44,950 nucleotides of DNA from assembly GCA_947626965.1 (NCBI GenBank), contig CANQUH010000011.1:1-44950 (forward strand), written 5' to 3'. The stretch comes from an uncultured Lachnospiraceae bacterium. GTDB taxonomy: Bacteria > Bacillota > Clostridia > Lachnospirales > Lachnospiraceae. The number at the start of each line of letters is the position of its first letter. Position 1 is the stretch's first letter. Under the pieces are notes generated by a model. It did not search any database. It had not been told where the DNA came from and was given only the letters and a program-made list of their open reading frames with translations. Positions 1 to 44,950 of the stretch are shown one piece after another. The position numbers and the translations under genes are program-made.

Positions 1-150
1 CATCTGGATGAGAATGGGAAGATCAACTATAACACCTTGAAGCCGGTACTGTTTGAGTTTCCGACTTATCACTACTTAAGAACCGGAGATGTTATCTGCA
101 AATGCCTTTCGCTGAAAGGAAAACAGTCGAAGGAGGCGATGGAAAAATGA
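1..150 (+). CDS. 3' end of a gene, possibly a flavin reductase-like protein (partial)
   Basis: Only the last 49 codons are in the window, ending at the TGA at 148-150. The visible tail reads HLDENGKINY, then LKPVLFEFPTYHYLRTGD, then a basic end. I associate this kind of tail with the C-terminal end of clostridial flavin reductase-like (FMN-binding split-barrel) proteins, where a LDxxGxxxxxxLxP segment precedes YLRxGxxI. The assignment is by resemblance only. The stop overlaps the ATG of the next short reading frame (ATGA), which suggests translational coupling with the genes downstream. Confidence 0.45.
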   Translation, partial: HLDENGKINYNTLKPVLFEFPTYHYLRTGDVICKCLSLKGKQSKEAMEK

Positions 151-227
151 AACGAACTATATTTGCCATGCTCATGATTTTTGCTCTGCTGGAGACAACG
201 TATCGTCTGGAGAGCATCGATGAGTGA
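147..227 (+). CDS. Short signal-peptide-like reading frame (26 aa)
   Basis: This frame starts at an ATG that overlaps the previous stop and has an AAGGAGG site at 129-135, 11 nt upstream. The peptide begins MKRTIFAMLMIFALLE, a basic start followed by a hydrophobic stretch like an export signal, and stops after 26 residues. Its stop lies 3 nt inside the start of the permease gene, so translation may pass from one to the other. It could be a coupling peptide or the remnant of a secreted protein whose body has been lost. One candidate for the missing body is the DUF362 protein downstream, which itself lacks a front end. Confidence 0.35.
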   Translation: MKRTIFAMLMIFALLETTYRLESIDE

Positions 228-1122
228 CATACTGCAGCGGGAGGCAATTTACTTCTGGTATTATTTCAGCGTACAGCTCAGACAGATTTTTGGATATTGG
301 GTACTGGGAATGCTGATTGGTTCTTTTATCTCCGTATTCATGAAGGACTATATCCATGATCTGTTTCGTTCTATCCGCTCAAAGAAGCTGGGGGCGTTCG
401 GCATAGTGATTGCCAGCGCCCTTGGAATTGCCTCGCCCCTGTGTATGTACGGAACGATCCCGATTGCCGCGTCTTTCTCAAAAAGCGGGATGAGCGACGA
501 CTGGCTGGCGGCTTTCATGATGTCGTCGATCCTTCTCAATCCGCAGCTTATTATTTACAGCGCGGCGCTTGGAATCATAGCCCTGCTGGTGCGGATCGTG
601 GCCTGTTTCCTGTGCGGGGTCACAGTGGGAGTGCTGATAAGAATATTCTATAAAGGAAGACCCTTCTTCAACTTCGACGGTTTTGACGAACCGAAGAGCC
701 GCGATACAGACCCGAATATCCTGCTCCGTTTTTTGAAAAACCTGGGAAGAAATGTGAAAGCGACCGGCCTCTGGTTCCTGATCGGAATTGCGCTTTCCGC
801 TCTCTTTCAAAGGTATGTGCCGGCGGAGGCAATGACGGCGCTGTTTGGCGGGAACGAGGCGTTTGGCGTCTTTATGGCAGCTACGATCGGAGTACCGCTT
901 TATATGTGCGGCGGCGGTACGATACCGCTTTTGCAGATGTGGCTTTATGAAGGCATGAGCATGGGAAGCGCGGCGTCCTTCATGCTGACCGGACCTGCCA
1001 CAAAGATCACAAATCTCGGCGCGCTGAAGATTGTGCTGGGAATCAGAAGATTTCTGCTGTACCTGCTGTTTATCATGGTGTTTTCCTTTGTAACCGGAAT
1101 CGTCGTGAACATCATCGTATAA
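220..1122 (+). CDS. ArsP/DUF318-type permease
   Basis: This is a 300-residue integral membrane protein of the predicted permease family (ArsP_1, formerly DUF318). Members have been linked to efflux of organoarsenicals or other small compounds, but the substrate here is unknown. The family's paired halves are visible: an SPLCMYGTIPIAASF segment followed by MSSILLNPQL in the first half, and VPLYMCGGGTIPLLQ followed by MLTGPATKITN in the second, each near hydrophobic helices. The ATG at 220 is preferred over an in-frame TTG farther upstream because GGAGA at 209-213 sits 6 nt before it. The start overlaps the end of the 26-codon frame. The next gene follows in the same direction after 36 nt. Confidence 0.8.
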   Translation: MSDILQREAIYFWYYFSVQLRQIFGYWVLGMLIGSFISVFMKDYIHDLFRSIRSKKLGAFGIVIASALGIASPLCMYGTIPIAASFSKSGMSDDWLAAFMMSSILLNPQLIIYSAALGIIALLVRIVACFLCGVTVGVLIRIFYKGRPFFNFDGFDEPKSRDTDPNILLRFLKNLGRNVKATGLWFLIGIALSALFQRYVPAEAMTALFGGNEAFGVFMAATIGVPLYMCGGGTIPLLQMWLYEGMSMGSAASFMLTGPATKITNLGALKIVLGIRRFLLYLLFIMVFSFVTGIVVNIIV

Positions 1123-1158
1123 TTGCAGAACAACGAATAAAAAGGCAAGGAGCTTCCT

Positions 1159-2205
1159 GTGAAGAACGGCAGCCGGCTTTCGGAGAATCTTGTCGGTTCT
1201 CATTTTAAGAACTATGATTCCTATATTGTACTATCCCACTTCAAGGGACACGCGATGGCGGGCTTTGGCGGAGCGATCAAAAATATTTCCATCGGTCTTG
1301 GCTCGAAAGAAGGGAAATGCCTCATCCATACGGGCGGCAGGAGCCATACCAATCCCTGGGGCGGAAATCAGACTGCTTTTACAGAGTCGATGGCGGAAGC
1401 AGGAAAATCCGTATCCGATTATCTGGGGAATGGAAAGCGGATCGTCTACGTGAACGTTTTGAATAATATTTCAATTGACTGTGACTGCGACGGAAATCCT
1501 GCCAAGCCGGATATCCATGATATCGGGATTCTGGCATCGACGGATCCGGTTGCCATTGATCAGGCTTCTATTGACCTGTGCTTTGCGGCAAAGGAGAGCG
1601 GGTCGCTGCAGAGGCGGGTCAGCCAGCAAAAAGGACTCCATACGCTGGAGCACGCACAGGAAATTGGATTGGGGAGTCGTACATATAATCTGAAAAATAT
1701 TACGGAAAATTCCGAAGAAACAGAAAAGCCAAAAGAGACGGAAAAACCCAAAGAAACAGAAAAACCAAAAGAGACAGAGGCAGGGACAAATCCTCCAAAA
1801 GAGAAGGATCCGGAAACCATACCGGATCCAAAGCCAGCGCAGCCCTCGCCATCTGCAGCCGAAAAAAAGGCTGAGCAGGATGCGAAAAAGGCAATGGCAG
1901 GGGTAAAAATTGCAAAGTTCAAGGCAGAGAGTACGGGAAAAAGAAGGATCAGTGTATCCTGGAAAAAAGAATCAAAAGCAAAAGGATATCAAGTGCAGAT
2001 TTCCACTGCCGGAAGTTTCAAGGACAGCTCGATCATTTTCAGAAGATTCCTGGCGAAAAATTCACTGGATATCTCGAAGGGTAAGCTGAAAAGAGGAAAG
2101 ACGTACTATGTGAGGGTACGGGCCTATACTACATATAAGAAAAACGGCAGAACAGTCAGAGCTTACAGTGCGTGGAACACGGGATCCGGAAAGGTAAGGT
2201 TATAA
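1159..2205 (+). CDS. DUF362 C-terminal region with FnIII-like tail, N-terminally truncated
   Basis: Residues 1 to about 175 match the second half of DUF362 proteins (often called Fe-S centre proteins): VGSHFKNYDS, LSHFKGHAMAGFGGAIKN, and the late ILASTDPVAIDQASIDL segment are all visible. The usual first 100 or more residues are absent. A linker of repeated KPKETE units (about residues 185-205) and a PDPKPAQPSP stretch follow. The last 90 residues resemble a fibronectin type III domain (KRRISVSWKKESKAKGYQVQ, then YYVRVRAYTT). The GTG start has AAGGAG at 1147-1152, 6 nt upstream. The linker and FnIII domain suggest an exported ancestor, but this copy has no signal peptide, so it is probably a 5'-deleted remnant that may still be translated. 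No cysteine cluster is visible in what remains. Confidence 0.65.
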   Translation: MKNGSRLSENLVGSHFKNYDSYIVLSHFKGHAMAGFGGAIKNISIGLGSKEGKCLIHTGGRSHTNPWGGNQTAFTESMAEAGKSVSDYLGNGKRIVYVNVLNNISIDCDCDGNPAKPDIHDIGILASTDPVAIDQASIDLCFAAKESGSLQRRVSQQKGLHTLEHAQEIGLGSRTYNLKNITENSEETEKPKETEKPKETEKPKETEAGTNPPKEKDPETIPDPKPAQPSPSAAEKKAEQDAKKAMAGVKIAKFKAESTGKRRISVSWKKESKAKGYQVQISTAGSFKDSSIIFRRFLAKNSLDISKGKLKRGKTYYVRVRAYTTYKKNGRTVRAYSAWNTGSGKVRL

Positions 2206-2209
2206 AAAT

Positions 2210-2749
2210 ATGTTGATTGTTGTATTAGAAGGAAGTCCGAACAAAAAAGGTTCCTCCAATCTGCTGGCGGAGCAGTTCATTCAGGGAGCGACGGAAGCCG
2301 GTCACAGCGTACAGGTGATCGATGCTGCCCACGCAAACATCCATCCCTGTACCGGCTGTATCCATTGCGGGTATGAAGGCCCCTGCGTCCAAAAAGATGA
2401 TGTGAATGAAATCAGGCAGAAAATACTGGATGCGGACATGATGGTGTTTGTGACGCCGTTGTACTATTACGGAATGAGCGCCCAGCTTAAAACGCTGATC
2501 GACCGTTTCTGCGCGTTCAACAGCAGTATCCAGAGAAAGCATATGAAGTCTGCGCTCCTGGCTGTGGCCTGGAATAATGACACGTGGACCTTTGAGTCTC
2601 TGGAATCGCACTATCATACGCTTGTGCGGTATCTGAACTTGAAGGATCAGGGTATGGTGCTGGGAAAGGGCTGCGGCACGCCGTCCATGACGCAGCATTC
2701 CAGGTATCCGCAGCAGGCTTATGAGCTGGGGAAAAAGCTGAAGGCTTAG
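2210..2749 (+). CDS. Flavodoxin-fold NADPH-dependent FMN reductase family protein
   Basis: This 179-residue protein has the flavin-binding front end of the NADPH-dependent FMN reductase / iron-sulfur flavoprotein group. It starts with a beta strand and the loop EGSPNKKGSSNLL that holds the FMN phosphate, and then has CTGCIHC at about residues 44-50. PLYYYGMSAQLKTLIDR around residue 85 is the typical second flavin contact. The cysteines could ligate a cluster, but the full Cx2Cx2Cx4-7C pattern is not clear. It starts 5 nt after the DUF362 stop, so the two are probably co-transcribed. The substrate is unknown. The gene ends before a hairpin at 2781-2843. Confidence 0.8.
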   Translation: MLIVVLEGSPNKKGSSNLLAEQFIQGATEAGHSVQVIDAAHANIHPCTGCIHCGYEGPCVQKDDVNEIRQKILDADMMVFVTPLYYYGMSAQLKTLIDRFCAFNSSIQRKHMKSALLAVAWNNDTWTFESLESHYHTLVRYLNLKDQGMVLGKGCGTPSMTQHSRYPQQAYELGKKLKA

Positions 2750-2780
2750 TATCAGACTCATACAGAAAAATCCAGTCTTA

Positions 2781-2843
2781 AAAGACAGGAGAGGGTCGAA
2801 ATTCTCCCATAAAATCAGGAAATTTCGAATTTCTCCTGTCTTT
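2781..2843 (+). terminator. Long hairpin, probable terminator
   Basis: A perfect 12-bp inverted repeat (AAAGACAGGAGA at 2781-2792 and TCTCCTGTCTTT at 2832-2843) encloses a second 8-bp pair (TCGAAATT at 2796-2803 and AATTTCGA at 2821-2828). It lies 31 nt after the flavodoxin-like gene. The T run that follows is weak (GGTTTTAAAA), so termination on the + strand is likely but not certain. Confidence 0.5.
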
Positions 2844-2903
2844 CAGGTTTTAAAAATAGGATAGAACAGACAAATGAAAAAAGTAATCAGTTTATAATTT
2901 AAA

Positions 2904-2932
2904 TTGAAATTCCTGCTTAAGTATGTTACTAT
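2904..2932 (+). promoter_or_regulatory. Sigma-A-type promoter of the small peptide locus
   Basis: TTGAAA at 2904-2909 and TACTAT at 2927-2932 are separated by 17 nt. A transcript from here would begin near 2939 and carry a leader of about 155 nt before the small reading frame at 3095. Confidence 0.55.
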
Positions 2933-3005
2933 CAATCTGAGACTGTCAGGATGGTAGGCGGTTAGCCCTCTCCGGAGGGAATGTGTTTTACACTCCGTTT
3001 CGGTC

Positions 3006-3040
3006 GGCGCAGAACTTGCGTCCACCGGACGTAGTGCGCC
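3006..3040 (+). other. Stable hairpin in the 5' leader of the small peptide mRNA
   Basis: GGCGCA at 3006-3011 pairs with TGCGCC at 3035-3040, and inside it CGTCC at 3019-3023 pairs with GGACG at 3027-3031 around a 3-nt loop. A long structured leader is a common feature of type I toxin mRNAs. Confidence 0.5.
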
Positions 3041-3094
3041 CCTCCGTTTACATAGAAACCCGCAAGGGAATCTGAGAAAGGAGGGCTGAGCCAT

Positions 3095-3193
3095 ATGGAT
3101 ATTTGTGAACTGATTGCAGTGTTGAGTTTTGGCTTGACCTGCTTCGGAATAGGATACTCTCTTGGTAAAGATAGCAGCAAGACACAAAAATAG
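3095..3193 (+). CDS. Small hydrophobic peptide, type I toxin-like (32 aa)
   Basis: The 32-residue peptide starts MDICELIAVLSFGLTCFGIG and ends with the polar tail SLGKDSSKTQK. It has an acidic N-terminus, one membrane-spanning stretch (about residues 6-24) and a lysine-rich end, like the holin-like or Fst/TxpA-like toxins of Firmicutes. An AAGGAGG site at 3078-3084 lies 10 nt before the ATG. The stop codon is inside the first arm of a perfect hairpin terminator. The strong promoter, long structured leader and bounding inverted repeats also fit a type I toxin-antitoxin locus. I could not identify the antitoxin RNA with certainty. The function is inferred from layout and peptide type. Confidence 0.6.
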   Translation: MDICELIAVLSFGLTCFGIGYSLGKDSSKTQK

Positions 3194-3226
3194 CCGCCCC
3201 AGTCTCGCAAACTAAGCGGCTATTTT
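3187..3226 (+). terminator. Intrinsic terminator overlapping the small ORF stop
   Basis: AAAATAGCCGC at 3187-3197 and GCGGCTATTTT at 3216-3226 form a perfect 11-bp stem with an 18-nt loop. The arms start in A and end in T runs, so the hairpin can terminate on either strand. The TAG stop of the small peptide is inside the first arm. Confidence 0.75.
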
Positions 3227-3272
3227 GTCGAATATGTTTCGGGCTAACCGTCTATCGGCAGTTTCTATGGGG

Positions 3273-3299
3273 CACCTGTTATTAGCAGGTGTCCTTTTC
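3273..3299. terminator. Second hairpin, possible terminator of an opposing or associated RNA
   Basis: CACCTG at 3273-3278 pairs with CAGGTG at 3286-3291 and is followed by TCCTTTTCT. It lies just outside the right inverted repeat of the small-peptide locus and could end a short RNA made from that side. Confidence 0.35.
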
Positions 3300-3376
3300 T
3301 GTGTCTAATATATCATAACTGTCTGAGGGGTTCAAGTATTTTTCTTGTTTTCAAAAGAGTGAAATCCGTAGAATGG

Positions 3377-3478
3377 GCGTCTGTTGTTTTTGGGTGGAAA
3401 CGGAAGAGGCCGATGAATACAGCGACAAGAAAATTCATAAAGCACTCAAAATGCCTGTTAAGCATGGATGAGACATAA
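3377..3478 (+). pseudogene. Relic of a LysR regulator 3' end
   Basis: Read in the right frame this stretch encodes SVVFGWKRKRPMNTATRKFI, then KHSKCLLSMDET and a stop. It closely matches the last 30 or so residues of the LysR protein that ends at 7942 (SVVFAWKREQPMSAAARKFI, then EHSKCLLGMEKI). Nothing upstream of about 3377 matches a LysR gene. The similarity continues past the stop into the promoter and inverted repeat, so a whole 3'-end-plus-promoter module was duplicated and one copy has decayed. Confidence 0.8.
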
Positions 3479-3489
3479 AAACAAAGTAT

Positions 3490-3518
3490 TTGATATGAAA
3501 CAGCAGCCTGAATATAAT
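3490..3518 (+). promoter_or_regulatory. Near-consensus promoter (relic copy)
   Basis: TTGATA at 3490-3495 and TATAAT at 3513-3518 are 17 nt apart. The same promoter with the same -35, spacing and -10 occurs at 7954-7982. Here it now drives only an esterase fragment, though it could read through to the fusion gene at 3810. Confidence 0.7.
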
Positions 3519-3565
3519 GTAAGTGCAGATGTACAGTGAAGGATGCGTGAATCTGCACTTACATT
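3516..3565. promoter_or_regulatory. Perfect 15-bp inverted repeat overlapping the -10 box
   Basis: AATGTAAGTGCAGAT at 3516-3530 and ATCTGCACTTACATT at 3551-3565 are exact reverse complements around a 20-nt centre. The left arm overlaps the TATAAT box. A homologous repeat with one mismatch lies at 7980-8029. It could be an operator for the LysR-type regulator or a leader RNA hairpin. Confidence 0.6.
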
Positions 3566-3632
3566 TTTCTGGGAAATCGAAATATGTATCCGGAATCATA
3601 TTCTTTCGATAGAGTCTGCTCCGTCTCCATAT

Positions 3633-3740
3633 CTGACACTTTATCTGCTTTACGGTCTGACGGACAACAACAGCGCATGGCTGCAAAACATCCGCATCCA
3701 TATGTGGGCAGAGGAAATGGAGCTCGCGGGCGAGTTTTAA
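3633..3740 (+). pseudogene. Fragment of an alpha/beta-hydrolase fold esterase
   Basis: The encoded segment TLYLLYGLTDNNSAWLQN matches the early core strand and oxyanion region of putative esterases (esterase D-like), which usually read TLYLLHGLxDxxxxW. The fragment runs on through HMWAEEMEL and stops at 3740, about 35 residues in; a complete enzyme has 250 or more. The usual His of the LHG motif is Tyr here. It sits directly behind the relic promoter, where the intact paralogous module has its MBL-fold gene. Confidence 0.6.
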
Positions 3741-3809
3741 ACAAAATAGGAAGAAATAAGTTGTAAAGTGGATGAAAAGTATAATTTAGAAGGTATGAGG
3801 TGAATGATC

Positions 3810-6071
3810 ATGAAAAACAGACATAACATAAAACGGATCGTAGATTTTGCCATGATTATTCTTCTGCCGGTTTTGATGGCAGAAATACTGGTCGGACAGG
3901 AAATACACGAATATATCGGCGCCGTTATGCTGGTGTTGTTCCTTGTTCATCATTTACTGAACCTGGGCTGGTGGAGAAGTTTTTACAAAGGGAAATACAC
4001 CCCGAACCGTGCTTTTGGCACGGCGCTTGATTTGCTTCTTCTGCTGGATATGGCGGCGCAGGGTGTCAGCGGAATTATGATGTCCGATTTTGTTTTCCGT
4101 TTTCTTAATCTTCGCGGCGGAATGGTATTTGCAAGACCGCTTCACCTGCTTGCTTCCCATTGGGGATTAATTTTCATGTCGGCGCACCTTGGAATGCACA
4201 TGGAGCAGTTCTTTGGAATGGGAAGAAAACTGTTTGGCCTTTCTGAAAAGAACGCGGCAAGGACGTGGGTTCTCCGTATCATTGCTGCTGTCCTGTCTGT
4301 GTATGGAATCTATGCTTTTTTCACCCAGCGCATGACGGATTATCTGTTCCTGCGGACAAATTTTGTAATGTTTGACGAGACAAAAGCGGCAGTTATTTAT
4401 TTTGCTGAGACTGCTGCCATGATTGTTTTGTTTGCGGCAGCGGCGCATTACATAAACAAGATGCTCCGCAGAATTGGCAGGAAATCCGAGAGGAAGCAGC
4501 CAGACGGACGCAGCTGGAAAGCTCTGGCTTTTATTGTTCCGGTGGCTGTCTGTATTTTTGCCGCGGCAGAAGTGAATTTCTCCCTGCAAAATGAGCTGTG
4601 GGAAGGCAGTCCGGCAGAGATGGCAGAAGGAAATATCGGTGCGGAAGAAAATGTGACGGATTCTTCGGAGCAGATCGCAAGAGAAGATTCCAGTGAAAAA
4701 GAACTCATGTCTGATCTTGGTGAATCCAGTGAGTCTACTCCGCTGTCTGAGGCAGCAGAGGACGGCTTCGTGCTTATCAAGGGCGGCAGTTTTGCGATGG
4801 GCAGCCCGGAGGACGAACCGTGGCGCTCAGCGGACGAGACGCAGCATACCGTGACAGTCAGCGATTTTTATATCAGTCCCTACGAGGTCAGACAGAGCGA
4901 ATATATGGCGGCAATGGGCAGTAATCCTTCCAGCTTCAGCGGGGACGATGATCTGCCGGTGGAGAATGTGTCGTGGCTGGATGCCATCGCGTTCTGCAAT
5001 GCGCTCAGTGAAAAAGAAAGCCTCACGCCTGTTTACGGCATTGACGGCGAAACCGTGACATGGGACAGGAGCGCAAACGGCTACCGCCTGCCTACCGAGG
5101 CGGAGTGGGAATATGCCTGCCGTGCCGGAACGACAACTCCTTTCAATACCGAAAATTCTATAAGTCCGGAGGAATCCAATTACTACGGCCACTATCCATA
5201 CGAGATCGAGAACAACTATTTTTCGCAGGGGAATCTCACAACGAAGCCCGGCGAGTACCGGCAGACGACGGTTGCCGTGGACAGTTTCTCGCCCAATGCG
5301 TGGGGACTTTATAATATGCATGGCAATGTCAGCGAGTGGGTATGGGACTACTACGGCGAATATGATAAAGCGGATGAAGCGGATCCTGCCGGCCCGGAAA
5401 CGGGGACGAGGCGTGTCTACCGCGGCGGCGGCTGGAATGATTTTGCCAAAAACATGCGCTCGGCCTACCGCGCCACTTTGCCGGAGGACAAGGGCAGCTT
5501 CAATCTCGGCATCCGGCTTGTACGTAATGCTGTAAACGGCACAGGGAACATTGTCAGCGCTCAGGCGGGCAAAGAGGCCGGAGATGGAGGCAAAGTGCTG
5601 ATTGCGTTCTTCTCATGGGGCGGCAACACAAAAGGCATCGCGGAGGAAATCCAGTCTCAAACCGGCGCAGACCTCTTTGAGATTGAGCTTGTGACACCCT
5701 ATTCGACCGACTACAACACTGTGCTTGATCAGGCTCAGCACGATCAGAATATTCAGGCGCGGCCGGAAATTGCCGTTCATGTGGAAGATATGGATCAGTA
5801 CGATACAATCCTTCTGGGTTACCCGAACTGGTGGGCATCTATTCCCATGCCGATCGCGTCCTTCCTGGAAGAATACGATTTTTCGGGCAAAACGATCATT
5901 CCGTTCTGCTCCCACGGCGGCGGGCGTTTCGGGCAGAGCCTTACGGCGATCACAAAGCTGGCTCCCGATGCGGTCATGGGTGAGCCGCTGTCTGTTCACT
6001 ACTCAGGCGGCAGCAGTCTGCCGGATGATATAGCCGCATGGCTGGAAATCAATAACATTCCTGTCAAGTGA
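3810..6071 (+). CDS. Triple fusion: DUF4405-like membrane domain, FGE-like domain, flavodoxin
   Basis: This 753-residue protein joins three modules. Residues 1-258 are a membrane domain with about six helices and paired histidines (LFLVHHLLNLGWW, HLLASHW, SAHLGMHMEQFF), as in DUF4405 proteins, which may bind haem. After an acidic linker, residues 315-575 are a formylglycine-generating enzyme-like (SUMF1/FGE-sulfatase) domain: GGSFAMGSPEDE, PVENVSWLDAIAFCN, RLPTEAEWEYACRAGT, NMHGNVSEWVWD and RGGGWNDF. The two cysteines used by true formylglycine generators after the GG motif are absent, so sulfatase activation is unlikely. Residues 595-753 are a flavodoxin with the FMN-phosphate loop FFSWGGNTKG. 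The ATG at 3810 is preferred over the one at 3804 because GAGGTG at 3796-3801 is 8 nt from it. The combination suggests membrane electron transfer, but the role is unknown. Confidence 0.8.
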   Translation: MKNRHNIKRIVDFAMIILLPVLMAEILVGQEIHEYIGAVMLVLFLVHHLLNLGWWRSFYKGKYTPNRAFGTALDLLLLLDMAAQGVSGIMMSDFVFRFLNLRGGMVFARPLHLLASHWGLIFMSAHLGMHMEQFFGMGRKLFGLSEKNAARTWVLRIIAAVLSVYGIYAFFTQRMTDYLFLRTNFVMFDETKAAVIYFAETAAMIVLFAAAAHYINKMLRRIGRKSERKQPDGRSWKALAFIVPVAVCIFAAAEVNFSLQNELWEGSPAEMAEGNIGAEENVTDSSEQIAREDSSEKELMSDLGESSESTPLSEAAEDGFVLIKGGSFAMGSPEDEPWRSADETQHTVTVSDFYISPYEVRQSEYMAAMGSNPSSFSGDDDLPVENVSWLDAIAFCNALSEKESLTPVYGIDGETVTWDRSANGYRLPTEAEWEYACRAGTTTPFNTENSISPEESNYYGHYPYEIENNYFSQGNLTTKPGEYRQTTVAVDSFSPNAWGLYNMHGNVSEWVWDYYGEYDKADEADPAGPETGTRRVYRGGGWNDFAKNMRSAYRATLPEDKGSFNLGIRLVRNAVNGTGNIVSAQAGKEAGDGGKVLIAFFSWGGNTKGIAEEIQSQTGADLFEIELVTPYSTDYNTVLDQAQHDQNIQARPEIAVHVEDMDQYDTILLGYPNWWASIPMPIASFLEEYDFSGKTIIPFCSHGGGRFGQSLTAITKLAPDAVMGEPLSVHYSGGSSLPDDIAAWLEINNIPVK

Positions 6072-6145
6072 TTGTTCACACCTCCACTGAATTCGAGGTG
6101 ATTTCCGCACATTTTGTGCAAAAATCCCGAGGTCTGAGACGCGAA

Positions 6146-6163
6146 ATGCTGCGAAAGCAGCAT
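6146..6163 (+). terminator. GAAA-loop hairpin after the fusion gene
   Basis: ATGCTGC at 6146-6152 and GCAGCAT at 6157-6163 form a 7-bp stem closed by a GAAA tetraloop, 75 nt past the stop of the fusion gene and followed by a short TCTTTC. It may be a weak terminator between the fusion gene and the TetR promoter. Confidence 0.4.
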
Positions 6164-6200
6164 TCTTTCAGAAGGGCTTTTCCACTGTACTGAAAAGATA

Positions 6201-6229
6201 TTGACACATTGTCAGAACAGTGCTATAGT
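6201..6229 (+). promoter_or_regulatory. Promoter of the TetR-family gene
   Basis: A perfect TTGACA at 6201-6206 and TATAGT at 6224-6229 with a 17-nt spacer. Transcription would start near 6236. Two copies of a 13-bp palindrome lie across it, so the gene is probably autoregulated. Confidence 0.8.
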
Positions 6230-6250
6230 GGATATGCTGACATAATGTCA
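6202..6250. promoter_or_regulatory. Twin TetR-type operators
   Basis: TGACA-N3-TGTCA occurs twice: at 6202-6214, overlapping the -35 box, and at 6238-6250, just after the start point. The second copy extends to a 15-bp palindrome (CTGACAT A ATGTCAG, 6237-6251). The centres are 36 bp apart. This is the expected arrangement for repression by a dimeric TetR protein encoded just downstream. Confidence 0.7.
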
Positions 6251-6343
6251 GATTCAAGATTCGCCTGTGCATCCCATGGGATCATAAAGAAGAATGTTAC
6301 ATTGATTCTTCCCCAAAATGCCGGAAAATAAGGAGGAAACCAA

Positions 6344-6967
6344 ATGCCGAAAGGATCGCCGGAACTGACAGAGGCCCGCAGAGAGGAAATCATCAATGCC
6401 TGTGAAAAGCTCTATCAGACGATGAGTTTTAAGGAGATCACCATCAAGGAGATCGGGAATGCCACCAGCTTTACCCGGACTTCTATTTACAACTACTTTC
6501 AGACGAAAGAAGAAATCTTCCTGGCTCTGCTGAAACGGGAGTATGAGCTGTGGATCGCGTCATTGAAGCGGACAATGGAGCGGGTTGATACAATGACCAG
6601 AGATGAATTTGCCGATATGCTGGCGCATTCTCTGGAAGAACGCTCCCAGCTTCTGAAAATCATGTCCATGAACCACTACGACATGGAAACTGGCAGCCGT
6701 CCGGAACATCTGGCGGCGTTCAAGGTCGTGTACGGAGAAGCAATCCGCACCGTGATGTTCGGTCTTGATAAATATTTTCCGGATATGGCGGTTTCCGGGA
6801 AGCAGGATTTTATTTACACGTTCTTCCCGTTTATGTTCGGGATTTACCCCTACACTTTTGTTACCGAAAAGCAGCGGACGGCGATGGAAGCAGCTGGCGT
6901 CAATTATGTGTTTATGACAATTTATGAGATCACATTCAAGTGCGTGAAAAGGCTGCTGAACGGATAA
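6344..6967 (+). CDS. TetR-family transcriptional regulator
   Basis: This 207-residue protein has a standard TetR N-terminal DNA-binding domain. Residues 10-60 read RREEIINACEKLYQ, FKEITIKEIGNATSFTRTSIYNYFQTKEEIFLALL, with the recognition helix followed by YNYFxTKEE. The rest is a helical ligand-binding and dimer domain with a PFMFGIYPYTF segment found in clostridial relatives. An AAGGAGG site lies 7 nt before the ATG. It probably represses its own promoter through the two TGACA-N3-TGTCA sites. The upstream fusion gene and the downstream LysR and MBL genes are possible further targets, but no third copy of the operator was seen near them. Confidence 0.88.
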   Translation: MPKGSPELTEARREEIINACEKLYQTMSFKEITIKEIGNATSFTRTSIYNYFQTKEEIFLALLKREYELWIASLKRTMERVDTMTRDEFADMLAHSLEERSQLLKIMSMNHYDMETGSRPEHLAAFKVVYGEAIRTVMFGLDKYFPDMAVSGKQDFIYTFFPFMFGIYPYTFVTEKQRTAMEAAGVNYVFMTIYEITFKCVKRLLNG

Positions 6968-6987
6968 ACGCAGGGCAGTACCAGGCC

Positions 6988-7005
6988 CATCCTGAGAACA
7001 GGATG
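6988..7005 (+). other. Hairpin between the TetR and LysR genes
   Basis: CATCCTG at 6988-6994 and CAGGATG at 6999-7005 form a perfect 7-bp stem with an AGAA loop in the 84-nt gap between the two genes. AAAAAG, not a T run, follows, so it is more likely to affect mRNA stability or coupling than to terminate. Confidence 0.4.
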
Positions 7006-7051
7006 CGAACAAAAAGCGCTGCAGCCGGCGAAGACGAAAGGAAGATCATTC

Positions 7052-7942
7052 ATGGAAATCCGTGTACTGAAATATTTCCTCGCGGTCGTTCGAGAGGAAA
7101 GCATCACAAAAGCTGCCGAAGTGCTGAATATCACACAGCCCACCCTTTCAAGACAGCTTACGCAGCTGGAGGAGGAAGTCGGCGTAAAACTGTTCGACAG
7201 AGGAACACGAAAGATTGTTTTGACAGATGCGGGAATGCTGCTCCGGCGCCGGGCCGAGGAAATCATCTCCCTGACGGACAAAACGGTTCAGGAACTTCTG
7301 GAACAGGAAGAACAGGTGGAGGGTGTTATCAGCATCGGCGGCGGCGAACTTGGCGCGATGGAGCAGATTGCCGGGCTCTGCGGAACATTCCGGGAAAAAT
7401 ACCCGAGGGTGCGTTTTGATTTCTATACGGCGACCGCTGATGTGGTGAAAGAACAGATCGAACGAGGAAATATTGATATCGGGGTTTTGCTGGAACCGGT
7501 CAGTATGGAGAAATTTGAATATATCCGTTTTGCCGGAAAGGAACGGTGGGTCGTGCTGATGAGGAAGGACGATCCTCTGGCGCAAAATGAGACAATTTGT
7601 GCAGAACAGCTGGAATCTCTTCCTCTGGTGCTTCCAAGACGGCTCAATGTGCAGGGGGAGCTTGCGAACTGGTTTGGGGAGCGTTTTGAGCGTCTGAATA
7701 TAGCCTACACAGGAAATCTGACAACAAACGTTGCTTTGCTCGTCCAGAAGGGATGCGGTTACGCAATCGTTGTAGAAGGCTCCCTTCCCTTCGGAGAGAG
7801 GACGGAAGTTATTTCCCGTCCGCTTTCGCCGCCGCTCACAGCATCCGTTGTTTTTGCGTGGAAGCGGGAGCAGCCAATGAGTGCGGCAGCAAGAAAATTC
7901 ATTGAGCACTCAAAATGCCTTTTAGGCATGGAAAAGATATAA
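7052..7942 (+). CDS. LysR-family transcriptional regulator
   Basis: This 296-residue protein has the LysR N-terminal helix-turn-helix (MEIRVLKYFLAVVREESITKAAEVLNITQPTLSRQLTQLE, residues 1-40, then LFDRGTRKIVLTDAG) and a substrate-binding-like effector domain from about residue 90. It is preceded by GGAAG 9 nt upstream and lies 84 nt after TetR in the same direction. Its 3' end, with the following promoter and inverted repeat, is duplicated as a relic at 3377-3565. The repeat at 7980-8029 is a candidate binding site, which would make the MBL-fold gene its target. Confidence 0.9.
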   Translation: MEIRVLKYFLAVVREESITKAAEVLNITQPTLSRQLTQLEEEVGVKLFDRGTRKIVLTDAGMLLRRRAEEIISLTDKTVQELLEQEEQVEGVISIGGGELGAMEQIAGLCGTFREKYPRVRFDFYTATADVVKEQIERGNIDIGVLLEPVSMEKFEYIRFAGKERWVVLMRKDDPLAQNETICAEQLESLPLVLPRRLNVQGELANWFGERFERLNIAYTGNLTTNVALLVQKGCGYAIVVEGSLPFGERTEVISRPLSPPLTASVVFAWKREQPMSAAARKFIEHSKCLLGMEKI

Positions 7943-7953
7943 AAACAAAGCAT

Positions 7954-7982
7954 TTGATATGAAATGTCTGTTCGAGTATAAT
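7954..7982 (+). promoter_or_regulatory. Promoter of the MBL-fold hydrolase gene
   Basis: TTGATA at 7954-7959 and TATAAT at 7977-7982 with a 17-nt spacer, 12 nt after the LysR stop. It is the intact counterpart of the relic promoter at 3490-3518. Confidence 0.75.
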
Positions 7983-8029
7983 GTAAGTGTAGAAATACAG
8001 CGAAAGATGCGTGAATCTGCACTTACATT
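7980..8029. promoter_or_regulatory. Inverted repeat over the start of the MBL-fold transcript
   Basis: AATGTAAGTGTAGA at 7980-7993 and TCTGCACTTACATT at 8016-8029 are reverse complements except at one position, which would be a G-U pair in RNA. The left arm overlaps the -10 box. Conservation with the relic copy at 3516-3565, while the centre sequence also stays similar, argues for a regulatory site. Confidence 0.6.
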
Positions 8030-8071
8030 TGTAGTTTGACGCAGAATAAATATAAATCGGAGGAAAAAATC

Positions 8072-8929
8072 ATGAATGATATTGCCGGAAAGCTGAAGAA
8101 AAGTGCACGAGGACAGGTCATGCCCCGTCAGGTGGAACTCCTTAATAAAGAAGCATTTGCAGATATTGACCATACCGAAATCCGTTGGCTGGGCAGCGCC
8201 AGTATTCTTGTCAACAGCCGCGGCACGGTACTGATGATCGATCCGCTGCTGGAGGGTTTTGATATGCCTCTGCTGTTCGACATGCCGGTCAAACCGGAGG
8301 ATGTACCCAGGCTCGACGCCATTCTGGCGACTCATATTGACAACGATCACTTCAGCCGCCCTACCTGCCGTGATCTGAAAGCAGTCTGCAGGGAATACCA
8401 CGCGCCGCAGTATGTAGCCGAAGTCATGCGGGAAGAGGAACTGAACGGGATCGGTCATGATATCGGGGAGACCTTTTCCGTGGAGGAAGTCAAAGTTACG
8501 CTGACGCCCGCTGAGCACAACTGGCAGAACGATATGCCGAAGTACAGCTACCGGGAATGGAAAAAAGAGGATTACTGCGGGTTCTGGATGGATACTCCGG
8601 ATGGAAGTATCTGGACGCCCGGTGATTCCCGTCTGCTGCCGGAGCAGCTTGCCATGCCGCGGCAGCCTGATGTGCTGCTGCTGGATTTTGCCGACAATAG
8701 CTGGCACATTACCTTCGACGGCGCGGTAAAACTGGCCAATACCTACCCGGATGCACAGATTATCTGCATTCATTGGGGGACAGTGGATGCGCCGGACTGG
8801 AACACTTTTAACGGGGATCCGGCGCATCTGGCCGAGAGCGTGGTCAACCCTGACAGAGTATACGCCCTGTATCCGGGTGAAGCTTTTATACTGAGTAACG
8901 GAAAGAATGGATGTACCGAATGCAGGTAG
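8072..8929 (+). CDS. MBL-fold metallo-hydrolase (UlaG-like)
   Basis: This 285-residue protein has the UlaG-like metallo-beta-lactamase fold: IRWLGSASILVNSRGTVLMIDPLL near the front, ILATHIDNDHFSR where the metal ligands lie, TLTPAEHNW, then IWTPGDSRLLPEQ and CIHWGTVDAPDWN. The canonical HxHxDH metal motif reads HxDxDH (HIDNDH), so the second ligand His is Asp. The ATG at 8072 has GGAGG at 8059-8063; an earlier in-frame TTG at 8036 has none. The preceding inverted repeat and LysR gene suggest inducible expression. The substrate is unknown; the family includes L-ascorbate-6-phosphate lactonase. Confidence 0.8.
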   Translation: MNDIAGKLKKSARGQVMPRQVELLNKEAFADIDHTEIRWLGSASILVNSRGTVLMIDPLLEGFDMPLLFDMPVKPEDVPRLDAILATHIDNDHFSRPTCRDLKAVCREYHAPQYVAEVMREEELNGIGHDIGETFSVEEVKVTLTPAEHNWQNDMPKYSYREWKKEDYCGFWMDTPDGSIWTPGDSRLLPEQLAMPRQPDVLLLDFADNSWHITFDGAVKLANTYPDAQIICIHWGTVDAPDWNTFNGDPAHLAESVVNPDRVYALYPGEAFILSNGKNGCTECR

Positions 8930-8977
8930 TGAGGAAACTTGTGTTGCAGCGTCTGAAGGTCACGGATCATCGGTCAT

Positions 8978-10021
8978 TTACGGCAGGACAGCACGGCGTG
9001 ACCGGGAACCATGCGTGGATTCCCGGATCATTTGAATTAATCTGCGCGCGGCAATGCCTACAGGACGATTTTTGTCCCGGATGAGACTGATGCTGCGGAC
9101 GGGATTTCCATGGACGAGGCGGATTTTAAACACCTCGTCTTCTTTTTGTGCGCAGGTCCAGGCATGGGAATCAGCTGCTGACGCAGCTCCTGGGCCGCGC
9201 GGCGGGCAGGAGGAAAAGCCGCCTCCTACTTGATTAAAGGAAAAGCGGGAGGAATCGTGCCTGCGCTGCGAATCTTCAAACATAAAATCCGGCAGGAACC
9301 CGATGCCAAGTCCATATTTTACCATCGGGAGGATCTGTCCCATCGTGGCAACTTCAATCTGCGGATGATAGGAGAGATGATGTCTGGCAAAATAATCTTT
9401 GTAAAATTCATATGTGGATGAATGTTGTTCTACGCTGACCAGAGGATATCCGGATATTTCCTCAAGAGTCAGCTCTTTTTGTTTCAGATTTGAAAATTCG
9501 CTTCCGGCGATCAGGACTTCTTCGTAGTGCATCAGAGTTTCTTCGTGCAGAGGGCTCTGCACGCCGTTTGGGGAGACTGTGACGGCGAAATCCACCAGCC
9601 CGCTGCGCACGGCAGAGACGGCCTGGCCAACGGTGTGGTTCGCGATGTGAAGCTGGATATACGGGTAAGCCCGATGATACTCGCCGAGGACCGGCAGGAG
9701 CAGTCCGTGGAGCGCCGTCTCGCTCGCGCCGATAAAGACGCTTCCGCTTTCAAGCTTCTGGTCTCTGGAAAGTTCGTTCTCCGCCGCCTGCAGATGATCG
9801 CAGGCAATCCTGACATGGGAGAACAGTTTTTCTCCTTCGGGTGTCAGAACGACGCCCTGGCGCGACCGCAGAAACAGACGGCAGCCCAGTTCATGCTCCA
9901 GGCGGCGGATGGAGCGGGTGACGTTCGGCTGGCTGCTCTGCAGGATTTCGGCGGCGCGGGTGAAGCTCCCATACTGGGCGGCTGTATAAAAAATCCGGTA
10001 GTAATCGTAAGGAATAGACAT
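8978..10021 (-). CDS. LysR-family regulator with in-frame insertion
   Basis: The 347-residue product has a LysR helix-turn-helix (residues 1-60: YYRIFYTAAQYGSFTRAAEI, LQSSQPNVTRSIRRLEHELG) and an effector domain. The last helices are interrupted: after GIGFLPDFMFED (about 250) come some 40 residues rich in Gly, Ser, Pro and Ala (GGGFSSCPPRGPGAASAAD), and then the domain resumes with EVFKIRL and NRPVGIAARRLIQMI. The inserted DNA resembles sequence at 44735-44830. The protein may be impaired. It is convergent with the MBL-fold gene and divergent from the MATE gene, its likely target. Confidence 0.8.
   Translation of the reverse strand: MSIPYDYYRIFYTAAQYGSFTRAAEILQSSQPNVTRSIRRLEHELGCRLFLRSRQGVVLTPEGEKLFSHVRIACDHLQAAENELSRDQKLESGSVFIGASETALHGLLLPVLGEYHRAYPYIQLHIANHTVGQAVSAVRSGLVDFAVTVSPNGVQSPLHEETLMHYEEVLIAGSEFSNLKQKELTLEEISGYPLVSVEQHSSTYEFYKDYFARHHLSYHPQIEVATMGQILPMVKYGLGIGFLPDFMFEDSQRRHDSSRFSFNQVGGGFSSCPPRGPGAASAADSHAWTCAQKEDEVFKIRLVHGNPVRSISLIRDKNRPVGIAARRLIQMIRESTHGSRSRRAVLP
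9140..9262. repeat. Dispersed repeat inserted in the LysR gene
   Basis: This GC-rich block includes GCGCGGCGGGCAGG and a run close to GGAAAAGCCGC. A similar block at 44735-44830 shares TGCGCAG, CATGG, GCGCGGCGGGCAGG, GGAAAA and CCGC in the same order and spacing apart from a few indels. It adds a multiple of three bases to the LysR frame. The ends of the element could not be fixed by eye. Confidence 0.55.
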
Positions 10022-10196
10022 TGCGGACTCCTTTCTGTTTGATTTTGCGGGCGGCCATTACACGATTCAATTTAAATCTGCCTTTTTGGTGCTGTCTGTG
10101 GTATGACGTCATGTTTTCCATGGTGAACATGGAACGCATGACCTTTCGACCCTGATATCATATCATAATCACATGGATAATATATCAAATATACAT

Positions 10197-10225
10197 TTTA
10201 CACATGAAACTGTTTTGATTATAAT
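10197..10225 (+). promoter_or_regulatory. Promoter of the MATE gene
   Basis: TTTACA at 10197-10202 and TATAAT at 10220-10225 with a 17-nt spacer, in the 298-nt gap between the divergent LysR and MATE genes. The rest of that gap is AT-rich near 10155-10200 and holds no reading frame I would call. A LysR binding site is expected there but was not pinned down. Confidence 0.65.
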
Positions 10226-10319
10226 GGACGGGCGCGCAAATGAAAACAATTATTTTTACAGCCGGGTCTTAAAACAGAATCGGCAGAGATGAACAATAAG
10301 GGAAAAGGAGAGTTTCAGT

Positions 10320-11675
10320 ATGAACAGAGATCTCACGGCCGGAGAGCCGCGAAAGGTACTTTGGAGTTTTTGTCTCCCGCTGTTCGGGAGCGTTTTGTTT
10401 CAGCAGCTGTACAACATAGCGGACAGTCTTGTCGCCGGAAAATTTGTGGGGGAAAACGCGCTGGCAGCGGTCGGAAATTCCTACGAGGTGACGCTGATCT
10501 TTATCGCGTTTGCGTTCGGCTGCAATATCGGCTGCTCGGTGATCACTTCCCGATATTTTGGGGCGAAGGATTTTGGAAGGATGAAGACGGCGGTGACGAC
10601 CACGCTGATCGCTTCCTGTGTTCTGTGTGGATTTTTGATGCTGTGCGGACTGGCAGGGAGCGGAAAGCTGCTGCAGATGATCCATACGCCGGAGGAAATC
10701 TTAAGTGATTCCAGACTGTATCTGACGATCTACATCTGGGGACTTCCGTTCCTGTTTTTCTATAATATAGCGACGGGAATCTTTTCTGCGTTCGGGGATT
10801 CGAAGACGCCGTTCCTGTTTCTTGCCGTGTCTTCGACGGCGAACATTCTTGTGGATATCTGGTTTGTGACGATGTTTCACATGGGAGTCGCGGGAGTCGC
10901 CTGGGCGACCTTCCTCTGCCAGGGAGTCAGCTGCGTTCTGGCGGTCGCGGCAGTTCTGCGCCGGCTGAAGACAATGGAGACAAACAAAAAGGCCGCGCTG
11001 TTTTCCTGGGAGATGCTCCGGCAGATCGCGGCGATCGCCATACCCAGCACGCTGCAGCAGAGCTTCGTGTCCGTGGGAAATATCATTCTCCAGAGCGTGA
11101 TCAACGGATTCGGAGCAAGTGTGATCGCCGGCTACGCCGCGGGAGTCAAGCTCAACAACATGGTCATCACCTCGTTTACTACAATTGGGAACGGAATCTC
11201 CAACTATACTTCTCAGAATATCGGTGCGGGGAAGATGGAGCGGGTGAAGCAGGGCTTTGGCGCGGGAATCCGGATGATCTGGACACTGAGCCTTCCGCTG
11301 GCAGTGCTGTTCTTTTTCGGCGGCAGGTTCCTTTTGTATCTGTTTATGGAGGATCACGCCGGGGCGGCGGTCGAAACGGGAGTCATCTATCTGAGAATTC
11401 TTTCCCCGTTTTATTTTGTCGTTTCCGCTAAGCTGATCGCGGACGGAATCCTGCGCGGCGCGGGGAAGATGGGGCAGTTCATGACCTCGACATTTACGGA
11501 TCTGGTGCTGAGGGTGGCACTGGCGTTTGTATTGTCTCGGACAGCGCTGGGCTCGGTCGGAATCTGGTGCGCGTGGCCGGTCGGATGGGGTGTGGCGACG
11601 GTGATTTCTATAGCGTTTTACCGGGTCAGCAGCAGAGACTGGGAAGTGAAGCGGGGTACAGAAAGCGCAAAGTGA
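10320..11675 (+). CDS. MATE-family multidrug/toxin efflux transporter
   Basis: This is a 451-residue membrane protein with about 12 helices and the MATE signature segments. The front half has RKVLWSFCLPLFGSVLFQQLYNIADSLVAGKFVGENALAAVG, and a similar second-half start is IAIPSTLQQSFVSVGNIILQSVINGFG. It would couple Na+ or H+ entry to export of cationic drugs or metabolites. An AAGGAG site at 10305-10310 precedes the ATG. It is divergent from the LysR gene, a common regulator-transporter pair. A promoter for the next gene begins 4 nt after its stop, so the fusion gene behind it has its own start signal. Confidence 0.9.
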   Translation: MNRDLTAGEPRKVLWSFCLPLFGSVLFQQLYNIADSLVAGKFVGENALAAVGNSYEVTLIFIAFAFGCNIGCSVITSRYFGAKDFGRMKTAVTTTLIASCVLCGFLMLCGLAGSGKLLQMIHTPEEILSDSRLYLTIYIWGLPFLFFYNIATGIFSAFGDSKTPFLFLAVSSTANILVDIWFVTMFHMGVAGVAWATFLCQGVSCVLAVAAVLRRLKTMETNKKAALFSWEMLRQIAAIAIPSTLQQSFVSVGNIILQSVINGFGASVIAGYAAGVKLNNMVITSFTTIGNGISNYTSQNIGAGKMERVKQGFGAGIRMIWTLSLPLAVLFFFGGRFLLYLFMEDHAGAAVETGVIYLRILSPFYFVVSAKLIADGILRGAGKMGQFMTSTFTDLVLRVALAFVLSRTALGSVGIWCAWPVGWGVATVISIAFYRVSSRDWEVKRGTESAK

Positions 11676-11679
11676 ATTA

Positions 11680-11707
11680 TTTACAAATATTAAAAAAACG
11701 CTATAAT
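11680..11707 (+). promoter_or_regulatory. Promoter of the antitoxin-xylosidase fusion
   Basis: TTTACA at 11680-11685 and TATAAT at 11702-11707 with a 16-nt spacer. It is probably the former promoter of a RelB/DinJ antitoxin gene, now in front of a glycoside hydrolase. Confidence 0.6.
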
Positions 11708-11732
11708 GTAATTGAATGAGGAGGTGTCGTTT

Positions 11733-13904
11733 ATGGCGCAGATAAGCGTAAATTTCCGTATGGATGCAGAACTGAAGGAAACTGTGGAAGAAATCTGCCA
11801 GAAAATGGGAATGAATCTTACAACGGCAATTACAATTTTCTGTACGAAAGTGGCGCAGGAAAGAAGAATTCCTTTTGAGATTACTGCAGATCCGGGTCCT
11901 TTGAAAATTTATGTGGATTGCAATGCGGAACATGACGGCAATGGCACGAAAGAAAATCCGTTTCGCCGGATCCGGGAAGCGGCGAAGATTGCCCGGGCTG
12001 GGGATGAGGTGCTGGTGGCGCCGGGCGTGTACCGGGAGTATGTGGATCCGGCAAATGCCGGGAGAGAAGATGCGCGCATCGTGTACAGAAGCACGGAACC
12101 TCTGGGAGCGGTGATCACCGGGGCGGAAAAACTGACCGGATGGGAACTTTACAGGGGGACGGTCTGGACAGCCAGTGTGGACAATTCGATTTTTGGAAAA
12201 TACAATCCGTATACGACCTACGTGTATGGGGACTGGTATTTCGCCGGCCGCACGAAGCACACCGGGGCGGTTTATCTGAACGATAAAATGCTCTACGAGG
12301 CAGGCAGTCTTGAGGAATGTCTTGCGGGGGAGATAAATGAGTGCTCCTGGGAGCGGGAGGCGTCCCGATTGAAATGGTATGCCAAGCAGCAGGACGGGCG
12401 GACTGTGTTTTTCGCGAATTTTCAGGGGGCGGATCCCAACTGGGAGAACGTGGAGATCAATGTGCGTCGGGAATGCTTCATGCCCTCCAGGACAGGCGTC
12501 GGCTATATCACGGTCAGCGGATTTGTCGTCACAAAGGCGGCCACTACATGGGCCCCGCCCGCGGCTTTTCAGGACTGCATGATCGGCCCGCACTGGTCGA
12601 AGGGCTGGATCATTGAGGACTGTGAGATTTCCAACAGCAAGTGCGCCGGCATCGGGCTGGGGAAATATCTGGATCCGGATAACGAGCATTATTTCACGTA
12701 CAAACATGTCAAAAGTCCGACGCAGATGGAGCGGGACGCGGTCTGCCGCGGCCAGTATCATGGCTGGGTGAAGGAGAAGGTGGGCAGCCATATCATCCGC
12801 CGCAACAACATCCACCACTGTGAGCAGGGCGGCATCATCGGCAGGATGGGCGGCGTCTTCTCGGTGATTGAGGACAACCACATCCATCACATCAATAATA
12901 TGATGGAGCTGGGCGGCGCGGAGATCGCGGGAATCAAGATGCATGCGGCCATCGATGTGATCATGCGCAGAAATCATATCCACCACTGTACCATGGGCAT
13001 CTGGACGGACTGGGAAGCGCAGGGGACGCGCATCACACAAAATCTGCTGCACGATAATCAGCGGCCCGCTTTTGCGAAACAGCTGAACGGCGGCATGATG
13101 AGTCAGGATATTTTTGTGGAAGTAGGGCATGGCCCCACGCTGATCGATCACAACATCCTGCTGTCAGACGTGTCGCTGCGCATGGCAACGCAGGGCGTGG
13201 CGATGGTACATAACCTGATCTGCGGAGCGTTTACCTGCGTGGGCGAGGGGACAGGCCCCCGGTATACGCCTTACCACATTCCCCACAGGACGGAGGTCAT
13301 GGGATTCATGACGATTCTTCACGGGGACGACCGTTTTTACAATAATATTTTTGTGCAAAAGTGGCCGAAAGACGCGATCGAGGTCAAAAGTGATAGCCGG
13401 GATGAAACCTTTACAGAAAACCGGGAAGTCGGCACTCATGTGATGAATGATTATCTCACTTATGAGGAATGGATCTCTCATTTTGACATGGAAAACGATA
13501 CGCCGGATATGGCGGGGCTGGAACCCTGGCACGCACATTCCCTTCCGGTCTGGGCGGACGGAAACGTTTATCTGGCCGGGGCGCAGGGCTGGGACAAGGA
13601 AAAGCACAGCCTGACGGATTCCGAAAGTCCGGTGCAGGTTGAGCTGAAAGAAGAGAACGGGCATCTTGTTTTGAAGACCAATCTCTATGAACGAATCCAA
13701 AATTTTGAATCCAGACTCATCTCTTCAGATACGCTTGGGAAAGCCTTTGAGCCGGAGGAGCGCTATGAAAATCCAGATGGGACAGACATCCTTTTTGATA
13801 CGGATTATCTGGGGAAGCATCGCGGAACCCGGATTCTGCCGGGGCCTTTTGCGGAGGCAGTGAAAGAACAGGTTTCCCTGACCGGCAGTCTGCCGGAAGA
13901 CTAA
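11733..13904 (+). CDS. RelB/DinJ antitoxin N-domain fused to GH120 beta-xylosidase
   Basis: The 723-residue product has two parts. Residues 1-54 are the front of a RelB/DinJ-type antitoxin (ISVNFRMDAELKETVEEICQ, KMGMNLTTAITIFCTKVAQE, RRIPFEITADP). From residue 57 on it is a right-handed beta-helix enzyme of family GH120: IYVDCNAEHDGNGTKENPF, NFQGADPNWENVEINVRREC, THE WAPP and GPHWSKGWIIED segments, HIPHRTEV and DDRFYNNIF. The catalytic pair known from family member XylC corresponds to Asp426 (WTDWEAQG) and Glu463 (DIFVEVGHG). A 14-residue insertion lies between them compared with XylC as I recall it. AGGAGGTG at 11718-11725 precedes the ATG at 11733. No signal peptide is present, so it acts in the cytoplasm on imported xylo-oligosaccharides. 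Confidence 0.85.
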   Translation: MAQISVNFRMDAELKETVEEICQKMGMNLTTAITIFCTKVAQERRIPFEITADPGPLKIYVDCNAEHDGNGTKENPFRRIREAAKIARAGDEVLVAPGVYREYVDPANAGREDARIVYRSTEPLGAVITGAEKLTGWELYRGTVWTASVDNSIFGKYNPYTTYVYGDWYFAGRTKHTGAVYLNDKMLYEAGSLEECLAGEINECSWEREASRLKWYAKQQDGRTVFFANFQGADPNWENVEINVRRECFMPSRTGVGYITVSGFVVTKAATTWAPPAAFQDCMIGPHWSKGWIIEDCEISNSKCAGIGLGKYLDPDNEHYFTYKHVKSPTQMERDAVCRGQYHGWVKEKVGSHIIRRNNIHHCEQGGIIGRMGGVFSVIEDNHIHHINNMMELGGAEIAGIKMHAAIDVIMRRNHIHHCTMGIWTDWEAQGTRITQNLLHDNQRPAFAKQLNGGMMSQDIFVEVGHGPTLIDHNILLSDVSLRMATQGVAMVHNLICGAFTCVGEGTGPRYTPYHIPHRTEVMGFMTILHGDDRFYNNIFVQKWPKDAIEVKSDSRDETFTENREVGTHVMNDYLTYEEWISHFDMENDTPDMAGLEPWHAHSLPVWADGNVYLAGAQGWDKEKHSLTDSESPVQVELKEENGHLVLKTNLYERIQNFESRLISSDTLGKAFEPEERYENPDGTDILFDTDYLGKHRGTRILPGPFAEAVKEQVSLTGSLPED

Positions 13905-14488
13905 TTGTAAGACGCCGACGGATGGGATCTGCGGTTTACAACAATCTTTTTGCTTTTCAGAAAATAAAATTTCATTTCTGCGTCAGAGTGTACCGCCATC
14001 TGAAGGCTGATCTCCCACATGCGGCTGTTCAGACGGTGGTACATAATCTGCATTTTCCACGGAATTCCAAGTAAATATTCCCGTTCCCTGGCGGTCAGGC
14101 AGGCCGTCATCCGCGCGAGGCGGGCCTCCCTGTCCCTGTGGATTGTGCCGAACGGACAGGAGACATAGGAATTTTCCTCACCGTCCGCGCCGAGATATTC
14201 CGACAAGAGAGCGGCGAGCTGCGCCGGCTTTGCGTCCTTGAGAACAACCATTTCCATGCTTTCCTCCGGGACGGGAAGAGATTCCAGCAGAGTTCCGCTC
14301 TCCGTCATACAGCGATAAACCGTCTGTTCCACCCGCTCCCGGGGCGTGGGGAAATCCAGCCGCTGCATGATCTGATCCGTCGTATAGCCGCTGCTGACCA
14401 GATGGCGGATTGCCCTGCCGCTTGCTACATCGTGTACAAAATCAGAGAGAGCTTCCTCAAAATATTTCTGCTTTTCTTTTTTCTCCAT
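13901..14488 (-). CDS. Unknown 195-residue protein
   Basis: I do not recognise this protein. It is soluble and mostly helical, with an acidic, aromatic start (EKKEKQKYFEEALSDFVHDV) followed by AIRHLVSSGYTTDQIMQRLDFPTPRERVEQTVYR, which looks like a helix-turn-helix but is not a named family to me. The C-terminal half contains SYVSCPFGTIHRD and YLLGIPWKMQIMYHRLNSRMWEISLQM. AAAGG lies 8 nt before the ATG. Its stop overlaps the stop of the xylosidase fusion by 3 nt in convergent orientation. The + strand shadow frames here look less protein-like. Confidence 0.65.
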   Translation of the reverse strand: MEKKEKQKYFEEALSDFVHDVASGRAIRHLVSSGYTTDQIMQRLDFPTPRERVEQTVYRCMTESGTLLESLPVPEESMEMVVLKDAKPAQLAALLSEYLGADGEENSYVSCPFGTIHRDREARLARMTACLTAREREYLLGIPWKMQIMYHRLNSRMWEISLQMAVHSDAEMKFYFLKSKKIVVNRRSHPSASYN

Positions 14489-14655
14489 GACAAAAACCTT
14501 TCATGCTGCAGAACTTCGTTGTTAATTTTATTATACAGGGCAGCGGAGGGGTTTTCAATTGAAATTTTCAGCTCGAAGGGAAAAATAATGGGATTGTGTT
14601 ACATTATCTGCATGTAGTAAGTAATAATACGATATATAAAGTTTAAAATATTATA

Positions 14656-14684
14656 TTGACAAAATAAAATCTATATCTTACTAT
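14656..14684 (+). promoter_or_regulatory. Candidate promoter of the adhesin gene
   Basis: TTGACA at 14656-14661 and TACTAT at 14679-14684 are 17 nt apart. A second possible start is the TATAAT at 14808-14813, whose -35 match (near 14783) is weak. Either would give a leader of 170-300 nt before the coding start at 14990. Confidence 0.5.
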
Positions 14685-14883
14685 AAAGAAACAAGATTTT
14701 ATATGTTTCTTTAATGTCTGCCTGAGGACAATTAAATAGATGGTCATGTTTTTGGAGAAATGAGAAAAAAGTTTAAAAAAAGTGACCAATATGTGACAGG
14801 GAACATGTATAATAGAAAAAAACGATAGAAACAACTGCCTGCTGAAATATAAGATCGGTGTGCGGAGAAGGAGGAGAAAAATT

Positions 14884-14907
14884 ATGGAAAGAGATAAAGG
14901 CGGATAA
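14884..14907 (+). CDS. Seven-codon leader reading frame
   Basis: ATG at 14884 with a perfect AAGGAGG at 14868-14874 opens a frame encoding MERDKGG and a stop, 82 nt ahead of the adhesin start. It has a better ribosome site than the adhesin itself. It may be a regulatory leader peptide or an accident. Confidence 0.3.
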   Translation: MERDKGG

Positions 14908-14989
14908 TCATAACTGCAGGGGGACTGCAGAAGTATCTTGGGGGCAACAAGACAGTACAGAGAACAAGAAAGGCAGAAAGGTGTTGATT

Positions 14990-15157
14990 ATGAAGAAAAA
15001 TAATCGTTGGAGAAGAATCATCGCCATGACGCTGGCAGTATGCATGATGCTGACCTCAAACGGAATTATTTCACTCGCCGACAGCTTTTTTGGCGCTGTG
15101 ACGGATAAGGGAGACCAGCAGGGCGATAATCTTTCGGGGGGGGTAATCCAGAATTAA
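14990..15157 (+). CDS. Signal peptide of the giant adhesin (separate frame in this state)
   Basis: The frame starts MKKNNRWRRIIAMTLAVCMM and continues LTSNGIISLADS, a long Gram-positive type signal peptide with a KNNRWRR basic start. AAAGGTG at 14977-14983 is 6 nt before the ATG. It reaches a run of eight G at 15136-15143 and stops at 15157. The adhesin body is in the next frame and has no export signal of its own. With nine G the signal peptide would be continuous with it (14990-31005, 5,338 residues). An earlier in-frame start at 14858 gives a charged, non-signal N-terminus and is rejected. Confidence 0.8.
   Translation: MKKNNRWRRIIAMTLAVCMMLTSNGIISLADSFFGAVTDKGDQQGDNLSGGVIQN
15136..15143 (+). 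repeat. Homopolymeric tract of eight G at the frame junction
   Basis: The run of G falls between the signal-peptide frame and the adhesin-body frame. The body frame is open from 15130, and across 15145-15174 it already encodes NPELRKVTFT, which belongs to the first repeat domain (compare VTFQ and VTFE starting the next copies). So the true coding frame must change at or near this tract. One added G, or two removed, joins the frames. This is the classic layout of a slipped-strand phase switch. Confidence 0.75.
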
Positions 15158-15162
15158 GGAAA

Positions 15163-16290
15163 GTTACCTTCACCATGGATGAGGGCGCGCAGGTAAGCGT
15201 AGACGGAGAAAATATTGCAGACAATGGAACGGCAATGGCCCAGGATGGCAAAATTGTCTTTTCGGCGTGGGCAAAGGACGGCTATGAGATTACCAGCGTG
15301 CTGGTGGACGGCGAGAAGGACGCCCGCCACAATGGAGACAGCACAACGGAATATGTCATAGAAGGCATCAAGACCGACGAGACAGTGGTCAGCGTGAGCA
15401 CGCAGGCGCTGGATACAGAAGCATCGGAAACCGGGGAGGACTCCGCAGTAAAGAACGTAGTCACATTCCAGGTTGCTGAGGGAGCGGCGGTGACCGTGGA
15501 CGGCGAAGATGTCGCGGACAACGGAACGGCAATGGCAAAAGACGGAACCATTGTCTTTTTTGCGTTTCCAAAAGACGGCTATGAGATCACCAGCGTCATC
15601 TTTGACGGCGAGCACGAAACGCGGAAGACAAGCGATGAGAGCGGGAACGAATACATCATCGAGGGAATCCAGACGGACGAGACGGTGGTCAGCGTAAGCG
15701 CGCAGCCGGTGGACGACGGGATCAGAAGGAACGTCGTCACATTTGAAGTCGCCAAAGGCGCGGTTGTGACCGTGGACGGCGAGAATGTCGCGGACGGCGA
15801 AACGGCGATGGCAAAGGACGGGACCATCATCTTTACGGCAGTTCCGGAGGAAGGGTACGAAATCACGAGCGTCATCTTCGACGGCGACCACGAGACGCGG
15901 AAGACGAGCGATGAGAGCGGGAACGAGTATATCCTTGAGGGGATTCAGACGGATGAGACCGTGATCAGCGTGAGTGCGAAGGGGCCGGAAGCTGAGGAAA
16001 CCGAGACCGAGACTGAGCCGGGAGCGGCAAAGAATGAGGTCAGCTTCAATGTAGAAGAAGGGCTCACCGTGACGTTAAATGGCGAAGATGTCACAAACAA
16101 GACGGTGGAAACGGGAAAGAAAAAGATCACATTCGAAGTAGAGCCTGAGGAAGGATATGAAATCGGGGAGGTTATTGCTGAAGCGGACGGAGAAGAAGCC
16201 GAAGTAACAGAGAACGGAAACGGAAAATATACCATTAAGGGACTTGCGGCGACCAATGAGACTCTTGTCAAGATTGCGTCGGAGCCGTCG
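15163..16290 (+). repeat. Four N-terminal modules of the giant protein
   Basis: Copies start at about 15163, 15460, 15736 and 16039. Each has a VTF strand, an EG-VTVDGE turn, NGTAMAKDG (absent in copy 4), GYEITSVIFDG, and IQTDETVVSVSA. Copies 2 and 3 share long stretches of nearly identical protein; copy 4 has diverged. The first copy begins upstream of the ATG at 15175, which shows that the ATG is not the true start. Confidence 0.75.
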
Positions 16291-19200
16291 GGGATTGCAC
16301 CGATCAGTATTTCAGGTCCGACGGCGGTAGAAGTTGGCGAGACGATTACGCTAGAGAGTAGTGAGAACAATGGGGACAATCATCAGTGGACCAGCGATGA
16401 TAAGAATATAGCAACAGTGGAAGGGAAAAAATCAACCAGTGGAGGCTTTTTGGGTCTTGGTGGGACAACTATTTATACTGGAGAAGTTACTGGTATAGCA
16501 CCTGGTGTTGTGAAGATTACGCATACGTATACGACGGGCTTTGAGAATAATCAGCAAACTCATACCGAAACTTATGAAGTGACTGTAAAGGCAGCAAGCC
16601 TGCGTACAGTTACATTCAATCATAATACTGAGGATAATGGTTATGGATCTGGTAATGCTCCAGCGAGTCGGTCAGTAAAAAAAGGCGGAACAATTACGTT
16701 GCCAGATCAAGATAATATGACGGCAAGGAACGGTTATGTATTCGTTGGGTGGAGTACAAATAACGGAGCTGCAACGGCACTAGGAGACATAAACAAGCCA
16801 GAGAATACAGCTGTTTATCCGGCTGGATCATCATATAATGTCGAGAAAAATATAACTTTATATGCAATATGGGCCAAACAGAATGAAAAAGCCACATTCT
16901 ATATTCGACTGGATGGAAAAATGCCTAAAGAGCCAGGAAACTATAACATAAGTGACTATACCAGTGGAATTCCAGTAAATGGTGCTTTGAAAGAAGGTTA
17001 TTTCTATTTTAATTCGCAAGGCGTAGATGCTCAATTAAATAAAGAGCCAACTGAAGAACAAATTAAAGCCGTGATAGATAATAATAGTCAGATTAATAAA
17101 ACATATAGGATAGGAACGGATTATGTCGTCTGGTATGTTATTAAATATCAATATAATGGACTATTTAGTGGATGGGGATGGCATGTCGATGGTGTACTTT
17201 ATACAAACGAGAAAGTAAGGCTTACATATGATGAAAATGTGTCGGTGGGTTACAGTTCTTATGTACAAGGCATACCGATGGGACAACAATATGATAAGAA
17301 TACAAGTGTAACTGTTGAGGGGACACCTACATGGCCGGGGCATACGTTTCAGGGATGGGCTCTGGATAAAGAAGGACCAGTTAAGTATCATGCCGGAGAT
17401 CAGTTTACTATTACGGAAGATACAGTATTGTATGCAATCTGGGATGAAATAACAACCAGTGTAACAGTAACGAAACAGTGGATAGATGGGAACAGCAGTA
17501 CACGTCCTGGGAATATCGAAGTACGGTTGAAACAGGATGAAAGAAATTATGGGGATGCTGTTATATTAAATAGTGAGAATGGCTGGACATATACATGGAG
17601 GAACCTGCCGCAGACAGACGAAACAGGTGAAAAACATGCATATACAGTAGAAGAAACCGCAGTACCCGGTTATAAAACCACATATGGGGAGTCTCAGACG
17701 AGTAGCAACGGAAATGTCTCTATCACGGTAACGAATACTAGAAATGATATTGATGCGAAGATTAATGTAACCGGAACAAAGACGTGGGTAGACGGAGGCA
17801 AGACGCATGATAATGCGACAGAACTGACGCTGACGCTGAGCCGAACGAGTGCGAAGGCCGGATCAGAGGCGGAGAGCGTAGAAGCGACGGCGACGTGGGA
17901 AGGCAATAAGTACACGTTCAAGGATGTAGCGAAGTATGACGCGGAAGGCTATGAGTACACGTACAGCGTAGCAGAGACTGCGATAGAGGGCTACGACACG
18001 ACATCGGCCGGCAATAACTTCACGAACACGATGTCTAACATCGGTGAGAAAACCAGTGTAACGGGCACGAAGACGTGGGTAGACGGCGGCAGGACGCATA
18101 ATAATGCGAATGAAGTGAAGCTGACGCTGAGCCGAACGAGTGCGAAGGCCGGATCCACAGCGGAGACTGTAGAAGCGACGGCGGAGTGGGACGGCAATAA
18201 GTACACGTTCGCAGATGTAGCGAAGTATGATGCGGAAGGCTATGAGTACACGTACAGCGTGGCAGAGGCTAAGGTAGAAGGCTATACCACGACATCGGCC
18301 GGCAATAACTTCACGAACACGATGGACGGCATTGATACGAAGATTAATGTAAGCGGAACAAAGACGTGGGTAGACGGCGGAAAGACGCATGACAATGCGA
18401 AAGAGCTGACACTGACGTTGAGTCGTACGAGTGCGAAGGCCGGATCCAAGGCGGAGAACGTGGAAGCTACAGCGACGTGGGAAGGCGATACCTACACGTT
18501 CAGTGAGTTGCCGAAGTATGATGCGGAAGGCTATGAGTACACGTACAGCGTGGCGGAGACTGAAGTAGAGGGTTACACTACCGAGCAGGTCGGCAATAAC
18601 TTCACGAACACGATGGATGGCATTGACGCGAAGATTGTCGTAACGGGCACGAAAACGTGGGTAGACGGTGGCAAGGAGCATAACAATGCAGATGAGCTGG
18701 AGCTGACGCTGAGCCGAACGAGTGCGAAGGCCGGATCCGAAGCGGAGACGGTAGAAGCAACGGCGACGTGGGAAGGCGATACCTACACGTTCAGTGGGTT
18801 GCCGAAGTATGACGCGGAAGGCTATGAGTACACGTACAGCGTAGCAGAGGCTGCGATAGAAGGCTACACCACGGATCAGGATGGTAATAACTTCACGAAC
18901 ACGGTAAATACCATCAACGACAAGATTGATGTAAGCGGCACGAAGACGTGGGTAGACGGCGGCAAAGCGCATGATAATGCGACGGAGTTGACGCTGACCC
19001 TGAGCCGTACGAGTGCGAAAGCCGGATCCAAGGCGGAGACGGTAGAAGCGACAGCAACATGGGACGGCAATACCTACACGTTCGCAGATGTAGCGAAGTA
19101 TGATGCGGAAGGCTATGAGTACACGTACAGCGTGGCAGAGGCTGAGGTAAAAGGTTATACAACGACATCAGACGGCAATAATTTCACAAATACGATGAAT

Positions 19201-22200
19201 AATGATGAGCCGGCTGGAAATAAAACCAGAGGAACAGTAGCTGACGAGTATAAGGTCACTGAAACACTGTCAGATGGCAGTACCAGAGATCTGCTGAAAG
19301 TTGGCGCTGAAGTTACTTATACCATTGAATACTATAATCATACCAACGAAGCAGCAAATGTGACGATTACAGATACTCTGCCGGCAGGTACAGAACTTGT
19401 AAAAGTTTCTGAAGGCGGAAATTATTCAGATGGTACAGTAACATGGACGATCAGCAATGTAGGACCATTTAAGAGAGGTTTTGTAACAGTAACGATTAGA
19501 ATCACTGAGGAAATATTAAACACTCCATCAGCAAATCCTGAAGTGACAAATGAAGCGAGCATTCAGGTTGGTGATGAAGACGAAATTAAAGTCAGCAGTG
19601 GTACGGACTATGTAGCGAAACCGGGTTTGACATCTGAGAAGAAGCTTACGAACGGAATGAATAAAAATGGAAGTGAGCGGAAGTTTAAAGCAGGTGAGAC
19701 AGCGACCTTTGACATCGTAGTAAAGAATACCGGAAACACAACGCAGTATGGCGTGGTTGTTACCGATACGATGGCAGGCGCGAAGATCGTGGCAAGAGAC
19801 GGCTACACGGTGAATGCGGACGGCACGGCGACGATCGAGAAGATTCCGGTAGGCAAGAGTGTGACGGTGCAGGCTGAGTACACGGTAACGCAGGATGACA
19901 TCGACAATCAGACGAAACTGACGAACACGGCTACAGTAAGCGGCGAGGGAACAACAACTGGTCCCGATCCTGAACCAATTCCGACAGAAGAGAGGAAACT
20001 GAACTTTGAAATCGCGAAGGAATTGGTAACTTGGCCGACTACTTACAAAGCCGGTGAGCATGTGGATTATCTGATTGCGGTAAGAAATACCGGAAACACA
20101 ACGCTGACGATAAACCTTGCAGATGTAATGGGCGAGACTGCTTATGATTTGAATGCCAAAGGGGTTCAGACTAATATGAATCCGTACAAGGGTTGTACGA
20201 TTACAGAAAGTAGTGAAGGCAGTGTTAAATTGGAAATGCAGCCAGGCTCAGCAGTGACATTCCAGTACAGCCATAGAGTGACGGAGCAGGACATCCTGAA
20301 TGGAGAACTGAAGAATATAGCTACAGCCACACCTGAGGAAGAAACGATGGCGCCAAAGTCAGCGGAAGTGACGGTTAAGTTTGAGAAGCCGAATCCGCAC
20401 CTGACAGTAGAGAAGAAAGTTACAAGTACTCCGAAGAACGGCAGCACGTACGCGCTGGGTGAGACTGTTGAGTACGAAATTACGGTGACAAATGACGGCA
20501 ATCTGACAATTTCAGATGTTACTGTAAAAGATGATTTGACCGGGTTAGAGCAGAAGGTTGGAGAGCTGAAGCCGGGTGAGCCTTATAAGGTTACAACCTC
20601 TTACACAGTAACAGAAGAAGATATCAGAAAAGGTTCTGTGACTAATGTGGCAACCGCAGATGGAACTCCTCCAAATGGGACAAAACTGGAAGTGACACCT
20701 AGTGAGGCGAAAGTTCCTACTGATCCCGTAATTGAGAAGATGACGGTAAAGAAAGAGATCGTCAACGGTGAGCATGAGTTTGGCCTGGGCGAAGTCATCC
20801 GCTATATGGTTACCATCGAAAATGAGGGGAATCAGACTAGGGAGATCGTCGCAGATGATACGTTCAGTCTGGAACATGCGAATGTTTACTTTGCGAACAG
20901 TGCTACCAAATACCATAAGGATGAAGAAGGGAACCTTCATATTAAAATAGCTCCAAACAGCAGAGTTGTTGTGACCTATGAACATAAAGTCACAGCGGAA
21001 GATATCGAGGCTGGCCAGTGGCTTAAAAATACGGTTACTATGAGGGAAGAATCCGGCGAAGAAATCGGAAGCGACTGGAAGGAAGCGAAGCTTACCAGAA
21101 AGATCAAGGATCTGTCTGTGGTAAAGACACTGACAAACAGTGGAAGCGGCAAGGACGGAACGTTCAAGGCAGGCGAGACGGCGACTTTTGACATTACCGT
21201 TACGAATAAGGGTAACACGATCAGGAGAAATATTGTTATCAAAGAGACTCTTGCTGGCGCAAAGATTGTAGAAGGCACAGGGTACACGATTAATGAAGAG
21301 GGCAGTGCTGTCATTGATGAGCTTGCTCCGGAAGAGACAGTCACTGTGCAGGCGGAATATACGGTAACCCAGAAGGATATCGATAAGGGAGGTCCTCTCT
21401 CGAATAATCTGTCTGTGGAAGCGGAAGGAGAACCTGATCCGAATGTCCCGACGGAGGATATCCCGCTTGAACCGAGGAATCCTGAGTGGTCAGTGGAAAA
21501 GACAGCGATTAATGAGGGAAGAGGTACAGCAGGCGGAAAATTCCGTTATGGCGAGACAGTACAGTACCAGGTTGTGATAACAAATAAAGGAAATACAACT
21601 CTGGATGGCCTGAAAATGAATGACGCTCTGTTTGGGGACGAAATCAACGTATATGGGGAAGGAGTCACCTGGAAGCGGAACGGAAATACACTGGTATTAA
21701 GCGGACTTGCACCAGAAAAAACTGCGGTAGTAACCTACAGCCATACAATAACGGAAGCGGACATCAAAAATGCCGCGGAAGCGGAAGGCAAAGTAGTGAA
21801 CACCGTGACTACAAGCATGGACAGAATCAGTGAAGAAGCGAAAGCGGAAGTTGGTGTTGAAGGAGAAAGGAGAAGCCTGTCTGCAGAGAAGAAGCTGACG
21901 AACAGCGGAAGCGGTAAGAACGGCAGATTTAAAGCAGGTGAGAAGGCGGAATTTGACATTGTAGTCAGAAATACCGGCAATGTCACACAGGGAAAAGTTG
22001 TTGTGGAAGAATTTCTGTCGGGCGCAGTGTTCGTCGAGGGTGATGGCTATCGCGTGGAAAACGGCAAGGCCATTATTGAGAAGCTGGCTCCGAAAGCCGA
22101 AGTGACCATAAAGGCAGAGTACACGGTGACGCAGGCTGATATTGACAATGACGAAGGCTTGAAGAATATCGCGTATGTAGAGGGAGATGAAGGAACAGAT

Positions 22201-25200
22201 CCAAGACCGAATCCGGAAGTTCCGGTTCCGAAGGAAGATCAAAATCCTGACTGGTCAGTGGAAAAGACTGTGGTGAATGAAGGCACGGCAGGCGGAAACG
22301 CGTTTAAGGTCGGCGAAGTGATCCAGTATCAGATCGTTGTGGAGAACACCGGGAATGTAACGCTGAATGATCTGGAAGTAGCGGATGCCATGTTTAAGGA
22401 TATCCACAATGTTAATGTGTATGGAGATGTCACGCATACATGGAGAGGAAACACTCTGATTGTGAATAATCTTGCACCTGGCAAGCGTGCAGTGGTGACT
22501 TACAGCTATACAGTTACGGAAGAGGATGTCCTGACCGGAAAGGTGGAAAATACCGCGACCGTAAGTGAAGGCGAAAAGAGCAAATCAGATGACGCAGATG
22601 CCAATACGGAAATTGCAGTAAAGGAGCTGTCTTCAACAAAGAAACTGACCAATAAAGGCACCGGCAAAGACGGAGCATTTAAAGCGGGCGAGACAGCAGA
22701 GTTTGATATTGTAGTGACCAACGACGGCAACATTACACAGAAAAATGTGATCGTGGCTGAGGCTCTTGAGGGAGCGGTAATTAAAGAAGGCGAAGGCTAT
22801 TCGATCAACGGAAGAGGTCAGGCAGTGATCGGTGAACTGAAGCCGGGCAAGTCGGTGACAGTGAAAGCGGCTTATACAGTGACGCAGAAAGACATCGACA
22901 GCAAAGCCGAGCTTAAGAATATCGCGAAGGTAAGTGGCGAAGGAACTACACCTGATCCTGAACCGGTGCCGATTCCGAAGGAAGAACAGAATCCGGACTT
23001 TGAGGTTACAAAGATACAGATGACTCGGCCGAGTAGCTATAAGTTGGGCGAGCATGTAAATTATCTGCTCAAGGTGGAGAACACAGGCAACATGACACTG
23101 AATCTGAATGTCAGCGATATCTTGGGCAATGAGACGGTGAATCTGTCAGTGGCAGAAGTCCAGATGAATTCTATCAGGAGCACATTTGTGGGTCACTCAG
23201 ATTCTGTAGTGCTTATAATGCCGCCGGGAGCAATCGTGACATTCCAGTACAGTCATACGGTGACGGAGGAGGATATCCTCACTCTGAATGGAGAACTGGT
23301 TAACACTGCGACAGCGGTGTTTGAAGACACGAAGAAACAGGCGGAAGTCAAAGTCGGCATTGAGACTCCGAACCCGCATCTGACGGTGGAGAAGAAGACG
23401 ACGAGCAGGCCCAAGAACGGAAGCACCTATGCTCTGGGTGAGAAGATCGAGTACAGCATTACCGTAAAGAATGATGGAAATCTTACCATTAAAGATGTTA
23501 CGGTGAAAGATGAACTGGTCGGAAAAGAATGGTCAGCGGGGACTCTCACACCGGGAGCAAGCCAGACGTTTACAGCAGAGTATGTGGTGACGGAGGCTGA
23601 TATCGCGAAGGATCCTGGTTTTGTAACGAATGAGGCAACTGCCGATGGAAAAGGTCCGGATGAAGAGCATGAGCCGGATGTTACACCTGGTAAGACTACA
23701 GATCCGACAGATCCGGTAAAGAAGGCAGTGACAGTTGAAAAAGAGATTATCAACAGCGGCAATACTTTCAGCGCCGGAGAGATCATCCGCTATCAGGTGA
23801 CGGTTCGCAATGAAGGAAACCAAACCAGAAATCTGGTACTGACCGATACCTTTGGCCTTAAGAATGCAAATGTTTACTTTGCGGATTTGAATGTCACGTA
23901 CAGCATGAATGAGGATGGTTCTCTGAACCTGAATCTGCCGGGCGGAACAAGAGCGGTTGTGACTTATGATTATGAAGTAACGATGCGTGATATCGAGCTC
24001 GGACCGGATCTTAGGAATACGGCTGTGGTAAGTGATAAGGATGGCGAAGCAGGACGTGACACTGCGACTGCGACGATTGTAGACGAAGTGAGAGAGCTTC
24101 TGCTTAACAAAAAACTGACGAATGCGGGAACTGGTGAAAACGGAACCTTCAAGGCAGGCGAGAAAGCAGAATTTGACATTACTGTCACGAACAACGGAAA
24201 CACCGTTCGAAATATCGAGGTGAAGGAGAAACTTGAAGGCGCCGTGATCGTGGAAGGCGAAGGCTATACAGTCGAAAATAACAAAGCTGTGATTAAAGGG
24301 CTTGCGCCGGGCGAGACGGTGACTGTAAAGGCAGCCTATACGCTGAAACAGGAAGATATTGATAACAATGAGACTGGGGAGTTTGCCAACATCGCGGCAG
24401 TGAACGGAGAAAATACGCCGCCTGCACCGATTCCGACGGAACCGCGGAATCCGGGACTGTCCGTGACAAAGACAGTGACGAATGCGGGTACGAGCGATAA
24501 GACCGGTGAAGATGGTAAGAAACTGTTCAAAGCCGGCGATACAGTCGAGTTTGATGTTGCAGTTAATAACACGGGCAATACGACGCAGGCAAGAAGAACG
24601 GTTATAGTTACGGAACAGATGGAAGGCGCGAAGTTTGTAAGCGACGGCAGCGTGCTCTACAGTGTGCTTGAAGATGGAAAGAAAGCACAGATCAATGTCG
24701 ATATGGTGCCGGGTATGCCAGGTATGCCGATAATCCTGAAGGCGGTATATACCGTTACACAGGAAGATATTGACGAAGGCAGACAACTTACAAATATAGT
24801 CATGGCTGACGGCGACAATGGTACGAATCCTGATCCGAGAGATGAGGAAAAGATTCCGACTGAGCCAAAAGAACCGGGCCTGACAGCTGCAAAGACGCTG
24901 ACGAATGCAGGAACAGGTGAGAATGGAGCATTCAAGGCAGGCGAGACAGCGGCATTTGACATCGAGGTAACGAATACCGGCAACACGACACAGAAGGACG
25001 TGGTTGTGACAGAGCAGCTTGCAGGCGCAGTGATCGTGGCGGGCGAAGGCTACACGATCAATGAGGCAGGCCAGGCAGTGATTGGAACAATAGCTCCGGA
25101 AGCGACGGTAACTGTAAAAGCAACGTATGAAGTGAAACAGGCTGACATTGATTCGGAGAATACGCTGAAGAACATAGCAGTAATCAGCGGCGGTGATCCG

Positions 25201-28200
25201 ACCGAGCCGGTACCAAATCCGGAAGTTGAGATTCCGAGAGAGCCGAAGAATCCGGGCCTGACGGCGTCTAAGACAGTAACGAACGCACCGGCAGGCGGTT
25301 TCAAGGCAGGCGAGACAGCGAAGTTTGATATTACAGTAACCAATAGCGGAAATACGACGCAGACGGATGTCGTGGTAGAGGAACAGCTGGCAGGCGCAGA
25401 GATTGTGGAAGGCAAAGGCTACACGATCAATGAAGCAGGCCAGGCGGTGATCGCGGAGATGGCACCGAAGGCAGAAGTAGTCGTGAAGGCAGCCTATACA
25501 GTGTCTCAGGACGATATTGACAATGATGCCGAACTGAAGAACATCGCACTGGTGAAAGGTGATAACGGAGAAGATTTAGATCCGACACCGGAGGTTGAGA
25601 TTCCGGAGGAGCCGAAGAATCCGGGCCTGACAGCTGCAAAGACGCTGACGAATGCAGGAACTGGTGAGAACGGAGCATTCAAGGCAGGCGATACAGCAGC
25701 CTTTGACATCACAGTGACAAACAGCGGCAACACGACACAGACCAATGTGACAATAAGTGAACAGCTCGCGGATGCGGTAATCGTACCGGGAACGGGTTAC
25801 ACGATTAACGAGGACGGTCAGGCAGTGATCGCGGAGATGGCGCCTGGAGCGGTGGTAGTTGTAAAAGCAACGTACACAGTGAAGCAGTCCGACATTGATT
25901 CTGTTGAGGAACTGAAGAATATTGCGGTGGTTAATGGAGACAACGGAGAAGATCCGGATCCGACGCCGGAGGTTGACATTCCGGAGGAGGATCAGAGGAA
26001 GGGTCTGTCCGCAGTCAAGACAGTGACTAATATTCCGGAGAGCGGATTCTTCAGAGCAGGCGAGACAGCAGAGTTTGACATCGCGGTAACGAATACAGGC
26101 AATACGACGCAGAAGGACGTGATTGTAACAGAGCAGCTTGAAGATGCAGTGATCGTGGCAGGCGAAGGCTACACGGTCAATGATGCAGGCCAGGCGGTGA
26201 TTGGAACAATAGCTCCGAAAGCGACGGTAACTGTAAAAGCGACGTATGAAGTGAAGCAGTCCGACATTGATTCTGAGGGTACGCTGAAGAACGTAGCGGC
26301 AATCGGCGGCGGTGATCCGACCAATCCGGTACCGGATCCGGAAGTTGAGATCCCGAAGGAACCGAAAGAGCCGGGTCTGACGGCTAACAAGACGGTGACG
26401 AACGCACCGGCAGGCGGCTTCAAGGCAGGCGAGACAGCGAAGTTTGACATCACGGTAACAAATACTGGTAATACGACGCAGACGGATGTCGTGGTAGCGG
26501 AACAGCTGGCAGGAGCAGAGATTGTGGAAGGCGAAGGCTACACGATCAATGAGGACGGCCAGGCAGTGATCGCGGAGATGGCTCCGGATGCGGTGGTAAT
26601 CGTAAAAGCGGAGTATACCGTGACGCAGGAAGATATTGATTCCGATGAAGAGCTGAAGAACATCGTGAAGGTGGAACCGGAGAATGGTCCGGATCCGGAG
26701 GTAACCATTCCGGAAGAGCCGAAGAACCCGGCGCTGTCATCTGCAAAGACAGTGACAAACAAGGGAACCGGCGAGAACGGAGCGTTCAAGGCAGGCGAGA
26801 CAGCGGAGTTTAATATCACAGTAAAGAATACAGGCAATATGACGCAGACGAATGTGGTCGTAGCGGAGCAGCTGGCAGGCGCGGCGATTGTGGAAGGCGA
26901 AGGCTACACGATCAACGAAGCAGGCCAGGCGGTAATCGCGGAGATGGCTCCGGACGCGGCGGTAGTGGTGAAAGCGGCGTATGAGGTAACGCAGGAGGAT
27001 ATTGATTCCAACGCGGAACTGACGAATATTGCGCTGGTAGAGGGAGACAACGGTACGAATCCTGATCCGGAACCGGAAATCACGATCCCGACCGAGCCGA
27101 AGAACGGCCATGTAACGATCACCAAGACGACAACGAGCACACCGGCAAACGGTGAGGCGTATGTCCTTGGAGAGACAATTACTTACAGCATCACAGCAGA
27201 GAACGATGGCAACCTGACACTGACTGATGTGGTAGTAACCGATGAACTGACAGGTGATTCCTGGACGGTTGGAACACTTGAGCCGGGTGAGACGAGTGAA
27301 GCATTTACAGCATCCCATGTGGTGACGGAGGCTGACATCCTCGCAGGAAGCGTGGTGAACGTGGCGACGGCGACGGGAACGAGTCCTGATCCTGAGACAC
27401 CGCCGACGGTTGTTCCGGGCAATACGGAAGACCCGACGGAGCCGAAGGACGGCCATCTGACCATCGCAAAGACGGTGACAGGCACACCGGAGAACGGTGA
27501 GGCATATGCCCTTGGCGAGACAATTACTTACAGCATCACAGCGACAAACGACGGCAACCTGACGCTGACTAATGTAGTGGTGACGGATGCGTTGACGGGA
27601 GACAGCTGGACAATCGCGGGCCTCGCGCCGGGAGCAAGTGAAAGCTTCACGGCAGAGCATGTGGTGACGGAGGCTGACATCCTCGCGGGAAGCGTGGTGA
27701 ACGTGGCGACAGCGACGGGAACGAGCCCGGATCCGGAGGAGCCGGATGTACCGGTAATACCGGGTACGGAAGAGATCCAGACGGATCCGAAGGAAGGTCA
27801 TCTGACGATTACCAAGGAAGCGGCGGGCACACCGGCAAACGGTGAGACATACGTTCTTGGCGAGACAGTTACTTATAATATTACAGCGGCAAACGACGGC
27901 AACCTGACAATCACAGATATCACGGTGGCGGATGAGCTGACGGGAGACGAGTGGACGATTGAGTCTCTTGCACCGGGAGCAAGCGAGAGCTTCACAGCCG
28001 CCCATGTGGTGACGGAGGCGGACATCCTCGCGGGAAGCGTGGTGAACGTGGCGACGGCAACGGGCACAAGCCCGGATCCGGATGAACCGGACGTACCGGT
28101 AGATCCGGGTACGGAAGAAGTGACGACCGAACCGAAGGACGGCCATCTGACCATCGCCAAGGCGACGACGAGCACGCCGGCAAACGGAACAGCCTATGAG

Positions 28201-31005
28201 CTCGGAGAGACAATCACCTACAGCATCACGGCAGTGAACGACGGCAACCTGACGATCACGGATATCACGGTGACGGATGAGCTGACAGCTGACAGCTGGA
28301 CAGTGGAAAGCCTTGCACCGGGTGAGAGCCAGACCTTTGCGGCATCCCACGTGGTGACGGAGGCGGATACCCTTGCGGGCAGCGTGGTGAACACGGCTGT
28401 GGCAGCGGGAACGAGCCCGGATCCGGAGGAACCGGACGTGCCGGTAACGCCTGGTGAGACGGAAGACCCGGTCGAGACGCCGGCCCCGAGCCTGTACGTT
28501 GAGAAGACGGCGGCGCAGGCGGAAGGCGGCTACGCGCTGGGCGGCGTGGTTACTTATACAATCCGGGTAGTGAACAACGGAAACACGGACGTCAGCGGAA
28601 TCACCGTGAATGACCCGCTGACCGGGAACACCTGGACAGTGGATGCCCTTGCGGAAGGCGGGGAGGCAGCCTTTACAGCCACCCATGTGGTGACGGAGGC
28701 GGACATCCTTGCGGGCAGCGTAACGAATGTGGCGACGGCGGCGGGAACGGCGCCGGACGGAAGCACGGTGGAGTCTGAGGACAGCGCGACAGTCATAACC
28801 GAGGAAAGCAGAGGCCATATCACAGTGGCAAAGACGGCGACAAGCACGCCGGCGAACGGGACGGCCTACACGCTTGGCGAGACGGTTACTTATGAGATTA
28901 CAGCAGCAAATGACGGCAACCTGACAATCACGGACATCACGGTAACGGATGAACTGACCGGAGACAGCTGGACAGTGGAGAGCCTTGCGCCGGGTGCGGA
29001 CCAGACCTTCACAACCACCCATGTGGTAACGGAGGCGGACATTTCCGCGGGCAGCGTGCTGAACGTAGCGACGGCAGCGGGAACGAGCCCGGATCCGGAG
29101 GAGCCGGAAGTACCGGTGACGCCGGGCCAGGAGGAAGTCCTGACGGAGGACAGGAACCCGGCGGTCGCGATCGACAAGGCAGTGACCTCGACGCCGGCGG
29201 CAGCGAGCGGAAGGTACGCGGCGGGCGAGACCGTCACCTACCAGGTAACCGTGACCAACACAGGAAACCTGACACTTGAGAACCTTACACTGGAAGACAT
29301 GATCACCAGGCCGGGCGGAGCGCAGGTGGTTCCGGAAGGAATTGAGGAAGGCCTTGCGGGCGTTGAATCCCTGGCGCCGGGCGAGTCGGCAGTTGTCACC
29401 TACAGCTATGTGGTGACGGAGGCGGACCTTGGAGGAAGCCTGGTCAACAACGCGGTTGTGGAAGGGACGCCGGTCATCCCGGACCCGACGCCGGAGACGC
29501 CGGAACTGCAGCCGCAGGACAATGACAGCGAGACCGTCCTGACGGAGGAGCCTGCAGACAGCACAATCACAATCAGCAAGACGAACGTGGACGGACTCAC
29601 AGGAGAGCTGCTGTCCCTGCCGGGAGCACAGTTCTACGTGGCGCTCTTCGCGGATGAGCAGCTGACCCAGCGGGTAAGCGGTGTGCAGACGCTTGCCTTT
29701 GGAGAGGACCAGGCGACGGTATCGGCAGCGTTCGAGGGCCTGGAGCCTGGAACCTACTACATCGCTGAGACGGACGCGGAAGGAAATGTCCTGACGGGCG
29801 GCGAGTACGACGGAGGCACCTTTACACCGGAATACGCGGGCGGCCAGCAGGTAGTGATCACGGAGAGCGGGCAGAGCACGGCAATAGCGTTCCAGAACCT
29901 GTTCGCGGTACTGCCGGAGGAAGGCTACAGCCGCATGGCGGAGCTGACAGTCACGAAAGAAGTGAGAGATACGAGCGGGGCGCCGATGAACTCGGATGAG
30001 ACGTTCTACGCGGGACTCTTCTATGACGAGGCATGCACGATCCCGGCGGAAGGCGTATCGCAACAGATCATCCCGTTTGAAATGAACGGAGGATCTTCGG
30101 CGAGCGCAACAGCGGAAGTAACGATCCTGGGCGACGGAAGCGACACGGTGCTGTATGTGACGGAGGTCACGGCGGACGGAACGCCGGTGAAGGACGCGGC
30201 GGACTTCCCGTATGAAGTGACGGTGGAAGGCGGAAAGGTGACGGTGAACGCGGATTCTCCGGAAGCAAGCGCAAGGATCATCAACGTGGCGGAAGAGCCG
30301 GGAAGGAGTTATTACGAAGCCGGCGATCTGACCGTCACGAAGGAAGTAAGAAACGCGGAAGGCCGTCTGGTCAATTCGGATGAGACGTTCTACGCGGGAA
30401 TCTTCTCCGATTCAGCGTACACGACGCTGGCGGACAACGTATCGCAGCCGGTAGTGGAACTGAACATGCAGGGAGCTTCGAAGATGAGCGTGAGCGTGGA
30501 AGTGAGCGTGGCGGATGAAGAGAGCGACACGATCTTGTACGTGACCGAGGTGACGGAAGACGGGAAGCCGGTATCCGGAAGCGCGAGCTTCGCATATGAT
30601 GTGACGGTAGAGGGCGGAACGGTCGTAATGAACGGGAACACCCTGGAAGGAAATGTAAAGATCGTCAATGCGGAGGCATCCGCGGAAGAGCCGGGAGAAC
30701 CGGAGGAGCCTGGAACAGAAGAACCTGGAACAGAGGAGCCTGGAACAGAGGAGCCTGGAACCGAGGAATCCGGAACGGAAGAGCCTGGAACGGAGAAGCC
30801 GGGAACAGGAGACAACGGAACGGACGACGGAGACAACGACAGAACGGGCATGAGCGAAGCCGAGACAGAGGGAAGCGAGACCGTCCAGAGCGTCAGGACA
30901 GGAGACGAGACGCCGGTCATGACATGGATGATCATATTCCTTGCGGCAGCCCTTGCAATGTTCCTGACAGCAGTTTCCTGCTTCAGGAAGAGAAGAAGCA
31001 GATAA
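15175..31005 (+). CDS. Giant repetitive cell-wall-anchored surface protein (body)
   Basis: The open frame covers 5,276 residues from the ATG at 15175; the coding part really starts at the G tract. In order: four modules of about 92-101 residues (VTF..EG..VTVDGE..., to residue 370), a bacterial Ig-like 2 domain (376-472), two InlB-type repeats ending LYAIW, a Cna-B domain (758-855), five 97-residue Cna-B repeats (860-1343), and about 28 DUF11/DUF7507-like domains of roughly 105-125 residues (1352-4793). Three prealbumin-like or SpaA-like domains follow (4796-5165), with a PGTEE-repeat linker. The end is a sorting signal: VRTGDETP at 5240, one helix and KRRSR. The anchor is a VxTGD variant of LPxTG. 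No sortase gene is in the window. It is likely an adhesin, folded as a long stalk with isopeptide bonds. Confidence 0.85.
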   Translation: MDEGAQVSVDGENIADNGTAMAQDGKIVFSAWAKDGYEITSVLVDGEKDARHNGDSTTEYVIEGIKTDETVVSVSTQALDTEASETGEDSAVKNVVTFQVAEGAAVTVDGEDVADNGTAMAKDGTIVFFAFPKDGYEITSVIFDGEHETRKTSDESGNEYIIEGIQTDETVVSVSAQPVDDGIRRNVVTFEVAKGAVVTVDGENVADGETAMAKDGTIIFTAVPEEGYEITSVIFDGDHETRKTSDESGNEYILEGIQTDETVISVSAKGPEAEETETETEPGAAKNEVSFNVEEGLTVTLNGEDVTNKTVETGKKKITFEVEPEEGYEIGEVIAEADGEEAEVTENGNGKYTIKGLAATNETLVKIASEPSGIAPISISGPTAVEVGETITLESSENNGDNHQWTSDDKNIATVEGKKSTSGGFLGLGGTTIYTGEVTGIAPGVVKITHTYTTGFENNQQTHTETYEVTVKAASLRTVTFNHNTEDNGYGSGNAPASRSVKKGGTITLPDQDNMTARNGYVFVGWSTNNGAATALGDINKPENTAVYPAGSSYNVEKNITLYAIWAKQNEKATFYIRLDGKMPKEPGNYNISDYTSGIPVNGALKEGYFYFNSQGVDAQLNKEPTEEQIKAVIDNNSQINKTYRIGTDYVVWYVIKYQYNGLFSGWGWHVDGVLYTNEKVRLTYDENVSVGYSSYVQGIPMGQQYDKNTSVTVEGTPTWPGHTFQGWALDKEGPVKYHAGDQFTITEDTVLYAIWDEITTSVTVTKQWIDGNSSTRPGNIEVRLKQDERNYGDAVILNSENGWTYTWRNLPQTDETGEKHAYTVEETAVPGYKTTYGESQTSSNGNVSITVTNTRNDIDAKINVTGTKTWVDGGKTHDNATELTLTLSRTSAKAGSEAESVEATATWEGNKYTFKDVAKYDAEGYEYTYSVAETAIEGYDTTSAGNNFTNTMSNIGEKTSVTGTKTWVDGGRTHNNANEVKLTLSRTSAKAGSTAETVEATAEWDGNKYTFADVAKYDAEGYEYTYSVAEAKVEGYTTTSAGNNFTNTMDGIDTKINVSGTKTWVDGGKTHDNAKELTLTLSRTSAKAGSKAENVEATATWEGDTYTFSELPKYDAEGYEYTYSVAETEVEGYTTEQVGNNFTNTMDGIDAKIVVTGTKTWVDGGKEHNNADELELTLSRTSAKAGSEAETVEATATWEGDTYTFSGLPKYDAEGYEYTYSVAEAAIEGYTTDQDGNNFTNTVNTINDKIDVSGTKTWVDGGKAHDNATELTLTLSRTSAKAGSKAETVEATATWDGNTYTFADVAKYDAEGYEYTYSVAEAEVKGYTTTSDGNNFTNTMNNDEPAGNKTRGTVADEYKVTETLSDGSTRDLLKVGAEVTYTIEYYNHTNEAANVTITDTLPAGTELVKVSEGGNYSDGTVTWTISNVGPFKRGFVTVTIRITEEILNTPSANPEVTNEASIQVGDEDEIKVSSGTDYVAKPGLTSEKKLTNGMNKNGSERKFKAGETATFDIVVKNTGNTTQYGVVVTDTMAGAKIVARDGYTVNADGTATIEKIPVGKSVTVQAEYTVTQDDIDNQTKLTNTATVSGEGTTTGPDPEPIPTEERKLNFEIAKELVTWPTTYKAGEHVDYLIAVRNTGNTTLTINLADVMGETAYDLNAKGVQTNMNPYKGCTITESSEGSVKLEMQPGSAVTFQYSHRVTEQDILNGELKNIATATPEEETMAPKSAEVTVKFEKPNPHLTVEKKVTSTPKNGSTYALGETVEYEITVTNDGNLTISDVTVKDDLTGLEQKVGELKPGEPYKVTTSYTVTEEDIRKGSVTNVATADGTPPNGTKLEVTPSEAKVPTDPVIEKMTVKKEIVNGEHEFGLGEVIRYMVTIENEGNQTREIVADDTFSLEHANVYFANSATKYHKDEEGNLHIKIAPNSRVVVTYEHKVTAEDIEAGQWLKNTVTMREESGEEIGSDWKEAKLTRKIKDLSVVKTLTNSGSGKDGTFKAGETATFDITVTNKGNTIRRNIVIKETLAGAKIVEGTGYTINEEGSAVIDELAPEETVTVQAEYTVTQKDIDKGGPLSNNLSVEAEGEPDPNVPTEDIPLEPRNPEWSVEKTAINEGRGTAGGKFRYGETVQYQVVITNKGNTTLDGLKMNDALFGDEINVYGEGVTWKRNGNTLVLSGLAPEKTAVVTYSHTITEADIKNAAEAEGKVVNTVTTSMDRISEEAKAEVGVEGERRSLSAEKKLTNSGSGKNGRFKAGEKAEFDIVVRNTGNVTQGKVVVEEFLSGAVFVEGDGYRVENGKAIIEKLAPKAEVTIKAEYTVTQADIDNDEGLKNIAYVEGDEGTDPRPNPEVPVPKEDQNPDWSVEKTVVNEGTAGGNAFKVGEVIQYQIVVENTGNVTLNDLEVADAMFKDIHNVNVYGDVTHTWRGNTLIVNNLAPGKRAVVTYSYTVTEEDVLTGKVENTATVSEGEKSKSDDADANTEIAVKELSSTKKLTNKGTGKDGAFKAGETAEFDIVVTNDGNITQKNVIVAEALEGAVIKEGEGYSINGRGQAVIGELKPGKSVTVKAAYTVTQKDIDSKAELKNIAKVSGEGTTPDPEPVPIPKEEQNPDFEVTKIQMTRPSSYKLGEHVNYLLKVENTGNMTLNLNVSDILGNETVNLSVAEVQMNSIRSTFVGHSDSVVLIMPPGAIVTFQYSHTVTEEDILTLNGELVNTATAVFEDTKKQAEVKVGIETPNPHLTVEKKTTSRPKNGSTYALGEKIEYSITVKNDGNLTIKDVTVKDELVGKEWSAGTLTPGASQTFTAEYVVTEADIAKDPGFVTNEATADGKGPDEEHEPDVTPGKTTDPTDPVKKAVTVEKEIINSGNTFSAGEIIRYQVTVRNEGNQTRNLVLTDTFGLKNANVYFADLNVTYSMNEDGSLNLNLPGGTRAVVTYDYEVTMRDIELGPDLRNTAVVSDKDGEAGRDTATATIVDEVRELLLNKKLTNAGTGENGTFKAGEKAEFDITVTNNGNTVRNIEVKEKLEGAVIVEGEGYTVENNKAVIKGLAPGETVTVKAAYTLKQEDIDNNETGEFANIAAVNGENTPPAPIPTEPRNPGLSVTKTVTNAGTSDKTGEDGKKLFKAGDTVEFDVAVNNTGNTTQARRTVIVTEQMEGAKFVSDGSVLYSVLEDGKKAQINVDMVPGMPGMPIILKAVYTVTQEDIDEGRQLTNIVMADGDNGTNPDPRDEEKIPTEPKEPGLTAAKTLTNAGTGENGAFKAGETAAFDIEVTNTGNTTQKDVVVTEQLAGAVIVAGEGYTINEAGQAVIGTIAPEATVTVKATYEVKQADIDSENTLKNIAVISGGDPTEPVPNPEVEIPREPKNPGLTASKTVTNAPAGGFKAGETAKFDITVTNSGNTTQTDVVVEEQLAGAEIVEGKGYTINEAGQAVIAEMAPKAEVVVKAAYTVSQDDIDNDAELKNIALVKGDNGEDLDPTPEVEIPEEPKNPGLTAAKTLTNAGTGENGAFKAGDTAAFDITVTNSGNTTQTNVTISEQLADAVIVPGTGYTINEDGQAVIAEMAPGAVVVVKATYTVKQSDIDSVEELKNIAVVNGDNGEDPDPTPEVDIPEEDQRKGLSAVKTVTNIPESGFFRAGETAEFDIAVTNTGNTTQKDVIVTEQLEDAVIVAGEGYTVNDAGQAVIGTIAPKATVTVKATYEVKQSDIDSEGTLKNVAAIGGGDPTNPVPDPEVEIPKEPKEPGLTANKTVTNAPAGGFKAGETAKFDITVTNTGNTTQTDVVVAEQLAGAEIVEGEGYTINEDGQAVIAEMAPDAVVIVKAEYTVTQEDIDSDEELKNIVKVEPENGPDPEVTIPEEPKNPALSSAKTVTNKGTGENGAFKAGETAEFNITVKNTGNMTQTNVVVAEQLAGAAIVEGEGYTINEAGQAVIAEMAPDAAVVVKAAYEVTQEDIDSNAELTNIALVEGDNGTNPDPEPEITIPTEPKNGHVTITKTTTSTPANGEAYVLGETITYSITAENDGNLTLTDVVVTDELTGDSWTVGTLEPGETSEAFTASHVVTEADILAGSVVNVATATGTSPDPETPPTVVPGNTEDPTEPKDGHLTIAKTVTGTPENGEAYALGETITYSITATNDGNLTLTNVVVTDALTGDSWTIAGLAPGASESFTAEHVVTEADILAGSVVNVATATGTSPDPEEPDVPVIPGTEEIQTDPKEGHLTITKEAAGTPANGETYVLGETVTYNITAANDGNLTITDITVADELTGDEWTIESLAPGASESFTAAHVVTEADILAGSVVNVATATGTSPDPDEPDVPVDPGTEEVTTEPKDGHLTIAKATTSTPANGTAYELGETITYSITAVNDGNLTITDITVTDELTADSWTVESLAPGESQTFAASHVVTEADTLAGSVVNTAVAAGTSPDPEEPDVPVTPGETEDPVETPAPSLYVEKTAAQAEGGYALGGVVTYTIRVVNNGNTDVSGITVNDPLTGNTWTVDALAEGGEAAFTATHVVTEADILAGSVTNVATAAGTAPDGSTVESEDSATVITEESRGHITVAKTATSTPANGTAYTLGETVTYEITAANDGNLTITDITVTDELTGDSWTVESLAPGADQTFTTTHVVTEADISAGSVLNVATAAGTSPDPEEPEVPVTPGQEEVLTEDRNPAVAIDKAVTSTPAAASGRYAAGETVTYQVTVTNTGNLTLENLTLEDMITRPGGAQVVPEGIEEGLAGVESLAPGESAVVTYSYVVTEADLGGSLVNNAVVEGTPVIPDPTPETPELQPQDNDSETVLTEEPADSTITISKTNVDGLTGELLSLPGAQFYVALFADEQLTQRVSGVQTLAFGEDQATVSAAFEGLEPGTYYIAETDAEGNVLTGGEYDGGTFTPEYAGGQQVVITESGQSTAIAFQNLFAVLPEEGYSRMAELTVTKEVRDTSGAPMNSDETFYAGLFYDEACTIPAEGVSQQIIPFEMNGGSSASATAEVTILGDGSDTVLYVTEVTADGTPVKDAADFPYEVTVEGGKVTVNADSPEASARIINVAEEPGRSYYEAGDLTVTKEVRNAEGRLVNSDETFYAGIFSDSAYTTLADNVSQPVVELNMQGASKMSVSVEVSVADEESDTILYVTEVTEDGKPVSGSASFAYDVTVEGGTVVMNGNTLEGNVKIVNAEASAEEPGEPEEPGTEEPGTEEPGTEEPGTEESGTEEPGTEKPGTGDNGTDDGDNDRTGMSEAETEGSETVQSVRTGDETPVMTWMIIFLAAALAMFLTAVSCFRKRRSR
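17752..19203 (+). repeat. Five tandem 291-bp Cna-B repeats
   Basis: The codon for the V before TGTKTW or SGTKTW occurs at 17767, 18058, 18349, 18640 and 18931, an exact period of 291 bp (97 residues). Units contain TKTWVDGGK, LTLSRTSAKAGS, YDAEGYEYTYSVAE and GNNFTNT. Nucleotide identity between units is high, so unit number may vary by recombination. Confidence 0.9.
19620..29560 (+). repeat. Array of DUF11/DUF7507-like domains
   Basis: About 27 consecutive domains follow one plain DUF11 domain. Each has a start like LTAAKTLTNAGTGE, an FKAGETAEFDI strand, a VTNTGNTTQ turn, and a late VTQEDID segment. Three subtypes alternate. The last seven or so (27100-29100) are a GHLTI...NDGNLT...VVTEADILAGSV subtype with strongly GC-rich codons. 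Confidence 0.85.
30709..30800 (+). repeat. EEPGT linker repeat before the wall anchor
   Basis: Fifteen-base units encode EEPGT and variants (EESGT, EKPGT) six or seven times, giving a flexible acidic wall-spanning linker. The same EEPGT-type units recur in the secreted protein at 31488. Confidence 0.8.
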
Positions 31006-31487
31006 ACTGGATTTGCTGAAACCTGGAGGGGAGGGAAGGCCCGGAGGGGCCGGCCGTCCCCCAAGCAAGACACCCGGCGGGCTGAGACGTCCGCATCCGC
31101 CGGACGGCCTGTATCTGCCGGGGAGAGGATGAGCGGTGCGGCGCATCGTTCCATCCTCCCGGCAGACGGAAAATTATCCGGAGCCATCTGGCAGAGGACA
31201 AGCGAAGCGGAGCAGCCGCATTTCATCCTCCCGGCAGACGGAAAATTATCTGGAGCCATCTGGCAAAGGACAAGCGAAGCGGAGCAGCCGCATTTCATCC
31301 TCCCGGCAGACGGAAAATTATCCGGAGCCATCTGGCAGAGGACAAGCGAAGCGGAGCAGCCGCATTTCATCCTCCCGGCAGACAGGAAAGATTATCCGGC
31401 AGGAGACGGGCGGATCAGCCGCACCGGACAGAAAAGAAGAAAAACCGAAAGAATGAAAGCAGGATCGGACAGATCAGGAGGACGCAT
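31006..31487 (+). other. Intergenic region with 72-bp tandem repeats
   Basis: This 482-nt gap lies between the adhesin and the next secreted protein. Its first part is GC-rich, with complementary GGCC-type stretches near 31037-31057 that could end the adhesin mRNA. The rest is a tandem array (31152-31385). The array keeps reading frames open on both strands because its period is a multiple of three, but none has credible composition or a start signal. Confidence 0.6.
31152..31385. repeat. 72-bp tandem repeat, three full copies and part of a fourth
   Basis: Copies begin with CATCCTCCCGGCAGAC at 31152, 31224, 31296 and 31368, an exact 72-bp period. Copies 1 and 3 are almost identical, copy 2 differs at a few positions, and copy 4 breaks off after about 18 bp. 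Confidence 0.9.
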
Positions 31488-32690
31488 ATGGTAAACAGAA
31501 TGTACAGGAAAAAGATTGCGATGGCTGTCATGGCGGCGGCGCTTGTAATACAGGCTCCGGTGCTGGCGGAAGAAACGGAGGCAGAACCTCTGCCGGAAGT
31601 GCCGCAGGAAACAGTGATGCAGACGGAAGCTCCGGCCCCAGCGGCAGAGACGGAAGCGCCGCCGCGGACAGAAGCACCGCAGACGGAGGCTCCACAAACG
31701 GAAGCGCAGACAGAAGCGCCGCAGACGGAGGCTCCACAAACAGAGGCGCCGCAAACGGAGGCTCCACAGACAGAAGTTCCACAGACGGAGGCTCCACAGA
31801 CAGAAGTTCCGCAAACGGAGGCTCCACAAACGGAAGCGCAGACAGAAGCGCCGCAGACGGAAGCCCCACAGACAGAGGCAGAGACAGAAGCGCCGCAGAC
31901 GGAAGCTTTTCAGACAGAAGCAGGAACAGAGGCCTCTGAGGAAACAGAAGCAGAAACCTCCGGAACAGAAACGGGAGCAAAATCCGGGTCTGAAGAGGAA
32001 TCTTCTGAAGCAGGAACGGAGTCCGAGGCCGCGGGAGAAGAGCCGGGAACGGAATCTTCTGAGGCAGGAACAGAGACAGAAGCCGCGGAAGAAGAACCAG
32101 GAACGGAGTCTTCTGAGGCGGGAACAGAGACAGAAGAAGAACCAGGAACGGAATCTTCTGAGGCGGGAACAGGGACAGAAGAAGAACCAGGAACGGAGTC
32201 TTCTGAGGCAGGAACGGAGACGGAAGCTGCAGCAGAAGAAACCGAATCTGAAGAAACAGAGGCGGAGACTTCCGGGGAAACAGAAAAAGCAGTTGTTTAC
32301 GAGACAGATTTCTATTATGAGAACGATGAAGTCATCGTGACGGCGAAAGCAAATGAGGCGGCGAAGCTTCCCGAAGGCACGAAGATGAACGTATACAGGC
32401 TTGAGGAAGGGACAGCGGAATTTAACGCTGCGAAACAGGCCGCGGAAGCAAACTGCGGAGCAAGCGAAACAGCGGAATACAGATTTTATGGGGCATCGTT
32501 TGTATATAACGGAGAAAAGCTGAACCCGGCGGATGGAACCGTATCCATACAGGTACAGTTTAAGACAATACAGATTGACGCGTCAGCAAAAACGCAGAAA
32601 GTCCTCCAGATCAAAGGAGGAGGAGCGAAGGATGTGACCGCTGCGGCAGCAGAAGGAAGCAGCATGAGTTCAGTAAATTTCGCAATCTGA
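31488..32690 (+). CDS. Secreted protein with TEAPQ and EPGTESSEAG repeats
   Basis: The 400-residue product begins with a signal peptide (MYRKKIAMAVMAAALVIQAP, ending near VLAEE). Residues 30-145 are repeats of TEAPQ, residues 165-265 are acidic EEPGTESSEAGTETE units, and residues 280-400 form a globular domain (VYETDFYYENDEVIVTAKAN, LPEGTKMNVYRLEEGT, FYGASFVYNGEKLNPADGTV). That domain resembles one found at the front of large clostridial surface proteins. There is no wall anchor or membrane helix at the end. AGGAGGA lies 5 nt before the ATG. It may be a secreted partner of the giant adhesin, or the front of a larger protein that has been cut short. Confidence 0.75.
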   Translation: MVNRMYRKKIAMAVMAAALVIQAPVLAEETEAEPLPEVPQETVMQTEAPAPAAETEAPPRTEAPQTEAPQTEAQTEAPQTEAPQTEAPQTEAPQTEVPQTEAPQTEVPQTEAPQTEAQTEAPQTEAPQTEAETEAPQTEAFQTEAGTEASEETEAETSGTETGAKSGSEEESSEAGTESEAAGEEPGTESSEAGTETEAAEEEPGTESSEAGTETEEEPGTESSEAGTGTEEEPGTESSEAGTETEAAAEETESEETEAETSGETEKAVVYETDFYYENDEVIVTAKANEAAKLPEGTKMNVYRLEEGTAEFNAAKQAAEANCGASETAEYRFYGASFVYNGEKLNPADGTVSIQVQFKTIQIDASAKTQKVLQIKGGGAKDVTAAAAEGSSMSSVNFAI

Positions 32691-32702
32691 TCAAAGAAAA
32701 GA

Positions 32703-32738
32703 GCAGACAGCAGAACCGGAGAAGGATCTGCTGTCTGC
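32703..32738 (+). terminator. Hairpin after the secreted protein gene
   Basis: GCAGACAGCAGA at 32703-32714 and TCTGCTGTCTGC at 32727-32738 form a perfect 12-bp stem 12 nt after the stop codon. The T run is poor (CTGCGTTATAC), so it may protect the mRNA end as much as terminate it. Confidence 0.55.
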
Positions 32739-32796
32739 CTGCGTTATACAGTAATTTCAGAGTATGTGGGTTTGCTAAACAAGCCCACCCATATCC

Positions 32797-32818
32797 CCCG
32801 CTGTTTACAGCGGGGGTG
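32797..32818 (-). terminator. GC-rich hairpin at the end of the Rpn fragment
   Basis: CCCCCGCTG and CAGCGGGGG pair around a 4-nt loop, and the TAA stop of the minus-strand fragment lies in the loop. A matching but imperfect hairpin ends the second fragment near 34730. It probably derives from the terminator of the parental Rpn gene. Confidence 0.5.
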
Positions 32819-33041
32819 TTGACTTTGTTGGAGCAGTCCGCTCAGCAAACCATTCCTGTACAGTCTCCAGGCTGACCTTGACCGCCCTTGCAATCTTGTC
32901 AGCAGACAGGCCCATGTCATGAAGCTCATAAGCAGTTTCCCTGGCCTGTTCCCGTCTGTCTTCCCGTCTGCCTTCTTGCCTGCCCTCTTGTCTGCCTTCT
33001 TCAATCTCATCCCACATTAACATTCTCAGCGCTTCACACAT
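32805..33041 (-). CDS. Rpn-family C-terminal fragment, possibly expressed (78 aa)
   Basis: The reading frame encodes MCEALRMLMWDEIEEGRQEG, charged RQEGRRED repeats, and ETAYELHDMGLSADKIARAV followed by SLETVQEWFAE. This is the usual tail of Rpn-family (recombination-promoting nuclease / putative transposase) proteins, with a helix-turn-helix-like end. An AAGGAGG lies 9 nt before the ATG, so it may be translated as a small protein. Immediately upstream is a second, out-of-frame Rpn segment (33042-33180). Confidence 0.5.
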   Translation of the reverse strand: MCEALRMLMWDEIEEGRQEGRQEGRREDRREQARETAYELHDMGLSADKIARAVKVSLETVQEWFAERTAPTKSTPPL

Positions 33042-33180
33042 GGCAGGAAACCTCCTTCTTTCCGCATTTTTCCATCAGCTCCCGGTTTTTCCCGCAGTTG
33101 ATGTTCAGCACCAGGGCAGCACACTCCAGAGCAGACGCTCCGAGCGTGGTCAGGGAAGGGATGAGACTGTCATTGTTTGT
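33042..33180 (-). pseudogene. Central fragment of an Rpn-family gene
   Basis: In the correct frame this encodes ALECAALVLNINCGKNRELM, then EKCGKKE, against ALECTALVLNINYGKNRELM in the intact neighbour. It then runs into a stop at the fusion with the tail fragment. A deletion has removed everything between. Confidence 0.7.
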
Positions 33181-33196
33181 GAAATCAGTACAATTT

Positions 33197-34396
33197 TCAG
33201 TTAGCTCCTGCCAGCTTCTCGCGCAGTTTCCGGAATTCTTCCCTTAGTTGGAAGAGTTCGTGTTCTGCGGTGTCGGCGCGGGTCTTTTCAGCGTCAGCGC
33301 GATTTTTTTCAACGTTTGCACGGTTTTCAGCAGCATCCGCGCGGTTCCGCTCCCGCAGCGTGTTGTTTTTCTCGCTCTCGATTCCCCGCTCAATTCCCTG
33401 CTTTATTCCATCCTGAAATCCATCGTTGTAGCTGTCTTCCTTCTCGATCTTCAAATGCCGTTCCGCATCGTATTCCCAAAAGCTCATCGCCACTACCTCC
33501 GCACGGTTTTTTATCAGGATATCTTTCAGAATTCCTTTCCGGATGCATTCGTCCACTGCCGTATTCACTGCCTCCAGCTTCTCCTTTTCCGTTGTTTTCC
33601 CCTTCATGTGTCTTCGCATGCAGGCGACAAACTGCGCGTATTCCCCAAGCTTCCCACATTTCTCCATCAGCTCCCGGTTCTTTCCGTAGTTGATATTCAG
33701 CACCAGGGCGGTACATTCCAGTGCAGGTGCTCCGGGTGCGGCAAGGGAGGACAGGAGCGTGCTTCTGCCGCTGGTTTCCTGTCCTTCCGGGAGCAGGAAT
33801 GCGTCCGACAGCTTCATCTCCCAGCTCTCGCGGCGTTTTTCTTCTCCGTTGTAGAAGACGATGTACTGGGGAACCGGCAGCGGGATCACTTTCCTTCGGT
33901 GCGGGTCATAGCCGTTCGTCTTTACATATGCACGGTACATTGCCGCAAAATACTGAAGGCCCCGCAGGGGCATGTTATAGCAGAGGGTGCTCTGGTGTTC
34001 GTACAGCCCGAGCTGGGTATGGAGCAGGAAGCCGGCGTCGTTCCTGATTCCCATGTACACCGCATCTTCCAGTGTGTAGATGATGAGATCCGTCGGATTA
34101 TCATAATCGGTGCCGCTGATGGCATTGTAGAGGCTGAGAAGGTTTTCCTTTTCGCGGAAAACGATGCGGAAGATGCCGTCCTTGAAGCAGCGGTTTAAGT
34201 TCGGTACGGTCTGTCCGCTGTTGTCCGCTTGGTCTGTCACATCCTGCGCTGCTGCGCTGTTACGTTCCGGATCATCCTCCAAAAGGGCGGATAGTTCCGC
34301 AATGCCTTCTGAGGAAACCGGTTTTTGTGCGGTCTGGTTCGTGGGGACGGATCCTGGATATCCTGTCTGTTTTTCAGTTTCTGTGTTTTGATTCAA
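33197..34396 (-). CDS. Rpn-family recombination-promoting nuclease / putative transposase
   Basis: The 399-residue product has an 80-residue polar leader, then the PD-(D/E)XK-like Rpn core: CFKDGIFRIVFREKENLLSL, YNAISGTDYDNPTDL, IRNDAGFLLHTQLGLYEHQS and MPLRGLQYFAAMYRAYV. The NDAGF aspartate and the YEHQS segment lie where the nuclease motif usually falls. The tail (residues 325-399) is a coiled coil with repeats of ENRANVEKNRADAEK. The usual C-terminal helix-turn-helix tail seen in the flanking fragments is missing here and replaced by the coiled coil. Relatives cut DNA and promote RecA-independent recombination. It is flanked by two fragments of related genes. Confidence 0.75.
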   Translation of the reverse strand: MNQNTETEKQTGYPGSVPTNQTAQKPVSSEGIAELSALLEDDPERNSAAAQDVTDQADNSGQTVPNLNRCFKDGIFRIVFREKENLLSLYNAISGTDYDNPTDLIIYTLEDAVYMGIRNDAGFLLHTQLGLYEHQSTLCYNMPLRGLQYFAAMYRAYVKTNGYDPHRRKVIPLPVPQYIVFYNGEEKRRESWEMKLSDAFLLPEGQETSGRSTLLSSLAAPGAPALECTALVLNINYGKNRELMEKCGKLGEYAQFVACMRRHMKGKTTEKEKLEAVNTAVDECIRKGILKDILIKNRAEVVAMSFWEYDAERHLKIEKEDSYNDGFQDGIKQGIERGIESEKNNTLRERNRADAAENRANVEKNRADAEKTRADTAEHELFQLREEFRKLREKLAGAN

Positions 34397-34711
34397 TAGT
34401 TGTTCCTCCTTATTGTAGCAGTGTTGATGTATGATTACAAGTATGTTGTGGAAGAAAATAGGATAATCTTCATGAAATGTAATATAAGATTCAATAGATA
34501 ATAATATAATGAATATCTAATGATAAATAAGTTCCTTTGATGATCATCAAACATATCATAACATATATTTATGATTCTGTCCATATTAAGTTTGATTTTT
34601 TAATAGCAAAAAATTTGTATATCATTTTTGGCGCTGAAAAGAAAGAACTGACAGATTATGGAGGTATGTTTGGGACATTAAGACTCCCATTCTGGTCTAT
34701 TACGGACAGGA
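34397..34711. other. AT-rich intergenic region without a gene
   Basis: This stretch upstream of the Rpn gene is strongly AT-rich (for example around 34480-34540) and contains no frame with plausible composition or ribosome site. It may hold the Rpn promoter on the minus strand, but no convincing -35/-10 pair was found. Confidence 0.4.
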
Positions 34712-34907
34712 TAGGCCCATCCATATACCCCGCTGTTTACATCGGGGGTGTTGACTTTACCGGAGCAGTCTGCTCAGCAAACCATTCCTGTACAGTTTCC
34801 AGGCTGGCCTTGACCGCCCTTGCAATTTTGTCAGCAGACAGGCCCATGTCATGAAGTTCATAAGCAGTTTCCCTGGCCTGCTCCCGTCTGCCTTCCAGTC
34901 TGCTTTA
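34712..34907 (-). pseudogene. Second Rpn-family tail fragment
   Basis: This matches 32779-32985 closely over its length. It encodes EGRREQARETAYELHDMGLS, ADKIARAVKASLETVQEWFA and a stop inside the equivalent of the hairpin. It has no start codon and no upstream half. Together with the fragment on the other side it brackets the intact Rpn gene with direct copies of an Rpn 3' end. Confidence 0.75.
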
Positions 34908-35137
34908 ATGCCATAGTATGCAGAAAACCCACCAGTGGCAGGTTTTCTGTATTATATGGTAATTTCATAAATTTTTTATTGGAAGGCGAGCCGTCAATCC
35001 ATCCCCAGGCATTATAAAATATGTTAAAATAAGGAAAATTTCCTATTGCAGATGGCAGTAAAAGCCATCAAAGACACGCCGGAACGACTGTGTTCAGGTC
35101 TGAGAATAACGCTTTTAGAAGGAGGAATTTGTTTCTT

Positions 35138-36511
35138 ATGAGACAGGGAAGAAGAATTTTGTTTGTAGGTGTCTCGGCCGTGATCATGCTTTTTGCGCTG
35201 TGCCTGAGAAAAGATTTTGCAGCTGACAGGATGGACACGGTATTGATTGCCGCGGCCACGGACCTGCACTATATCGCGCCGGAGATGACGGATCACGGTT
35301 CATATTTTCAGCAAGTCATAAAAAACGCCGACGGAAAAGCGATGGAATACTGTGAGGAGCTAACAGAAGCGTTTGTAGAGCAGGTAATCAGCCAGTGTCC
35401 GGATCTGCTCATCCTGTCCGGGGATCTCACATTTAACGGGGCGAGGGCAAGTCATGAGGCTCTGGCGGCGAAACTTGAGCGGATTGAGACGGCCGGGATT
35501 CTGGTTCTGGTCATACCAGGGAATCATGACCTGGAAAATTTTATGGCGGCCTCCTTCCATGGGGACAGCTATACGCTTGTGGACAGCGTGACGGAAGAAG
35601 AATTCGCGGAAATTTACGGAGAGTTTGGCTATCAGGAGGCGATTGCCCGGGATGACGCCTCCCTCAGCTATGTAGCGGAAGCGGGTGAGGGACTGTGGAT
35701 TCTGATGCTGGATGTAAACACGATTCATTCCCCTGGAACGCTGACGGATGATACGCTCGCATGGGCAGAGCGGCAGCTTCAAAACGCTGGAAAGCGGGGT
35801 GTTCGTGTGCTGGCGGTCAGTCATCAGAATATACTTGAGCACAATCACCTTTTTCCCTTCGGGTTTGTGATGGGGAATCACAAAAAATTGCTGGAGCTCT
35901 ATGAAAAATATCATGTGATCTGTAATCTCAGCGGGCATATGCATGTGCAGCATATCGCGGAAAGCGAGAAAGGATTTCCGGAGATTGCTGCTTCCTGTCT
36001 TGCTGAGTGGCCGAATCAGTACGGAATTCTGACTTTGGGCAGCGGGTCGGAGGAAGATCGCGCAGGCGTCTGTGAGTCGGAGGAAAACCGTGCGGGCGTC
36101 CATGGATCGGAAGAAAACAGGACAGGTATCTGTGAATCGGAGGAAAACCGTGCAGATGTCTGTGAGTCGGCGGAATATCATACAGTTTTCGTGGATGTCT
36201 CCGCGGCGAATCAGGAAAGCAGTGATCCGGATCTTCGGAATTTTCCCGCCTATGCGCATGCTTTTTTGTGGGATACCGCGTATCGTCAGGCCGGAACGGA
36301 GATGGGAGACGACGCGCGTGGAAAAGAACTGAAACGTTTTTTTGCGGATGTCAATACCGCTTATATTGCCGGACGTATGGACGAGGCGGACTGGAATGAG
36401 GAATTTTATCAGGCCTGGAAAAAGGATGCGGCATTTTTGTACGCGTATCTGCAGAGTATTGCCGATGACGGGTTCAGAAATTATACGGAGTATACGTTTA
36501 GTTTTTCATGA
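35138..36511 (+). CDS. Membrane-anchored metallophosphoesterase
   Basis: The 457-residue protein has an N-terminal membrane segment (ILFVGVSAVIMLFALCL) and a calcineurin-like phosphoesterase domain. The metal motifs are in order: ATDLHYIAP, LSGDLTFNGARASHE, VIPGNHDLENF, VSHQNILEHN and LSGHMHVQH. It probably acts outside the cell on a phosphomono- or diester. AAGGAGG at 35119-35125 precedes the ATG at 35138 by 12 nt; a TTG at 35129 is a possible but less likely start. After the GHMH motif there is a 30-bp tandem repeat (36047-36166), which adds a loop of about 40 residues, and then a helical tail. Confidence 0.85.
   Translation: MRQGRRILFVGVSAVIMLFALCLRKDFAADRMDTVLIAAATDLHYIAPEMTDHGSYFQQVIKNADGKAMEYCEELTEAFVEQVISQCPDLLILSGDLTFNGARASHEALAAKLERIETAGILVLVIPGNHDLENFMAASFHGDSYTLVDSVTEEEFAEIYGEFGYQEAIARDDASLSYVAEAGEGLWILMLDVNTIHSPGTLTDDTLAWAERQLQNAGKRGVRVLAVSHQNILEHNHLFPFGFVMGNHKKLLELYEKYHVICNLSGHMHVQHIAESEKGFPEIAASCLAEWPNQYGILTLGSGSEEDRAGVCESEENRAGVHGSEENRTGICESEENRADVCESAEYHTVFVDVSAANQESSDPDLRNFPAYAHAFLWDTAYRQAGTEMGDDARGKELKRFFADVNTAYIAGRMDEADWNEEFYQAWKKDAAFLYAYLQSIADDGFRNYTEYTFSFS
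36047..36166 (+). repeat. 30-bp tandem repeat inside the phosphoesterase gene
   Basis: Four units of exactly 30 bp start with TCGGAGGAA or TCGGAAGAA at 36047, 36077, 36107 and 36137, and encode SEENRAGVCE-type decapeptides. A fifth unit decays after SAEYHT. The reading frame is kept. Confidence 0.85.
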
Positions 36512-36630
36512 TCAGACAGGAATTTTTTGATAAAAATATTATTTATGGTGTTCCTGCAGTGTGGGCATGGAGATTTGGCGTGGATAAGTACAGTACAATA
36601 AAAAATTCGACTCGTTTGTATACAGTATAA

Positions 36631-36683
36631 GCGCCGGACGCGCCTGGAGTGAGCAAATAAACTCTTTCAGTTGCGCCCGGCGC
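36631..36683. terminator. Bidirectional-looking hairpin between convergent genes
   Basis: GCGCCGG at 36631-36637 pairs with CCGGCGC at 36677-36683, and inner segments (GTGAG near 36650 with CTCTTT near 36662) extend the fold. It lies in the 204-nt gap between the phosphoesterase and the collagen-like gene, which face each other, and could end both transcripts. Confidence 0.5.
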
Positions 36684-36715
36684 ACAATGTTTATATGGTA
36701 AACGGCACAATATTT

Positions 36716-38011
36716 TTATCCGTTAAGCAGGCCGGCATTCCTCAGATTTGACAGGAGTGTGTTGAGCTGAGTTGCCAGTTCAGCTGTGGTCGCGGTTGCA
36801 GGGTCGATATCTGCGACAGCTGCGGCGGGTGTGACTGTGGCGGCTATACCAGCCGGTCCCATTGGTCCAGTGGGTCCAGTAGGGCCGGGAGGACCTCCAG
36901 GTCCCACAAGGCCAGGAGTTCCGGTGGCTCCGGTGGCTCCCGTAGCCCCTGTCGCTCCGGTCGCACCAGTTGGTCCAGTAGCGCCGGTGGCTCCCGTGGG
37001 TCCCGGAATTCCGTCCGTGCCGGTAGGTCCAGTCGCGCCGGTGGGTCCAGTCGGTCCGATGGGTCCCACAGCGCCATCAGGCCCGGTCGCACCGGTCGGC
37101 CCAGTCGGCCCGGTAGGTCCTGGAATTCCGTCCGCGCCAGTGGGCCCAGTCGCGCCGGTAGGTCCAGTGGCTCCTGTAACGCCGTCCGCGCCGGTAGGTC
37201 CAGTCGGTCCGATGGGTCCCACAGCGCCATCAGGCCCGGTCGCACCCGTGGGCCCGGTAGGTCCCGGAGTTCCGTCCGCGCCGGTGGGCCCAGTAGCTCC
37301 CGTAGGTCCAGTGGCTCCTGTAGCGCCGTCCGCGCCGGTAGGTCCAGTCGGTCCGATGGGTCCCACAGCGCCATCAGGACCGGTCGGCCCAGTCGGCCCG
37401 GTAGGTCCCGGAGTTCCGTCCGCGCCGGTGGGCCCGATCACGCCCGTAGGTCCGGTTGGTCCGGCTACGCCTGCAATGCCGGTCGCGCCCGTGGGTCCAG
37501 TGGCTCCTGTAGCGCCGTCCGCACCAGTAGCCCCCGTAGGCCCAGTCGGTCCAATGGGTCCCATAGCGCCGTCCGCACCAGTAGCCCCCGTAAGCCCAGT
37601 CGGTCCAATGGGTCCCACAGCGCCGGTCGCGCCCGTGGGTCCAGTAGCCCCGACCGGTCCCGCAGGCCCCGTAGCTCCAGTAGTTCCTGTGACTCCTCTT
37701 GGTCCCGTGGGTCCCGTGATACCGTTAGCTCCTGTGGCGCCCCGCGGTCCGGTAGGTCCAGTGATGCCATTGGCGCCTGTGGGCCCCGTCGGTCCAATCA
37801 GTCCGGTCGCGCCCGTGGGTCCAGTAGCTCCCGTAGCGCCTGTGATACCATTAGCACCGGCAGGACCGGTCGCACCAGTCGCCCCCGTCGGTCCGGTCGC
37901 GCCTGTGATTCCATTTGACGATCCAGCCGGTCCTGTTGGTCCAGTAGCTCCAGTGGGTCCTGTGGGCCCAGGAACGCCGGGGAACCCCATCGGCCCATAT
38001 GGTAGTAACAA
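36716..38011 (-). CDS. Collagen-like protein, 3' part of an interrupted gene
   Basis: This part encodes about 430 residues. Almost all are Gly-X-Y triplets rich in [11 protein letters not shown] short non-collagen end follows ([20 protein letters not shown], then [17 protein letters not shown]), typical of clostridial exosporium-type collagen-like proteins. It has no credible start: the first codon usable is TTG at 38009-38011 and no ribosome site precedes it. Its first [16 protein letters not shown] segment repeats the last segment of the reading frame at 42302-42662. The true 5' part of the gene is 4.4 kb away across a mobile element. Confidence 0.85.
37924..37997. repeat. Left direct repeat of the inserted element
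   Basis: A 74-bp sequence identical at 69 positions to 42302-42375. The longest exact match is 26 bp (37953-37978 and 42331-42356), the most likely place for the recombination crossover. On the left side the repeat is still in the collagen-like frame. Confidence 0.85.
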
Positions 38012-38133
38012 AATGGAAAGGTTTTTGAAAACTGTGTTTGTATTGCTTGAAAAGCGCTGTGTATGAGAGGCATGGCGTTTTTGTCGAAATATAAACTTTA
38101 ATGATAAATATGAGATAAAATCTCAAATAACGA

Positions 38134-38161
38134 TTTACAAATTTGAATTTTTATCTATAAT
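38134..38161 (+). promoter_or_regulatory. Promoter of the element's ATPase operon
   Basis: TTTACA at 38134-38139 and TATAAT at 38156-38161 with a 16-nt spacer. A small palindrome, GAGAT AAA ATCTC at 38112-38124, lies just upstream and could be a regulator site. Confidence 0.65.
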
Positions 38162-38187
38162 AGATAATAAGAATGGAGGTAATCATT

Positions 38188-39414
38188 ATGTTATGCCAAT
38201 TTACAGTGAAAAATTTTAAAAGTATACGGGATGAAATTACTTTTGATATGCAGGCGGCAGCTATTTCAGAACACGAGAATAAAGTGATCAAAGACAAGGA
38301 CGGTGAAGTTTTTTTGCCGGTATCAGCAATTTACGGACCAAACGGCGGAGGAAAGTCGAATGTCCTGGAAGCGTTGTATACTTTAGACTCTAAGATTTTG
38401 AGGCCGCTTTGTGCAACCTGTGATAAAACCAACTGTGACTATAAGATGAGAAAGGTTCCGGTTGAGCCATTTGCTTTTTCCGAATCGGGAAAAGAGAATC
38501 CTACCGAATTTGAAGTGTTTTTTCGGACTTTAAAAGCAGAATATAGATATATTCTCCATATCAAAAAAGATCGTATTGTTTATGAGAGCCTTGATCGGAT
38601 TAAGTTGGAGACAAAACGTCGTTCGGCATTGTTTAAAAGAACTCCTGATCATGTGGAGTTAAAGGGAATTTTTGGAAAATTCAAAGTCAGTGAAGATCTG
38701 TCGGAGACGCTGCCGCTGCTTTCATATATGGGAATCACATACAAGAAGAATGAAATTGTTCAGGATGTTCTCGACTGGTTTGAAGAGTCGATTGATTTTT
38801 TGAACTACGGGAACCCGTTTCAGGAGCTGCGTACTGCCATTGCCAGATCAGAAGAAATAAAATCCTTAGTCCTTGACATGATTCGGGAAATGGACTTGGA
38901 TATTGAAGACTTTCGTATAGAAGAAAGAGGCGAAGACAGCATAGAAATCTTTACAAAACATATTGTTGGAAAGTATAGTGCAGAGATTACTTTGGCGGAA
39001 GAATCCAGTGGAACGAAAAAATTGTTTGGGCTTTTGCCGTTTATTGCAAATAGCTTATATTATGGGACTACATTGGTGATTGACGAGTTGGATGCCAAGA
39101 TTCATCCGGTATTGCTGCAGTATATCATCGAACTTTTTACAAATATGAATATCAATAAAAAGCATGGACAACTGATTTTTACGTCTCATGATTTATCTAC
39201 AATGAACAATGAAGTGTTTCGGAGGGATGAAATCTGGTTTGTAGCAAAAGGGAACGGGCAGAATTCAGAATTATACTCCCTGGTCGAATTTAAAAATGAT
39301 AAAGGTGAATCTGTCCGCAAGGATGCAAAGTATGATAAACAGTATCTGGAAGGCAAATATGGCGCAGATCCATATCTTAGAAAGATTATAGACTGGAGTG
39401 ATGTCAATGCCTAA
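38188..39414 (+). CDS. AAA/ABC-type ATPase, RloA-like
   Basis: The 408-residue protein has the OLD/RecF-like ATPase layout: FTVKNFKSIRDEI at the start, Walker A GPNGGGKS (residues 50-57), an SSGT signature (273-276), Walker B TLVIDELD (295-302) and FTSHD (331-335). A Cys cluster (CATCDKTNC, 75-83) may bind metal. Such ATPases pair with RloB-type proteins. GGAGG at 38175-38179 favours the ATG at 38188 over the one at 38173. Its stop overlaps the next gene's start. The pair is probably a defence or element-maintenance module, by analogy with ATPase-TOPRIM systems such as PARIS. Confidence 0.75.
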   Translation: MLCQFTVKNFKSIRDEITFDMQAAAISEHENKVIKDKDGEVFLPVSAIYGPNGGGKSNVLEALYTLDSKILRPLCATCDKTNCDYKMRKVPVEPFAFSESGKENPTEFEVFFRTLKAEYRYILHIKKDRIVYESLDRIKLETKRRSALFKRTPDHVELKGIFGKFKVSEDLSETLPLLSYMGITYKKNEIVQDVLDWFEESIDFLNYGNPFQELRTAIARSEEIKSLVLDMIREMDLDIEDFRIEERGEDSIEIFTKHIVGKYSAEITLAEESSGTKKLFGLLPFIANSLYYGTTLVIDELDAKIHPVLLQYIIELFTNMNINKKHGQLIFTSHDLSTMNNEVFRRDEIWFVAKGNGQNSELYSLVEFKNDKGESVRKDAKYDKQYLEGKYGADPYLRKIIDWSDVNA

Positions 39415-40108
39415 AAAAGCCGGAATGGAAACATGGAAGAAAAAGCGCCGTCAGGAACATCTGGAGCAGAAAAAATATCGCTATTATATTTTCTGCGAGG
39501 GAGAACAGACAGAGCCACAATATTTTGCGGGATTTAAGAGACTGATCGAAGATAATCCGATTTATCGGGAAATGGTACTGATCCAAATCGAACCATGTGC
39601 AGCAGAGACAATGCGGGTGATCGGAGCCGCTGAAAAATATGTTTCCAAAAATCAAATTACAAAAGGGCAGATATGGTGCGTCTATGATAAGGACAGTTTT
39701 CCTGCGAAAGATTTTAATGGTGTGGTTGAACGGACAGACAAATTAAATCAGGAAAATCCGGAGTTACAATATCATTGTGCATGGTCGAATGAGTGTATTG
39801 AATTCTGGTTCGTGCTCCATTTTGCATATTATACAGCCAATAATCATCGAAGTGAGTATAGTTCATTTTTGAATGATAAATTCAGGGAATTGGGGATTGG
39901 CAAATATCAGAAAAACAGGAAGGATATTTTTGAGATCCTGATGGAAAAGGGTAATCCGAAACTGGCAATACGATATGCAAAGAGGATTATCAAAGACGGA
40001 CAAGGGAAGACGCCGACAGAAATTGCACCTGGAACGAAGGTGTATGAGCTGGCAGAAGAATTAGCGAAATATTTACCGGAAGAAATAAAAAGACATTTTG
40101 TGAGCTGA
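39407..40108 (+). CDS. RloB-family protein, possible TOPRIM-like nuclease
   Basis: The 233-residue protein has the RloB features YYIFCEGEQTEPQYFAGF near residue 28 and IWCVYDKDSFPAKDF near residue 88. The Glu of CEGE and the DxD of YDKDSF match the acidic residues of a TOPRIM fold, so a nuclease role is likely but unproven. A later NECIEFWFVLHFAYYTA segment is also typical of the family. GGAG at 39395-39398 favours the ATG at 39407, 8 nt inside the ATPase gene, so the two proteins are translationally coupled and probably act together. Confidence 0.8.
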   Translation: MPKKAGMETWKKKRRQEHLEQKKYRYYIFCEGEQTEPQYFAGFKRLIEDNPIYREMVLIQIEPCAAETMRVIGAAEKYVSKNQITKGQIWCVYDKDSFPAKDFNGVVERTDKLNQENPELQYHCAWSNECIEFWFVLHFAYYTANNHRSEYSSFLNDKFRELGIGKYQKNRKDIFEILMEKGNPKLAIRYAKRIIKDGQGKTPTEIAPGTKVYELAEELAKYLPEEIKRHFVS

Positions 40109-40118
40109 TGAAAAAGGA

Positions 40119-40361
40119 ATGGAACAGTGTTTTGTTCGCATAGTTATAGAGGAAAGTAAAACAGAGGAAAATAATATCTTGAAAAAGCGCAAACTGAATT
40201 ATTGCTTTCATGATCCAAATGCTCCAGCTGTATCAGTAAATTATATATTGAAAATTTTAATTGAGGCAAACAAAGAAGAAGTCGAACAATTGCTGCAGAG
40301 CCAGAATGCAAACGAAGATAATGGAGAATACAAATATGGAAAAAGATGTGATATTGGATAG
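40119..40361 (+). CDS. Small protein of recombinase-linked elements (80 aa)
   Basis: The sequence contains KKRKLNYCFHDPNAPAVSVNYILKILIEANKEEVEQLLQS. Small proteins with a LNYxFHxPN...YxLKxxxEAN pattern are familiar to me from serine-recombinase elements of Clostridia, but their function is unknown. The ribosome site is poor (AAAAAGG directly against the ATG), so the start is uncertain. It lies 10 nt after RloB and overlaps the next frame by 26 nt. Confidence 0.5.
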   Translation: MEQCFVRIVIEESKTEENNILKKRKLNYCFHDPNAPAVSVNYILKILIEANKEEVEQLLQSQNANEDNGEYKYGKRCDIG

Positions 40362-40725
40362 TATAAGAAATGTAAATATTCGACAGTATAAAGCGGATGT
40401 AGGGTTTAGGACTCTGATTGAAGGCGTAAAAGAGGCCTTGTTGGATCAGTTTGAATTAGAAGAGCTTCATATTAATTTAATAGGAGAAAATGGGAGATCT
40501 GTTAATGTGGATTATGCTGCGCTGCCGATTGAACTGAGAAGACAAATTGATTATACAACGATCACTGTGGTAGAAATCAAAGTTGATAATGAAGAGAGAG
40601 CCGGAGGTGTTTCGGCAAATATCTGTAAATCTGAACAAGAGAGGTTAGCGTTTGTCTGGTCAGGAGAAGAGAAATGGAATATATCTGCCGGTTTTATAAT
40701 ATTCGTGTTTCATAAATTTGAGTAA
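40336..40725 (+). CDS. Unknown protein in the element (129 aa)
   Basis: I do not recognise it. From the ATG at 40336 (GGAG at 40323-40326) it reads MEKDVILDSIRNVNIRQYK, then FRTLIEGVKEALLDQFELEELHINLIGENG and FVWSGEEKWNISAGFIIFVF. It is soluble and moderately acidic, with alternating helix and strand character. It sits between the 80-residue protein and the recombinase. An in-frame ATG at 40321 is also possible. Confidence 0.45.
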   Translation: MEKDVILDSIRNVNIRQYKADVGFRTLIEGVKEALLDQFELEELHINLIGENGRSVNVDYAALPIELRRQIDYTTITVVEIKVDNEERAGGVSANICKSEQERLAFVWSGEEKWNISAGFIIFVFHKFE

Positions 40726-40774
40726 AAATCATATATGTGTATAGATTAGAGATACTTATAAAAGGGAATTTTAC

Positions 40775-42268
40775 ATGAACATCGCTGCTTATTGCCGTGT
40801 TTCTACAGATAAAGAAGATCAACTTAACAGTCTGGAAATGCAGAAGCAGTTTTTTTCGGAATATATTCGGCGTACCGGCGGCACTCTTGTCAGGTTATAT
40901 GCGGATGAAGGTATTTCCGGAACAAAAATAAAGAACAGAAAAGAATTTCTTCATATGATGGAGGATGCAGAGCAGGGGCGGTTTGATCTGCTGGTGGTGA
41001 AGGATATATCACGTTTCGCACGAAATACAGTGGATCTTCTGCAGAATATCCGTAAATTAAGGACATGGGGAATTGAGACGCAGTTTCTTACTGCCAATAT
41101 GACCAGTATGGGAAACAGCGAATTTGTACTGACCATTTTTGGAGCACTGGCACAGGAGGAAAGCGCCAATACGTCGAAACGTGTAAAATTTGGAAAGAAG
41201 ATAAATGCGGAAAAGGGAAGAGTTCCTAATCTTGTTTATGGATATGATAAAACTGTCGGCGATTATTTTAACCTTTCCATTAACAAAAAAGAGGCACAGA
41301 TTGTCCGGCAAATTTATCAATGGTACACAGAAGAGGGTTATGGAACTGTCAAAATTTCGAATATGCTGAATGAACGCGGATGCCGGACGAAGCGCAATTG
41401 CAGGTGGAGCCAGAGCGCGGTTTGCCGCATTTTGACAAATAAGCTTTATACTGGAGAGATTATTAATGGAAAACAGGAAGTAACTGATTTTTTGACAGGA
41501 CGGCGCCTTGAAAAAGAAAAGGAAGAATGGATCGTGAAAGAAAGACCGGAATTTCGGATCATTGAGCCGGAAATTTTTGAAAAGGCGCAGGAGATTTTGC
41601 GTATCAGAAATGAGAAATTTCATCTTGATCATGAACGGCAAAGTAATAAATATCTGTTTTCCACGTTAATTAAGTGTAAAGAATGCGGACGGTCATTTCG
41701 GCGGATGGAGCGTACTTATAAAAATACATATGTCCGCTGGGGATGTTCCAGACATAACGGTAAGGGAGCAGATGGCTGTCCCAATGCGGTTGTTGTGGAT
41801 GAGGATGAACTGACAGAAGCATTTACGGAATATTTTACAGAATTATTGAAACAAAAAAAACAGGTAATGTCATATGTGGTCCGGGAAATCCAAAGTATGT
41901 GCAAAAGCGGGAAGGAACAAACCGGTTATAAGAGAGAACTGGAAGCGCAATTGGAAAGGCTGAGCAGAATACGTCGTAAATATATGGATATGTATGCGGA
42001 TGACCTGATTTCTCTCGATGAATTGAATGGGAAAATTAAAGAGATACGCATGGAATCAGAAAATCTGGAAAAGGAATGGAAGAAGTTGGGGCAATGTGCA
42101 GTAGAAGAAGAACAACTGGAAAATATTTTAAATCAGACATTTAAGGGAGTGGAAGATATCGTGAATGTAAAAAAGATGACAAATGCCCAAATAAAGCAGG
42201 TAATCGAAAGGATTGAGGTGGATAAAAATGGAAACCTGGATATTTATCTGCATGTATTCGATAGATAG
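40775..42268 (+). CDS. Large serine recombinase
   Basis: The 497-residue protein has a resolvase-type catalytic domain with the nucleophile Ser10 in [13 protein letters not shown], then [29 protein letters not shown] and the [12 protein letters not shown] helix. It continues with a recombinase domain ([44 protein letters not shown]) and a zinc ribbon ([12 protein letters not shown] with later [14 protein letters not shown]). A coiled coil (about 370-440) ends it. This is the TnpX/large integrase group that inserts and excises DNA. AAGGGA lies 8 nt before the ATG. It ends 34 nt before the right-hand direct repeat. Confidence 0.93.
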
Positions 42269-42662
42269 AAGTGGGAGACATTCCAAATAAAAGCAACCGT
42301 GCAGCCGGTCCTGTTGGTCCGGTTGCCCCCGTGGGTCCTGTGGGCCCAGGAACGCCAGGGAACCCCATCGGCCCAGCCGGTCCCGTCGGCCCCGTGGGTC
42401 CGGGAACACCCGGATCTCCAGGAAATCCCGTTGGCCCAGTAGGCCCTGTGGGTCCGGCAGGCCCAGGAATACCAGGGAAGCCCATTGGTCCTGTGGGCCC
42501 AGTCGGTCCGGGACATCCCATTGGTCCCATCGGCCCAGTCGGTCCGGGGCATCCCATCGGTCCCATTGGGCCGGCAGGCCCGGTCGGTCCCTGACCGCTG
42601 CAGCAGTTGGAGGATCTCCCGCAGCGCTGGTTTGCGTTTGAATTATTGAAAAAGCCGTTCAT
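42141..42662 (-). CDS. Collagen-like protein, 5' part of the interrupted gene
   Basis: The frame starts with a strong AAAGGAGGG 7 nt before its ATG. It encodes a polar, cysteine-bearing front ([19 protein letters not shown]) and then about 95 residues of Gly-X-Y repeats ending [15 protein letters not shown]. At the right-hand repeat boundary the collagen pattern stops, and the frame runs another 54 codons antisense to the recombinase ([12 protein letters not shown]...) before ending at 42141. That tail is not a natural protein end. The Cys-rich front may crosslink the protein in a spore outer layer. Confidence 0.85.
42302..42375. repeat. Right direct repeat of the inserted element
   Basis: Partner of 37924-37997, 69 of 74 positions identical. 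Here the repeat is continuous with the 5' part of the collagen-like gene, and the element side begins left of 42302. Confidence 0.85.
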
Positions 42663-42877
42663 ATACAGCCCTCCTTTTCCGTTTCCGAGACAGAATTGTC
42701 TTTAACACAGATAAAATGTTTGATTGAAGATCGGTATTTCTGCCTCACTTTACTATATTCATAAATGCAGACGGAGGTGATGGAGTTTTTGCCGCGGGTT
42801 ATACGCTCACTGAACTTGAAGCGGCTTCCGGGCGAGATGCCCGGAAACCCTGAGGATTGCGGCGCGAAATGCTGTGG
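42663..42877. other. Gap between glycosyltransferase and collagen-like gene
   Basis: The 215-nt gap contains a TATAGT-like -10 on the minus strand near 42750, but no matching -35. I could not identify a SigE or SigK promoter by eye. Apart from the ribosome site at the collagen-like start nothing else is visible. Confidence 0.3.
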
Positions 42878-44077
42878 TCAGGAACGTCTCCTTTGCTCAA
42901 AATATTTCAGATTCTGCAGAAAAGCGGCGGAAGAGGGCCGGTATGTGCCCGCCTGCCGGTTATACTCCTCTGCTTTCTCATATTCTCCAAGACGGTCATG
43001 GCAGACACAAAGCTGGATGCAGGGCAGGTAGCCGTGGCTGTCCTCCGAAATGAACGCGCCGCTTTTGACATCTTCCCGGGTCATAAGGGCGAGTTTAAAC
43101 CAGGGGATTGCGTTTCGGTACTGTCCGAGCCGCATATAGAGATTTCCGATCTCGCAGCAGATTTCCGCGCGGGGCGCGTCGAAGATGCCGCCTGAACCAG
43201 CTTCCGCCACAGAGCAGTTCTTTGCGTGAAGGGAATCCAGGAGAGCTTCGCCACTTGAGCGGGATTCACATTTGCGGAGGACATCCGCCCGCGGCGCAGC
43301 GCAGAGGAAGGACCCCGCCAGCGCCTCCAGCGCCCCGTACAGATTTCCGGACGCACTGCGGCAGTAGGAAAGGATTTTGCAGGCTTCAATTTTATTTTCC
43401 ACCCATCCGTCCGGGTTGGAGAGAAATGCGGTCAGCACTTCAATAGAACGTTCATAGCGTTTGTGATAGTATAGTTCCCGGCCGTAATAAAACATATCGC
43501 GCGGGGCGAGTTTTTCTCCATCGCGGATCTGTTTTTCATAGATTCGCAGATTCCGGTCGCTGTATCCGGTTTTGATGGATTTGTGCGTTACAGCAGGACT
43601 TTCAGCATAATATGTCTGTCCATTACAGACGATCGCTTCATGTACACGTCCCTTCCATTCATGAGGAATCGTTCTGCGGACCATACGCTCTCTATAATAG
43701 GAAAAGACAGGCTTTCCTTCCTCATCGAACGCCGTATTGTAGCGCATCATGACCACATCGACTTCATTCGGAAGTTCCTGTTTTAACCGGAGAAATTCCG
43801 AAAAATCCGCTTTTGTAAGGATGTCATCCGCGTCCAGCCACATGATAAAATCCATGGAAGCTTTTGAGAAAGAGAAATTTCTGGCGGCGGCAAAATCATC
43901 GGTCCACTCGAAATCAAAGATCCGGTCGGTGTAGCGCGCCGCGATTTCCTTTGTCCGGTCGGAACTGCCTGTATCCACAATAATAATCTCATCCATTGCG
44001 TCTTTTACGCTGTCGAGGCAGCGCCCCAGTACTTTTTCTTCATTTTTTACGATCATGCACAGGCTGACTGTAAGCAT
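42878..44077 (-). CDS. Family 2 glycosyltransferase with TPR region
   Basis: The 399-residue protein opens with a GT-A domain: SLCMIVKNEEKVLGRCLDSV, IIIVDTGSSDRTKEIA, WTDDFAAARNFS, and the DxD motif in MWLDADDIL (residues 79-87). HEWKGRVHEAI near residue 140 is typical of SunS-like peptide glycosyltransferases. The rest is tetratricopeptide-like helices (for example LYYHKRYERSIEVLTAFL, IGNLYMRLGQYRNAIPWF). GGGAGGA precedes the ATG. It lies 215 nt upstream of the collagen-like gene on the same strand. Such enzymes next to BclA-type genes glycosylate the collagen-like protein in C. difficile (sgtA-bclA3). A 40-residue insertion interrupts the helices at about 261-300. Confidence 0.8.
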   Translation of the reverse strand: MLTVSLCMIVKNEEKVLGRCLDSVKDAMDEIIIVDTGSSDRTKEIAARYTDRIFDFEWTDDFAAARNFSFSKASMDFIMWLDADDILTKADFSEFLRLKQELPNEVDVVMMRYNTAFDEEGKPVFSYYRERMVRRTIPHEWKGRVHEAIVCNGQTYYAESPAVTHKSIKTGYSDRNLRIYEKQIRDGEKLAPRDMFYYGRELYYHKRYERSIEVLTAFLSNPDGWVENKIEACKILSYCRSASGNLYGALEALAGSFLCAAPRADVLRKCESRSSGEALLDSLHAKNCSVAEAGSGGIFDAPRAEICCEIGNLYMRLGQYRNAIPWFKLALMTREDVKSGAFISEDSHGYLPCIQLCVCHDRLGEYEKAEEYNRQAGTYRPSSAAFLQNLKYFEQRRRS

Positions 44078-44347
44078 GAGAGTTTCCTCCCGGGAAATCT
44101 TTCATAACAGAATATGTGAAGCAGAAAAATTGTTGATAAAACCACCTTGAGTTCAATGAAAAGATGCAATACGGATTGTTTCGTGCTTTGCGTCTTCGTT
44201 CCGCTTCGGTCGGTGCTAAATGAACGATGCTGCGTGCCAATGGCACGCGCTCAACGCGGACCGATTCGGACTTTTGACTCTGGCATCATGAACATGTAAA
44301 CTTTAATAATAACAGTAATTTTATAATTTGATACAGGAAAGATTTAG
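44078..44347. other. Region between glycosyltransferase and riboswitch with dispersed repeat
   Basis: No gene is visible. Around 44197-44260 is a GC-rich block with TTCGGTCGGTGCTAAA and a GTGCC AAT GGCAC hairpin. It is related to the inverted block at 44594-44715 and shares a core with 2992-3008. The remainder is AT-rich and probably holds the glycosyltransferase promoter. Confidence 0.45.
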
Positions 44348-44376
44348 TTGACAAAAGGGACTCTGTCTTGTATCAT
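44348..44376 (+). promoter_or_regulatory. Promoter of the riboswitch-controlled transcript
   Basis: TTGACA at 44348-44353 and TATCAT at 44371-44376 with a 17-nt spacer. Transcription would start near 44383, shortly before the riboswitch aptamer. Confidence 0.75.
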
Positions 44377-44394
44377 GAGTAACGAGTATCTCTG

Positions 44395-44485
44395 CAATTT
44401 AGCAAACTTATCGAAAGGTAGGGACGCAAAGCCACAGGGTCTAAAATCCAGAGCACAGGGGATCATGACAGCCGGTTGCCACGTT
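44395..44485 (+). ncRNA. Cyclic-di-GMP-I riboswitch (GEMM)
   Basis: The two conserved blocks of the class I c-di-GMP aptamer are present: GACGCAAAGC followed by CACAGGGTCTAA at 44424-44444, and GACAGCCGGTTGCC at 44467-44480, with an AT-rich variable arm between. A terminator follows about 40 nt later, so c-di-GMP probably controls read-through into the lipoprotein gene at 44903. Confidence 0.85.
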
Positions 44486-44524
44486 ATCTTAAATGTGTAT
44501 GGCAGAAGGGATATACGTGTCGGA

Positions 44525-44558
44525 CGGCCTCTGGATTTTCAGCAGGTCGTTTTATTTT
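44525..44558 (+). terminator. Riboswitch expression-platform terminator
   Basis: CGGCCT at 44525-44530 pairs with AGGTCG at 44544-44549 (one G-U), with an inner CTG/CAG pair, and TTTTATTTT follows directly. It is a typical intrinsic terminator placed after the aptamer. Confidence 0.7.
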
Positions 44559-44590
44559 GTCACAGGAAATTTCGCTCTGTGACAAAATAA
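44552..44590. terminator. A/T-bounded hairpin following the riboswitch terminator
   Basis: TTATTTTGTCACAG at 44552-44565 and CTGTGACAAAATAA at 44577-44590 form a perfect 14-bp stem with an 11-nt loop. It overlaps the U run of the first terminator, so the two structures may compete, or it may end a transcript from the other strand. Confidence 0.5.
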
Positions 44591-44593
44591 CGC

Positions 44594-44715
44594 TCCGCGG
44601 AGTGCTGCGCGCCAGCGACGCGCGTTTAGCACCGGTTCTGAGTGCCAGTGACGCGCGTTTAGCACCGGTTCTGAGTGCTGGTGGCACTCGTTTAGAACCG
44701 ACCGAAACGGAGTGG
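44594..44715. repeat. Direct repeat cluster in the leader, about 34-bp units
   Basis: GTTTAGCACCGGTTCTGAGT occurs twice, 34 nt apart, and a third, diverged unit (CGTTTAGAACCGACC) follows. The end, CCGACCGAAACGGAG, is the reverse complement of the CTCCGTTTCGGTCGG near 2993 and of the related block near 44197. This looks like a dispersed repeat that has expanded locally. Confidence 0.6.
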
Positions 44716-44734
44716 AGATCGCACTGTGGCGGAT

Positions 44735-44830
44735 TGGAAGATTATGCGCAGATCCGCACATGGAAACCGCAGCATGCGGGCGGGCTGCGCGGCGGGCAGG
44801 GGGAAAACCGCTTCCTGCTCGATTGGAGAG
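44735..44830. repeat. Copy of the repeat inserted in the LysR gene
   Basis: Shares ordered blocks (TGCGCAG, CATGG, GCGCGGCGGGCAGG, GGAAAA, CCGC, GATT) with 9140-9262. Here it lies between the riboswitch terminator and the lipoprotein start, in a leader of about 520 nt. Confidence 0.55.
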
Positions 44831-44902
44831 GTTCAGAAAAGGGTTTCCGTTTGCCGAACGCGGAGGGGAATCCGAAAAAAGAGGGGAAAGAGAGGTAAGA
44901 GC

Positions 44903-44950
44903 ATGAAGAGATTATTGGCAATGCTGCTGACCGGATGTATGCTGGTGCAG
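44903..44950 (+). CDS. Start of a lipoprotein gene (partial)
   Basis: The first 16 codons read MKRLLAMLLTGCMLVQ. A basic start, a short hydrophobic core and LTGC form a lipobox, so the product is probably lipidated on the outer membrane face of the cell. GAGGTAAGAG precedes the ATG. The gene leaves the window, so its function is unknown. Its transcript begins with the c-di-GMP riboswitch, which suggests a surface or attachment-related role. Confidence 0.6.
   Translation, partial: MKRLLAMLLTGCMLVQ

Follow-up and report, generated by a model that had tools for sequence, protein, structure and literature searches.

The window, a stretch of 44,950 nucleotides from a gut-type bacterium, carries a collagen-like open reading frame on the minus strand that is divided into a 5' and a 3' part by an insert of about 4.3 kb (Table 1). 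An earlier note on this DNA had proposed an element with a large serine recombinase inside a collagen-like gene, and both the recombinase domains and the split reading frame bear this out. Besides the recombinase, the insert encodes adjacent AbiLi and AbiLii genes as called by PADLOC, i.e., an AAA ATPase beside RloB as in the AbiL abortive-infection pair, from which the present case differs in that the pair is the cargo of an element. The same AbiL-type pair is carried by a related element in spoIIID (L007), and it is likely to be anti-phage defense cargo. A Pfam scan of the element's five plus-strand ORFs found no phage structural or lysis genes, so that the element does not qualify as a prophage, and no tRNA was found in the window. 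The PHROGs comparison covered the recombinase and a small candidate factor described below. By eye, the window recombinase ends about 14 codons earlier than, e.g., that of L002. The matches listed comprise 60 relatives, 35 of which belong to the same genus; among those listed, the best same-genus match by E-value shares 37% identity across about 420 residues, while one 104-residue piece reaches 46%. No relatives were found in viral contigs, and none in plasmids at E <= 1e-100.

Table 1. Features at the interrupted collagen-like gene (positions in the window).
Feature	Positions	Strand	Basis or remark
3' part of collagen-like gene	36716..37995	-	Pfam Collagen
Left copy of 74-bp repeat	37924..37997		Host gene tandem unit; outside the element except CA
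Integrated element, 4,306 bp	37996..42301	+	attL core CA to last base before attR core CA; ends match related elements; tandem units of L088
attL core CA	37996..37997		Comparison with ends of related elements
Left att arm (TATGGTAGTAACAAAATGGAAAGG)	37998..38021	+	Resembles left arms of 11 spoIIID elements
Sigma-A-like promoter TTTACA-16-TATAAT, before defense genes	38134..38161	+	11/12 matches; scan total 2 sites vs shuffle mean 1.7
AAA ATPase, AbiLi-like	38173..39414	+	Pfam AAA_21; PADLOC AbiLi 6e-87; 73% to same gene in spoIIID element L007
RloB / AbiLii-like	39398..40108	+	Pfam RloB 7e-39; PADLOC AbiLii; 81% to L007
Candidate recombination directionality factor, family MKKRKLNYRFHNPN	40179..40361	+	TTG start by homology; in-frame ATG at 40119
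ORF, 154 aa, overlaps candidate factor	40261..40725	+	ORF list; without family match
Large serine recombinase, 497 aa	40775..42268	+	Resolvase, Recombinase and Zn_ribbon_recom domains; PHROG integrase 6e-112
Right att arm (TTCCAAATAAAAGCAACCGTG)	42281..42301	+	Comparison with ends of related elements
attR core CA	42302..42303		Comparison with ends of related elements
Right copy of 74-bp repeat	42302..42375		Host gene tandem unit; outside the element except CA
5' part of collagen-like gene	42304..42662	-	ATG at 42662; Pfam Collagen; homologue in L088, without interruption over the part covered by its contig

The earlier note had placed the ends of the element at a pair of 74-bp direct repeats and its excision at 4,378 bp. 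The pair is real (93% identity), and removing 4,378 bp in silico likewise keeps the frame and leaves an ORF of 522 residues, but the repeats do not mark the ends. The sequence CAGCCGGTCC lies at 42302 and again 72 bp further at 42374, and this spacing resolves the 74-bp pair into a 72-bp GXY tandem unit, the collagen gene's own, plus a 2-bp CA core. The relative with an uninterrupted gene that the same note had asked for is found in a locus of the same genus (L088), whose contig starts inside the collagen-like gene, with the gene's 3' end beyond it. At the insertion place this gene is uninterrupted, and the two units follow each other in tandem (CAGCCGG at 722 and 794), which speaks against the view of one repeat copy as a captured piece of the gene. 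Neither possible join shows a gap at its joint when aligned to L088, though the CA join does better overall (942 bases aligned, largest gap 45 bases, score 1359) than the 4,378-bp join (870 bases aligned, a 126-base gap, score 1190). Because repeat number varies in the collagen-like gene, the stronger evidence is that, at both of its ends, the element agrees with the ends of 11 relatives as far as the CA. Judged by these comparisons, the element is 4,306 bp long and not 4,378 bp; its removal in silico keeps the frame and gives a rejoined gene of 546 residues free of internal stops. The idea that the 74-bp repeats serve as attachment sites, with 4,378 bp excised and one copy captured from the gene, can draw on their identity, the in-frame removal and the gap-free joint, but we find it barely credible given the tandem units of L088, the better CA join and the CA-bounded ends of the relatives, and reject it. 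It is also very improbable that the repetitive collagen gene was misjoined during assembly to an element from elsewhere: while the window genome is a single draft in 413 contigs and the gene is rich in repeats, both breakpoints fall exactly at the CA core of the family, and the collagen flanks of both sides align in order to L088.

The usual target of this family is spoIIID, which encodes a mother-cell sporulation regulator and is a master switch of spore formation. Among 66 related recombinase loci, which were gathered by six peptide patterns and are not a complete list, 60 adjoin half of spoIIID. The C-half lies 44-179 bp downstream of the recombinase in 57 of these 60 (L030 has just 13 residues of it before the contig ends), whereas in L048 the distance is 2,082 bp and the N-half is found on the opposite side, and L051 and L052 have the N-half, inverted, at 166 bp. 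All 11 loci with both halves rejoin in frame in silico. A second draw, not fully separate from the first given that the recombinases of L109 and L055 are at zero distance, had 16 of 20 recombinase loci at spoIIID as well, and in 22 of the 27 host genomes checked spoIIID is present solely as two pieces. Clostridium fessum, Flavonifractor sp. An82 and Angelakisella massiliensis are examples of cultured hosts in which spoIIID is split. The family, its ends, core, frame and cargo as well as the split spoIIID of the siblings can be read directly from the compared sequences. Since the family usually splits spoIIID, its hosts would probably need to excise the element to sporulate, and the comparison with skin-type elements drawn in the earlier note was apt for the family as a whole.

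The window copy shares the clade recombinase, both att arms, the CA core and a protein of about 59 aa with this family, but it sits in the collagen-like gene and not in spoIIID, while the host's own spoIIID is intact and its attB vacant. A family element with CA at both ends is located outside spoIIID in the Christensenella genome of L008, too. We had considered that the recombinase might belong to a family specialised in collagen-like genes and rejected this notion, as a GXY scan of the 66 related loci detected such repeats in L004 alone, and there at a distance of about 4.6 kb from the recombinase. The window recombinase nests among the spoIIID rows of a recombinase tree whose bootstrap had not settled and which omits 10 of the 66 loci (L029, L043, L049, L057, L058, L059, L061, L062, L063, and L065) and L122 of the 20 second-draw loci; on this tree, the six rows at other sites require six separate changes. 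The branch of the window recombinase is long (0.5), so that this enzyme may have acquired a different specificity instead of hitting a stray site; another insertion in a collagen gene, by which the two could be told apart, was not found.

The earlier note had suggested seeking a directionality factor in the element, and a conserved candidate of about 59 aa is indeed present. By tblastn it is matched in all 11 spoIIID elements whose two ends were read, with weak hits in L048 and L050 (E 3e-6 and 4e-5, respectively), whereas six loci that include part of the upstream region (L010, L012, L024, L042, L051, and L052) gave no hit. Searches of Pfam, NCBIfam and PHROGs assign the protein to no family, and it has no convincing match to solved structures (best E 0.26); it is presumed to act as the directionality factor. 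Using patterns that were composed after the upstream sequences had been viewed, and controls that were random windows from the same loci with related sequences not independent, a relaxed sigma-E-like promoter precedes the candidate factor in 43 of 50 siblings (missing in 7), and 20 of the 49 regions upstream of the factor contain CATA followed by GGACAA (no match in 29). We infer sigma-E control of the candidate factor in the family. The SpoIIID consensus is GGACAAG. For Clostridioides difficile, a box is reported, KRTAACARK, that is unlike GGACAAG (PMC5025042).

Taken together, the window very probably holds a skin-like element of the spoIIID family that inserted ectopically in the collagen-like gene with the host's spoIIID site vacant. 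As a small integrative element, it would come from a serine-recombinase family that regularly attaches at a CA dinucleotide within spoIIID. This copy, bearing the AbiL-type pair, would have used the same CA chemistry to enter the collagen-like gene at an ectopic CA where two of its GXY tandem units meet, the host's own spoIIID site remaining vacant. Exit is predicted to occur by attL x attR recombination, with the recombinase helped by the candidate directionality factor, and would restore a collagen-like gene of 546 codons; the predicted joins read GGCC-CA-GCCGG at attB and CCGTG-CA-TATGG at attP.

What becomes of such a copy may be seen in two ways. The ectopic element could stay for good, with the collagen-like gene knocked out; the altered signals before factor and recombinase, the probable TTG start of the candidate factor and the long-branched, shortened recombinase speak for this outcome, but the main ORFs are open, both att arms are retained and the rejoined gene lacks internal stops, and we consider it possible yet somewhat doubtful. 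Alternatively, the copy might act as a skin-type switch of a spore-surface gene, being cut out by the sporulating mother cell and thereby restricting production of the collagen-like protein to that stage. This would follow the logic of the family with its split spoIIID and sigma-E-like pattern, would use the recombinase domains, att arms and intact candidate-factor ORF that are present, and would suit a host that has SpoIVA and spoIIID and may therefore sporulate. However, the sigma-E-like pattern of the siblings is not recognisable before the window factor, where just CATAGTTAT is left, the collagen-like gene has no established spore promoter, and GXY repeats lie beside the recombinase in none of the 66 related loci, making such a switch unlikely. 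For the ectopic insertion favored here, sigma-E-type control seems eroded, and excision may thus be rare, constitutive or lost.

With its element-borne large serine recombinase and an excision that restores the frame in silico, both here and in the spoIIID elements with both halves, the family resembles known intervening elements. The C. difficile skin element likewise has a large serine recombinase, splits a mother-cell sporulation regulator gene and combines a small directionality factor gene under sigma-E with a recombinase gene that has a sigma-A-type promoter, but it is prophage-like, has 19 genes and targets sigK; its factor CD1234 (72 aa) requires SpoIIID for full expression (PMC5025042), which cannot work in a family that splits spoIIID itself. 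The gin element in Bacillus cereus gerE is a non-phage element that also splits a short gene for a mother-cell transcription factor and has a serine recombinase and an extra factor, GirX, along with a restriction-modification system, but it belongs to Bacilli, is 28.6 kb long and has three recombinases (PMC5595907). Similarly, the yin element of Clostridium botulinum lies in a gene for sporulation and encodes both a serine recombinase and a small protein that is the putative directionality factor, but it is prophage-like, its target is yabG and its repeat is 14 bp long (PMC10747680). In the literature consulted, sporulation-intervening elements are published for sigK, spsM, spoVFB, gerE, and yabG, and none for spoIIID. 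In the mother-cell cascade, spoIIID stands above sigK. A split spoIIID consequently poses a bootstrapping problem, as the factor cannot depend on SpoIIID for its making, and the conserved sigma-E-like promoter offers a testable answer.

With some reserve, we lean towards a wider proposal: an undescribed, widespread family in Clostridia (Lachnospiraceae, Oscillospiraceae, and others), several members of which carry defense cargo, would split spoIIID and have to leave for the mother-cell program to proceed. Sigma-E would switch on the small factor, and regained SpoIIID would shut it off via the GGACAA box beside the promoter, forming a self-ending developmental excision switch from which the window copy would be a jump to a second gene, possibly of the spore surface. 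If this is true, sporulation of a number of Clostridia depends on excising a mobile element able to bring phage defense. Because spoIIID looks fragmented in such genomes, gene-based predictions of sporulation could be misled, and the window copy suggests that a 2-bp core, combined with a tolerant recombinase, may be what lets such elements reach new target genes.

The main finding of this analysis lies outside the window: halves of spoIIID, the gene of a mother-cell sporulation regulator, sit beside the recombinases related to that of the collagen-gene element. A pattern-based contig scan with the window recombinase yielded 66 related loci, in which we located SpoIIID halves by tblastn with the halves of the SpoIIID of the window's own genome as queries. 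Most of these loci encode the C-terminal half downstream of the recombinase, and spoIIID adjoins the recombinase in 60 of the 66, spread across Lachnospiraceae, Oscillospiraceae and others. The C-terminal half follows after 44-179 bp in 57 loci (in L030, 13 residues precede the contig end) and lies 2,082 bp away in L048; in L051 and L052 the N-terminal half, inverted, sits 166 bp from the recombinase, which is thus at the opposite end of the element compared with the other loci. The remaining six comprise three elements at other sites (L008, L015, L020), one contig that ends 63 bases on (L029) and two loci at which tblastn with SpoIIID halves found no SpoIIID (L059, L062). Both halves lie on the + strand in 11 loci, and rejoining gives a stop-free SpoIIID frame in all 11. 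A second draw from 397 same-family genomes (recombinase cut-off E <= 1e-120) gave 20 loci besides the window's own and overlaps slightly with the first set (L109 and L055 recombinases at zero distance); 16 of the 20 carry the C-terminal half 40-200 bp downstream, L122 is at a contig edge, and L121, L123 and L127 are without the half there.

For 27 of the 66 loci, the host genome was searched with PF12116. In 22, the assembly has no whole SpoIIID, just an N piece and a C piece, and in 18 of these both pieces lie on the same contig at distances of about 3.7 to 35 kb. One host has the N piece only (G097), the host of L020, whose element lies elsewhere, has a whole spoIIID (G079), and this search found no SpoIIID in G074, G077 and G093. 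The SpoIVA ATPase is present in 26 of 28 genomes (the 27 hosts and the window's own); among the 22 split-spoIIID hosts it covers nearly the whole profile in 19, falls into two pieces in G071 and G089 and is partial in G096. Since SpoIVA is present and spoIIID is in pieces only, these hosts look like possible spore formers that would need spoIIID rejoined. Some elements of the family may be large, because the halves in the L025 genome sit about 35 kb apart (G083:C23:131104-166213). The SpoIVA match of G071 (the L003 genome) is split between C20:236830-237279 and C20:489491-489769, with about 252 kb between them on the contig; either another sporulation gene is split here, or the gap is an artefact of scaffolding or rearrangement. 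Sporulation genes named in print as targets of such elements are sigK, spsM, spoVFB, gerE and yabG (PMC10747680, PMC5595907); in the literature searched, with most subscription journals outside its scope, titles and abstract openings revealed no split spoIIID, and no prophage in a collagen-like gene was found.

Features of the window locus and its surroundings
Feature	Position	Strand	Remarks
Collagen-like gene	start 42662; C-terminal part ends 36716	-	split by the insert
Insert (element)	37996-42301		GC 0.38
Sigma-A-like promoter	38134-38161		precedes defence genes
AbiLi-like ATPase	in insert	+	
RloB/AbiLii protein	in insert	+	
Small ORFs	in insert	+	
Candidate directionality factor	40179-40361		
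Large serine recombinase	in insert	+	497 aa
c-di-GMP-I riboswitch	44391-44483	+	Rfam RF01051, 68.4 bits
ORF of 5,276 aa	15175-31005	+	many DUF7507, DUF11, Cna_B repeats; probably a giant surface protein

In the window, a collagen-like gene is indeed split by a serine-recombinase element as the earlier note had proposed, with Pfam Collagen matched by both parts and the recombinase ORF between them. C. difficile is described as having three orthologues of bclA, a collagen-like protein gene (PMC3789822). The note had also taken a 74-bp repeat pair as the element's ends and 4,378 bp as the excised length. The pair exists, but CAGCCGGTCC occurs at 42302 and again at 42374, 72 bp past the start of the right copy; the pair thus amounts to a single GXY tandem unit and a CA dinucleotide. 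At L088, a same-genus locus (G007) with a neighbouring gene 91% identical to the window's, the insertion place is uninterrupted and both tandem units are adjacent, as far as its contig reaches (it starts inside the gene, with the 3' end outside it). Joining at CA, which removes 4,306 bp and gives a 546-residue product, and the 4,378-bp removal both yield alignments with L088 that are gap-free at the joint. Because the two sizes differ by 72 bp, the frame stays open after either, as the note had claimed for its own. The CA join fits L088 better, with 942 versus 870 aligned bases, a largest gap of 45 versus 126 bases and a score of 1359 versus 1190. Repeat number varies in the collagen-like gene, so the question is decided by the agreement of both ends with the ends of the family; together with the tandem units of L088, this agreement rules out the 74-bp repeats as element ends. 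A stretch similar by eye to the window's riboswitch also lies beside the L088 collagen-like gene.

Both ends were read in 11 spoIIID elements. In these, attL is GT(A/G)-CA followed by an arm of roughly TAyGG..GTaAyaAAAT(A/G)GAACGG, and attR is an arm of roughly GTTCyAAAT....AACC.TA followed by CA and TAArGA (CAAAGA in L050), each with variants. The window has GGCC-CA-TATGGTAGTAACAAAATGGAAAGG and TTCCAAATAAAAGCAACCGTG-CA-GCCGG, and CA is the sole sequence common to every joint of the 12 elements, in keeping with the 2-bp core that serine recombinases use. The element of L008, in a Christensenella genome in which the PF12116 search found no SpoIIID, has the right end GAAA-CA-GATGG and a left arm after CA about 10 kb off on the same contig; it lies beside or within an ORF resembling, by eye, a methyltransferase.

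A candidate directionality factor, of the kind that the note advised looking for, is a small protein beginning MKKRKLNYRFHNPN that appears homologous across the family. It is matched by tblastn in all 11 elements with both ends read (weakly in L048 and L050) and in 52 of the 66 loci, 8 of the 14 misses having under 200 bp of upstream sequence; protein comparison found no other protein besides the recombinase as widely common to the elements. With patterns written after seeing the sequences, the sigma-E-like [ACG]TA-N15-17-CATA precedes the factor in 43/50 cases (392/10,000 random windows); its strict form, ATA-N16-CATA, does so in 16/50 (76/10,000). GGACAA, which resembles the SpoIIID box, follows within six bases after CATA in 20/49 (33/9,800 random windows). 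The sigma-E promoter of C. difficile spoIIID is given as ATA-N16-CATATATA (PMC3789822). The recombinase of many relatives has a sigma-A-like promoter by eye, and the conserved TAACAGA[AG], located just after its -10 in 32 of 57, could be autoregulatory; the motif looks like both KRTAACARK, the SpoIIID box of C. difficile, and AGAACGG, the end of the att arm. In the C. difficile skin element, the recombinase is described as constitutive and the factor as under sigma-E, a layout that the spoIIID family would share, but SpoIIID activates the skin factor (PMC5025042), which it could not do in the spoIIID family because spoIIID is split. The position of the box by the promoter suggests that SpoIIID would instead repress the candidate factor.

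Several elements, though not every one, carry defence or toxin-antitoxin cargo. The window's AbiL pair recurs in the 4.9-kb spoIIID element of L007, at 73% and 81% identity. The 10 + 9 cargo proteins tested from seven elements included, for L003, a restriction-modification pair of type II as well as a Mob_Pre relaxase, for L022 a nucleotidyltransferase/HepT pair, of which L034 has close homologues, and for L031 a PIN-domain protein; those of L048 (hybrid histidine kinase), L050 (TrkA) and L055 included no defence genes.

The window copy retains the recombinase, the candidate factor and both att arms, and its genome, a 4.29-Mb draft in 413 contigs, has an intact spoIIID with a vacant attachment site. 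Upstream of its factor, which probably starts at TTG (an in-frame ATG lies at 40119), the sigma-E-like pattern has no match and only a remnant, CATAGTTAT; the sigma-A-like promoter might read through to the factor. The TAACAGA motif is absent upstream of its recombinase, which, judged by eye, stops about 14 codons short of where the L002 recombinase ends. In the midpoint-rooted recombinase tree, whose bootstrap had not settled, the window lies among spoIIID rows, in a fork of 65 (96/93) with 61 spoIIID and 3 other rows, on a long branch (0.5). The six rows at other sites need six changes on the tree, so stray sites look sporadic. Because the window recombinase nests among spoIIID rows on a long branch, the window copy would be either an ectopic insertion or the beginning of a new specificity.
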